Position numbers and translations under genes: made by a program | Source: a virus | DNA length: 29,557 nt | Reading direction: 5' to 3' (one strand) | IMG/VR virus record: IMGVR_UViG_3300028550_000832 | Span: 1 to 29,557 of that record | Part shown: in pieces, positions 1 through 29,557 of the stretch | Layout: each line of letters begins with the position of its first letter | How positions within the stretch are numbered: position 1 is the first letter of the stretch | The notes under the pieces: generated by a model | Seen by the model: the letters and a program-made list of their open reading frames with translations, nothing else | Databases searched by the model: none | Told to the model about the DNA's origin: nothing

Positions 1-691
1 ATTCCCTGAACCTAAATCTACTGTTCCACCCTCAACCGCAGGAGGTACAGATACAAGTTGTACGAAGGAATCGTAAACTACGCTATCAATTGTAGCAGAA
101 TCCTTTAATGTTTTAGATACAGAACCACTAGCAGACATCTTAAAAGTAATTATATCATTAGTTTCCAATTCATGTAGTCCTACATTACCTGTAAATACAT
201 CAAGCCCAACAGTAGCACCACCTAAACCAACACTCGCATCACTTGTAACTAAAACATTATTTACATACAAATTTATACCTGAACCTTCCCATCCTGTATT
301 GCCAGTTGTGTCAACAACCGCTTGGATTTGGAATCCGTAAACCCCGCCTATTGGAATAGTGTAAGATTTAGCAGATGTGTTAAAGTTTCCGTTTACATCA
401 TAAAAGCCATCGCTAGTAGTTTCATTATTAAAAGATACTAATGTTGTAGCTGCAACAGTTTGGTCTGCATTCATACCAACCTTAAAGCCATCTGTATTAT
501 CCGTTACTGCACCATCAACCTCACCGCCTAAAGTCATATATTGACTAGTAAAGAACGTACTATTTAAAAATATAGAACTAATTGTATATCCTGCATCCTC
601 AAAAATCACATCAAGTAAAGATTTAAGCTTAATCGAAGGCTTCAAATCTCTTGGCTTAATAGCACCTGCATCTGTATTTAAAGTGTCACCA
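1..691. repeat. Left copy of a diverged direct repeat at the window ends
   Basis: Bases 1-691 align with 28873-29557, differing by a few bases in length. The first 80 and last 180 bases are nearly identical; the last 75 differ at one site. The middle, which codes a jelly-roll domain, is strongly diverged. Confidence 0.9.
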
Positions 692-1212
692 TGATAGACT
701 GAGCCATAATCAACAATAGGATATAGTATCTCATTTCCATCTGCTTGTGTTCCTATGTAATCGGTAACACCCGACCAACTATTAAGAATATTAGCTTGTG
801 ATAATAGGTGATTATACCTAGATAAATCTAAATCATTCAACTTTGAATCACCTAATTCAGTAGCCAAGTTTGCAATATCACCAAAACAAATAACTGTATA
901 GTTCTCCTTTAGGTTATCCACTTTCAGAAGCTGCAAATATCCTTCAAATTGTAGGTTTGAATCTACATAAATAGAGCAAGATGCTTTTACATCAGCTCTA
1001 AAGCTACCATCTACATTCACTTCGTAGAAATGTGCAAAGAAATCATTATTGGTCTTGCTATAAGGTAGCGTTATATTGTGAGTATAATTACTTTTTTGAC
1101 TTGTTATGTCTTGAATTTCCTTACTGGAATAGGTTGCCTTAATACTTAAAGCTCCTAAATCTAAGTAAGTAGGATCAGACCCTGTCTGACTGTATGCAAT
1201 TACTTGAACCAT
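1..1212 (-). CDS. Tail hub/baseplate-like protein, 3' end cut by the window edge
   Basis: This frame is open from an ATG at 1212 down to base 1 (404 codons seen, no stop), so the C-terminus lies outside. The ATG shares a base with the upstream stop (TAATG), implying coupled translation. Residues 1-170 are beta-rich with a pattern (KSNYTHNITLPYSKTNNDFF, then CSIYVDSNLQFEGYLQLL) that I associate with conserved tail-tip proteins of Bacteroidetes phages. Its position after a large tail protein fits a hub or tip role. From about residue 175 it is homologous to the gene at 27820-29557: near-identical blocks flank a diverged jelly-roll (C1q/TNF-like) insert at about 240-380. Family role is inferred from context. 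It may be the same gene as the right-end fragment if the genome is circular. Confidence 0.75.
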   Translation of the reverse strand, partial: MVQVIAYSQTGSDPTYLDLGALSIKATYSSKEIQDITSQKSNYTHNITLPYSKTNNDFFAHFYEVNVDGSFRADVKASCSIYVDSNLQFEGYLQLLKVDNLKENYTVICFGDIANLATELGDSKLNDLDLSRYNHLLSQANILNSWSGVTDYIGTQADGNEILYPIVDYGSVYHGDTLNTDAGAIKPRDLKPSIKLKSLLDVIFEDAGYTISSIFLNSTFFTSQYMTLGGEVDGAVTDNTDGFKVGMNADQTVAATTLVSFNNETTSDGFYDVNGNFNTSAKSYTIPIGGVYGFQIQAVVDTTGNTGWEGSGINLYVNNVLVTSDASVGLGGATVGLDVFTGNVGLHELETNDIITFKMSASGSVSKTLKDSATIDSVVYDSFVQLVSVPPAVEGGTVDLGSGN

Positions 1213-2759
1213 TATACAATAGACTTTAAAGCGTGAGAATATTCGTAAGTAAACGAGTATTGAACCAACTTATCTTTTAAGTTTGTCTTAACATCGAACG
1301 TTGTATTTTTGATGTTGATTGGATAAGATTTGCCTCCTTCGATAATCTGAACTTCGTTACTCATTAGCAAACTCTTAAAGTGATCGTTCCATGCTTCATC
1401 AATATAACGAGTGTTAATCGTTGTTAACTTAGCACCTTCAATCTTATCTACCTTACCACGTTCAAAAGTATCAATTGAAAACGTTGCTGCATTCCATGAA
1501 CCCGCTACATTTTCACGCTGAGTCTTACGCTTGTAAGATTCTTTATCTGAACTTGAGCCATCGAAATAGTAGTAAGACCAAACACCCTCTTTATTTTTCC
1601 ATGCAATGTTTTTACCTGCATACTTTGAAGCGTTACCATTCGCATCGCTAACCATCTCGAATAGATAAGGCTTAGATAGTTTTTCGTATTCAATAACATT
1701 ACCTACACCAGTACCAGTACCTGAACCTGTCGCATAGAACTTAGTATCAATATCTTCACCACCACCGATAGCACTCCAATTACTATTTCCAGCAGATGTT
1801 ACTAATACATAATCTCCTGCTTTTATATCCGTTATTGCAGTTGATGTAGCCGTTATTTCAGTTGTACTAATATACTGGATAGTATAATATTTTATTGATT
1901 CAGATGGTTGATAGCCTCCGTAAATTACATACTTCATGTTTAGTACATTAGCACCTCCACTACCTAAGTAAATCAAGAACTCATCTTCTGTATTAGAAGA
2001 ACTTGGTGATTCCGAACCTATTACTGCTGCATTTTGTACAGATATAGCCCCTACATGATTATCCGAAGCTCCAAATGTTGCAGGTTTATCTTCGTAGAAC
2101 TTATATAGTATTCGACCATTCTCAGTATTAAAGTATGTGTCTTTTTCATTGAACATAGCTAAAGTCTGGTAGTCTGTCGCACTCGTTAATTGTGCAACCT
2201 TGCCGCCTAAGTCATTTGGGTTTGTTGTTTCGATTGGTCGCTCAGTTAAGAACCTAGCAGGAGTTGAAGCAGAATCAAAATCAAACCGTGACAAATCGAA
2301 CACCTTTTGATCCTCCCAACTATTGGCGTAATTAATAACCGCTTTAGTTATGTCAGACGCTCCAGAAGCGTGAATAGTAATAGCACCACCACTTGCACTC
2401 GCATACTCTTCGTAGAACTTAAATAATACTGTTCTAAGGTCACCACTATTCTTAGAAGCAATAAAATCATTATAGGTGGTTCCAGAAGGATTAGGTATAT
2501 TTTGTGGCATCAAGTGAACGGAATCGTATTGAGTACCGACAATAGTATTAGCGTGCTTATGAGTTATGTTAATATAGTTCTTCACTATTTTTTCAAAAGA
2601 TAAATGTGCAGAGTTGTTTAAATTCTTAGGTTGCTTTATTCGTGCAACTACAACACCGCCAATAGTAATATCAACTACGAATTTAAAGTTGTATGTGCTA
2701 GCAGTATTACTAGTCAATGTTAACGTCCAATAGTTAGGACTTGTTACAGTTGTTGCCAT
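1212..2759 (-). CDS. Large tail structural protein (515 aa)
   Basis: The ATG at 2759 overlaps the upstream stop as TAATG, and its own stop overlaps the next start in the same way, so three tail genes are tightly coupled. The N-terminus (residues 1-70) looks like a beta-sandwich and resembles the first domain of tail proteins upstream of the hub in Flavobacteria prophages. Residues about 305-357 (DIKAGDYVLVTSAGNSNWSA, then a Gly/Thr-rich run) match a small beta module that recurs in marine phage structural proteins and looks inserted. The C-terminal 60 residues are again beta-rich. A distal-tail or baseplate role is inferred from its place between the tail completion genes and the hub-like gene. 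No catalytic motif is visible. Confidence 0.7.
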   Translation of the reverse strand: MATTVTSPNYWTLTLTSNTASTYNFKFVVDITIGGVVVARIKQPKNLNNSAHLSFEKIVKNYINITHKHANTIVGTQYDSVHLMPQNIPNPSGTTYNDFIASKNSGDLRTVLFKFYEEYASASGGAITIHASGASDITKAVINYANSWEDQKVFDLSRFDFDSASTPARFLTERPIETTNPNDLGGKVAQLTSATDYQTLAMFNEKDTYFNTENGRILYKFYEDKPATFGASDNHVGAISVQNAAVIGSESPSSSNTEDEFLIYLGSGGANVLNMKYVIYGGYQPSESIKYYTIQYISTTEITATSTAITDIKAGDYVLVTSAGNSNWSAIGGGEDIDTKFYATGSGTGTGVGNVIEYEKLSKPYLFEMVSDANGNASKYAGKNIAWKNKEGVWSYYYFDGSSSDKESYKRKTQRENVAGSWNAATFSIDTFERGKVDKIEGAKLTTINTRYIDEAWNDHFKSLLMSNEVQIIEGGKSYPINIKNTTFDVKTNLKDKLVQYSFTYEYSHALKSIV

Positions 2760-3280
2760 TATAGTTTATTTATTTCGTCAATCGTTTGCTGCATGAACTT
2801 TTCCACATCTAAGGCAAAGGTCTTTTTAATAGTTCTAGGTAATTTCTTAAAGCTCAATTTAAAAGCATCTGAAAAAAAGTTTGTAGGTTCATATCCAAAT
2901 CGGTGAATCTTCCTTGTAACTGCAAAAGCAATTCCCTCCTGTTGTTTAGCTTTATTCTTCCACGCCGTAAACTTTCCTTTTGAATCTCTTGGTCTTAGTC
3001 CTTTCTTCTTAACCCATTCTAATATCTTAGGATATAACTCTCCAGAACCACCGCCTTGTGATTTGCCACGCCCTTCATCAAGTACAATTCCGTATTCTTC
3101 CATTAAGAATTTAAGACTTATAGAACGATTAGAAGTTATAGATTTATAGTCAATAGACTTCCATAGCTTCCCAGAAACATATCTCTTTTGATTGGTTAGA
3201 TTGAATCTAGCTTTTCTTACTACTTCATTCCCAAACTTATTAAGAGCTTTGTCCGTTGCGGTGTAATTAATCTTAGCCAT
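2759..3280 (-). CDS. Tail completion protein, HK97 gp10-like
   Basis: A basic 173-residue protein with the pattern of the HK97 gp10-like tail completion family: an N-terminal helix rich in Lys/Arg, a central segment (EYGIVLDEGRGKSQGGGSGE) and a C-terminal segment ending FGYEPTNFFSDAF followed by helices. In related phages such proteins sit at the head-tail junction or complete the tail. It is coupled to both neighbours by TAATG stop-start overlaps, upstream a tail-terminator-like gene and downstream the 515-aa tail protein, which is the usual order in Bacteroidetes siphoviruses. The function rests on family resemblance and order, not on a catalytic site. Confidence 0.65.
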   Translation of the reverse strand: MAKINYTATDKALNKFGNEVVRKARFNLTNQKRYVSGKLWKSIDYKSITSNRSISLKFLMEEYGIVLDEGRGKSQGGGSGELYPKILEWVKKKGLRPRDSKGKFTAWKNKAKQQEGIAFAVTRKIHRFGYEPTNFFSDAFKLSFKKLPRTIKKTFALDVEKFMQQTIDEINKL

Positions 3281-3735
3281 TAGATAGGACTATTCAATGC
3301 GTTGTTATGTGAAGGAACTGTTACCGATATTGTAGCCTTCCAACCGCTTAACAAGTTCTCGAATCTATCTGTAAAAGGTTCGCAGGTTAAGCTTTCAGAA
3401 ACTACAAAATCTCTTGATGTCATCGGTGAAGTAGATTTAGCAATACCATTCTTAAACTCTCTATAAATATCCGATACAATTAAGAACGTATCATTTAGAA
3501 CATCCGTTTCATTTGATCCGTCAGCAGCCACCAAATCCATAACCAATAAGTCAAAGGTAAATACGAAATCTCTATTGTTTATAGTTGCAGGTTGTTCTAC
3601 TAGATGAGCTTTCGCAAAGTCCATTTCATTACTTAAATCTACCGAGAATATATCGCCAAACGTAAACGAGTTAAGCTGCTTATGTGCTTCACAAACTGCT
3701 TTAAATTGATTTACAACTGCTTTAAATGTTTTCAT
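3280..3735 (-). CDS. Tail terminator-like protein
   Basis: A 151-residue mixed alpha/beta protein: an N-terminal helix (FKAVVNQFKAVCEAH), then strands around FTFGDIFSVDL and FVFTFDLLVMDL, and a late beta hairpin. Its size, fold pattern and position, immediately before the gp10-like gene and after the tail chaperones, fit the tail terminator that caps the tail tube. The start at 3735 overlaps the stop of the frameshifted chaperone extension (ATGA). I recognise the type from Bacteroidetes phages by pattern only. A neck protein is the main alternative. Confidence 0.55.
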   Translation of the reverse strand: MKTFKAVVNQFKAVCEAHKQLNSFTFGDIFSVDLSNEMDFAKAHLVEQPATINNRDFVFTFDLLVMDLVAADGSNETDVLNDTFLIVSDIYREFKNGIAKSTSPMTSRDFVVSESLTCEPFTDRFENLLSGWKATISVTVPSHNNALNSPI

Positions 3736-3959
3736 TTCTTTACTCGTTCTTGGTCTTGTTTATAACTCATAAATGTAAAAGCTTGTTCAATACTTAACTT
3801 CCCTGCTTCCTCAATCTTTAATACATCCTCATTGCATAAGCTCATTAGGATTGAATACCAACCCCACTTTTTACCGAATGATTGCTGCTTTTGGTTTCCT
3901 CCCCCACCTGAATTGAGGTTAGCAAATCTGTCAAGTAGTCGTTTCCGATACTCCAAAAA
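3732..3959 (-). CDS. Tail chaperone T-extension, made by -1 frameshift from the upstream gene
   Basis: This frame has no ATG at its 5' end. The first start-like codon is a TTG at 3956 inside a U9 run. It is best read as the -1 continuation of the 4447-3845 gene. Slippage at the U run gives a fusion of about 238 residues: roughly 163 from the upstream frame, then LEYRKRLLDRFANLN, a Gly-rich linker, and a helical domain (KKWGWYSILMSLCNED, then SIEQAFTFMSY). The W-x-W-Y-x-x-L...F-x-x-Y pattern is typical of T domains of tail assembly chaperones, which bind the tape measure protein. This is the same arrangement as the lambda G/GT pair, also a -1 shift. The stop overlaps the next gene's start. Confidence 0.75.
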   Translation of the reverse strand, partial: FLEYRKRLLDRFANLNSGGGGNQKQQSFGKKWGWYSILMSLCNEDVLKIEEAGKLSIEQAFTFMSYKQDQERVKK

Positions 3960-4447
3960 AAAAGGATAGCAGAATTAACCACATTAGCTTTTAACTTCTT
4001 CTTAAATAACCTAGAGCGTTCTTCTAAGTCTGCATCGTAAGCCTCAATGCTATACTTTCCGTTAGCTTCTTTATCGATAGGTCTATACAATATAGCCATA
4101 ATCAAATGCAAGTTCTCGTTAAGGTCTTGACATAACGTGTCCAAGTCTCCAAACTCAGCCGTACTAATATCCGATAGGTTAGGTATGAACCCATATTTAA
4201 CATTATCTATCTTAACGAACTGGTGTAAACCTTCGCTTGCTTTCGATAGACTTAAAAGCTTACCATATACATCGTTTAAGTCTCCTAGCTTAACCTTATC
4301 AATAGTAGTTCTATCAATTGATGTAAGTAGTTCAATCGTTTGCTTTTGTCGCTCTAAATCGTTGAGAGGTGTTGCCTCTAACTTTGTCAAAGCTTGCAGT
4401 TGCCCTAATGTAATGTCACTTAAGTCTGTTGGTATAATTAACTTCAT
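3845..4447 (-). CDS. Tail assembly chaperone (G-like)
   Basis: A 200-residue, mostly helical protein with an ATG at 4447 and an AT-rich leader. The N-terminus (MKLIIPTDLSDITLGQLQAL) is typical of tail assembly chaperones in Bacteroidetes phages. It should be the abundant chaperone that coats the tape measure protein during tail assembly. The last 36 residues after the U9 run overlap the T reading frame and are Ser-rich and low in information, as expected if the shifted product is the conserved one. It opens the tail operon, just after a terminator and a candidate promoter. Confidence 0.75.
   Translation of the reverse strand: MKLIIPTDLSDITLGQLQALTKLEATPLNDLERQKQTIELLTSIDRTTIDKVKLGDLNDVYGKLLSLSKASEGLHQFVKIDNVKYGFIPNLSDISTAEFGDLDTLCQDLNENLHLIMAILYRPIDKEANGKYSIEAYDADLEERSRLFKKKLKANVVNSAILFFWSIGNDYLTDLLTSIQVGEETKSSNHSVKSGVGIQS
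3955..3964 (-). promoter_or_regulatory. Slippery site for -1 programmed frameshift
   Basis: On the mRNA strand the sequence is C-U9-GG. In the zero frame it reads CUU UUU UUU UGG. A one-base backward slip gives UUU UUG GAG and enters the T frame at 3959. It lies about 120 bases before the zero-frame stop. Homopolymer U runs are known slippery sequences. I did not identify a clear downstream stimulatory structure, apart from a G-rich stretch (GGTGGGGGAGG) about 55 bases later. Confidence 0.7.
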
Positions 4448-4454
4448 ATACTAT

Positions 4455-4484
4455 TAAATATAAATATCTTAGTTTTGTACCAAA
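4455..4484 (-). promoter_or_regulatory. Candidate promoter of the tail operon
   Basis: TTTG at 4484-4481 is followed after 18 bases by TATATTTA at 4462-4455, a relaxed form of the Bacteroidetes TTTG-N19-TAnnTTTG promoter. It sits directly after the cassette terminator and just upstream of the chaperone start at 4447, so the leader would be very short. The -7 element is weak. Confidence 0.4.
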
Positions 4485-4495
4485 TTATTAGGCAT

Positions 4496-4522
4496 AAAAA
4501 AAGCCCTCCGAATGGAGAGCCT
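4496..4522 (-). terminator. Rho-independent terminator after the 4726-4544 cassette
   Basis: In transcript orientation AGGCTCTCC, loop ATTC, GGAGGGCT, then T7. The stem is GC-rich with one G-U pair and is followed directly by the T run. It separates the cassette gene from the tail operon. Confidence 0.85.
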
Positions 4523-4543
4523 TAGTGGAGGGAATTTATTTAC

Positions 4544-4726
4544 TTAATTAAAATATTCTTTTTTCCATAAATCCATATATATAGATTCATATTTTAAAGC
4601 ATCCAACTCACAATCAAACTGAATTGATAAAGTACCGTCTTCGTTGTAAGTAGTTTTAGAATCCCACATTATAGTGATGTAGATTGTTTCGTTTATCGCT
4701 TGGCTTAAATTGTGTAAAGTTCTCAT
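4544..4726 (-). CDS. Small moron-like gene, unknown function (60 aa)
   Basis: The frame is open from an ATG at 4765, but that codon lies inside the promoter spacer, upstream of any transcript. The next ATG at 4726 (MRTLHNLSQ) is the supported start and gives 60 residues. The product is acidic and has no signal peptide or membrane segment. Its middle (WDSKTTYNEDGTLSIQFD) looks like a beta hairpin and the C-terminus like a helix. I do not recognise the family. It sits between the large terminase and the tail operon with its own strong promoter and its own terminator, the layout of a moron expressed independently of the phage programme. Its promoter is nearly the same as that of the plus-strand gene at 23012-23308. 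Confidence 0.7.
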   Translation of the reverse strand: MRTLHNLSQAINETIYITIMWDSKTTYNEDGTLSIQFDCELDALKYESIYMDLWKKEYFN

Positions 4727-4749
4727 ATCGTTTCTCGTTTTGTTCCCTA

Positions 4750-4780
4750 CAAAGATAGATAACATTTCGGTACTACCAAA
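4750..4780 (-). promoter_or_regulatory. Strong Bacteroidetes-type promoter of the 4726 cassette
   Basis: TTTG at 4780-4777, 19-base spacer, TATCTTTG at 4757-4750, followed by TAGGGAACAAAA. This is an excellent match to the known Bacteroidetes consensus TTTG-N19-TAnnTTTG. The -7 element and the following GGGAACAAAA are shared with the promoter at 22960-22990. Confidence 0.85.
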
Positions 4781-4811
4781 TCTAATTGTGTTTATTTATG
4801 ACTTAATTAAA

Positions 4812-6122
4812 TTACCTAACATTATAACGACCAATCTTAGGCTTCACTTCGTAAAACATTCTCATAGCTAAAGCATCTGAGTAATCAGGTGAGCGACCGA
4901 TAACCGCTTTTACTACATCTTTAGGAACTATCTTTAGCTTTCCGTCCTTGTCTATGTCTTTGGACCTTACTTGCTCTAGTTCTTCTGTAATTAGTTTACG
5001 CTTATCAGCATCAATTACACTTATGCCAATCTGACCCTTATTAATTAAATCAGCTAACTTATAATAGCATTGAGTTTTCAAGTTCTGGTAATTCTCTTTC
5101 TTGATCGGTGTTGAATTATTAATAAAGCCTTTGCACCTGAGTACATCTTGAAGACCACCACCTACACCATCACTATCCACAATGATATTACTTAGCTTTA
5201 CTTGATGGTTCTTTTGAAGCTCTCTAATATACTCAGCAAGTTCTGTAATAGTATTCTTGTCAAAGGTCTTAATCATTACCACCTGCAAGCCTTCGAACAA
5301 CATCACAACGGATTTATCCTCCCCCATACGTGCAACATCGCAGCTAATATACTTCTCTCCTTCTGTTCCCTTGTTGGTGAATAGGTTTAAAATAGAATCG
5401 TAATCAATTAAAGAATCTGAATCTGCGTCATATTCCCAGTTACCGAAGAGCAATCTTTGCTTTGAAACTTCATCTAATTTGCTCAGTTGCTTTTCGTAAT
5501 GCTTCGATATAAATTGATTGTCAGTTACCAATGAAGGAACGAACTTTCTGTAATCTTTTAATGTACCTAATTGAGCTGGCTTATAATATTCTGTATAAAC
5601 CCAATTCTTAGCAGGGTTACAAGTCATTAGAAGCTTTGGAATGATTGCAAAGTCATCTAGTTTATATCTGATTCTAGACTGAACTACATTAATAGCTTTG
5701 TGCGTGACTTGATTTGCTTCATCAATAAATGCTCCTGTAATTTCCAATGAACCTAAACTATCAAAATTCCTATCAGATGGATATAAGAACAAATCCTTTA
5801 GTATAATCTCTGAACCGTTCTTAAATGTAACAATGTTACTCGATCCGTTGAAAGTATAATGTTCTCCACTCTTTAAACCCCAAGCACCGCAAACTTCAAA
5901 GAACGTGTTTAAGGTAGTCTTCTTTAAAGCATCTAACTTAGAACGCCCCATTAGGTATCTAGTCTTAGGATAACGCAAACACATAGTCACAAGCCAAGCA
6001 GAACCTACCCAAGACTTCCCACCTCCAGCAGCCCCACCAAATAAAACTTCGTTGGTATGGCCATCGAATAGGAATCTTAAACACTCCTTCTGCTTAGATG
6101 TAAAGTCTGGATTAATTTCCAA
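4812..6122 (-). CDS. terL: Terminase large subunit
   Basis: ATP-driven DNA packaging motor plus headful or cos nuclease. The ATPase domain shows Walker A GGAAGGGKS (29-37) and Walker B with the catalytic Glu in FIDEA (132-136). The C-terminal RNase H-like nuclease shows its acidic residues in SCDVARMGEDKS (D262) and IIVDSDGVGGG (D316/D318), with a late DYSDAL motif near 415. The length of 436 is normal for the family. The start overlaps the 3' end of the small-terminase-like gene by 11 bases. Transcription after it runs into the 4726 cassette region. Portal is not next to it, which is unusual. Confidence 0.95.
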   Translation of the reverse strand: MEINPDFTSKQKECLRFLFDGHTNEVLFGGAAGGGKSWVGSAWLVTMCLRYPKTRYLMGRSKLDALKKTTLNTFFEVCGAWGLKSGEHYTFNGSSNIVTFKNGSEIILKDLFLYPSDRNFDSLGSLEITGAFIDEANQVTHKAINVVQSRIRYKLDDFAIIPKLLMTCNPAKNWVYTEYYKPAQLGTLKDYRKFVPSLVTDNQFISKHYEKQLSKLDEVSKQRLLFGNWEYDADSDSLIDYDSILNLFTNKGTEGEKYISCDVARMGEDKSVVMLFEGLQVVMIKTFDKNTITELAEYIRELQKNHQVKLSNIIVDSDGVGGGLQDVLRCKGFINNSTPIKKENYQNLKTQCYYKLADLINKGQIGISVIDADKRKLITEELEQVRSKDIDKDGKLKIVPKDVVKAVIGRSPDYSDALAMRMFYEVKPKIGRYNVR

Positions 6123-6504
6123 GGTCTATATGTATTTTAATCGCTTCGTCCTTACTCGTAATATCTAACTTATCTTGAGCTTTCCCAAAAGTATAATCAC
6201 GAAAGTCTGACATCATTTTAAGTCTAGTATTTGGATTGTTAAATTCCTGAATCATTAACTTTAGATAGACTGGTGTATCATCATCTCTTGTAAGCTCTTT
6301 TAAGTCCTCAATAGTACAATTGAATATTAGAGAACACGTCTCCATGTAATCGCCTTTAGACAGCTTCTTAATACCTTTAGCAGTCAAGTCTAAGTTGATA
6401 GAAGCAAACGACCTTCTGTTAACTCCTGTCTTATTTATATTCTTAGGATTCTTACTAAAACCCTCTGAGTTTATTTTGTCTCCAAAATTACTTTCCTTTC
6501 CCAT
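6112..6504 (-). CDS. Terminase small subunit-like protein
   Basis: A 130-residue protein directly upstream of, and overlapping, terL. The N-terminus (KNPKNINKTGVNRRSFASIN) is Asn/Lys-rich, as in small-subunit-like proteins of Bacteroidetes phages. The middle and C-terminus are helical (SLIFNCTIEDLKEL, then a segment around MSDFRDYTFGKAQDKLDI). A small terminase role, recognising the packaging site, is inferred from position and general pattern. No clear helix-turn-helix can be assigned by eye. Confidence 0.6.
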   Translation of the reverse strand: MGKESNFGDKINSEGFSKNPKNINKTGVNRRSFASINLDLTAKGIKKLSKGDYMETCSLIFNCTIEDLKELTRDDDTPVYLKLMIQEFNNPNTRLKMMSDFRDYTFGKAQDKLDITSKDEAIKIHIDLGN

Positions 6505-6524
6505 ATCGAGTTGCTATTGAGTTG

Positions 6525-6788
6525 CTATTCATTACCATACTTTTCCATATAGTTTAAATGTATTTCTACAAGCATTTCCTTATACTGTTTCTTATCCCCA
6601 TACCTAATATGGCAAGGTCTGCAAACCGCTTGTAAATTACCTATGTAATCCTTTACTTTACTTCCTCCCATGCCGCGAGCTTCTATATGATGTATATCTT
6701 GTGCAGGACTTGAGCATACTTCGCAAGGGATAAAATCCAACTCATCAAAGTTGAAATACTCTAGGTATATTTTAGTATGCTTTCTCAT
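6525..6788 (-). CDS. HNH endonuclease
   Basis: An 87-residue single-domain nuclease. Two zinc knuckles are visible, CEVC (22-25) and CRPCH (56-60), enclosing the catalytic IHHIEARGMGG stretch (His33/His34) and Asn51 in GNLQAVC. HNH proteins beside terminase genes in HK97-like phages take part in cutting at the packaging site, so a role in genome processing is likely. That role is inference from context. The start overlaps the stop of the 26-codon gene before it (ATGA). The alternative, a free-standing homing nuclease, is less likely given the tight packing. Confidence 0.85.
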   Translation of the reverse strand: MRKHTKIYLEYFNFDELDFIPCEVCSSPAQDIHHIEARGMGGSKVKDYIGNLQAVCRPCHIRYGDKKQYKEMLVEIHLNYMEKYGNE

Positions 6789-6865
6789 GGATTATTTCTT
6801 ATATAATTTTCAACTATAATCGATATACATACTAGAGATGCAAATATTAGTATTGGTATGTGCAT
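6785..6865 (-). CDS. 26-residue hydrophobic peptide
   Basis: ATG at 6865, two bases after the stop of the ParB-domain gene, ending in a TGA that overlaps the HNH start as ATGA. The product is almost entirely one hydrophobic segment (IPILIFASLVCISIIV) followed by a polar tail (ENYIRNNP), so it should be a single-pass membrane peptide. Exact fit at both ends argues for a real gene despite the length. Function unknown. Confidence 0.45.
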   Translation of the reverse strand: MHIPILIFASLVCISIIVENYIRNNP

Positions 6866-6867
6866 AA

Positions 6868-7317
6868 TTAAATCTTTTCACCGCAAAGTTCGCAAACATC
6901 TTTAGTAATATCTTCTAAAGTATTGTCTTCGTACTTGTCAATATTAATATTGAAATCGTTATCGGTAAATCCTACATCTTTTAGCATCTCTTCAGGGAAG
7001 TAATTAATTAGCATATCGTCATCAAACTTCCCTCCGTTCTTATTCAGTCTAAGGTTAAGCTTCATCTCACTCTCTAATGGAAGATCTACCAAAGAACAAA
7101 TGACACTATCATAACCTAAGTCTTCTAAAACTCTAACCCTCTGATGACCTCCAACAATTATATTCTCTCTACCTTTGTAAGTGTTTACAACAATAGTCTC
7201 AACAATACCAAACTCAGTTAATGAATTCTTTAAATCCTTATACTCTTTCTTTGTGATAATTCTAGGGTTATACTCAGCAAACTTTAATTCACTTATCTTT
7301 CTACTTTCAATCTTCAT
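6868..7317 (-). CDS. ParB N-terminal (ParB/Srx) domain protein
   Basis: A 149-residue protein with the ParB/Srx fold signature: an N-terminal ISELKFAEYNPRI, then EFGIVETIVVN and the phosphate-binding GGHQR motif near residue 60, then a segment typical of the phage subfamily (LVDLPLESEMKLNLRLNKN). The C-terminus carries half a zinc knuckle, CELCGEK. I chose the ATG at 7317; a TTG nine bases earlier is possible. The start overlaps the upstream gene's end by 11 bases. ParB-like domains in phages are linked with DNA binding, nicking or methylase partners. Next to the HNH and terminase genes a DNA-processing role is plausible but unproven. Confidence 0.75.
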   Translation of the reverse strand: MKIESRKISELKFAEYNPRIITKKEYKDLKNSLTEFGIVETIVVNTYKGRENIIVGGHQRVRVLEDLGYDSVICSLVDLPLESEMKLNLRLNKNGGKFDDDMLINYFPEEMLKDVGFTDNDFNINIDKYEDNTLEDITKDVCELCGEKI

Positions 7318-7681
7318 ATCCTGCAAGTACTTCTCTTAGTTCCTTAATCGTTTGAGCTACACAAGAACCACATTTAGACGCTTGCTTATTCATTCCGAAG
7401 ATTTCATTGTATAGTTTGGTTACTCCGATGTTATCGTTGTGCGTAATCTTATCTGTACCTATTTGATTTAGTAATCGTTTCAATATAGATAGTTGGTCTT
7501 TTGTAAGGTCGTTCTCACGTTCCCAGTTACCTACTGGACATCTAGTAAATGCTATCTTTGCTTTGATCTTCATAAAGCAACCGCACTTCTTGCATTGGCT
7601 TAAAGACTTACGAAAGTGAGGGCAGGCGTTGCATAGACTTATCCTCTCATTGTAAGTTCTATCACTTGTCTTTAACCTCAT
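7307..7681 (-). CDS. Zinc-finger protein of a Bacteroidetes phage family
   Basis: A 124-residue protein with an N-terminal four-cysteine cluster, CNACPHF and CKKCGCF, followed by TRCPVGNWE, and a C-terminal SKCGSCV preceded by TKLYNEIFG. The two parts resemble a zinc ribbon and a helical module that I have seen together in Flavobacteria phages next to the sigma-like gene. The overlap with both neighbours (20 bases upstream, 11 downstream) shows one operon. It may help the sigma factor or bind nucleic acid. Function is unknown. Confidence 0.65.
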   Translation of the reverse strand: MRLKTSDRTYNERISLCNACPHFRKSLSQCKKCGCFMKIKAKIAFTRCPVGNWERENDLTKDQLSILKRLLNQIGTDKITHNDNIGVTKLYNEIFGMNKQASKCGSCVAQTIKELREVLAGYED

Positions 7682-8174
7682 CCCTTATGCTAGTTCTAAC
7701 AGATTTTATAGTCTTAAATATAGAAGTTGGTGAGATGTTCATTGCTTTAGCTAAACCTCTTACAGTTCCTTTACCATCGTAATATATGCTGAATATAATT
7801 TGATCGTAGAAATGATGCTTACTTAATGCCTTCGCTATATTAGTAAGTCTATATTCTTTTATCTCTTGGCTATCATCAACAACGTCTTCTAGATTTGCAA
7901 TGATTGCATTCTCATCTAATAGCTTAGGGTGGTGCTTACGTTGAAATAGTGAAGTAGTAGAACGATATTGGTTCATCATTACCCTAGCAAGCCAGAACAT
8001 CAGATGTCCATTCTCAACAATAGACTTTAATTTAACTTCGTCATACTCCAGAAGAATAATATATATCTCTTGTGTAAGGTCCTGAGCATCTATGTCATTG
8101 CCTTTAGTAATTTTAAAAGCTAAATCATAAATATCTTTATAACGAGCTGCAATATCTTCTCTTAATGTTACCAT
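7662..8174 (-). CDS. Small sigma-70 family (ECF-like) sigma factor
   Basis: A 170-residue protein with the two conserved parts of an ECF-type sigma factor. Region 2 is seen around AQDLTQEIYIILLEYDE and FWLARVMMNQYRS. A C-terminal region 4 helix-turn-helix is seen at about 130-165 (GTVRGLAKAMNISPTSIFKT). Located between the early region and the packaging and structural genes, it probably directs host RNA polymerase to late phage promoters. No anti-sigma gene is visible. The promoters it would use are not proven; see the shared AT-rich leaders at 22914-22933 and 25491-25510. Confidence 0.75.
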   Translation of the reverse strand: MVTLREDIAARYKDIYDLAFKITKGNDIDAQDLTQEIYIILLEYDEVKLKSIVENGHLMFWLARVMMNQYRSTTSLFQRKHHPKLLDENAIIANLEDVVDDSQEIKEYRLTNIAKALSKHHFYDQIIFSIYYDGKGTVRGLAKAMNISPTSIFKTIKSVRTSIRDEVKDK

Positions 8175-8301
8175 ACCTTGTGAGCATAACTCTATGCCCG
8201 ACCTTTATATTGTGATGAATAGCCAAGTACCTTCTAATAACGTGTACTTTCTTTCCTTTTTTAACACCTTGTAATATTACTCTATTAATAATACCTTTCA
8301 T
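8137..8301 (-). CDS. Small basic protein (54 aa), unknown
   Basis: ATG at 8301 preceded by the A-rich leader AACAACTAAAACAACTACAT. The frame overlaps the sigma gene's first 38 bases. The product is strongly basic (KGVKKGKKVHVIRRYL, then KRRY at the end) and beta-prone. It is the first gene after the terminator at 8341-8374, so it opens the sigma/packaging operon. Its sequence recalls small translation- or RNA-binding domains, but I cannot name a family. Confidence 0.5.
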   Translation of the reverse strand: MKGIINRVILQGVKKGKKVHVIRRYLAIHHNIKVGHRVMLTRYGNIKRRYCSSL

Positions 8302-8340
8302 AATGTAGTTGTTTTAGTTGTTTATAATTTCAGTAGTCAT

Positions 8341-8374
8341 AAAAAAAGAGGTGAAGGTTTCAAGCTCCACCCCT
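8341..8374 (-). terminator. Rho-independent terminator at the end of the early region
   Basis: In transcript orientation AGGGGTGGAG, loop of 8, CTTCACCTCT, then T7. All ten pairs form, two of them G-U. It lies between the 8416 gene and the sigma operon. Confidence 0.8.
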
Positions 8375-8415
8375 TACAAAACAACTACGTTTGAATATGT
8401 TGCTAATATAGGTAA

Positions 8416-8820
8416 TTATTTCCTTATCAAAGCTATCTCGCTTTTTATTTTCTCTAAATATATTGACAAATCTAAAGCTTCCTCTTGTGCGTGGGTAATC
8501 CAATCTTCAATTGATAGGTCAGTTCGCTCCATTGTCGTTCCGTACTTGTTCTTCCCCATCTTTGCACGTTCTAATATCTTATCACATACCTTCTGTTCTA
8601 TTGATATAGGCTCGTGCTTAGTTAAAGCTTTTACAATATCTAATACATGATCAGCTTCATTCATGTAAGTACCATCTTCTCTATAAAAGTAAGTCAAATT
8701 ATCAATTATAAATCTATAAGGATATTCAAAATTACCTTGTTTGTCTTCAAATATAGCAACGTTCCCATTCCTTAACTCGAACTCATCACCTATAACGGCT
8801 TTACTTAAATCAATCTTCAT
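8416..8820 (-). CDS. Two-domain phage protein with MazG-like C-terminal pattern
   Basis: The frame is open from 8865, but the ATG at 8820 gives a 10-base gap after the small upstream gene and a start (MKIDLSKAVIG) that begins the first domain, so I prefer it (134 aa). The N-terminal half (LRNGNVAIF, then YFYREDGTYM, DIV) is a small beta module common at the start of phage early proteins. The C-terminal half (KYGTTMERTDLSIEDWITHA, QEEALDLSIYLEKI) has the helical His/Glu pattern of phage proteins related to all-alpha NTP pyrophosphatases. Hydrolysis of nucleotides is a guess; metal ligands are not complete by eye. It is the last gene before a terminator. Confidence 0.5.
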   Translation of the reverse strand: MKIDLSKAVIGDEFELRNGNVAIFEDKQGNFEYPYRFIIDNLTYFYREDGTYMNEADHVLDIVKALTKHEPISIEQKVCDKILERAKMGKNKYGTTMERTDLSIEDWITHAQEEALDLSIYLEKIKSEIALIRK

Positions 8821-8830
8821 ATCTCTTTGT

Positions 8831-8965
8831 TTATGATCCACAAGCTTCACAGTCTTCGTTATCAATTGAGCAATTTTCTGGCTGATCCTTATCTTCTAAA
8901 TCAACAATCCATGATTCAAACATTGCTTCGGCTATTTCTGTTGGTTTCTTCTTTTCGTCTTTCAT
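8831..8965 (-). CDS. Small acidic protein (44 aa), unknown
   Basis: ATG at 8965 with an A-rich leader (AAACAAGACTAAGAG). The stop lies 10 bases before the preferred start of the next gene. The product has a Lys-rich beginning (MKDEKKKPTEIAEAMF), a helical centre and an acidic end with two cysteine pairs of uncertain meaning (NCSIDNEDCEACGS). Operon position and spacing support it. No family recognised. Confidence 0.5.
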   Translation of the reverse strand: MKDEKKKPTEIAEAMFESWIVDLEDKDQPENCSIDNEDCEACGS

Positions 8966-8979
8966 CTCTTAGTCTTGTT

Positions 8980-9042
8980 TTAACCCACTATGGAGGCAAT
9001 CCCCATCGCCCCCATGCTGATCATTAAACCCCTATGGTTTAA
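8980..9042 (-). other. Non-coding stretch with short hairpin and 14-codon frame
   Basis: Between two small genes lies a perfect 7-bp inverted repeat, TTAAACC with a 5-base loop and GGTTTAA (9042-9024), followed at once by a 14-codon ATG frame (9024-8980, MISMGAMGIASIVG). No T run follows, so it is not a terminator. It could be a leader peptide or chance. Confidence 0.25.
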
Positions 9043-9088
9043 GTTAATTTAGCAACACTCACGCAGTCACCTCTCGTAGATTTGCTCA

Positions 9089-9238
9089 CTAAATGCTTTG
9101 ACCGTTAAGCTTACCCTTACTACGTTCATATACTAAGGCTTTTTGTGCTTTCTTTGGTTCAATACCATCATAACCAAACATTAACTCAAACGATGTTTGC
9201 TTGTTTATAGGAGGCATTATTCTTATCTTGTTTCTCAT
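9089..9238 (-). CDS. Small basic protein (49 aa), unknown
   Basis: ATG at 9238, 37 bases after the stop of the VRR-NUC gene, with an A-rich leader (TTAGCCAA). The product (MRNKIRIMPPINKQTSFELM, then FGYDGIEPKKAQKALVY) is basic and ends KGKLNGQSI. The pattern of a short strand followed by a Phe/Gly/Tyr turn and a helix looks protein-like. I do not know the family. Confidence 0.45.
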   Translation of the reverse strand: MRNKIRIMPPINKQTSFELMFGYDGIEPKKAQKALVYERSKGKLNGQSI

Positions 9239-9274
9239 TTGGCTAATTTAAAGTAAATTTTTGAATTGAACTAA

Positions 9275-9667
9275 TTACATACTGAAATAATTATCAATCT
9301 TTTCTTTTGCTTGATCAAATCCTGTGCAGAAATCTGCTTTATAACCTCGCAATCTAAGGTTCTCTATCCATTCAGTCTGACTGTATCGTTTACCACCTAT
9401 ACCATAATCCTTTTTATAGTTACCATTCTTCTTAAAGGGTGAGCTTCCCAAAGCTTTTAATTCGATAGCTAAACCATTATAACCGCCTCTAGGTTCGTAT
9501 ATGAATAGATCAGGAAACCCTGCTACATAACCAGTCCTTTTACCCTTCAATTTTTGAGAATTATACTTCTGATACTGCCCTCCAAGAGAAGCACAATACA
9601 AAGCATTATAATTTAGCTTTAAGTAAGTAACAACGGCTGATTGTAATTTGTCTTCGTCTGCTTTCAT
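9275..9667 (-). CDS. VRR-NUC domain nuclease
   Basis: A 130-residue PD-(D/E)xK nuclease. The active site is seen as Glu5 or Glu in the first helix, GFPDLF (D53) and AIELKA (E69, K71), with the family's SQTEWIENLRLRGYKADFC helix after it. Stand-alone VRR-NUC proteins in phages resemble Holliday-junction resolvases and probably process replication or recombination intermediates. The start overlaps the stop of the preceding 51-aa gene as ATGA. Length and motif order match single-domain phage members. Confidence 0.85.
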   Translation of the reverse strand: MKADEDKLQSAVVTYLKLNYNALYCASLGGQYQKYNSQKLKGKRTGYVAGFPDLFIYEPRGGYNGLAIELKALGSSPFKKNGNYKKDYGIGGKRYSQTEWIENLRLRGYKADFCTGFDQAKEKIDNYFSM

Positions 9668-9819
9668 TTCTTTAGTTTTAAAGTTCTCTTATTGCATAGA
9701 TGAATTACGCCTCGATTACATAGAAGATAAACACCCCAACCATCTGTTTTATGTATATTTCCTTCTATCTCTATTCCGTTACTCATTCCACATACTCCAA
9801 TAGCTTTATATGTTTTCAT
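9664..9819 (-). CDS. Small protein (51 aa), unknown
   Basis: ATG at 9819 overlaps the upstream stop as ATGA, and its own TGA overlaps the VRR-NUC start as ATGA. This double coupling is strong evidence for a real gene. The product (MKTYKAIGVCGMSNGIEIEG, then WGVYLLCNRGVIHLC) has three cysteines and looks like a small beta protein. No family recognised. Confidence 0.65.
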   Translation of the reverse strand: MKTYKAIGVCGMSNGIEIEGNIHKTDGWGVYLLCNRGVIHLCNKRTLKLKK

Positions 9820-10517
9820 GTTTTTTCGTTTAATATTTCAATCGCTTGATCTCTTAGGTTTACTTTTCCCTCTTTTAATTCTGCGTATAGTTCGCTTATT
9901 AAATGCTCTCTGCAAGCCGTATCGACTTTGTACTTAATCGTTGTTGAATATCCGTTATCTTGTTTAATAGAACCTCTTAATTTTCGCCTTAATGCTGCTG
10001 CATCTTCTGGAGTTATATTAATAAATCCATTTTTTGCGAACCATTCAAACTGCATTTTAACGCCTGACATTTGAAATTGATTGCCAAACCTATTCTTTGG
10101 CTCTTCAAAATTTAACCACTCTTCGTACTTGGTAACTACCACGTTCAATACATAATCTTTATGATCCGCAGACCTATCTGTATTAGCTGAATTGTATTCA
10201 ATTTGAATAGCTTGCTTTTCTTGAAACAACTTATTGATTTTAAGTCCATTCTTTTTCTTACGAACGTTCAGCCATATAAACCATGTCTTTGGGTTTACTG
10301 CATACTGGTCACCTGTACGAACACCAACTTTAAAAGCACTATCTACATCGTCATAAGTCATTGTGCTGAATGATTCTATTAAGTCATTGCTTAGTATGTT
10401 AGACATTATACTAACATCAGCATCGTTCTTGTTTTGGCTTAGTTCAAAGAATGTTCTTCTTACTAAGTTGCTGCAGAATATTAATAGCTCTGAGGTTTGT
10501 TCTTTTCCTATTTCCAT
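9816..10517 (-). CDS. Conserved early protein (233 aa), unknown
   Basis: A soluble, mostly helical protein. The segment TYDDVDSAFKVGVRTGDQYA followed by VNPKTWFIWL resembles a motif I have seen in uncharacterised Bacteroidetes phage and mobile-element proteins (a helix, then the phrase around a Phe/Asn-Trp pair). The end is helical (REHLISELYAELKEGKV). It overlaps the methyltransferase stop by one base and the next gene by four. The position between the methyltransferase and the nuclease suggests a DNA-related job, but no catalytic motif is visible. Confidence 0.6.
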   Translation of the reverse strand: MEIGKEQTSELLIFCSNLVRRTFFELSQNKNDADVSIMSNILSNDLIESFSTMTYDDVDSAFKVGVRTGDQYAVNPKTWFIWLNVRKKKNGLKINKLFQEKQAIQIEYNSANTDRSADHKDYVLNVVVTKYEEWLNFEEPKNRFGNQFQMSGVKMQFEWFAKNGFINITPEDAAALRRKLRGSIKQDNGYSTTIKYKVDTACREHLISELYAELKEGKVNLRDQAIEILNEKT

Positions 10518-11194
10518 TAGTCGAATATTGTAGATTGATTCACGTTTGCTTGACGATGTATTCCAAATGCAGTTTCTAAAATTGTTTTACCTGCTTCGTA
10601 GTCCACTAGGTTGTTAGATATTTTTTCTTTTGATTGTTCCCCTTTATAAGTACTTAAATCAATTTCATGAAAAATACAATTTATTAAAATATGTCCTTTT
10701 TTTCTTTTATTATTAGCATTTATTGGAGGCGCTTTTCGTTCTTTTAAATCGTTAGGCAAATTAAAATTAGTCCAATATAAATGCCTACCTCTTTTCTTTC
10801 CAGATATTAAAGGCTCATAATAAGGTATTACATTTTCAACAACATATTTACCCTTAAAAAAATTATCTATAAAAATAATTTCCTCATATAATTTCATGTC
10901 AGGAAATTTTATTTTAATATTAACTCTATTTTTAAAAGTGTAATTTAACTTACTATGCGTTGGGCATGGAGGACTTGACCAAATGAAATCAAACTCTTTA
11001 TAATGGTCTAGTAAGTATTGATGTGCATCGGCTACTATTACAATATCATTTGGGAATCTTTCCTGATACATCCTAGCAAGCTCTGGATCTAATTCAACCG
11101 CAGTAACTTCTAAATTGTCAGCTACTTCATCCCACTTGTAGCGATTGCCACCTAGACAAGCATAAAGGTTTAGTATTTTGTATTTTGTTTCCAT
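10517..11194 (-). CDS. DNA cytosine-5 methyltransferase
   Basis: Transfers a methyl group from S-adenosylmethionine to cytosine in DNA. Motif I is seen as LNLYACLGGN (9-17), motif IV as SSPPCPTHSKLN with the catalytic Cys77, motif VI as ENV (120-122), and motif VIII as RGRHLYWTNF (135-144). The late FGIHRQANVNQS resembles motif IX/X. At 225 residues it is short and its target-recognition region is small, as in phage-borne orphan enzymes. No restriction partner is present, so protection from host restriction or marking of phage DNA is likely. The central coding part (10620-10960) is richer in A/T than its neighbours, hinting at recent acquisition. Confidence 0.85.
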   Translation of the reverse strand: METKYKILNLYACLGGNRYKWDEVADNLEVTAVELDPELARMYQERFPNDIVIVADAHQYLLDHYKEFDFIWSSPPCPTHSKLNYTFKNRVNIKIKFPDMKLYEEIIFIDNFFKGKYVVENVIPYYEPLISGKKRGRHLYWTNFNLPNDLKERKAPPINANNKRKKGHILINCIFHEIDLSTYKGEQSKEKISNNLVDYEAGKTILETAFGIHRQANVNQSTIFD

Positions 11195-11239
11195 AGTTGT
11201 TTTTGTTTTTGTAAATCTAATACTAATTTTTGACCTGAA

Positions 11240-12085
11240 CTAATCTTTAGCACCAAATACCTTATTCAAGTCTAACGCTTTTACCTCCTGACCTTCCAAG
11301 CCAAACATCTCAGGGAAGTACTTTTTAGCTAGACTAACTGGTTCGCTTTTGTTTCCGTACTTAGGGCGTGCATTCTTAATCCATTTGTTAGCTGCGTACT
11401 TCCATTTCTTCATTGGATTCCTTCCAACTTTCCAACCTATATTTTCGTAATACTCAAAAAAGCTTTCGGCTTCATTCATATCATAAGCTTTTTCTTTAAA
11501 GTATATTTCTACTTCTAATAAATCGGATGGCTTATTTTCTTTAATAATCTTTTTAGGTTTAATATCTTCAACTAATATAAGCTCATTTGAGAGAGAGTGA
11601 GAATTTTTATTCTCTTTTGGCACACTCTTTATTATTGTATTATTAATTTTTGTATTATTAACTGTATTATTATCTCTTAACTTTAGTTGGGTAGGTTCTA
11701 CAACTTTAGTTGGGTAGGTATCTGTAACTTTAATTGTAGTATGTTCCACCTTAGTTGGGGTATGTTCCACTTTAGTTGTAGAAGGTCTAACACATATAGT
11801 AATAGTTCTTTTAATAATATGCTTTGTACCCTCTGCATAAGTCATTTGCCTATCAATATATCCTTTTTTAACTAGTGATGAAATAATAATACCTATTCTA
11901 GTGATACCAACACCAAAGAACTTCGCAAAGTGTTCATTCTTTGCAAAGCATTCTTTATGATTGTCTAAACTTTTAATCTCTACTAACACTAATTTTTCCA
12001 TTAATGTCAGTTCGTGACTTAACCAAATATCTCTAGGTATCCACAGACCTTCAAATGCTCTTTTTACTTCTATATCTTTACTCAT
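11240..12085 (-). CDS. Replication initiator with winged-helix N-terminus
   Basis: A 281-residue protein. Residues about 12-95 look like a winged-helix domain (PRDIWLSHELTLMEKLVLVE, then HFAKFFGVGITRIGIIISSL and a wing). Residues about 100-165 are a low-complexity, Thr/Val/Asn-rich linker. Residues about 195-240 show a helical module (ESFFEYYENIGWKVGRNP, KKWKYAANKWIKN) common at the end of phage replisome organisers. This layout, with DNA repeats coding the linker, is that of lambda O-type initiators, which bind iterons inside their own gene and recruit the host replication machinery. No helicase or polymerase gene is in the window, consistent with use of host enzymes. The function is inferred. 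Confidence 0.7.
   Translation of the reverse strand: MSKDIEVKRAFEGLWIPRDIWLSHELTLMEKLVLVEIKSLDNHKECFAKNEHFAKFFGVGITRIGIIISSLVKKGYIDRQMTYAEGTKHIIKRTITICVRPSTTKVEHTPTKVEHTTIKVTDTYPTKVVEPTQLKLRDNNTVNNTKINNTIIKSVPKENKNSHSLSNELILVEDIKPKKIIKENKPSDLLEVEIYFKEKAYDMNEAESFFEYYENIGWKVGRNPMKKWKYAANKWIKNARPKYGNKSEPVSLAKKYFPEMFGLEGQEVKALDLNKVFGAKD
11600..11678. other. AT-rich tract, candidate DNA unwinding element
   Basis: A strongly A/T-rich stretch inside the initiator gene, immediately beside the iterons. It contains TGTATTATTA three times (11636, 11651 and 11663). In lambda-type origins such a tract is where the strands open. Confidence 0.5.
11679..11786. repeat. Five iterons inside the initiator gene, candidate replication origin
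   Basis: Five imperfect direct repeats with core ACTTTAGTTG begin near 11679, 11702, 11726, 11747 and 11768. The first two share 18 identical bases (AACTTTAGTTGGGTAGGT). Copies 3 and 4 are each followed by GTATGTTCCAC, 21 bases apart. Spacing is 21-24, about two helical turns. Copy 1 lies in a different reading frame from copy 2 (coding TQLKL instead of PTKVV), so it is the DNA and not the protein that is conserved. Confidence 0.7.
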
Positions 12086-12091
12086 AAATAA

Positions 12092-12370
12092 TTAGTTTAT
12101 TACAGTTATATATCTACATAAAATGAACTTCCCACACTCACTTATATCATAATCAATATCTATAAGGTTTAAGTTTTTTAGTACTATAATCAATGCTTGT
12201 GCTTCTACCATATTTTTAGCATAACCCTCACTAACTATCTCATAGTTTGTAAATGTAAAGTATTCGAATTCATCACATTCATACCTTACTAGATCTAATA
12301 GTTTAGGTAATTTCATTGACATAATAACAAATTTAACCAAATCTGATGATTGTTTTTTTTCTTCTGACAT
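12092..12370 (-). CDS. Small early protein (92 aa), possible winged helix
   Basis: The frame is open from 12478, but its first 36 codons are the terminator hairpin at 12389-12432, so the ATG at 12370 (MSEEKKQSSDLVKFV) is the supported start. The product is helical, then ends in two strands (LIDIDYDISECGKFILC and RYITVI). It might be a small wHTH or an adaptor for the initiator encoded 7 bases downstream. No family recognised. It is the first gene after the tandem terminators. Confidence 0.55.
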   Translation of the reverse strand: MSEEKKQSSDLVKFVIMSMKLPKLLDLVRYECDEFEYFTFTNYEIVSEGYAKNMVEAQALIIVLKNLNLIDIDYDISECGKFILCRYITVIN

Positions 12371-12388
12371 AATGTAATATTTAGGTAC

Positions 12389-12432
12389 AAAAAAACCTAT
12401 CTCAGGAGGTAGAGGGCTCGCTGAAATAGGTT
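12389..12432 (-). terminator. Strong terminator, second of a tandem pair
   Basis: In transcript orientation AACCTATTTCAG, a 15-base loop, CTGAGATAGGTT, then T7. The 12-bp stem has one G-U pair. The loop contains CCTCTAC, which can also pair with GTAGAGG at 12465-12459. Confidence 0.85.
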
Positions 12433-12485
12433 CTTTTAAAAAAATGTTGTAAGTATCGCCTCTACTCGATGGCTGCAATATACAA
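12389..12485 (-). ncRNA. Candidate small structured RNA between tandem terminators
   Basis: The 80 bases between the two terminators contain no supported gene. A TATATTGC element near 12487-12480 could be a -7 box, but its -33 partner is poor. The predicted transcript would end at the 12389-12432 terminator. GTAGAGG (12465-12459) is complementary to CCTCTAC in the terminator loop (12415-12409), so a pseudoknot or an alternative antiterminator fold is possible. It may be an sRNA or a leader of the downstream genes. Confidence 0.3.
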
Positions 12486-12514
12486 ATAATATATTTAATA
12501 AACTAATTTATTGT

Positions 12515-12546
12515 AAAAAAAAGGAGGCACTAATTAAAGCACCTCC
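12515..12546 (-). terminator. Terminator after the DUF3127 gene, first of a tandem pair
   Basis: In transcript orientation GGAGGTGCT, loop of 6-7, AGTGCCTCC, then T8. Nine pairs, two of them G-U. It closes the first early operon 34 bases after the DUF3127 gene stop. Confidence 0.8.
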
Positions 12547-12579
12547 AGATTAAGCCAATCGAGTATATCTAATACTCTT

Positions 12580-12888
12580 TTAAAAGGGCATACCATCACC
12601 AGATGGTTCTTGTTCAGGTGTAGATTCAACACCTGCAACCTTCCAAGCTTTTAAACTCACAAAGTGTCTATTATTCCATTCTCGACCGCTTATGTTTATA
12701 TCAATATCGTAAGACTGACCTACTTTTAAGTCTTTCGCAATCTCTATTCCTTTATCTTGTATAAACTCTATCGGAACATCAGCATCGTATTCAACACCCT
12801 CTTGTTTTAAGATAACCTCTTGCTTTTTAAATGTGTCAGAAATTACTTGGACTTCTTTAATTGATACTACTTTACCTCTTAATTGCAT
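12580..12888 (-). CDS. DUF3127 OB-fold protein, SSB-like
   Basis: A 102-residue protein. Residues 1-80 form an OB-fold pattern (LRGKVVSIKEVQVISDTFKK, then VGQSYDIDINISGREW and FVSLKAWKV), followed by an acidic tail ending GDGMPF. DUF3127 proteins are widespread in Bacteroidetes and their phages and look like single-stranded DNA binding proteins, with the acidic tip of SSB (DDDIPF-like) mirrored here by SGDGMPF. Its place between the DnaA-like gene and the initiator supports a role at the phage replication fork. It overlaps the upstream gene by 10 bases. Confidence 0.8.
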   Translation of the reverse strand: MQLRGKVVSIKEVQVISDTFKKQEVILKQEGVEYDADVPIEFIQDKGIEIAKDLKVGQSYDIDINISGREWNNRHFVSLKAWKVAGVESTPEQEPSGDGMPF

Positions 12889-13361
12889 GATTCTTTTAAT
12901 TTAATTGTTAATGATTTTTGTTCCTTGATTGATCGCAATAATAGTTTTGTATTCTTTTTTATGTCGAATATCTCTTCTTTAAGTTTTCCGTTCTGCTCGT
13001 GCAATTTCTCTATAACAGACCTGTTTTTTTCTGCATAACTTTCTTGGCTTTCAATTTCTGAGTCTGTATTCTTCGACATTAGTAAAACTAAATCGTCATA
13101 GTTCTCCATGTAATAACCACCACGATCATAAGCAATAGTATGGTTCTTTACTCCGTTGATGACTGTTGCATGACCTCTATTGAACTTTACACCTATCTCA
13201 GTTAATCCCCAAGCTCTTTTTCTTAGGTAGTGGAAACACATATTCCTTGCTTCAACATCGAACTGTTGTCTACCTACATCCGTTAACGATCCTACGAAGG
13301 TCTTATTAATACCTGCTGAATGGATTAATAATTTTTCAAATAATTCTTCTTTATAACTCAT
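12879..13361 (-). CDS. DnaA domain-IV-like DNA-binding protein with coiled coil
   Basis: A 160-residue protein. Residues 31-74 match the DNA-binding domain of DnaA: VEARNMCFHYLRKRAWGLTE, then IGVKFNRGHATVINGV, where NRGHATV stands for the DnaA signature GRDHTTV. There is no AAA+ ATPase part, so it cannot act as a full initiator. Residues 105-158 form a likely coiled coil (KLHEQNGKLKEEIFDIKKN). It could bind DnaA boxes or phage origin DNA as a dimer, to recruit or to block host DnaA. It overlaps the next gene by 10 bases and the previous by 4. Confidence 0.75.
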   Translation of the reverse strand: MSYKEELFEKLLIHSAGINKTFVGSLTDVGRQQFDVEARNMCFHYLRKRAWGLTEIGVKFNRGHATVINGVKNHTIAYDRGGYYMENYDDLVLLMSKNTDSEIESQESYAEKNRSVIEKLHEQNGKLKEEIFDIKKNTKLLLRSIKEQKSLTIKLKESCN

Positions 13362-13576
13362 ATTAGTTTATTTACATCGCATACAGATAATTTACTATCC
13401 ATTGCTAAAGTTCTTAATTGGTTTAAATTAAAGCGGCTTTCGTTTAGAAATAACCGCCTCAATGTAGTTGGTGAAACATCCATCCTTAGACACGCCAACT
13501 TTTTAGTGTTGTACGTGCTAAAGAATAGTGTTTGTAGTTTAGATTGTGGTATCCAACCTCTGCCTTTATCGTTCAT
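13358..13576 (-). CDS. Cro/C1-like helix-turn-helix protein (72 aa)
   Basis: A basic 72-residue protein with an HTH pattern at about 25-60: KKLACLRMDVSPTTLRRLFL, then NLNQLRTLA. The ATG follows the previous stop directly (TAGATG). It may be a transcription regulator of the early operon or an origin accessory factor next to the DnaA-like gene. With no integrase or second repressor in the window it is not evidence for lysogeny. Confidence 0.55.
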   Translation of the reverse strand: MNDKGRGWIPQSKLQTLFFSTYNTKKLACLRMDVSPTTLRRLFLNESRFNLNQLRTLAMDSKLSVCDVNKLI

Positions 13577-13951
13577 CTATGGCTTTTTAAAGTCCTCTGA
13601 TTCATCTTCACTAAAACATCCTAATTGATAGAATCCGCAAACCTTTAATACTATACGGCTCATGGCTCTTTTTTCTGCTATCTCCATTACATACCAACTG
13701 TTAGTATTACCATCCTTAAAGCTAACTCCTTTGATTGCACTTCCAAAGGTTTCTAAATCTTTAGTTGTAGCTTTCACTACGCAGAAATTAGGTTCGCATT
13801 TTATAACTTCATAAGCTATTTTAATTCCTTCAACTGCCTGAATCTTATCTATACCAGACCTTGTGATTATAAGGTAATGCTGGTGTTTAAATACATCGTC
13901 TTTTGCTAGGTCGTACTTCTTATACAATTCTGCAATCTTATCTCTATCCAT
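13577..13951 (-). CDS. Early protein with weak likeness to single-strand annealing proteins (124 aa)
   Basis: Residues 24-60 alternate strands (HYLIITRSGIDKIQAVEG, then IAYEVIK). Residues 82-124 contain SWYVMEIAEKRAMSRIVLKV followed by an acidic tail (SEDESEDFK). A strand series followed by the A-E-K-R-A-x-x-R helix recalls ERF/Rad52-type annealing proteins, where an A-E-T-R-A-x-x-R-A helix sits at the same place. The likeness is by eye and the protein is short, so the call is tentative. It lies in the replication operon. Confidence 0.35.
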   Translation of the reverse strand: MDRDKIAELYKKYDLAKDDVFKHQHYLIITRSGIDKIQAVEGIKIAYEVIKCEPNFCVVKATTKDLETFGSAIKGVSFKDGNTNSWYVMEIAEKRAMSRIVLKVCGFYQLGCFSEDESEDFKKP

Positions 13952-13952
13952 C

Positions 13953-14150
13953 TTATCGTTGTCTAACTGGTTGTCCTAAATGCTCCCACTCTAGGATTGA
14001 TCTTGTAACTGGAGAACGCTCTCCTGCATTCCATTCTTGATTAAGTTCGCAATGTCTAGCAAACTCATTATCTAGCTGCTCAATTCTCATATCGTCCACG
14101 TCCATAACGTTTTCTCTACTTCTTAAAAATAATTCTTTTAGCTTTCCCAT
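13953..14150 (-). CDS. Small helical protein (65 aa), unknown
   Basis: ATG at 14150, immediately after the previous stop, and one base before the next start. The product is helical and charged (MGKLKELFLRSRENVMDVDD, RIEQLDNEFARHCELNQEW) with a Pro/Arg end. No family recognised. Tight packing in the early operon supports it. Confidence 0.6.
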   Translation of the reverse strand: MGKLKELFLRSRENVMDVDDMRIEQLDNEFARHCELNQEWNAGERSPVTRSILEWEHLGQPVRQR

Positions 14151-14151
14151 C

Positions 14152-14370
14152 TTAATTTTCTGTAAATAAAGTTTCTATATTTTCGAATGATAACGGATAA
14201 TTAGTTGTCATTGATAGTAGATTTAAACATTCATCTATACTTAATTGAATAATAGTATAATTGTAGTGTAACGCCTTCTCGATCTTCTGACAAGTGTCTG
14301 GAAAATCTTTGTGAGATAAATTTAATCTATCTCTAACTTCTGGCTTTAATCTTTCTAGTAATGTTCTCAT
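14152..14370 (-). CDS. Small protein (72 aa), unknown
   Basis: ATG at 14370 with an A-rich leader (AACAAAACAACTAAACT). A helical product (MRTLLERLKPEVRDRLNL, CQKIEKALHY) with an acidic end. It is the first gene after a 64-base gap that may hold a promoter. No family recognised. Confidence 0.6.
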   Translation of the reverse strand: MRTLLERLKPEVRDRLNLSHKDFPDTCQKIEKALHYNYTIIQLSIDECLNLLSMTTNYPLSFENIETLFTEN

Positions 14371-14392
14371 AGTTTAGTTGTTTTGTTTGAAA

Positions 14393-14400
14393 CAAAAATA
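14393..14400 (-). promoter_or_regulatory. Possible -7 promoter element
   Basis: TATTTTTG fits TAnnTTTG, but no TTTG lies 19 bases upstream (TAGC is there). A second start point inside the early operon is possible; the case is weak. Confidence 0.25.
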
Positions 14401-14434
14401 ATGTTTTTTTTGTTCTTATGCTAATTTAATCCGA

Positions 14435-14713
14435 TTATCTACCTAATTTATCGCCTGCATATTTTCGTAAATTAAAGCAGGTATCTTGTTTATGCTGACC
14501 GCTTAGATCTTCCATTGATGGATCCCACCAAGCATCAACTGACTTGAGTAAATCTATTAACTCCAAACCAATCTCGCTATCTTCACCAACCTTAGAAATC
14601 CTATCTTTCATGTTAGCGTGAAGCTTATCGAACCAATCCGATCGTCTAACATAGTAACTTACTAATTCATTGATATTACCTGTGACCTCTTTTGTATTAT
14701 AATTCTTTTTCAT
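14435..14713 (-). CDS. Early protein (92 aa), unknown
   Basis: ATG at 14713 directly after the upstream stop. A charged, helical protein (GNINELVSYYVRRSDWFDKL, then EIGLELIDLLKSVDAWWDPS) with a basic end (LRKYAGDKLGR). No motif that I can assign. Operon position supports it. Confidence 0.6.
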   Translation of the reverse strand: MKKNYNTKEVTGNINELVSYYVRRSDWFDKLHANMKDRISKVGEDSEIGLELIDLLKSVDAWWDPSMEDLSGQHKQDTCFNLRKYAGDKLGR

Positions 14714-14842
14714 TTAGTTTTTTCTTAAATAGATTTCTAATTCCTTTTTTGCGTTTTTCTCGCTACCTATTACCCACATCAACCATTGATCGTTGATAAA
14801 CACATCGTGTCCGTTTAGGTTTTTTTTAAATCTTTTTCTCAT
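14714..14842 (-). CDS. Small basic protein (42 aa), unknown
   Basis: The frame is open from 14911, where it overlaps the gene before it. The ATG at 14842 follows the recurring leader AAAACTAAGACTATG and avoids the overlap, so I take it as the start. The product begins MRKRFKKNLNGHDVFINDQW and ends in a charged helix. Unknown function. Confidence 0.5.
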   Translation of the reverse strand: MRKRFKKNLNGHDVFINDQWLMWVIGSEKNAKKELEIYLRKN

Positions 14843-14846
14843 AGTC

Positions 14847-15047
14847 TTAGTTTTTAGCGATTGAATAAACAACTTCGTTAAATAGTATTTTGTAATTAAC
14901 TGTGTTATCATCTCCTGTGACTATTAGTATATGTGCCGATTTACCTAAGTGTACATTATTATACAATGCGTTCTTTGCAAGTTCGTGCGATGCGTATTCA
15001 GTTGATGTATCTAAACCTAAATTTTCTTGAATCAATAAATATCTCAT
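14847..15047 (-). CDS. Small protein (66 aa), unknown
   Basis: ATG at 15047 behind the A-rich leader AAAACTAAAACT. A mixed alpha/beta product (MRYLLIQENLGLDTSTEYAS, then AHILIVTGDDNTVNYKI). No family recognised. Second gene of the first early operon. Confidence 0.6.
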   Translation of the reverse strand: MRYLLIQENLGLDTSTEYASHELAKNALYNNVHLGKSAHILIVTGDDNTVNYKILFNEVVYSIAKN

Positions 15048-15051
15048 AGTT

Positions 15052-15276
15052 TTAGTTTTTAATAGTTAAAGTGAAAGGAGCTGAGAAATGAAAAAGACTC
15101 TGAGTTGCCGAAACGTATATATTTACATTTTTGTTCGTAATTACTAAACCTGATTTAGTCAGCTCACGTCCATTAATACTTACTATATCAGAAGCATCGA
15201 ATTGAGGAGTATAATTAAAACCAGTTCTAATAGCTTGTTTTAGTTCTTTGGCAGTATTGAATGTAATTGATTTCAT
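15052..15276 (-). CDS. First early gene, small protein (74 aa), unknown
   Basis: ATG at 15276 behind AAAAACAACTACTATT and about 45 bases after the early promoter, so it should be among the first transcripts after infection. The product is beta-rich with an N-terminal helix (NTAKELKQAIRTGF) and a central strand pair (VITNKNVNIYVSA). First-position early genes in phages often act on the host, but nothing in the sequence shows a target. Confidence 0.6.
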   Translation of the reverse strand: MKSITFNTAKELKQAIRTGFNYTPQFDASDIVSINGRELTKSGLVITNKNVNIYVSATQSLFHFSAPFTLTIKN

Positions 15277-15319
15277 AATAGTAGTTGTTTTTATCTTAGC
15301 TTCCTTGCTTTCGATGGTT

Positions 15320-15350
15320 CAAAGATACACAAACTTTTCATTGTGGCAAT
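15320..15350 (-). promoter_or_regulatory. Early promoter, Bacteroidetes type
   Basis: ATTG at 15350-15347, exactly 19 bases, TATCTTTG at 15327-15320. A near-ideal host-type promoter upstream of the first early gene and just after the late-region terminator. Confidence 0.85.
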
Positions 15351-15371
15351 AAATAGCTTAATTAAATGCAA

Positions 15372-15400
15372 TAAAAGAGCTATATTTCTATAACTCCTTT
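15372..15400 (-). terminator. Terminator at the end of the structural/lysis operon
   Basis: In transcript orientation AAAGGAGTTATA, loop GAAA, TATAGCTCTTTT. Twelve pairs, two G-U, with a short T run. It lies between the metallophosphatase stop and the early promoter. Confidence 0.6.
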
Positions 15401-15408
15401 ATAATCAA

Positions 15409-16500
15409 CTAGAAAAAATGTGTTAATCTTGCAACCTGACCTTGTGTCTTTGAATGTATAAACGCTTCAACTGCCTTTGGTGATCCTGTAAACCCTTTTC
15501 GTGAGTGCCAAGAATCCGCTGCACTTGGACTTCTAAGGTATTCAACAGTAACACCAATGAAGTCCTTTGCGTCTCTCCACTTGTACTTAACTTTATGGTG
15601 TAAATGGTGAAGATACCAATAACGATATTTAGTCTCAGCCCATTGCTTAGGCTGCTCATGTGCCATTAACATAGGAAGGTTGTCCATCTTAGCTCCATCA
15701 CCATGCTCAAGCCCTATTAAATTCGCTCCATAAGTATAATACTTTCTATGGCTTACACCTGCATCTACGTTTACATCATCCGTAAGTCTGAACCAAGCCT
15801 TTAAAGCGTGAGCCAAATGAAAACCAGATTGATAATCATGGTTACTCATTGAATGTACACAATCAACAGGAGCAATCTCTCTAAGCATCTCTACACATTT
15901 AACGTACAAAGCTAAAGCAATTTCGAAATGTTCCCACCATTTGCCGTCACAATCTTGTGCCGTTCCTGCAGTTGTCTGATTGTACACATTGTCTATATGT
16001 AGTATATCATTTCCAATGCAGAAAAGTATCTTTTCAACTTCAAAGCCTTTCGCCTTATCAATTAAACCTTGAACTCCGTCTATAACTCTGGTAACTGCAA
16101 GGTCTGTATTATATTCCTCACCAGTTTCTTCTGAGTTCGCATACTTACCTATGTGTATGTCAGCAGGATTGATAACTAATAGATGAGTTCCCTTGTCAGT
16201 TTTAAGTGGCTTAGGATAGCAAGGAGCGTGTTGAGATATAAAGGTATTCAATCTCTCAAACATTCCTCCTTCATCAAATCCACCTTCACCATCTTTGGTA
16301 ACGATTGAAAAACGAAGCTCGCCACCCATATTTTGCCAATGCTTAACAGATACAACGTCCTTTTTATCTATCCCTCTTTCTTTGAGATGAATATCAAGTG
16401 AGGAATTGTCGTTAAGATTTTCTAGAGTATTGGCTCGATGCTTTTTGATAATCTCAATCTCATCATCCTTTAATCGGAATCTATTGTTTCGTTTTGACAT
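15409..16500 (-). CDS. Calcineurin-like metallophosphatase (363 aa)
   Basis: The metal-binding motifs of the family appear in order: PADIHIGK (D114, H116), IGNDILHID (163-165), MSNHDYQ (SNHD, 219-222), EHGDG (266-269) and YLHHLHH (296-302). About 100 residues of helical, charged sequence precede the domain. Relatives in phages of Bacteroidetes are annotated as phosphoesterases, sometimes compared with the SbcD/Mre11 nuclease. A substrate cannot be told from sequence. It is the last gene of the long structural and lysis operon, 22 bases after a holin-like gene. A DNA end-processing enzyme or a phosphatase are both possible. Confidence 0.8.
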   Translation of the reverse strand: MSKRNNRFRLKDDEIEIIKKHRANTLENLNDNSSLDIHLKERGIDKKDVVSVKHWQNMGGELRFSIVTKDGEGGFDEGGMFERLNTFISQHAPCYPKPLKTDKGTHLLVINPADIHIGKYANSEETGEEYNTDLAVTRVIDGVQGLIDKAKGFEVEKILFCIGNDILHIDNVYNQTTAGTAQDCDGKWWEHFEIALALYVKCVEMLREIAPVDCVHSMSNHDYQSGFHLAHALKAWFRLTDDVNVDAGVSHRKYYTYGANLIGLEHGDGAKMDNLPMLMAHEQPKQWAETKYRYWYLHHLHHKVKYKWRDAKDFIGVTVEYLRSPSAADSWHSRKGFTGSPKAVEAFIHSKTQGQVARLTHFF

Positions 16501-16522
16501 ATAAAAGTTTTACGCTAATATA

Positions 16523-16735
16523 CTACTTTTTTTCGAATACGCTAAAACATAGTGGCAAAACTGCAATAAAAGACAACATAAGTGTCTGCCAAGTTATACC
16601 ATGAGTTTCTATCTGAGTAACTACGGAAACAACTAGAACACCGCTTACTGTACGTTTAGAACTCCATTTACCTTTGCTATCCGTAAACATCTTAGGCACT
16701 ATTGCAAGCAACCCCTTTGCCCAAATTGGGTTCAT
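16523..16735 (-). CDS. Holin-like membrane protein (70 aa)
   Basis: ATG at 16735 overlaps the upstream stop as ATGA. Two hydrophobic segments, about 31-41 (GVLVVSVVTQI) and 50-67 (QTLMLSFIAVLPLCFSVF), are separated by a short polar turn, and the end is EKK. The first 30 residues are basic (WSSKRTVSG). Size, two short membrane segments and the place beside the endolysin gene suggest a holin or a membrane partner. No specific family recognised. Confidence 0.55.
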   Translation of the reverse strand: MNPIWAKGLLAIVPKMFTDSKGKWSSKRTVSGVLVVSVVTQIETHGITWQTLMLSFIAVLPLCFSVFEKK

Positions 16736-16890
16736 TTCTTTTTTCTTTTAATAAACAAGCTCACAAAGCTATTAATATAACCTAGTATCTTATTATCTTT
16801 TTCAGTTGGTGTTAATGCAACAACCACCGCAGCGAACGCCAATAATGCCGTCAATAAAGCATTCCAATTCTGTAATAAAAAATCACTCAT
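16732..16890 (-). CDS. Small membrane protein (52 aa), lysis cassette
   Basis: ATG at 16890; the TGA stop overlaps the next start as ATGA and the start overlaps the upstream gene's end. One strong hydrophobic segment (ALLTALLAFAAVVVAL, residues 11-26) is followed by TPTEKDNKILG and a basic amphipathic end (SLFIKRKKK). The layout fits a holin or pinholin-type peptide of Bacteroidetes phages. Three small membrane genes lie around the endolysin, and the true holin cannot be told by sequence alone. Confidence 0.6.
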   Translation of the reverse strand: MSDFLLQNWNALLTALLAFAAVVVALTPTEKDNKILGYINSFVSLFIKRKKK

Positions 16891-17020
16891 AATATGTATT
16901 TATTTCGATGAATATAAATGGTAGATAGAAACAAGTTTTGTAACCATCTTTAAATTTGTCTGTCCATACTCCTACAAGTATGCCTGTATAGTATCCGATG
17001 CCAATTTCAAAACCTGTCAT
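16883..17020 (-). CDS. Small protein (45 aa) of the lysis cassette
   Basis: ATG at 17020, just after the endolysin stop; its TGA lies inside the next gene's first codons. The product (MTGFEIGIGYYTGILVGVWT, then KTCFYLPFIFIEINTYY) is hydrophobic in two parts with a charged middle. I have the impression of a recurring small protein in Flavobacteria phages with the YLPF core, function unknown. Confidence 0.5.
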   Translation of the reverse strand: MTGFEIGIGYYTGILVGVWTDKFKDGYKTCFYLPFIFIEINTYYE

Positions 17021-17021
17021 A

Positions 17022-17384
17022 TTAGTAAGTCCAAATTACGTTGTCTGGTAAATCCTCATCTACATCTATATGAATAAATGTTTTTGCTATCCCAACCCTT
17101 GTGAACCCTACTGCAATACAAGCCTCTAAAATTATAAACCTATCTGAACTATTAGCACAAGCAATATCAACTGCGTTCCCTCTTGTATGGGCTGAGTTAG
17201 GTTTCCCTCCTACTCGCTCATTAGTATCTTTATCTCTATAACTTGAGTTAATGTGAAAGGGGATTCCTGCAATTTGTCTTGCAGCTTCCAAACTGAGTAA
17301 CAAATTATCACTCATCTTATCGAAACACTCTACACCATCACAAACGAACTCGCTAGGTTCAAAGTACTTAATCCTTCTTTTCAT
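17022..17384 (-). CDS. Peptidase M15 endolysin
   Basis: A zinc peptidase that cuts peptide cross-bridges in peptidoglycan. The M15 signature is complete: SSYRDKDTNERVGG (47-60), SAHTRGNAVDI with zinc ligands H66 and D73, and FIHIDVD with H105. The length of 120 residues is that of a single catalytic domain without a cell-wall binding part, and there is no signal peptide, so a holin is needed for release. It overlaps the 49-aa membrane gene upstream by 17 bases. Confidence 0.9.
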   Translation of the reverse strand: MKRRIKYFEPSEFVCDGVECFDKMSDNLLLSLEAARQIAGIPFHINSSYRDKDTNERVGGKPNSAHTRGNAVDIACANSSDRFIILEACIAVGFTRVGIAKTFIHIDVDEDLPDNVIWTY

Positions 17385-17517
17385 GGCTTAACTTCTTAAT
17401 GTTGTACAATGCAGCCGTAATTAATACAATTGCCGTTAAAATACCATTAATGTCTGATACGCTTATTCCGATTGCAGCCGTATTAACTATATTAGTTTCT
17501 ATTAAATCCTTATACAT
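17368..17517 (-). CDS. Single-pass membrane protein (49 aa), holin candidate
   Basis: ATG at 17517; the frame overlaps the endolysin start by 17 bases. The product has one hydrophobic segment (NGILTAIVLITAALYNI, about 24-40) followed by a charged end (KKLSHEKKD), and a polar N-terminus. Directly upstream of the endolysin, it is a good holin candidate alongside the two membrane genes downstream. Confidence 0.6.
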   Translation of the reverse strand: MYKDLIETNIVNTAAIGISVSDINGILTAIVLITAALYNIKKLSHEKKD

Positions 17518-17574
17518 TGATGCTTCGTAGATATATTAATAATTTCTTTATGTTTTTTGGTTTTGGGTTGTACT

Positions 17575-18072
17575 TCATATTCTTAAACCAGTATTATAAG
17601 CGTTAGAAATAGGATTCATATCCGAACCAGAATTAGTTGAGTACTCTGGGAAGTTGCTTGAATACTCGCATAAGTGATCAACTATTCTTTGACCATAGAA
17701 TTCGGCAGTATCTCGCTCTTTTTGGATCAACCAATTCAAATCCGATTTACTTGCAGCCGTTCCATTCTCTGAGTTCTTCTGTGTTACCGAACCATTCTTA
17801 ATCTGGAAGGATATAAAAGGCAATGCCTCCACTAATGCGTAGTGTATTATACTGTCTTGAATATAATCATCTACTAAGTTCTTATAATGCCCAGACAATG
17901 TACCGCCATCAATATCTGATTGCAGTTTTTTATATAAATCAGTTCCTAGTATCACCTGCATATTCTTGTCTTGTGCTATTTTTAAAAATGGCAATAGAAA
18001 TGCAGTATCAACGTTGTAATTAATAGCCGTTGAACTCTTTAATTTGTCTTCATCGCAAAATAATGCAGCCAT
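17575..18072 (-). CDS. Head-tail connector-like protein (DUF6712 type)
   Basis: A helical 165-residue protein. The pattern FLKIAQDKNMQVILGTDLYK, then YIQDSIIHYALVEALPF and a late NFPEY, is typical of DUF6712-type connectors of Bacteroidetes phages, which join the portal to the tail in the manner of HK97 gp6. It follows the portal gene with a one-base overlap, as expected. The role is inferred from family and order. Confidence 0.7.
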   Translation of the reverse strand: MAALFCDEDKLKSSTAINYNVDTAFLLPFLKIAQDKNMQVILGTDLYKKLQSDIDGGTLSGHYKNLVDDYIQDSIIHYALVEALPFISFQIKNGSVTQKNSENGTAASKSDLNWLIQKERDTAEFYGQRIVDHLCEYSSNFPEYSTNSGSDMNPISNAYNTGLRI

Positions 18073-20024
18073 TATAGTTTTCCTTTACTTGGTGTATCTA
18101 TAGGAGCGGTAGATTCCGACCCCTTTTGAACTATATAAGGATTGTTACCAACCTTTTTTTCATTCTTCATTCCTTCATTCTTCATTATACGTCCTTTGCT
18201 ATCTCTTTTACGGAAGTAAATCCTACGCATCCAGCCATGATAGCAATTAACTCCGCCTTTATACTTGAACAAACTATAAGAGCTAGAGCCTTTAGGAGCA
18301 AACTTTCCGTTAACTCCTTTATCGCTCATCTTCTCAATATCTTCATATCTGTATTCTAACCCACCACCTGCAAGTTCAATCATTCTATCACAGAACTTTC
18401 TTGATTTACCACTAGATGTCTTCTTTGATGTCTTAGTATATGCGTAACGAACTTTATATAATCCAACATCACCATAAATACTTTTGTCGTCTGGGTTCGC
18501 ATCTGACTTTAACGGGTCTGAAAATTGATGGAAACCTTCTTTAGTAGTATCAATTAAATCTTCGCTCATCAATTCCCACTCGTCTGGGTTGTTCTCTTCA
18601 CCAATCAACTCCAATTCATCTAATAACTCATCACCAAATTCATCAGATAAGAACGGCACTTTATCAAACATCTGTGATAAGTTAGTTTGAATTTTGGAAT
18701 CGCTAAAGAATCCTCTTGCAATACCTTCAGGCAATTGTAAGAATTGAATTAAGAATGTTATCGCTTGTGCTTCTGTAAGAATACCTAGGGATACATTCTC
18801 AATTATAGATATAGCAGAACTAATCTGAGCACCATTATATGATGCATCTACCTGCTCAACTTCTTCGTCAGATACATTATCACTATCAATATCTTCAACA
18901 CCTGTTTCCTTTTCTTTGTCTTCGTCAGATAATCCTTCAGCATCTATAAACTCAATCGGCTGCAATGTCTTCACATACAAATCTAACACAATATTGTTAA
19001 CTAATAATACTGACTTAATTGCATCCGTTACTATGTTCTGAAAAGGCTTGATTACAATATTATCAAACAATTGAGATGCCGTCTTAATCTCATCTGCATT
19101 GTTTCCAAATCCTGAAGCATCTTTAATACCGAATAACATAGGGCTTGTTACCTTATGCCCTATTAAAATTTTCTGTGTTGATTCTTCTGAAAGGAATTTA
19201 TATTGCTCAGAAGCTTCTGAAATAGGTATTGTCTCAATAGTTGTTGCAGTTGATGAATCATCGTTCCAACTTGTCAACCATTTCTTCCCTCCTGTTCCTG
19301 TAAGTTTATTCTCAATCGCTCGTTCTACCTTTAATTGTTCTTCCTCTTCTGGCAGTCCATTATTAAAGTTTACTAACATTGTAGGAGCAAAACCATTCTG
19401 TATATTAGTCTTATGATAATTCGCTATCTCTTCGTCAATTTCTGACCAAGGTAACGCACCAACATAATCAACTGGACTAAAGTAAAAGAATCCCGCAGAA
19501 TATGGAGCTATAACTAAAACTTGTGATTCTTCACCCTTCGCACCTGTGAAAGTTTCAATTCGTTTCGGTCTGAATCTGTCTTTTCGATACTCCTTCCAAT
19601 TATCAGAATAGTACCAACCTTTAATTTCTCCATCTGTTGATTTCTCAGGCCTTAGATTCTGCATAGGAATATGTCTTGCTCGTGACACTTCTATTCTCCC
19701 CTTATTCCAAATGATATTGAAAGCACCCATTCCTAACTTTTTCAAGTCACCGCATACACGTTTAATATCTTCACCCTTAAAGATGGTTCTCATCTTAGCA
19801 AAGTCTAAAGGTTTCCTATCGCTATCAGTTGCAGCTACACCCTCGCCATATATCTGGTCCGATACACTAGTTATAATAGCGTTAGATACCGCTGAACCAT
19901 TACACCTATCAATTAAGTAAGTGAAGTAGTCGTTATCTTCTCCGTATGCTACCCATTCCTTTGCAGGGTTCTCTACTGCCTTAGGTGTATTAATGGATTC
20001 GAAATTAATTACTTTAAAACTCAT
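18072..20024 (-). CDS. Portal protein with C-terminal extension (650 aa)
   Basis: The dodecameric DNA entry channel of the head. Residues 1-390 have the portal pattern: YGEDNDYFTYLIDRCNGSAV at the start, a central beta part, then HKVTSPMLFGIKDASGFGNN and the long helix with NIVIKPFQNI. An acidic linker (390-410, 480-500) leads to a basic C-terminal domain at about 525-625 with FAPKGSSSYSLFKYKGGVNC (Cys591-His595 region) and YHGWMRRIYF. That extra domain is found on portals of Bacteroidetes phages and may be a head-morphogenesis module. The start overlaps the previous gene by four bases. Portal sits after capsid and tail genes here, not beside terL. Confidence 0.85.
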   Translation of the reverse strand: MSFKVINFESINTPKAVENPAKEWVAYGEDNDYFTYLIDRCNGSAVSNAIITSVSDQIYGEGVAATDSDRKPLDFAKMRTIFKGEDIKRVCGDLKKLGMGAFNIIWNKGRIEVSRARHIPMQNLRPEKSTDGEIKGWYYSDNWKEYRKDRFRPKRIETFTGAKGEESQVLVIAPYSAGFFYFSPVDYVGALPWSEIDEEIANYHKTNIQNGFAPTMLVNFNNGLPEEEEQLKVERAIENKLTGTGGKKWLTSWNDDSSTATTIETIPISEASEQYKFLSEESTQKILIGHKVTSPMLFGIKDASGFGNNADEIKTASQLFDNIVIKPFQNIVTDAIKSVLLVNNIVLDLYVKTLQPIEFIDAEGLSDEDKEKETGVEDIDSDNVSDEEVEQVDASYNGAQISSAISIIENVSLGILTEAQAITFLIQFLQLPEGIARGFFSDSKIQTNLSQMFDKVPFLSDEFGDELLDELELIGEENNPDEWELMSEDLIDTTKEGFHQFSDPLKSDANPDDKSIYGDVGLYKVRYAYTKTSKKTSSGKSRKFCDRMIELAGGGLEYRYEDIEKMSDKGVNGKFAPKGSSSYSLFKYKGGVNCYHGWMRRIYFRKRDSKGRIMKNEGMKNEKKVGNNPYIVQKGSESTAPIDTPSKGKL

Positions 20025-20419
20025 GTTTTTAAATATACTGAATTAATAATATTTGCTTCTGGTTCTTTAACATATACAACCTCGCTTGTACCATTCACCC
20101 ACGCTTTACCAGTTTCACGTAAACCAAGAACAGAAGCGTCAGTAATATCTGTATTGGTAGAGCTAGTTTGTTCATAGACATCGTATTTAAAAAAGCTATT
20201 CTCTTGCATTGTATAATAAGGGTTTGCAACCAAATTAACGTAAAAGTATAATAGTACTGACCGCTCGTTAACTGTGCTTTTAATCGCCACCCTACCCTCG
20301 CTAACTCTAGTTTGAAGATTCGTAAACACAATTAAATAGTAATTATCAAACGCATTCGTTGAGTTCTCTAATAACGATAAGTAAACGCCATTAAATACTC
20401 CTGTTTTCAGCTTTAACAT
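20021..20419 (-). CDS. Structural protein of the portal region (132 aa)
   Basis: A beta-rich protein (NYYLIVFTNLQTRVSEGRVA, then VLLYFYVN) with a characteristic segment YDVYEQTSSTNTDITDAS followed by GLRETGKAWV. I recognise this as a type found just upstream of portal in Flavobacteria phages, without a known function. Overlaps portal by four bases. It may belong to a head fibre or connector. Confidence 0.6.
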   Translation of the reverse strand: MLKLKTGVFNGVYLSLLENSTNAFDNYYLIVFTNLQTRVSEGRVAIKSTVNERSVLLYFYVNLVANPYYTMQENSFFKYDVYEQTSSTNTDITDASVLGLRETGKAWVNGTSEVVYVKEPEANIINSVYLKT

Positions 20420-20570
20420 TATCTTTTACCTTTGATTTATGTTTCTTACCTAGAGCCTTTGCGTAAGCTTTTGCCTCAGCATAATCGCTCCTTTGTGTTT
20501 GCAGTTTTATTTCTCCGTCATCAGTTACGGTAATTAAATATACATCTCTTAATCTGTCGATCTTAATCAT
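20391..20570 (-). CDS. Small basic protein (59 aa), unknown
   Basis: ATG at 20570 overlaps the upstream stop by 8 bases; the end overlaps the next gene's start by 29. The product begins with a strand pair (RLRDVYLITVTDDGEIKL) and continues as a Lys/Ala-rich helix (YAEAKAYAKALGKKHKSK). It fills an otherwise empty 140-base gap in a gapless operon, which supports it. Unknown function. Confidence 0.6.
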   Translation of the reverse strand: MIKIDRLRDVYLITVTDDGEIKLQTQRSDYAEAKAYAKALGKKHKSKVKDNVKAENRSI

Positions 20571-20913
20571 CTGTGTTATCTCTAATTAATTCAATAGCTT
20601 CTGCATTAGTCATTAAGCAGTTGTTAGGATAGTTCAATTTTGAACCTAAATCTAACAATGTAGATACTTCACCACCTAACCATGAGCAGTCTAGTTCAAC
20701 TACATAATATTTAGCTTTAGATATATTAAGTTCTATAACATTCCCAAACTTAACTCTATTATCAGAAGCTACCTCTTCGAATGTTGTAGGTAACACCTCA
20801 ACTAAATCATTATCTAAATCGTAAACCTTACGAGCGTATTTACCTTCTAATTTAGAAGGAATTAACCCTTTGTACGTTGCCTTATTGAGGCATATAAATA
20901 TGTTTCCTTTCAT
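20563..20913 (-). CDS. Structural-region protein (116 aa), unknown
   Basis: An acidic, soluble protein. The pattern (MKGNIFICLNKATYKGLIPS at the start, VIELNISKAKYYVVELDCSW, TNAEAIELIRDNTDD at the end) is not one I can assign. It lies two bases after the LamG fibre gene and overlaps the 59-aa gene by 8. A small accessory or fibre-assembly protein is possible. Confidence 0.55.
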   Translation of the reverse strand: MKGNIFICLNKATYKGLIPSKLEGKYARKVYDLDNDLVEVLPTTFEEVASDNRVKFGNVIELNISKAKYYVVELDCSWLGGEVSTLLDLGSKLNYPNNCLMTNAEAIELIRDNTDD

Positions 20914-20915
20914 GA

Positions 20916-22646
20916 TTACGAATGTTTAGATAAACCGATTTTGTAGTTGTTTTTTATTTCTTTTGCTGATAATACACTTGAATATATTAACACCTCATCT
21001 ATAATTCCATCTATATCGAATCCTGCCAAATTAGATGTGTAAAATTCATTCCAAGCACTAAGATTTACTCCTGTGAATGTATAGAAGTTCCAAGCGTTAT
21101 TATATAGTGGTTGCGTACTTGCCGTATCACTACCTATATAAGATGTAATAGTTCCTGCGTTTCCAAAACTCCAAACACCATTATCTGTTTTACCAATAAA
21201 CTCAGAACTTGATTGCCCATTAAGAACGCTAAACTTAGTATCAGAAGTCTTTAACCAGAATTGAATAGTTCCATTAGTTATAGCAGTTAATTCGCTTGAA
21301 ATAGCAACAGAACCATACCCACTACCATCTAAATTGAATCCACCATCTCTTAATCGAAGCGAGTTACCTAGAACGTCTTTACCTAAGTCGTTAGGTGCTT
21401 CTATTAAAGTGACCTCCGTAGAGACTGGTGTACTCTTTGCCCAATCAACCATCCCCAATTGAGGAATAGTAGGTTGTTTGTTAACGTATGTTGCACCTAA
21501 CGTACTACCATCATATACGTTACCCGAATTTCCCTCTCCTGAACTATCGTAAGCAATCGAACCGCTACCTTCAGACAAAGCATAGTAACCTTTTAAATTA
21601 GATAAAGCAATATTTGATGCTGAATTGTTAAAGACTAAGTTGTTTGGATTTGCATAGTCGTAAACTGCATCGTCTGAATCCCAAGCTGCGTTGTAGATTT
21701 GGAAGTCCGAAACAGTTCCATTAACCATATACTGACTATTACTATAACCCGCCATTAACCTACTCACTCTAAGTTCAGTTGTTGATGGTGTTATTGCGTT
21801 AATAAATACACCATTAATATATAATGATATATTAGTACCATTAGAAGAAAATACCAATCTTTGAGGTGTTGCTAAATCAACACTATAACCGCTAAAATTA
21901 AAATCATGGTAATTAGCAGAACTATCCCTAAAGAATATTTTACCTCCTACTGAATTATTTAATCCTATGTTCCTAGTTGTAGAATCTCCGAGAATCCAAG
22001 CGAAAGTTGTAGCCGTATAATCGCTCAACCATATAGCAGTTGTCCAGATAGTTCCATTGCTATTTATATCAGAACCGAAATCAATGTAATCATTAACTCC
22101 ATCAAAACTCAAAGCCTTACCAGTAAACAACTTAGCTTCGTTCGTTTTTACAGATTTGTCTGTAGCAAATTGTGCTACTTCTTTTACTGAGATACTGAAC
22201 TCGCCTGTGTCGAATACATTAGTTCCGTTAAGATTAAAATTAACAACTCCATTGCTTTTAAATGTAAACTCTTTTACACTTGTAAAATCGTAGTTTGTGA
22301 ATACATAACTAGAACCATCGTAAAGTTTACTTTTAATAGTTCCAGTAGGCGTTGAATTAGGATTGGGTGTTATTATTAAATTGTAAGTTGAACCCGTAGT
22401 GGTAGCGATGGTAAATCTAGGTCTTACGCTGCTAGTTTGAACGCCATCGCTAGTAGCACTATAATTGTTTTGATTTAAAAGTTCCATAATAGCATCTCCT
22501 GAATTGTCAATGCTACCTGCTAAAGGTAATAACTCCTTCCCTATGATATCAGCTTTAGTAAAGCCAAGCCACATCTGGAGGTTCTTTTTTACGATGCCCA
22601 ACCTTCTATCTAAAGCACCTATTGTATTCTGTATGATATTAAGCAT
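20916..22646 (-). CDS. Fibre protein with two LamG/concanavalin-like domains (576 aa)
   Basis: Residues 1-60 are helical and probably anchor the protein (MLNIIQNTIGALDRRLGIVK). Residues 65-170 are a small beta domain. The first LamG-like domain is at about 182-330 (LSFDGVNDYIDFGSDIN, SLYINGVFINA, VSDFQIYNAAW), the second at about 438-570 (GTIQFWLKTSDTKFS, GIIDEVLIYSSVLSAKEIKN). Such jelly-roll domains bind glycans. It follows the head-spike base gene by one base, so it is more likely a head fibre than a tail fibre. Adhesion to host or surface polysaccharide is the likely job. Confidence 0.7.
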   Translation of the reverse strand: MLNIIQNTIGALDRRLGIVKKNLQMWLGFTKADIIGKELLPLAGSIDNSGDAIMELLNQNNYSATSDGVQTSSVRPRFTIATTTGSTYNLIITPNPNSTPTGTIKSKLYDGSSYVFTNYDFTSVKEFTFKSNGVVNFNLNGTNVFDTGEFSISVKEVAQFATDKSVKTNEAKLFTGKALSFDGVNDYIDFGSDINSNGTIWTTAIWLSDYTATTFAWILGDSTTRNIGLNNSVGGKIFFRDSSANYHDFNFSGYSVDLATPQRLVFSSNGTNISLYINGVFINAITPSTTELRVSRLMAGYSNSQYMVNGTVSDFQIYNAAWDSDDAVYDYANPNNLVFNNSASNIALSNLKGYYALSEGSGSIAYDSSGEGNSGNVYDGSTLGATYVNKQPTIPQLGMVDWAKSTPVSTEVTLIEAPNDLGKDVLGNSLRLRDGGFNLDGSGYGSVAISSELTAITNGTIQFWLKTSDTKFSVLNGQSSSEFIGKTDNGVWSFGNAGTITSYIGSDTASTQPLYNNAWNFYTFTGVNLSAWNEFYTSNLAGFDIDGIIDEVLIYSSVLSAKEIKNNYKIGLSKHS

Positions 22647-22647
22647 A

Positions 22648-22905
22648 CTAAAATATAGCTACTATGTCCGTTGCAGTTGTATTCGTTGCCTTCACCCTTG
22701 TTACCTGAATTGGTAAAAATGATCCGTCTGCAATATTTTTCAATAAAAGCGTTGAACCGCCAAGAGTTATAACCTCAACATCCCCTCCAACTCCTACGAA
22801 TAAGGTTGCAGGTGTATTCGCATTAGAACCTGTTATATCTGTGGAATCGCTTGGAGTAACTATTACTCCTGTTGTTCCTTGTCTTACTACTAAATTTGTT
22901 GGCAT
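22648..22905 (-). CDS. Head spike base protein, GTA Rcc01079-like
   Basis: An 85-residue beta protein with the family pattern: a start around VVRQGTTGVIVTPSDSTDI, then ATLFVGVGGDVEVITLGG and FLPIQVTRVKATNTTATDIV. In the Rhodobacter gene transfer agent this family forms the base of spikes on the capsid vertices. The downstream LamG gene would then encode the fibre. An AT-rich leader with a 20-base element shared with the 25485 gene precedes it. Confidence 0.7.
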   Translation of the reverse strand: MPTNLVVRQGTTGVIVTPSDSTDITGSNANTPATLFVGVGGDVEVITLGGSTLLLKNIADGSFLPIQVTRVKATNTTATDIVAIF

Positions 22906-22913
22906 AATATATG

Positions 22914-22933
22914 TTTCTTTTATATAAATATAA
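22914..22933 (-). promoter_or_regulatory. Shared AT-rich leader element, copy 1
   Basis: TTATATTTATATAAAAGAAA in transcript orientation, identical over 20 bases to 25510-25491. It lies just before the spike-base start. A TATATTTA core resembles the candidate tail promoter at 4455-4484, so it may be a late promoter element or a translation leader. Confidence 0.4.
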
Positions 22934-22959
22934 ATAAACTTGTTTTGTTTTTATTTTTA

Positions 22960-22990
22960 TTTGGTAATGTCGAAAATTGAACTATCTTTG
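22960..22990 (+). promoter_or_regulatory. Strong Bacteroidetes-type promoter of the plus-strand cassette
   Basis: TTTG at 22960-22963, 19-base spacer, TATCTTTG at 22983-22990, then TAGGGAACAAAA. The same spacing, -7 and downstream bases are found at 4780-4750 on the other strand; the spacer starts GTA in both and shares CGAAA. Confidence 0.85.
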
Positions 22991-23011
22991 TAGGGAACAA
23001 AAAACAAAACC

Positions 23012-23308
23012 ATGGAATTGATACAATTTAAAAATAGCGAAGAACGAGAATCAATGTTATACGAACTTCTTAACGTTCTAAAGCTTAACGCTCACTTTGA
23101 AAGCTTCAACGATAGCGTATTTTCTTATTATTTAGAAGCAGATGATTTGAATTACGAATTTAACTTTATAACAGATGACTTTCTACTTAAAGAAATGACT
23201 GTGCAGGAGCTACTAGGATTAAAAGATGTCGGGTATTTTAGTAGTACTATAAGGTCTGAGATGTATAGTGAAGTAAAAGGTACTAAAACTTTTAGGTTAA
23301 TACCTTAA
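23012..23308 (+). CDS. Plus-strand moron gene, unknown function (98 aa)
   Basis: The only gene on the plus strand, lying against the flow of the structural operon between the major tail protein and the spike base. ATG at 23012, about 15 bases after the expected transcript start, with an A-rich leader. The product is acidic and soluble: a helical start (MELIQFKNSEERESMLYELL, NVLKLNAHFESFND), a central strand region (YYLEADDLNYEFNFITDDF) and an end with KGTKTFRLIP. No family recognised. Its own promoter and terminator, and expression opposite to the late genes, mark it as a moron. A host-takeover or anti-defence role is conceivable but not shown. Confidence 0.75.
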   Translation: MELIQFKNSEERESMLYELLNVLKLNAHFESFNDSVFSYYLEADDLNYEFNFITDDFLLKEMTVQELLGLKDVGYFSSTIRSEMYSEVKGTKTFRLIP

Positions 23309-23319
23309 AAATTAAGCAC

Positions 23320-23349
23320 AAAAAAAGCCCCTACTTACGCAGGGGCTTT
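23320..23349. terminator. Bidirectional terminator
   Basis: A 9-bp perfect stem AAAGCCCCT, loop of 8, AGGGGCTTT. A T7 run on the minus strand ends the capsid/tail transcript coming from 23946; a shorter T-rich tail on the plus strand ends the 23012 gene. Confidence 0.85.
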
Positions 23350-23367
23350 ATATTAAAGTATTATTAT

Positions 23368-23946
23368 TTACGAAGTTACTATCGTTGGTCTGTTTCCAGA
23401 AGTTGTCAACCCTCCAAAAATAGTATCAGCTACAACTCCAGAAGGTGCTACTGACATTGCTGCCCTTTGCTCTCTACCCACTAAAGTTAAATTGTAACCG
23501 CTCATATCACCGAACGCTTTTCCACGCCCTACGTTACCACCTGTTATAGTCATACCATTATAAGCACCTGCAAGGTATAAATCACCAAAGCCTGTTGTTT
23601 CATTAATATTATTATCTTCAACAAAGATTTGGAATCTACCTTGTGCTAACAATTTAAGATTCTTTAACGCATCTTTTGAAAGATTTGGTAAAGCTAAATT
23701 AATTGTTTGCTCGTAGAATACTGTGCCATTCTCTTCGGATACTGTAATTGCTTCATCAAAATCAGAAGACTGTGGATTAAGATCGTACTTATAAGCTGAA
23801 CTCGTAGCCCCTAAATCATCTAATTCACCATCCGCATCAATTGTATAAGCACCCATTACATTGTTATTCACAAAGTATATGTTCCTGATACCTCCTATAC
23901 TATCTCGAGATTCTAAAGCTCTCCCATTTGCTATTAAACTTGGCAT
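23368..23946 (-). CDS. Major tail tube protein
   Basis: A beta-rich 192-residue protein with the pattern of Bacteroidetes major tail proteins: VFYEQTINLALPNLSKDALK, LLAQGRFQIFVEDNNI, GDLYLAGAYNGMTITGG and a late GYNLTLVGREQRAAMSV. It should form the tail tube by hexamer stacking. It lies directly after the capsid gene, separated from the other tail genes, which is uncommon. The minus-strand terminator follows 19 bases after its stop. Confidence 0.75.
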   Translation of the reverse strand: MPSLIANGRALESRDSIGGIRNIYFVNNNVMGAYTIDADGELDDLGATSSAYKYDLNPQSSDFDEAITVSEENGTVFYEQTINLALPNLSKDALKNLKLLAQGRFQIFVEDNNINETTGFGDLYLAGAYNGMTITGGNVGRGKAFGDMSGYNLTLVGREQRAAMSVAPSGVVADTIFGGLTTSGNRPTIVTS

Positions 23947-23966
23947 ATTTTTTTATTTTTTAAATA

Positions 23967-23990
23967 AGAGGGAGTAATTAAACCCCCTCT
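23967..23990 (-). terminator. Hairpin after the capsid gene, weak terminator
   Basis: AGAGGGGG, loop TTTAATTA, CTCCCTCT in transcript orientation, with one G-U pair, but only a mixed A/T stretch after it. It may dampen read-through or protect the 3' end of the capsid message. Confidence 0.4.
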
Positions 23991-24000
23991 ATATTATTAT

Positions 24001-24894
24001 TTATGCGTATAAAACAACATCTGAACCAGTTGCAAAACCTACACCTGCATTCCACTTCATCACCAATCTTACGTTATCTGAACCATCATTCTCAGTCATA
24101 TCAATGACTTTAACTTCTGCTAAATTATTTACTAAGTCAGTCGCATAAAACAAGTTAGACTTACGTGCTGCAATCATTTTGTTAGCAGACATTCCCGGAC
24201 ATAGAATCAATTTAGTACCTTCAAAGTTAGCTTCCGAAACTCCAACATGGAATTGGTCTTGGTAACCTAAAGCAGCTTGTGCAGAAATGTAGAACTTCAT
24301 AGCAGCCGTTCCGATATAGATACCTAAATCTTCCTGACCATAATTAGCATCTAATATTGCATCTCTTACTTTTCCTAATTCTGCAACAATGTTAGCTGCT
24401 GATAAAGTAGTTCCTGTTACATCAACAACAGTAGAATCTGCTGCTGCTAAAACTTCGAAACCATCAAACTCACCAGAGTTACCTGTTGCACCTGCCCAAA
24501 TTGATTTCTCATTCTCTTGACCAACCAACGCCCCTGCGTGACCTATAATATACTCTTGAAAGTTAGCAGGTAAAGTACCATCAGTTCCAACTCTCATTGA
24601 AGCACCTGCATAAGTACTAAGCCAATCTTTCTTACACATCTGCTTGTTTAGTCCGAAATTGTCAGGAGCTAAAGACTTCTCAATGTAAGTAATATCACCT
24701 GCATCTGTAAAGTCACAAGTTGCATCAACTACCGAAGAAGCCGATAAGTCAAAAGACTTTAGATTTACTTTGAATGCTACGTTTGGAAGCAATGTAATGT
24801 TATCTTTTGCTAATGTTTCACCGCTTAGTAACGATGCTGAGATAAAGCCTGCTGCCTCTTGGCCAACATATACTTTAGTTAACGAATCTGCCAT
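24001..24894 (-). CDS. Major capsid protein
   Basis: A 297-residue protein, Ala/Asp-rich, with the pattern of HK97-fold capsid proteins in Bacteroidetes phages: an extended start, a long beta hairpin region (ITYIEKSLAPDNFGLNKQMC, KKDWLST), a helix at LSAANIVAELGKVRDAILDA, then YIGTAAMKFYISAQAALG and a late MIAARKSNLFYATDLV. It follows the scaffold-like gene by 9 bases. The protease and scaffold genes are upstream in the usual order. Confidence 0.8.
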   Translation of the reverse strand: MADSLTKVYVGQEAAGFISASLLSGETLAKDNITLLPNVAFKVNLKSFDLSASSVVDATCDFTDAGDITYIEKSLAPDNFGLNKQMCKKDWLSTYAGASMRVGTDGTLPANFQEYIIGHAGALVGQENEKSIWAGATGNSGEFDGFEVLAAADSTVVDVTGTTLSAANIVAELGKVRDAILDANYGQEDLGIYIGTAAMKFYISAQAALGYQDQFHVGVSEANFEGTKLILCPGMSANKMIAARKSNLFYATDLVNNLAEVKVIDMTENDGSDNVRLVMKWNAGVGFATGSDVVLYA

Positions 24895-24903
24895 AATCTT
24901 TTT

Positions 24904-25485
24904 TTAATTTCTGTTGTTAATTGAATATTGTACTCGCTCAACTGAGCTTAATTTGCTATACTCTAAAGGTGTTAATTCTACCTTCTTAAAATTACCTTCT
25001 GGATTTGGAGTGACACCCTCACCGACTGCACTAAACTCTTCAACTTTCTTAGCATCTTCTGCCGCTTTTACTTTTAAAGAATCGAACTCAGTTTTAATTG
25101 CTGCGAATTCGCTTACCAACTTCTCCAACATTCCAACCGCTTCAACTAAAGCTTGTTTTGATTTGTCTTGCGACATATCCTCTTCAACTGGTTCATCTTC
25201 TTTCTTTTCTTCGGCTGCTTTGATTTCGGCAATAGTACCTTCCTCAGTTACAACCAACAAAGAACCATCCGCTAAAGCATATTCACCAATAGGCAAAGGT
25301 TGCTTTTCTTCTTCGACCATAATAAAGACCGCTGATCCTGCTTCTAAAGAGTCAGCACTAACAATAGTACCATCTTCTAAAGCGATTTCTTCGAACTTCA
25401 TTTGTTCCTTTGCTTCTTCAAGTTCTACCGGAGTAGGTTCTTCAACCATTCCAAGCAAAACCTTAATTTTTTTCAATGTCTCCAT
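24904..25485 (-). CDS. Scaffold-like capsid assembly protein (193 aa)
   Basis: A strongly acidic protein. The N-terminal part has a beta pattern (IALEDGTIVSADSLEAGSA, PLPIGEYALADGSLLVVTEE), as in capsid-associated proteins found between protease and capsid genes in Flavobacteria phages. The C-terminal half is helical and coiled-coil-like (ALVEAVGMLEKLVSEFAAI, FDSLKVKAAEDAKKVEEF) and ends in a basic tail (VQYSINNRN). Position and composition fit a scaffold, perhaps cleaved by the upstream protease. The start is preceded by the 20-base leader element. Confidence 0.7.
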   Translation of the reverse strand: METLKKIKVLLGMVEEPTPVELEEAKEQMKFEEIALEDGTIVSADSLEAGSAVFIMVEEEKQPLPIGEYALADGSLLVVTEEGTIAEIKAAEEKKEDEPVEEDMSQDKSKQALVEAVGMLEKLVSEFAAIKTEFDSLKVKAAEDAKKVEEFSAVGEGVTPNPEGNFKKVELTPLEYSKLSSVERVQYSINNRN

Positions 25486-25490
25486 TTAGT

Positions 25491-25510
25491 TTTCTTTTAT
25501 ATAAATATAA
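25491..25510 (-). promoter_or_regulatory. Shared AT-rich leader element, copy 2
   Basis: TTATATTTATATAAAAGAAA in transcript orientation, identical to 22933-22914, placed just before the scaffold-like gene. It sits in the only gap between the protease and the scaffold. Confidence 0.4.
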
Positions 25511-25513
25511 TTA

Positions 25514-26104
25514 CTAAGCCTTTGTAGTCTTTTGGTCTGCCATAATTATCTGTCTTATAGCTTCTAAAGTAGAATCTTCACTCAGTTCCTGCTTCTTTTC
25601 GTTAAAGTAACCCTCTACTGAGAACCCTTTTACTACTCCTTCCTTGATGTAATTCTGCCATATATCTTCATTGTCTATCTTCATAGTAGCAACCCAAGTG
25701 CCGACAGGATATTCTAAACCGAACGCTTGCGTCTTGTCTAATTTAGAATCTGCAACCAACCAAGTTTCAATTGTAGTAACTCCGTTAATAGTTCTTGAAT
25801 GATCAAGTGTTGCGTTCTGATGTTTAGAATTAACCATGTATAATTGGCTAACTCTTTTGACTGTCTCCTTAGAAAACCAACATTTAAACTTATCGCCTTT
25901 CTCATCTAATCGCATAATTTCCAAGTCTGGGATCATAACCGCCCCCATCACTATTCGCTCATCAGAATCAACTGTTGCGAATGTTTGCTTGTCTTCTGAG
26001 AAATACATAAAATTTTCTTCGGTGGCTGGTTTATCTACTAAGCTAATTGCGAATACTCCGAAATCATCTTCTTGCTCATTGATAATAAATTCTACTACTT
26101 TCAT
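25514..26104 (-). CDS. Prohead protease, XkdF-like
   Basis: A 196-residue serine protease of the XkdF type that matures the procapsid. The catalytic pair can be seen: His102 in ATLDHSRTI and Ser162 in VVKGFSVEGYF. The N-terminus (VVEFIINEQEDDFGVFAISL, VDKPATEENF) is the family start. It lies upstream of scaffold and capsid genes, the standard order, and starts one base after the tape measure stop. Confidence 0.8.
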   Translation of the reverse strand: MKVVEFIINEQEDDFGVFAISLVDKPATEENFMYFSEDKQTFATVDSDERIVMGAVMIPDLEIMRLDEKGDKFKCWFSKETVKRVSQLYMVNSKHQNATLDHSRTINGVTTIETWLVADSKLDKTQAFGLEYPVGTWVATMKIDNEDIWQNYIKEGVVKGFSVEGYFNEKKQELSEDSTLEAIRQIIMADQKTTKA

Positions 26105-26105
26105 T

Positions 26106-27695
26106 TTATAGTGTTCTTTGGTTGTTAATATAGGCTTGTGCCTCTTGACTATCTGTTACTTCTTGACTAATTACATACGCTTGTAATGGTTGCTCTGCTT
26201 GGTTATTAATCGACCCTACAACGTCATCCAATCCAGTTGCAGCAGGAATTGAGGCTGCAATATTACCGCCTACTGAATTACCACTTGGAATAGTTCCGTT
26301 TGATCCACTACCTACATCGGTGCTAATTATAGTCTTAACATTCGCAAGCCCTGTTGCTATAATAGCTGCTGCGTTTATGAAACCAATTGGCGTACCTGCT
26401 CCTGCTGCTAGTGCTTTCGTTGCTCCTAAGTATGTAGATATTGTAGCTTCACCAATTGCAAGAGCTTTGTTATCTCCTGCAAGCTTACCCAACGCTCCTG
26501 CCATATTACCAACGGCTGACAATGTTGCATTGTTTGTGTCTATTGTTGCTTGAGCTTTAACCTTCTCAAGCTTTAATTCTTTGTCTGCTTGTTTAGCTAA
26601 TATGCCAGAAGTTTTAGCACTAAAAAAAGCAATCACATCCGCCTTAGCTTGCTCGCTTGCTCCTAATCTTTCAAGCTCATCAAGTTGCTTTTGCTTCTCT
26701 CTTTCAACCGCTTGAAGTTCACTCTCATCTCTTGCAATCTTAAACTTATTGGTAATACCATCAATTGCATTCTCACGATCTTCGGCTTGCTTAATAAGTC
26801 TTTCAGATTGTATTAAGTCATCCGATTGCTTTTTTGCTCTTGCTGCTTCTTCTCTGTTTCTTCTACCTTCTGAAATTGAATTCAACTTAGTATTGAATGC
26901 CCTAGCTAAATCAACACGTTGAGCGTCTGCATTAGCTATCTGTACCTGTAAATCTGCCTCTTTTTGTAAGTCTTCTGCACTTGAATCACCTAAAGAGTTT
27001 AACTCTTGTAAGGTTGCTAGCTTATCTTTAAGTAAAGACATCTCAGCTTCTGCATTTTCGTTAAGTAGGTTCTGAGCCTCTTGTGCTGCATCAATTCTAA
27101 CTTGTTCTTTATTGGTAACATCATCAATAACCGCATCCAATCGCTTAACGGCAAGTAAATTCTCAGCCCTTGCAACCGCCATATCTCTTTCTGCATCTGC
27201 TAAGTCTTGTAATTTTTCAGTAAGTTCAAAGGCTCGTCCTGCTTCGTCTGCTATCTCTTCACCTATTCCGCTTACCGAATCCTTAATCGCTGCTATACCT
27301 TCTGAGAAATCACCTTTAAAAAATGAAATAACACCTTTACCAAAGCCTATAATCCTATCCGTTAACACATCAACAGTAGCACCAAGACCAGCCATGATAG
27401 CGTCTAGCTTTTCGCTTCCCTCTTTTGACTTTGAAAAGTAAGTAATAAGCGTTCCAAACGCAATAACCAAAACACCAATCCCAGTACTTATAATCGCACC
27501 CTTTAAAGTTTTGAATGACTTAACCGCAGTACCTACACCACCTTTTAACTTGGTAAAGGACTTTTTAAGCTTATCAGTCTGGTCAGCAAATAAACCTTGC
27601 TCTTCTTTAGCTCCTTTAATTTCCTTCTTAACCTTCTTTAGGTCTTCAGTAGCTTTGTCATTAGCTACTAAATCTAATACTACTTCTTCTGCCAT
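26106..27695 (-). CDS. Tape measure protein (529 aa)
   Basis: Sets tail length. The N-terminus (residues 1-60) is helical and Lys-rich; a hydrophobic segment follows (GAIISTGIGVLVIAFGTLIT, about 67-86). Residues 150-390 form long coiled coils with Ala/Glu/Lys repeats. A second hydrophobic part lies at about 395-450 (ALAAGAGTPIGFINAAAIIA). The C-terminus is Gly/Ser-rich and ends with AYVISQEVTDSQEAQAYINN. At 529 residues it predicts a tail of roughly 80 nm by the usual 0.15 nm per residue. It overlaps a 51-aa gene by 16 bases. Confidence 0.85.
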   Translation of the reverse strand: MAEEVVLDLVANDKATEDLKKVKKEIKGAKEEQGLFADQTDKLKKSFTKLKGGVGTAVKSFKTLKGAIISTGIGVLVIAFGTLITYFSKSKEGSEKLDAIMAGLGATVDVLTDRIIGFGKGVISFFKGDFSEGIAAIKDSVSGIGEEIADEAGRAFELTEKLQDLADAERDMAVARAENLLAVKRLDAVIDDVTNKEQVRIDAAQEAQNLLNENAEAEMSLLKDKLATLQELNSLGDSSAEDLQKEADLQVQIANADAQRVDLARAFNTKLNSISEGRRNREEAARAKKQSDDLIQSERLIKQAEDRENAIDGITNKFKIARDESELQAVEREKQKQLDELERLGASEQAKADVIAFFSAKTSGILAKQADKELKLEKVKAQATIDTNNATLSAVGNMAGALGKLAGDNKALAIGEATISTYLGATKALAAGAGTPIGFINAAAIIATGLANVKTIISTDVGSGSNGTIPSGNSVGGNIAASIPAATGLDDVVGSINNQAEQPLQAYVISQEVTDSQEAQAYINNQRTL

Positions 27696-27835
27696 AACTC
27701 TTTCAGTTGTTTATAAGCTTGTTTAATTGTCTTAGGATATTCGTACTTACCAAATGCAATTTCATTCTGTTTATTAGGCTTTATTTTGCCTTGACAAATA
27801 CCTTTAATTACTTCGTTTATCATTTCCAATAGCAT
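27680..27835 (-). CDS. Small protein (51 aa) between tail hub and tape measure genes
   Basis: ATG at 27835 overlaps the end of the hub-like gene by 16 bases, and its end overlaps the tape measure start by 16. The product (MLLEMINEVIKGICQGKIKP, then FGKYEYPKTIKQAYKQLKEL) is basic and helical. The double overlap supports it. A tail assembly helper is possible; the family is not recognised. Confidence 0.6.
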   Translation of the reverse strand: MLLEMINEVIKGICQGKIKPNKQNEIAFGKYEYPKTIKQAYKQLKELWQKK

Positions 27836-29557
27836 TTATTATTTATATAAGTAAGACCTTGAGATTCGCAGCACTTAGCCGTTACGGAAACGCTTGAGCC
27901 TCCTGTATCAACCCATGAAGTAGAACCATCGTCATTATAAGAGTTTGGTGTTATTGAACAAACATCTGTATTAGGAGCATCAACAATCTTTAGAAGTTCT
28001 ACCTTCGTAGAATTACCTACACCCATTGCATGACTGTCAATCTTGTTAATTAAATAGTATGAATCTTTAACGAATATCTTATCGTTATACTTAAATGAAG
28101 AAATATCTAAAGAATCTAAATAGAAATAAGCACTCAAAATTCTAGCACTATTATTGTAGATGTTATTTAGTGAGTCACTCCAGAAATCGTTGTAGACATC
28201 GTTACCAGTTTGTGTCTGCACAAGGTCAGATTGATACTTAACTATTCCACTTTTAAATCGTATATCGCGATCCGTAGATACAACCATATAACCTGCCATT
28301 GAGTAGTGATGGCAGAAAGGATATGCAGTTCTAGTTGAATAAGTATTAGCAGGTTCATTCATCAACTTGAAATAGGACGAAGCAGGCAAACTTTTTAGCC
28401 CTGAGTAATAGAATAGTTTTGGCTTAGTTGTAACCGCTTCAACTTCTCCGTTATTGTATTTAAAATGCTTGGTAATAAACATTCTATTGTTAGGTATCTT
28501 ATCAGGAACAAAACTTGAAAATATTGTTGGCACTTTCAGTTCTCCACTTCCGAAATCTCCGTAGAACGGGAACGTATATGAATTGTAGATTGTACCTTTT
28601 TGATCTAACCACTCAACCCCCGTCTTATCCTTATCAGCTAAGTCAGTTAAATTAATACTATCCTTTCTAAATCTAGAAGTTGGTTCTATTAATATGCTCT
28701 TAGAAGTGTCTAATTTATCAGTCCAATCTTTAGAAGTTCCTGCATCTCTATAATCTTGTATTGGTTCTATATTCAATTGATTAGTAATAGTCTTGTCACT
28801 CTCAACGATTAGATTATAACGTGAGAATATAGACTTGATAAAATCAACTTGCTTATCTTTTGATAGTAGACTATTTCCTGAACCTAAATCTACTGTTCCA
28901 CCTTCAACCGCAGGAGGTACAGATACAAGTTGTACGAATGAATCGTAAACTACTGAATTAATTGTTGCCGAAGTTTTGAAACTAAGTACAGAACCAGCAT
29001 CCGAATTAACCTTAACCTTAACTACATCTGTTGAGGCTAAAGTTATAACCGATTCCTCACTTGTAAATACAGTAGTTCCGCCACTAGGTAAGAAAGTGAT
29101 AGGAATAACAGACGAAGTCACTCCGTTAATTTCAAATAATACAAATACATCTACAAGAGTAGAACCAGAACTATCAACAACTACCTGAACCCTAAACTCA
29201 TAATCACCGTCAGATGGTGCAGTATATGCTTTTGTACTTGTATTAAAATCTCCATTAACATCGTAGAAACCGCTTGCAGAAGTTTCATTATTAAAGTTAA
29301 GTATAGCAGCCCCACCAGATACGGCTTGATTTGAGTTCATACCAACTTTAAACCCTCCTGTATTATCCGTAACCGAACCATCAACTTCACCGCCTAAAGT
29401 CATATATTGACTAGTGAAGAATGTGCTATTTAAAAACGTTGAGCTTATTGTATATCCTGCATCCTCAAAAATCACATCAAGTAAAGCTTTAAGCTTAATC
29501 GAAGGCTTCAAATCTCTTGGCTTAATAGCACCTGCATCTGTATTTAAAGTGTCACCA
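27820..29557 (-). CDS. Tail hub/baseplate-like protein, 5' end cut by the window edge
   Basis: The frame is open to base 29557 without a start; a TTG at 29511 is not a credible start because homology to the left-end gene continues past it (DTLNTDAGAIKPRDLKPSIK). 578 residues are seen. Order: conserved block (SLLDVIFEDAGYTISS-like, STFFTSQYMTLGGEVDG), a C1q/TNF-like jelly roll (about 65-200, with FYDVNGDFNTSTKAYTAPSD, DYEFRVQV), a second conserved block (YDSFVQLVSVPPAVEGGTVD), then about 360 residues of tail-hub pattern (SIFSRYNLIVESDKTITNQL) and a Cys-rich end (CCESQGLTYINNKCYWK). Joined to the 1212 gene it would give about 750 residues. Confidence 0.75.
   Translation of the reverse strand, partial: GDTLNTDAGAIKPRDLKPSIKLKALLDVIFEDAGYTISSTFLNSTFFTSQYMTLGGEVDGSVTDNTGGFKVGMNSNQAVSGGAAILNFNNETSASGFYDVNGDFNTSTKAYTAPSDGDYEFRVQVVVDSSGSTLVDVFVLFEINGVTSSVIPITFLPSGGTTVFTSEESVITLASTDVVKVKVNSDAGSVLSFKTSATINSVVYDSFVQLVSVPPAVEGGTVDLGSGNSLLSKDKQVDFIKSIFSRYNLIVESDKTITNQLNIEPIQDYRDAGTSKDWTDKLDTSKSILIEPTSRFRKDSINLTDLADKDKTGVEWLDQKGTIYNSYTFPFYGDFGSGELKVPTIFSSFVPDKIPNNRMFITKHFKYNNGEVEAVTTKPKLFYYSGLKSLPASSYFKLMNEPANTYSTRTAYPFCHHYSMAGYMVVSTDRDIRFKSGIVKYQSDLVQTQTGNDVYNDFWSDSLNNIYNNSARILSAYFYLDSLDISSFKYNDKIFVKDSYYLINKIDSHAMGVGNSTKVELLKIVDAPNTDVCSITPNSYNDDGSTSWVDTGGSSVSVTAKCCESQGLTYINNKCYWK
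28873..29557. repeat. Right copy of a diverged direct repeat at the window ends
   Basis: Partner of 1-691 in the same orientation. The window stops exactly where both copies are still identical (GTGTCACCA), which suggests an assembly break at an allelic site or a terminal overlap rather than a natural end. Confidence 0.9.

Follow-up and report, generated by a model that had tools for sequence, protein, structure and literature searches.

Small accessory genes behind a repeated promoter at two slots in the genome of a marine phage

The slot beside terL and its second copy

The sequence examined, here called the window, is the whole of IMG/VR record IMGVR_UViG_3300028550_000832, 29,557 nt from a marine phage. 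The named phages closest by terL are Flavobacterium phage 11b (56%) and Cellulophaga phage phi10:1 (52%). The context downstream of terL was inspected in both and holds no slot of the kind described below; the portal gene is directly next. The ends of the record (1-691 and 28873-29557) overlap at about 90% identity, inside a single gene whose two parts are ORFs 1-1212 and 27820-29556. A circular or circularly permuted genome is probable, with two strain variants present in the overlap.

In the window a small gene with its own control sequences separates terL from a conserved late gene, and a second insert with the same promoter lies some way off on the other strand. The features are as follows.

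4812-6122, minus strand: terL, the terminase large subunit gene and upstream flank of slot 1 (phrog_2, E 5.6e-35)
4448-4811, minus strand: slot 1, everything that lies between terL and the 200-aa late gene
4777-4780, minus strand: -33 element, TTTG, from the sequence and the consensus TTTG/TANNTTTG
4750-4757, minus strand: -7 element, TATCTTTG, from the sequence and the consensus
4738-4749, minus strand: leader TAGGGAACAAAA, common to both slots and to several phage lineages by sequence comparison
4544-4726, minus strand: 60-aa cassette gene, 60 codons from the ATG at 4726, stop TAA at 4546-4544
4500-4523, minus strand: intrinsic terminator of slot 1, a 10-bp stem and then a T run (U tract), which stays constant while the ORF changes
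3845-4447, minus strand: conserved 200-aa gene and downstream flank of slot 1 (phrog_32199, no assigned function)
22906-23367, plus strand: slot 2, an insert between the 85-aa and 192-aa genes, its cassette on the strand opposite to both neighbours
22960-23002, plus strand: promoter and leader of slot 2, by sequence match a second copy of the slot 1 promoter
23012-23308, plus strand: 98-aa cassette gene, with orthologues found only at the same slot in loci L111 and L112
23320-23350, no strand assigned: terminator of slot 2, the AAAAAAAGCCCCTACTTACGCAGGGGCTTT region, also found in bare slots

A reading made earlier from the sequence only had described a promoter-led 60-codon gene with its own terminator beside terL. 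That description holds; its coordinates were essentially right and the strand is minus. The slot 1 promoter is TTTG-N19-TATCTTTG, with a 19-nt spacer, on the minus strand. An alternative frame of 73 aa begins at 4765, upstream of the -7 box, and since its start precedes any transcript from the slot 1 promoter the 60-codon start is the likely one. The housekeeping consensus of Bacteroidetes is TTTG/TANNTTTG (PMC6847099), and at both slots the -33 TTTG and the -7 TANNTTTG expected of a sigma-A promoter are exact. The proposal that the slot is active with the host sigma factor therefore stands with respect to the boxes; from these we infer use by that factor.

In slot 2 the TTTG lies at 22960 and the spacing is again 19 nt. 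The 20-mer TATCTTTGTAGGGAACAAAA is exact in both slots, the slot 2 copy occupying 22983-23002 on the plus strand; the 29.6-kb record has these two copies and no others within two mismatches. Together the slots form the longest inverted repeat of the window (4727-4781 and 22959-23013, 55 nt, 78%). Aligned locally against the rest of the window the match scores 53, compared with a maximum of 33 in 100 dinucleotide-preserving shuffles, which bears out the duplication proposed at 22960-22990. The proteins encoded in the two slots are unrelated, as had also been stated, and the sharing of control sequences by both slots agrees with the suggestion of a common expression unit.

Gene content of the two slots in related phages

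The comparison set comprised 80 IMG/VR loci with terL about 71-100% identical, and near relatives for slot 1 were those with a terL protein at least 90% identical. Spacing at slot 1 was counted in the 68 loci that show both flanks. The next gene starts less than 50 bp after the terL stop (a bare junction of 30-45 bp) in 40 of them and at about 130-1420 bp in 28.

The contents of slot 1 are diverse. The 60-aa gene is present in the window and in L034, contig L034/L006 being the only other copy of that gene found. L029 carries two stacked cassettes, each led by a promoter (57 and 57 aa). Single genes encode 56 aa in L032 and 78 aa in L012 and L001; pairs encode 79 and 68 aa in L021 and 61 and 68 aa in L045-L047, whilst in L035 a 97-aa gene is accompanied by a C5-cytosine methyltransferase (Pfam E 8.6e-45). 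In L040, L041 and L051 an 87-aa gene comes first, and behind it lies a second promoter with the terminator immediately after. L038, L039 and L042 are bare, and L036 retains a shortened promoter and the terminator without an ORF. At 4055-4187 of L036 the promoter is apparently fused to the end of terL at a short repeat, GGTAG, a state that looks like a microhomology deletion of an earlier cassette.

Among the slot 1 pairs compared, nucleotide identity is 92-95% for terL, 85-98% for the promoter, 89-97% for the terminator and 90-97% for the downstream gene, whereas full-length ORF identity in the same pairs is near the level of shuffled sequences; the ORF comparison leaves out that of L035, for which the search began at an internal ATG. 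BLASTP among the slot 1 ORFs gave no significant relation, matches being limited to 5-7 residues with E about 1 or worse. Homology reaches past the start codon by a few codons in some ORFs (MRTLHNL and MTTLQNL, for example) and resumes just before the terminator. These ends of homology lie where recombination joints would be expected. Part of the conservation of the slot 1 promoter could be plain vertical descent with terL.

Of 28 related loci, 24 are bare at slot 2, with a junction of 105-116 bp that includes a terminator; L113 and L114, both near relatives, are among them. The 98-aa gene occupies this slot in the window, L111 and L112; L003 has two other genes of 62 and 83 aa behind the same promoter, and L143 yet another gene. 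In the promoter spacer, L029b and L032, which are alleles of slot 1, match slot 2 of the window and L003 with 78-83% identity, more closely than does the window's own slot 1 spacer (70%). This likeness across slots points to a common origin of the slots or to exchange between them.

Conservation extends from terL and the neighbouring genes to the promoter and the terminator, and the ORF between these two is replaced outright, stacked or lost, or the whole unit is absent. A hotspot of gene content had been suggested, to be abandoned if orthologous loci proved invariant; variation is found at both sites. The control sequences are retained in close relatives and the small gene between them differs, which makes the slots places for trying out accessory genes in phages of this kind.

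Could the variable content be an artefact of chimeric metagenome assembly? The relatives are all metagenome contigs and the window has unresolved strain variants at its own ends, but identical states recur across samples (L040/L041/L051, L045-L047, L012/L001 and window/L034 at slot 1, L111/L112 at slot 2), breakpoints fall near the promoter or start codon and the terminator, and both slots behave alike. We regard such an artefact as barely credible.

In a second, more distant clade, with terL about 72% identical, the terL junction likewise carries small genes, here on the opposite strand and preceded by a near-constant promoter. Their products are of 74 (L067), 77 (L081), 103 (L092), 95 (L096/L099) and 93 aa (L098), and their leaders resemble TTTGCACTATAATTA or TTTGCAGTATAATTA. 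As this clade fills the same junction, the hotspot extends beyond the present phage group.

Some slot 1 promoters have a second type of leader, with a hairpin (GTTGCAATGAAGCAAT or ATCGCAATGAAGCGAT), at 6670-6686 of L029, 2378-2394 of L035 and 3366-3382 of L040. The stem varies in a compensatory way, and among the loci compared this leader type occurs only in these slots. A search of Rfam with the L035 leader found no curated RNA, only a sub-threshold match.

Spread and origin of the promoter and leader

The exact 20-mer TATCTTTGTAGGGAACAAAA occurs in 33 viral contigs, and a looser pattern retrieves 90 stretches. A scan of 84,980 genomes from bacteria and archaea (257 Gb), which is the sole basis for judging the frequency of the leader in Flavobacteriia, gave two matches to the 20-mer, in a Gastranaerophilales MAG and in a Clostridium, which belong to unrelated phyla. 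With 33 viral contigs against two bacterial records, the promoter is best described as a phage element that was not taken from host DNA; an origin in host DNA was rejected on these counts, which give no support to recruitment of the unit from the host. Promoter matches returned by blastn in Erwinia, Serratia and Enterococcus phages were at chance level and were discarded.

These counts also bear on whether an ordinary strong host-type promoter might have arisen twice independently, the match reflecting convergence on the consensus together with an A-rich leader that serves translation. The boxes are indeed the consensus TTTG/TANNTTTG, and in F. johnsoniae translation benefits from a leader rich in A (PMC6847099). 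Against this, the shuffles never reached a 20-nt exact match within 55 nt of homology that includes the unconstrained spacer, and the genome collection yielded just the two exact matches in unrelated phyla, as opposed to the 33 viral contigs. The spacer of a promoter is not constrained by the sigma factor. We judge independent origin very improbable.

The same leader precedes small unrelated genes in other phage lineages, examples being genes of 57, 82, 83, 50 and 89 aa with closely similar promoters in L010, L011, L014, L027 and L004, and occurs several times in one 119-kb contig. In L010, L011, L014, L027, L002 and L004 a single promoter (AAATGTTTGTTATTTCAAAAAAAGGTGTATCTTTGTAGGGAACAAAAACA with its close variants) recurs in front of several small genes that are unrelated. 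In Olleya phage Harreka_1, a cultivated flavophage, TATCTTTGTAGGGAACAA precedes a small gene at about 32880.

In sister phages L044, L178, L203, L210, L213, L227, L232 and L241 the sequence TATCTTTGTAGGGAACTAAA lies directly behind the exonuclease gene. In the six whose contigs extend further (L044, L178, L210, L227, L232 and L241) it is followed by a series of orthologues of the window genes downstream of 15047, including replication-type ones that encode a DnaA-C-terminal-like protein and a helix-turn-helix protein. The promoter of the window's own early operon, TATCTTTGAACC, is without the shared leader. The slot units are probably early, a timing that the sequence-only reading had proposed and for which the leader at the head of a replication-type operon in sister phages is indirect support.

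The spacer is kept only within this lineage, its identity to the early operon promoters of sister phages and to those of other lineages being 0.22-0.61. The leader is kept across lineages with differing spacers and therefore probably has a function beyond the -33 and -7 boxes. Might the repeated sequence then be an operator, a phage regulator binding spacer and leader, so that the sequence is conserved because unrelated genes are regulated together and not because the unit is mobile? The retention of TAGGGAACAAAA across such lineages would suit an operator, for which anti-CRISPR loci with an Aca repressor offer a precedent (PMC9410906). However, conservation of the spacer is confined to this lineage, the window's slot genes have no HTH match, and co-regulation does not explain the replacement of ORFs between fixed flanks. 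We consider it rather unlikely that an operator accounts for the repeat, although an operator role and exchange of genes at the slots may coexist. A further idea is that several unrelated Bacteroidetes phage lineages share the early promoter and leader TATCTTTGTAGGGAACAAAA as a recombination handle, allowing integron-like exchange of cassettes between sites and lineages without an integrase; we rate this as unlikely.

Two further observations concern transcription. The sequence TATTTATATTTATATA lies just upstream of two late genes, at 22921-22936 and at 25498-25513 (minus strand), with 0 and 1 mismatch; it is a possible late-promoter motif, but at 3 mismatches it is not enriched above chance. 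A 170-aa protein encoded at 7662-8174 on the minus strand shows weak similarity to sigma-70 region 2 (E 0.0024, below the Pfam cut-off) and is a candidate phage-encoded sigma-like factor.

Mechanism, known systems and possible functions

In our view the insert beside terL is quite probably one of two promoter-led moron sockets, read early by the host and supplied with new genes through recombination in the control sequences on either side. In each, a Bacteroidetes housekeeping-type promoter with a phage-specific leader would drive one or two small accessory genes and a terminator would close the unit. The sockets appear to sit at the boundaries of late-gene blocks, between terL and the 200-aa gene (slot 1) and between the 192-aa and 85-aa genes (slot 2). 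Because the promoter should require no phage factor, the host RNA polymerase would transcribe the units, probably early, and the A-rich leader may favour initiation, as in F. johnsoniae (PMC6847099). Genes would be swapped by homologous or microhomology recombination between co-infecting phages, the conserved promoter and leader and, at the opposite end, the terminator region being the putative homology arms. Neither a recombinase nor a site-specific motif was found tied to the slot junctions.

How do the slots relate to systems already described? In structure they qualify as morons. As in lambdoid and other phages, an extra gene lies between late genes that adjoin in relatives (the junctions are bare in some loci at both sites), and at slot 1 it has, at the level of sequence, its own promoter and terminator. 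They differ in keeping their control sequences when the gene is replaced, and in having a further copy of the promoter elsewhere, on the opposite strand.

Promoter-early stem-loop (PeSL) elements are reportedly mobile regulatory cassettes of T4-type phages, said to have been described by Arbiol in 2010 and Comeau in 2014. PMC4503421 cites PeSL cassettes of T4-type phages. The likeness is that a host-type promoter and a stem-loop terminator form a repeated unit beside small genes of unknown function, with two copies in the window, and that PeSL elements are proposed to mediate gene shuffling between related phages; at both slots genes are replaced between close relatives. Here, in contrast, the promoter is the Bacteroidetes TTTG/TANNTTTG type, and the phage is small and related by terL to Flavobacterium phage 11b. 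There are two fixed sockets among late genes, with promoter and terminator at opposite ends of the swapped ORF. With phages 11b and phi10:1 nearest by terL and a promoter of Bacteroidetes type, the phage does not belong to the T4 type.

Anti-CRISPR (acr) loci likewise place an early-type promoter before different small genes at one position. The window's slots are without the HTH gene of aca type that would share an operon in acr-aca loci; the 60-aa and 98-aa genes stand singly and have no Pfam match. The slots are thus not PeSL by lineage and not acr-aca by content. The antiviral hotspots of P2 and P4 are about 1-5 kb, lie near cos and hold multi-gene defence systems (PMC9122126). They too are small, high-turnover loci between two conserved phage genes, but the slots here mostly measure 0.3-0.6 kb and carry one ORF or two, of 56-100 aa.

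The products would be dispensable, host-specific accessory functions, with defence evasion or host modulation among them; a role in fitness is assumed. The 60-aa protein has no match in PHROGs, Pfam, PADLOC, PDB or phage records, and the 98-aa protein has no significant family match and none in Pfam. AlphaFold models, with mean pLDDT of 61 and 37, respectively, are too weak for use. The 79-aa protein in the slot of L021 belongs to phrog_6004 and occurs in 30 phage contigs, mostly at 36-65% identity and without the slot promoter; one slot occupant at least is therefore an accessory gene with a wide distribution. The 87-aa slot gene of L040 (3396-3656) partly resembles a window early-operon gene at 14847-15047 on the minus strand (44% over 34 aa, E 7.6e-5), and towards the N-terminus it resembles a slot gene of L029. 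On account of these likenesses, the genes of the slots and those of the early region may draw on one pool of small mosaic proteins.

Are the slot genes specifically for host takeover or anti-defence (anti-restriction, anti-CRISPR or similar), as the sequence-only reading had ventured? Small, fast-turnover genes behind an early-type promoter would fit, acr loci and the P2/P4 hotspots offer precedents, and the C5 methyltransferase in the L035 slot, which fits protection from restriction, is suggestive at most. The 60-aa gene, however, has no match in the databases named above, the 98-aa gene none of note, and one methyltransferase does not define the purpose of the slot. We hold this specialised role to be possible and somewhat against the balance of the evidence.

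If the slots are sockets for accessory genes, the promoter serves as a sequence tag for such genes in uncultured marine Bacteroidetes phages. A scan for it lists fast-changing small genes, where counter-defence and host-takeover genes are to be expected. The slots also offer a testable case of single-gene swapping without a dedicated recombinase at the site, in which the control sequences would double as homology arms.

Follow-up and report, generated by a model that had tools for sequence, protein, structure and literature searches.

A putative replication origin inside the initiator gene of a flavobacterial-type phage, and the exchange of its iterons with the DNA-binding half of the initiator

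Why does a series of direct repeats lie in the middle of a phage gene for a replication initiator, and are these repeats kept for the protein that they encode or for the DNA itself? The question is raised by IMG/VR record IMGVR_UViG_3300028550_000832, which was analysed whole (29,557 bases; hereafter the window). We consider it very probable that the array is the replication origin of the phage, located where its own initiator gene encodes the linker, with a DNA-binding domain that binds the iterons, an AT-rich tract that melts, a C-terminus that recruits, and a DNA-binding domain and iterons that are exchanged between phages as a cassette. The best matches of the window terminase are Flavobacterium phage 11b (56% identical) and Cellulophaga phage phi10:1 (52%), which point to a likely flavobacterial-type host and back the assignment to a Bacteroidetes phage made in a preliminary description of this DNA.

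The initiator gene and its repeats

Pfam, PHROG and structure prediction together identify the gene at 11240-12085(-) as a replication initiator gene encoding 281 amino acids. The N-terminus contains HTH_36 (PF13730) at residues 25-77, above the curated cut-off (32.9 bits versus 25), and the protein matches PHROG replication initiation proteins with E values of 1e-16 to 1e-8. PHROG 186, a 'DnaD-like helicase loader', is matched at E 1.6e-8; Pfam DnaD has no match in the window protein, and one relative (L014) has a weak DnaD_N match. In the predicted structure a winged helix (residues ~14-100, pLDDT mostly 70-83) is followed by a linker that holds the putative origin (residues ~101-186) and is disordered by prediction (pLDDT mostly <30), and then by a C-terminal module that is helical in a low-confidence prediction and matches PHROGs of unknown function (15768 and 28809).

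Five copies of the core ACTTTAGTTG, three exact and two with one mismatch, lie within this gene at spacings of 23, 24, 21 and 21 on the + strand. Iteron 1 (ACTTTAGTTG, 11680-11689) is read out of frame (TQLKL); iteron 2 (ACTTTAGTTG, 11703-11712) is inside the perfect dyad CAACT-TT-AGTTG (11701-11712); these are followed by iterons 3 (ACTTTAATTG, 11727-11736), 4 (ACCTTAGTTG, 11748-11757) and 5 (ACTTTAGTTG, 11769-11778). The core itself lies in a dyad, CAAC-TTTA-GTTG, that is perfect in copy 2. The repeats were thus found where the preliminary description had placed them, in the linker at a spacing of 21-24, as was its pair of copies 1 and 2, which have 18 identical bases in common, 23 bases apart, and fall in different reading frames (TQLKL versus PTKV). 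Nowhere else in the record does an exact direct repeat reach 14 nt at a distance of up to 60 nt, and in Markov simulations of the record (n=20) the longest such repeat was never >12. When codons were resampled from phage usage with the protein held fixed, five cores (≤1 mismatch) arose in 4/5000 resamplings and the 18-nt out-of-frame repeat in 0/5000. With both Tandem Repeats Finder and a self-shift scan, the two halves of the array took the first two ranks in the record. On the strict codon-shuffle test the window gene taken alone reached only 4/200 shuffles, which counts against the case; lambda O is similar (2/200, with the best segment on the annotated iterons 1-2). The earlier assertion that selection must act on the DNA was overstated as drawn from one out-of-frame pair, since a single pair could stem from tandem duplication; the claim therefore needed comparative data, and these support it (see below).

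The iterons adjoin an AT-rich tract (11627-11686) that is a probable DNA unwinding element, on the C-terminal side of the array within the initiator coding sequence. Only one 60-bp region of the record is less stable than this tract, which, as previously described, carries three copies of TGTATTATTA, at 11636, 11651 and 11663 (spacing 15 and 12, in frame). GC skew along the record shows neither a peak nor a switch, and AT skew is likewise monotonic; this proposed check of the origin position is uninformative because nearly all genes lie on one strand. DnaA boxes do not cluster near the iteron array.

Arrays in relatives and exchange of the specificity cassette

Relatives were gathered from IMG/VR and GTDB genomes by profiles of two N-terminal types, where type A is HTH_36, as in the window, and type B (MSIKKLLSQNAFWQ...) has no Pfam family and likewise has a predicted winged helix. 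In the search of genome contigs a single protein query returned 0 matches and the profile query 47. Initiator relatives (L195, L197, L200-L202 and L216) also lie in Saprospiraceae, Aquimarina and Croceitalea genome contigs; these loci are possible prophages and may offer a route to a culturable test system.

For 135 non-redundant homologous genes, each compared with 200 synonymous-codon-shuffled versions of itself (pass at ≤1/200), direct repeats beyond what the protein explains were found in 66 (50/89 of type A and 16/46 of type B), compared to 6/198 neighbouring genes used as a control. The periods of the arrays were 21 (13 genes), 22 (19), 23 (30) and 24 (2); the two other passing genes, with periods of 18 and 29, have N-terminal repeats that look like chance. 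Of the 64 arrays with periods of 21-24, 49 have a period of 22 or 23 nt and so are out of frame, and because approximately 65% of the best periods in the codon-shuffled null are multiples of three, this predominance is a mark of repeats at the DNA level. The preliminary description would have given way had relatives kept the amino-acid repeats while losing those in the DNA; the opposite was seen. Nearly all of the arrays sit just after the winged helix, and in 65 of 69 genes (9.8 expected) the 40 bp of lowest stability within the entire gene begin at the array's end, between -20 and +80 nt from it. No significant array was found in 69/135 homologues by this test, which detects ungapped constant periods only, and some of these genes may lack iterons.

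Identical C-termini were found carrying either type A or type B N-termini. Between the window (A) and L001 (B, which shares its contig with L097) the last 75 residues are identical and N-terminal identity is 12%, and between L008/L018 (A) and L015/L101 (B) the C-terminal 75 residues are 100% and the N-termini 11% identical. The DNA of L008 and L015 is 96.4% identical up to the start codon, shows no similarity over the winged helix and iterons, and becomes similar again in the AT tract (89%). For the window and L001, similarity ends at the start codon of a small pre-initiator open reading frame (window 12368) and returns, with 94.7% identity, at window 11673, which is seven bases away from iteron 1. 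The block replaced in L001 (11673-12368, with identity resuming at both ends) comprises the small reading frame, the winged helix and the iterons. This reading frame (12092-12370(-), 92 amino acids, MSEEKKQSSD...) is absent from L001 and, when scanned from its longer upstream start, has no significant Pfam or PHROG family. In both pairs the iterons change together with the DNA-binding domain. The DNA borders place the ends of the exchanged unit at a start codon and at the last iteron, the AT tract being the joint that stays constant, so that the domain and its putative binding sites move as one. Judged from these sequences, the DNA-binding half and the iterons appear to be swappable between phages as one cassette.

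A quantitative trend accompanies these exchanges. In a set of 45 type A genes, the more alike the winged helices, the more alike the iterons (Mantel rho 0.35, 0/999 permutations), a correlation to which the shared ancestry of neighbouring sequence contributes; mean iteron similarity is 0.95 above 80% winged-helix identity and 0.44-0.49 below 55%, against a shuffled baseline of 0.46. Variation of the iterons in concert with the winged helix, which had been proposed as a check, is thus borne out by both the exchanges and the correlation. Dyad symmetry at P<0.05 was found in 25/60 array consensuses (3 expected), for example TTAGCG-AAA-CGCTAA (L106, L012 contig) and TTTAGAATTCTAAA (L083), which suggests two DNA-binding domains per iteron.

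The recognition helix may also be linked to the half-site. Genes with the helix RCSE (CxE) have TCG-containing half-sites in 10/10 cases and those with RCSQ in 0/5; contacts of Glu to C and of Gln to A are common in protein-DNA recognition. The association of CxE with TCGA is represented on the tree by one well-supported independent pair, and by three on the best tree, and because these independent changes are few it is kept as a lead, not proof. A broader generalization, offered tentatively and with a somewhat less than even prospect of being right, is that origin specificity is carried, in a large set of phages that are mostly uncultured, by a plug-in cassette, from start codon to last iteron, joined to varied helicase-recruiting C-termini via a constant AT-rich unwinding element, with a code in which CxE is paired with TCGA-type half-sites and CxQ with T/A-rich half-sites without CG.

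Known systems and alternative explanations

In phage lambda (NC_001416, 39034-39118) the origin likewise lies mid-gene in the initiator O, its direct-repeat iterons precede an AT-rich tract in the same order as in the window, and the iteron spacing (20, 24 and 23 nt) is out of frame for the most part too. In lambda O the stretch of 40 bp with the lowest stability starts at nt 437, and the iterons end at 433. Lambda and Stx O provide the precedent for an origin inside an initiator gene and the model for its mechanism (PMC7466680). However, the iteron sequence differs, no P gene was recognised in the window phage, and the DNA-binding domain in the window is HTH_36. The lambda O family has no Pfam match to the window initiator at E up to 1, and O-like PHROG matches are weak (E 0.007 and 0.019), so that membership of that family was rejected and 'lambda-like' is an analogy. 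Of the architecture claimed in the preliminary description, the order of iterons and AT-rich tract therefore stands, whereas by Pfam the protein is not an O homologue.

Two staphylococcal plasmids, pSK41 and pPR9, come nearest as precedents. In pSK41 the Rep boxes are central in rep, which encodes an N-terminal DNA-binding domain, a dispensable linker and a C-terminal recruitment domain; in pPR9 approximately 500 bp of a pSK41-like rep (N-terminal domain plus origin) are replaced by a phage-like PF13730 N-terminal domain, while the C-terminal domain remains >97% identical to pSK41-like Rep (PMC5703833). The pPR9 chimera is the same kind of cassette exchange as that seen here. These are nevertheless Firmicutes plasmids, pSK41 has RepA_N and not HTH_36, and its copy number is set by antisense RNA, a further difference from the window. 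The window protein has no Pfam match to RepA_N (PF06970) or to Rep_3, the iteron plasmid type (PF01051). Its fold matches the pSK41 Rep N-terminal entries 4pql/4pt7/5kbj weakly (E about 0.01-0.02), a PDB sequence search with the initiator profile gave only weak generic matches, and Foldseek with the type A and type B models returned generic winged helices, including pSK41 Rep, with no E <0.001; the structural matches were therefore not used as proof of kinship. The HTH_36/DnaD-like phage initiators (PHROG 270, 186 and 428), common in Gram-positive phages, share the N-terminal winged helix, and many of the relatives gathered have 21-23 nt iterons at the same place as the window; their C-terminal modules differ from that of the window.

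There are several potential explanations for such an array other than an origin. One is neutral: tandem duplication or slippage may have produced the repeats in a linker that tolerates them, with no function as DNA. The predicted disorder of the linker, the 18 bases shared by copies 1 and 2, as after a recent 23-bp duplication, and the in-frame spacing of the AT-tract repeats (15 and 12) would all fit such a history, but it is very unlikely given that the position, the 21-23 nt period and the trailing AT tract recur with unrelated iterons and two classes of DNA-binding domain, that neighbouring genes seldom show arrays (6/198), and that dyad symmetry is in excess. Iteron-binding Reps often autoregulate, and the array lies in a transcribed region, so that the iterons could instead be an operator through which the initiator controls transcription. 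An operator in place of an origin is slightly less probable still, as the array lies ~310-410 nt inside the coding sequence, at a distance from the promoter-like TATATTG box that precedes the leader, adjoins a stretch that ranks among the least stable in the record, and follows the lambda order; an additional regulatory role beside that of an origin is possible. The least credible explanation, to which we attach hardly any probability, is selection on a TKV repeat in the linker protein. Copies 2-5 do all read (P/T)(T/I)KV, three of them spaced 21 nt, yet copy 1 is in another frame and matches copy 2 over 18 nt, and the 22 or 23 nt period of most homologue arrays is at odds with a repeat in the protein. 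Moreover, the linker is predicted to be disordered, and the equivalent region of pSK41 Rep is dispensable in the protein (PMC5703833).

The interpretation of the array as an origin is based on its anatomy, the out-of-frame conservation, the order of DNA-binding domain, iterons and AT tract, and the cassette exchange. By analogy with lambda O and pSK41 Rep, the winged-helix N-terminus would bind the five iterons, and the dyad symmetry of the core makes binding as a dimer probable; assembly on the array would strain and melt the adjoining AT-rich tract; and the C-terminal module would recruit the host replisome (helicase and primase), either unaided or by way of a loader from phage or host. Exchange of the cassette between phages would proceed by recombination at two points, the start codon and the AT tract.

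Neighbouring genes and implications for phage replication

Among the phage genes scanned with Pfam and PHROG, none could be assigned to a polymerase, helicase or primase family, in agreement with the earlier statement that the phage has no replication enzymes of its own, but this statement has to be qualified by an SSB-like gene at 12580-12888(-) (DUF3127/PHROG SSB-like protein), whose product ends in DGMPF, a sequence reminiscent of the SSB acidic tip. The gene at 12879-13361(-) encodes a protein of 160 residues whose helix-turn-helix is like that of DnaA domain IV (Bac_DnaA_C, E 3e-5, under the curated cut-off) and in which Pfam found no ATPase domain. Downstream of the initiator, the protein encoded at 9816-10517(-) is conserved at 78-91% in this phage lineage, has no family and no relatives outside the lineage, and is a candidate helicase loader by position only. 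The short C5-methylase-like protein at 10517-11194(-) matches its family over the first ~80 residues only; at this position L001 has another C5 methylase, one that looks full-length. A ParB-like protein (6868-7326(-); PHROG 620, E 1e-30) is encoded elsewhere in this phage record of <30 kb.

Upstream of the cassette lies a leader RNA (12385-12485(-)) with a promoter-like TATATTG, a 5' element ATCGAGTAGAGGCGAT and a terminator-like hairpin, the loop of which (CCTCTAC) pairs with the 5' element. Across nine sequences, 96.5% of cells pair and there are 11 double changes; the covariation (GTAGAGG/CCTCTAC, GTGGACG/CGTCCAC and GTGGAAG/CTTCCAC) includes a diverged copy in L254. Rfam searches of the whole window and of the leader found nothing significant. 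The leader is possibly an attenuator or a small RNA controlling the initiator.

An origin within an initiator gene and an exchangeable unit of DNA-binding domain and origin are already known as kinds. The additions made by the current study are a flavobacterial member, how widely the out-of-frame rule applies and how cleanly the cassette is bordered; few origins of flavobacterial phages are known, and none was found in the literature searched. The combination of repeats beyond codon shuffling, an out-of-frame period and an adjacent melting minimum can indicate probable origins from sequence alone in many uncultured phages, and the association between recognition helix and half-site is testable by single substitutions. 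The movement of DNA-binding domain and iterons as a unit, across two classes of DNA-binding domain, suggests how phages may change their origin specificity while the match between initiator and site is kept.

Follow-up and report, generated by a model that had tools for sequence, protein, structure and literature searches.

A probable moron-type accessory cassette filling one of a pair of cargo slots in a marine flavobacterial phage

Why a small gene with a promoter of its own should stand against the direction of transcription in the structural operon of a phage is the question raised by a virus record of 29,557 bases, which was analyzed whole and is called the window here. All its genes are read from the minus strand, small overlapping ORFs being set aside, save one at positions 23012 to 23308 of the plus strand. 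The initial annotation had described a lone plus-strand gene running against the structural operon and encoding an acidic protein of 98 residues, and both points were borne out: the ORF (the cassette 2 gene) occupies a gap in the minus-strand structural operon, and its product, which belongs to no known family, has a calculated pI of 4.4, with 18 D/E versus 9 K/R residues. The flanking genes had been named as those of a major tail protein and a head spike base, for which we found no support, since the sole PHROG match of the upstream neighbor (g23368) is of unknown function and the downstream neighbor (g22648) matches a "tail fiber" PHROG. Comparison with the copy in one related locus (L002; loci are denoted by L numbers) gave a dN of 0.086 and a dS of 1.035, which argues that the ORF is a real, constrained gene, and by this measure its coding sequence is under purifying selection. 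As to the record itself, the open ORF at its left end (1 to 1212) resembles, without equaling, the start of the right-end ORF (27820 to 29511), and one tail gene is common to both overlapping ends, as if two population variants had been joined or the gene had been duplicated.

In a presence/absence comparison of related phages, universal conservation of the gene did not appear: among the 22 loci that have the capsid gene in common and span the junction (site 2), 20 are empty there, with a gap of 105 to 116 bp. The gene itself was found in viral contigs at two loci (L004 and L007, at 84%). Lining up the filled junctions (the window, L004, and L007) with the 20 empty ones places the inserted segment at 22960 to 23318 of the plus strand, with edges fixed to within a few bases, that is, from the -35 region to just beyond the stop codon. 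In a wider set of 22 non-identical site 2 junctions, 18 are empty, three hold opposite-strand genes (L002, L003, and L035), and one (L210) holds a gene that reads the same way as the operon. Under the 20-base promoter core described below, L035 carries two other genes, followed by a terminator of the type found at site 1, the place of cassette 1 in the window. Since the unit is inserted or lost cleanly between the operon terminator and the next gene, no structural gene is interrupted, and insertion at this point would leave the virion genes whole.

The hairpin next to cassette 2 (23324 to 23349, on both strands) had been taken for a shared bidirectional terminator. It does fold on both strands, with -14.6 kcal/mol and a z score of -3.1 on the plus strand, where the T-tract is poor, and with -19.5 kcal/mol and a z score of -4.7 on the minus strand, but a terminator scan requiring a T-tract passes it on the minus strand only. 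Because empty relatives also have the hairpin at the corresponding place, it is the structural operon's own terminator (minus strand) and not the cassette's, and cassette 2 would reach it from the opposite side.

The promoter of cassette 2 was placed at 22960 to 22990 of the plus strand from the sequence, a scan of the window, and the F. psychrophilum sigma-A rule. It comprises TTTGG from 22960 and a -7 box, TATCTTTG, at 22983 to 22990; among the plus-strand ORFs of the window, only the cassette 2 gene has a TANNTTTG box 14 to 70 nt before its ATG. Under the rule, described for F. psychrophilum, sigma-A promoters carry TAnnTTTG at -12 to -5, and this motif is described as a known flavobacterial sigma-A box (PMC9723704). 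The cassette 2 transcript would accordingly begin at 22995 with a leader of 17 nt, and the promoter ahead of the gene is, by its motifs, of the Bacteroidetes type. The twin promoter claimed earlier for the window also stood: the exact 20-base core TATCTTTGTAGGGAACAAAA has two copies, one at 22983 to 23002 of the plus strand (predicted +1 at 22995) and the other at 4738 to 4757 of the minus strand, where 0.01 would be expected by chance, and the two promoters have 37 of 44 bases in common. The minus-strand copy belongs to the promoter of cassette 1 (4738 to 4784, with TTTGG at about 4776 to 4780 and the +1 predicted at 4745). A third promoter of this general type, at 15327 of the minus strand before the ORF at 15276, has a TTG at -33 and lacks the extension TAGGGAACAAAA discussed next; it is the only other host-type promoter in the window with a -33 TTG ahead of an ORF and is likely an early-region promoter.

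To call the promoter host type, as had been done, turned out to be half the story: the -7 box TANNTTTG is that of the host, but it bears a fixed 12-base extension, TAGGGAACAAAA, that is nearly missing from cellular genomes. The exact 20-mer occurs in 33 viral stretches and a looser form, TANNTTTGTAGGGAACAAAA, in 57, loci that are not independent events, since many of the contigs share a sampling project and some nearly duplicate others; with the extension scrambled, one stretch was found. In 257 Gb of cellular genomes, there were 10 stretches with the extended promoter, several of them in unrelated phyla. Ordinary promoters similar to the extended one exist, as three of these 10 hits (L069, L072, and L074) have an ATG 18 to 30 nt on, opening ORFs of 353 to 465 aa. 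Of 45 extended sites, 38 have an ATG 16 to 36 nt past the box that opens an ORF of 42 to 130 aa; for plain TANNTTTG sites, these loci gave 88 of 806 (distances were counted from the end of TTTG, and sites with less than 200 nt downstream were dropped). The 50 ORFs at non-identical tagged sites fall into 37 BLAST groups. The collection scans were exact-match searches, which makes conservation inside the 20-mer true by construction; the evidence therefore consists of the counts against controls and of conservation outside the 20-mer, which may itself be less than the full extent of the signal. The contigs are metagenomic and often partial, and repeats with identical flanks were dropped from the cellular/downstream-ORF and junction tables. 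Searched against named phages, the promoter region matched Olleya phage Harreka_1 over 18 bases and otherwise gave matches at chance level, and no paper turned up in a literature search for TTTGTAGGGAAC.

Cassette 1 lies between TerL and g3845 (site 1), its gene occupying 4544 to 4726 of the minus strand. The ORF listed there, of 73 aa, begins upstream of the predicted transcript start, so the likely product is the 60-aa ORF. The gene is followed by a terminator hairpin (4500 to 4522, minus strand; -14.3 kcal/mol, z score of -2.1) with a T-run after it. Terminators of this type are also present in L033, L053, L061, L064, L108, and L022, and at site 2 in L035; since the empty site in L014 is without one, the terminator at site 1 is evidently part of the cassette. 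In L033/L044, L053, L061, and L064, TerL and g3845 are 94 to 99% identical to those of the window, and at site 1 these loci and the window share the promoter and the terminator type, with different ORFs between them. The 13 non-identical site 1 junctions whose TerL is at least 90% identical comprise nine with ORFs, three empty ones (35 bp), and that of L108. Counting cassette 1, the ORFs of these near relatives number 12 different ones in 11 BLAST groups.

The same neighborhood recurs far beyond these near relatives. Of the 57 loci, 32 have a g3845 homologue, mostly 27 to 37% identical, on the same strand and 286 to 1028 bp downstream, and the ORF ending 42 to 76 nt upstream proved to be TerL in all eight g3845 loci given a family search; the same search assigned no family to the upstream ORF of L055 and L063, two loci without g3845. 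Judging from these neighbors, phages that have diverged very far from one another still keep a TerL-side slot with this promoter.

Several loci depart from the common layout. In L108 (about 4050 to 4140) and L022 (about 1454 to 1520), the promoter core runs directly into the cassette terminator with no ORF, and these units may be emptied slots or units yielding a short RNA only. L103 diverges from the others right after TATCTTTGTAG, and in L103 (about 2350 to 2400) and L022 (about 1090 to 1145) the -7 box is followed by a leader of a second type, in which inverted bases border GCAATGAAGC (TTGC..GCAA in L103, ATCGC..GCGAT in L022); with its paired changes on both sides, this leader could possibly form a small hairpin at the transcript start. 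The interval from TerL to the next core gene in L039 (4400 to 5950, minus strand) contains an array of small ORFs, several of them preceded by a near-copy of the same promoter. In the more distant phages L164, L172, L170, L168, and L153 (TerL 71 to 72%), opposite-strand ORFs of 77 to 103 aa occupy the gap between TerL and the next gene.

As a control for variability, the gaps between neighboring genes were compared among relatives, in counts that take in contigs of similar origin, and a gap enlarged by >150 bp was scored as expanded. Expansion was seen at 10 of 17 site 1 junctions and at 3 of 23 site 2 junctions. Five control junctions were constant: g26106-g25514 (0/15), g24904-g24001 (0/23), g24001-g23368 (0/25), g7662-g7307 (0/18), and g6112-g4812 (0/14). 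The two slots are not the sole variable places, since the early-region junctions g6868-g6525 (7/17) and g6525-g6112 (5/13) vary as well. A third variable place of the window extends from 6112 to 7326, around an HNH gene (6525 to 6788) and a ParB-like gene (6868 to 7326).

The two cassettes had been regarded as independent acquisitions of one and the same expression unit. The regulatory parts fit this: when the site 2 cassette of L035 is set against site 1 cassettes, its promoter agrees with that of L064 at 40 of 44 bases and its terminator with that of L053 at 43 of 45, and the parts at the two sites likely share ancestry. The cargo does not go so far; no gene common to sites 1 and 2 was seen in the cargo list, and for that reason transfer of whole cassettes is something that we infer. 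The list, from which the BLAST groups given above were also drawn, leaves out the L022 promoter (no ORF before the terminator), the L093 promoter (ATG 96 nt away), sites without a closed ORF, and the cellular loci.

Taken together, these sequence comparisons make it probable that cassette 2 is a moron-type accessory cassette, that it fills one of the two cargo slots that this marine flavobacterial phage has, and that it works in a manner like that of promoter-early stem-loop (PeSL) cassettes. The part of this reading that we hold with most confidence is that the cassette is an accessory one with its own promoter, can be swapped, and lies in a slot whose content varies. That it is expressed early seems rather likely: host RNA polymerase with sigma-A would read the promoter upon DNA entry, before phage factors exist, giving an early protein. 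Homologous recombination in the common promoter and terminator sequences would swap the gene between them, as the identity of the flanks suggests. What the 98-aa acidic product does is a more tentative matter; counteraction of host defense is the most likely single role, although we put it slightly below an even chance.

The protein itself gives little guidance. Searches of PHROGs, Pfam, and NCBIfam returned nothing usable for it, the best match (AmoC-like, E value of 0.11 to 0.12) being judged a chance one, and named phages and plasmids gave no match. A PDB profile search returned designed toroid repeats, no stretch of which passed alone, and two further weak matches (E values of 1 and 1.7), all judged artifacts. 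The AlphaFold model, a structure prediction having been proposed earlier as a check on the protein, has a pLDDT of 34. By these searches the protein is without a detectable homologue outside close relatives; the absence of its gene from two cellular genomes shows little. Among the 54 cargo proteins scanned for families, one is a DNA methyltransferase, namely, the C5 cytosine methyltransferase at site 1 of L103, and the remaining ones give no usable defense match. The L103 enzyme points to antirestriction, and this, together with the rapid turnover of the cargo, makes counter-defense the best single guess.

The closest competitor keeps the same cassette and takes its product for an early host-takeover protein by which transcription, replication, or metabolism of the host is adjusted. 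The host-type promoter, the short acidic ORF, and the lack of a defense family match would suit such a protein, and small early ORFs of lytic phages, with SPP1 as a case in point, often encode host-takeover proteins. We nevertheless think this somewhat unlikely, as fast turnover between phages that are about 97% identical is more readily explained by an opponent that changes than by a host target that stays the same, and as the methyltransferase cargo of L103 speaks for a defense-related role.

A lysogeny-type moron, expressed from the prophage and guarding the host from superinfection or altering its surface, would likewise have its own promoter and lie antisense to lytic genes, an arrangement for which Salmonella prophage ST64B offers a parallel (PMC7067206). 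A Pfam scan of 37 window ORFs found no integrase or repressor family, a scan that short or novel ones could escape and that some small ORFs lay outside, and we regard this explanation as improbable.

It is still less probable that the 20-mer is simply an ordinary strong host promoter, the twin having arisen by convergence and the cassettes being unrelated. The box is the known flavobacterial sigma-A box TAnnTTTG as described in PMC9723704, and three of the 10 cellular hits do stand 18 to 30 nt before an ORF, but those 10 stretches in 257 Gb compare with 57 viral ones, the scrambled extension gave one, and the likeness reaches upstream of the 20-mer (40/44, L064 versus L035) and into the terminators (43/45, L053 versus L035). 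That the unit acts as RNA, its plus-strand transcript opposing the structural operon or ending as a small RNA with an incidental ORF, is very improbable given the dN of 0.086 against a dS of 1.035 and the regular ATG distance at 38 of 45 extended sites, even though the arrangement is convergent and L108 and L022 have the promoter and terminator with no ORF.

A wider form of the preferred reading, an accessory cassette in a variable slot, is possible, though we think it less likely than not: marine Bacteroidetes phages might have in common a cargo cartridge made of a near-fixed TANNTTTG plus TAGGGAACAAAA promoter, a terminator, and an exchanged gene, housed in TerL-side and post-capsid antisense slots, with the extension serving as a recombination handle and/or an early signal and the cargo forming a large, as yet unmined pool of counter-defense proteins. 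Its TerL-side slot is kept across phages that are about 30% identical. If the slot reading is true, the 20-base tag can pick out, in marine phages that have not been cultured, accessory genes beyond the reach of protein search and provides an address at which to seek counter-defense genes in Bacteroidetes phages, and promoter-terminator shuffling would extend beyond T4-like phages. The constant segment of the promoter from -4 to +8 asks for an explanation.

How, then, does cassette 2 compare with known systems? By TerL, g3845, and capsid, the named relatives of the window are Flavobacterium phage 11b and the Nonlabens (Persicivirga) phages P12024L and P12024S of the genus Inhavirus, the latter two being the nearest by capsid (28%) and g3845 (34%). 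P12024L, a cultured phage, is the nearest also by g23368 (31%), and next to that homologue, at site 2, a single small gene stands on the opposite strand, P12024L_04, which has a TATATTTG -7 box and a hairpin of its own. The protein, suspected from its position to be a homologue of the cassette 2 product, was rejected as such (BLAST E value of 3.0, hhalign probability of 0.7%). P12024L/S differ from the window in the unrelated protein, the hairpin of its own, the lack of the TAGGGAACAAAA extension, and an empty site 1. The late region of P12024L has two further lone opposite-strand small genes, P12024L_44 and P12024L_07, with promoter-like boxes ahead of them, the places being L245 (5704 to 6000, minus strand) and L247 (5123 to 5365, minus strand).

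In hotspots of P2 and P4, described as having high gene turnover at places fixed by two conserved genes (PMC9122126), the anchored turnover resembles that of site 1, where two conserved anchor genes likewise enclose a rapidly changing interval. The cargo here differs in consisting mostly of single ORFs of 50 to 130 aa without defense families, and the window yielded no lysogeny genes.

Morons are described as added transcription units (PMC6316719). Like them, cassette 2 has its own promoter (by sequence), is missing at a precisely defined junction in close relatives (20 of 22 empty), is non-core, and runs antisense to the structural genes. It differs in using the operon's terminator, and because no terminator of its own lies inside the insert, the hairpin being present in empty relatives, it falls outside the strict sense of the term, though L035 has a terminator of its own; it differs also in belonging to a series of units with constant regulatory parts and changing genes. 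The annotation as a moron thus holds for the promoter, the absence from most close relatives, and the purifying selection and fails for the terminator, and in the wider sense of an added transcription unit, as described in PMC6316719, cassette 2 fits.

The nearest parallel to the series as a whole is found in T4-type phages, in which PeSL cassettes are described as shuffling genes (PMC4503421 and PMC3950731). The window shows no sign of T4 kinship, its nearest named relatives being flavobacterial; it has two fixed slots versus dense repeats (L039 has an array), its promoter carries the constant 12-base extension, and cassette 2 is antisense. For these reasons (relatives not of the T4 type, two places, and a constant extension), we liken the cassettes to PeSL cassettes and claim no membership. 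No paper on PeSL cassettes in flavobacterial phages was among the matches listed in the literature searches. Arbiol (2010) and Comeau (2014) reportedly dealt with the PeSL cassettes of T4-type phages as mobile regulatory cassettes, for which shuffling via common regulatory sequence has been proposed, and here, too, the identity of the flanks suggests recombination at the motif. What the two systems have in common is a repeated host-type promoter and a stem-loop terminator that, as seen at site 1, frame small genes differing between close relatives.
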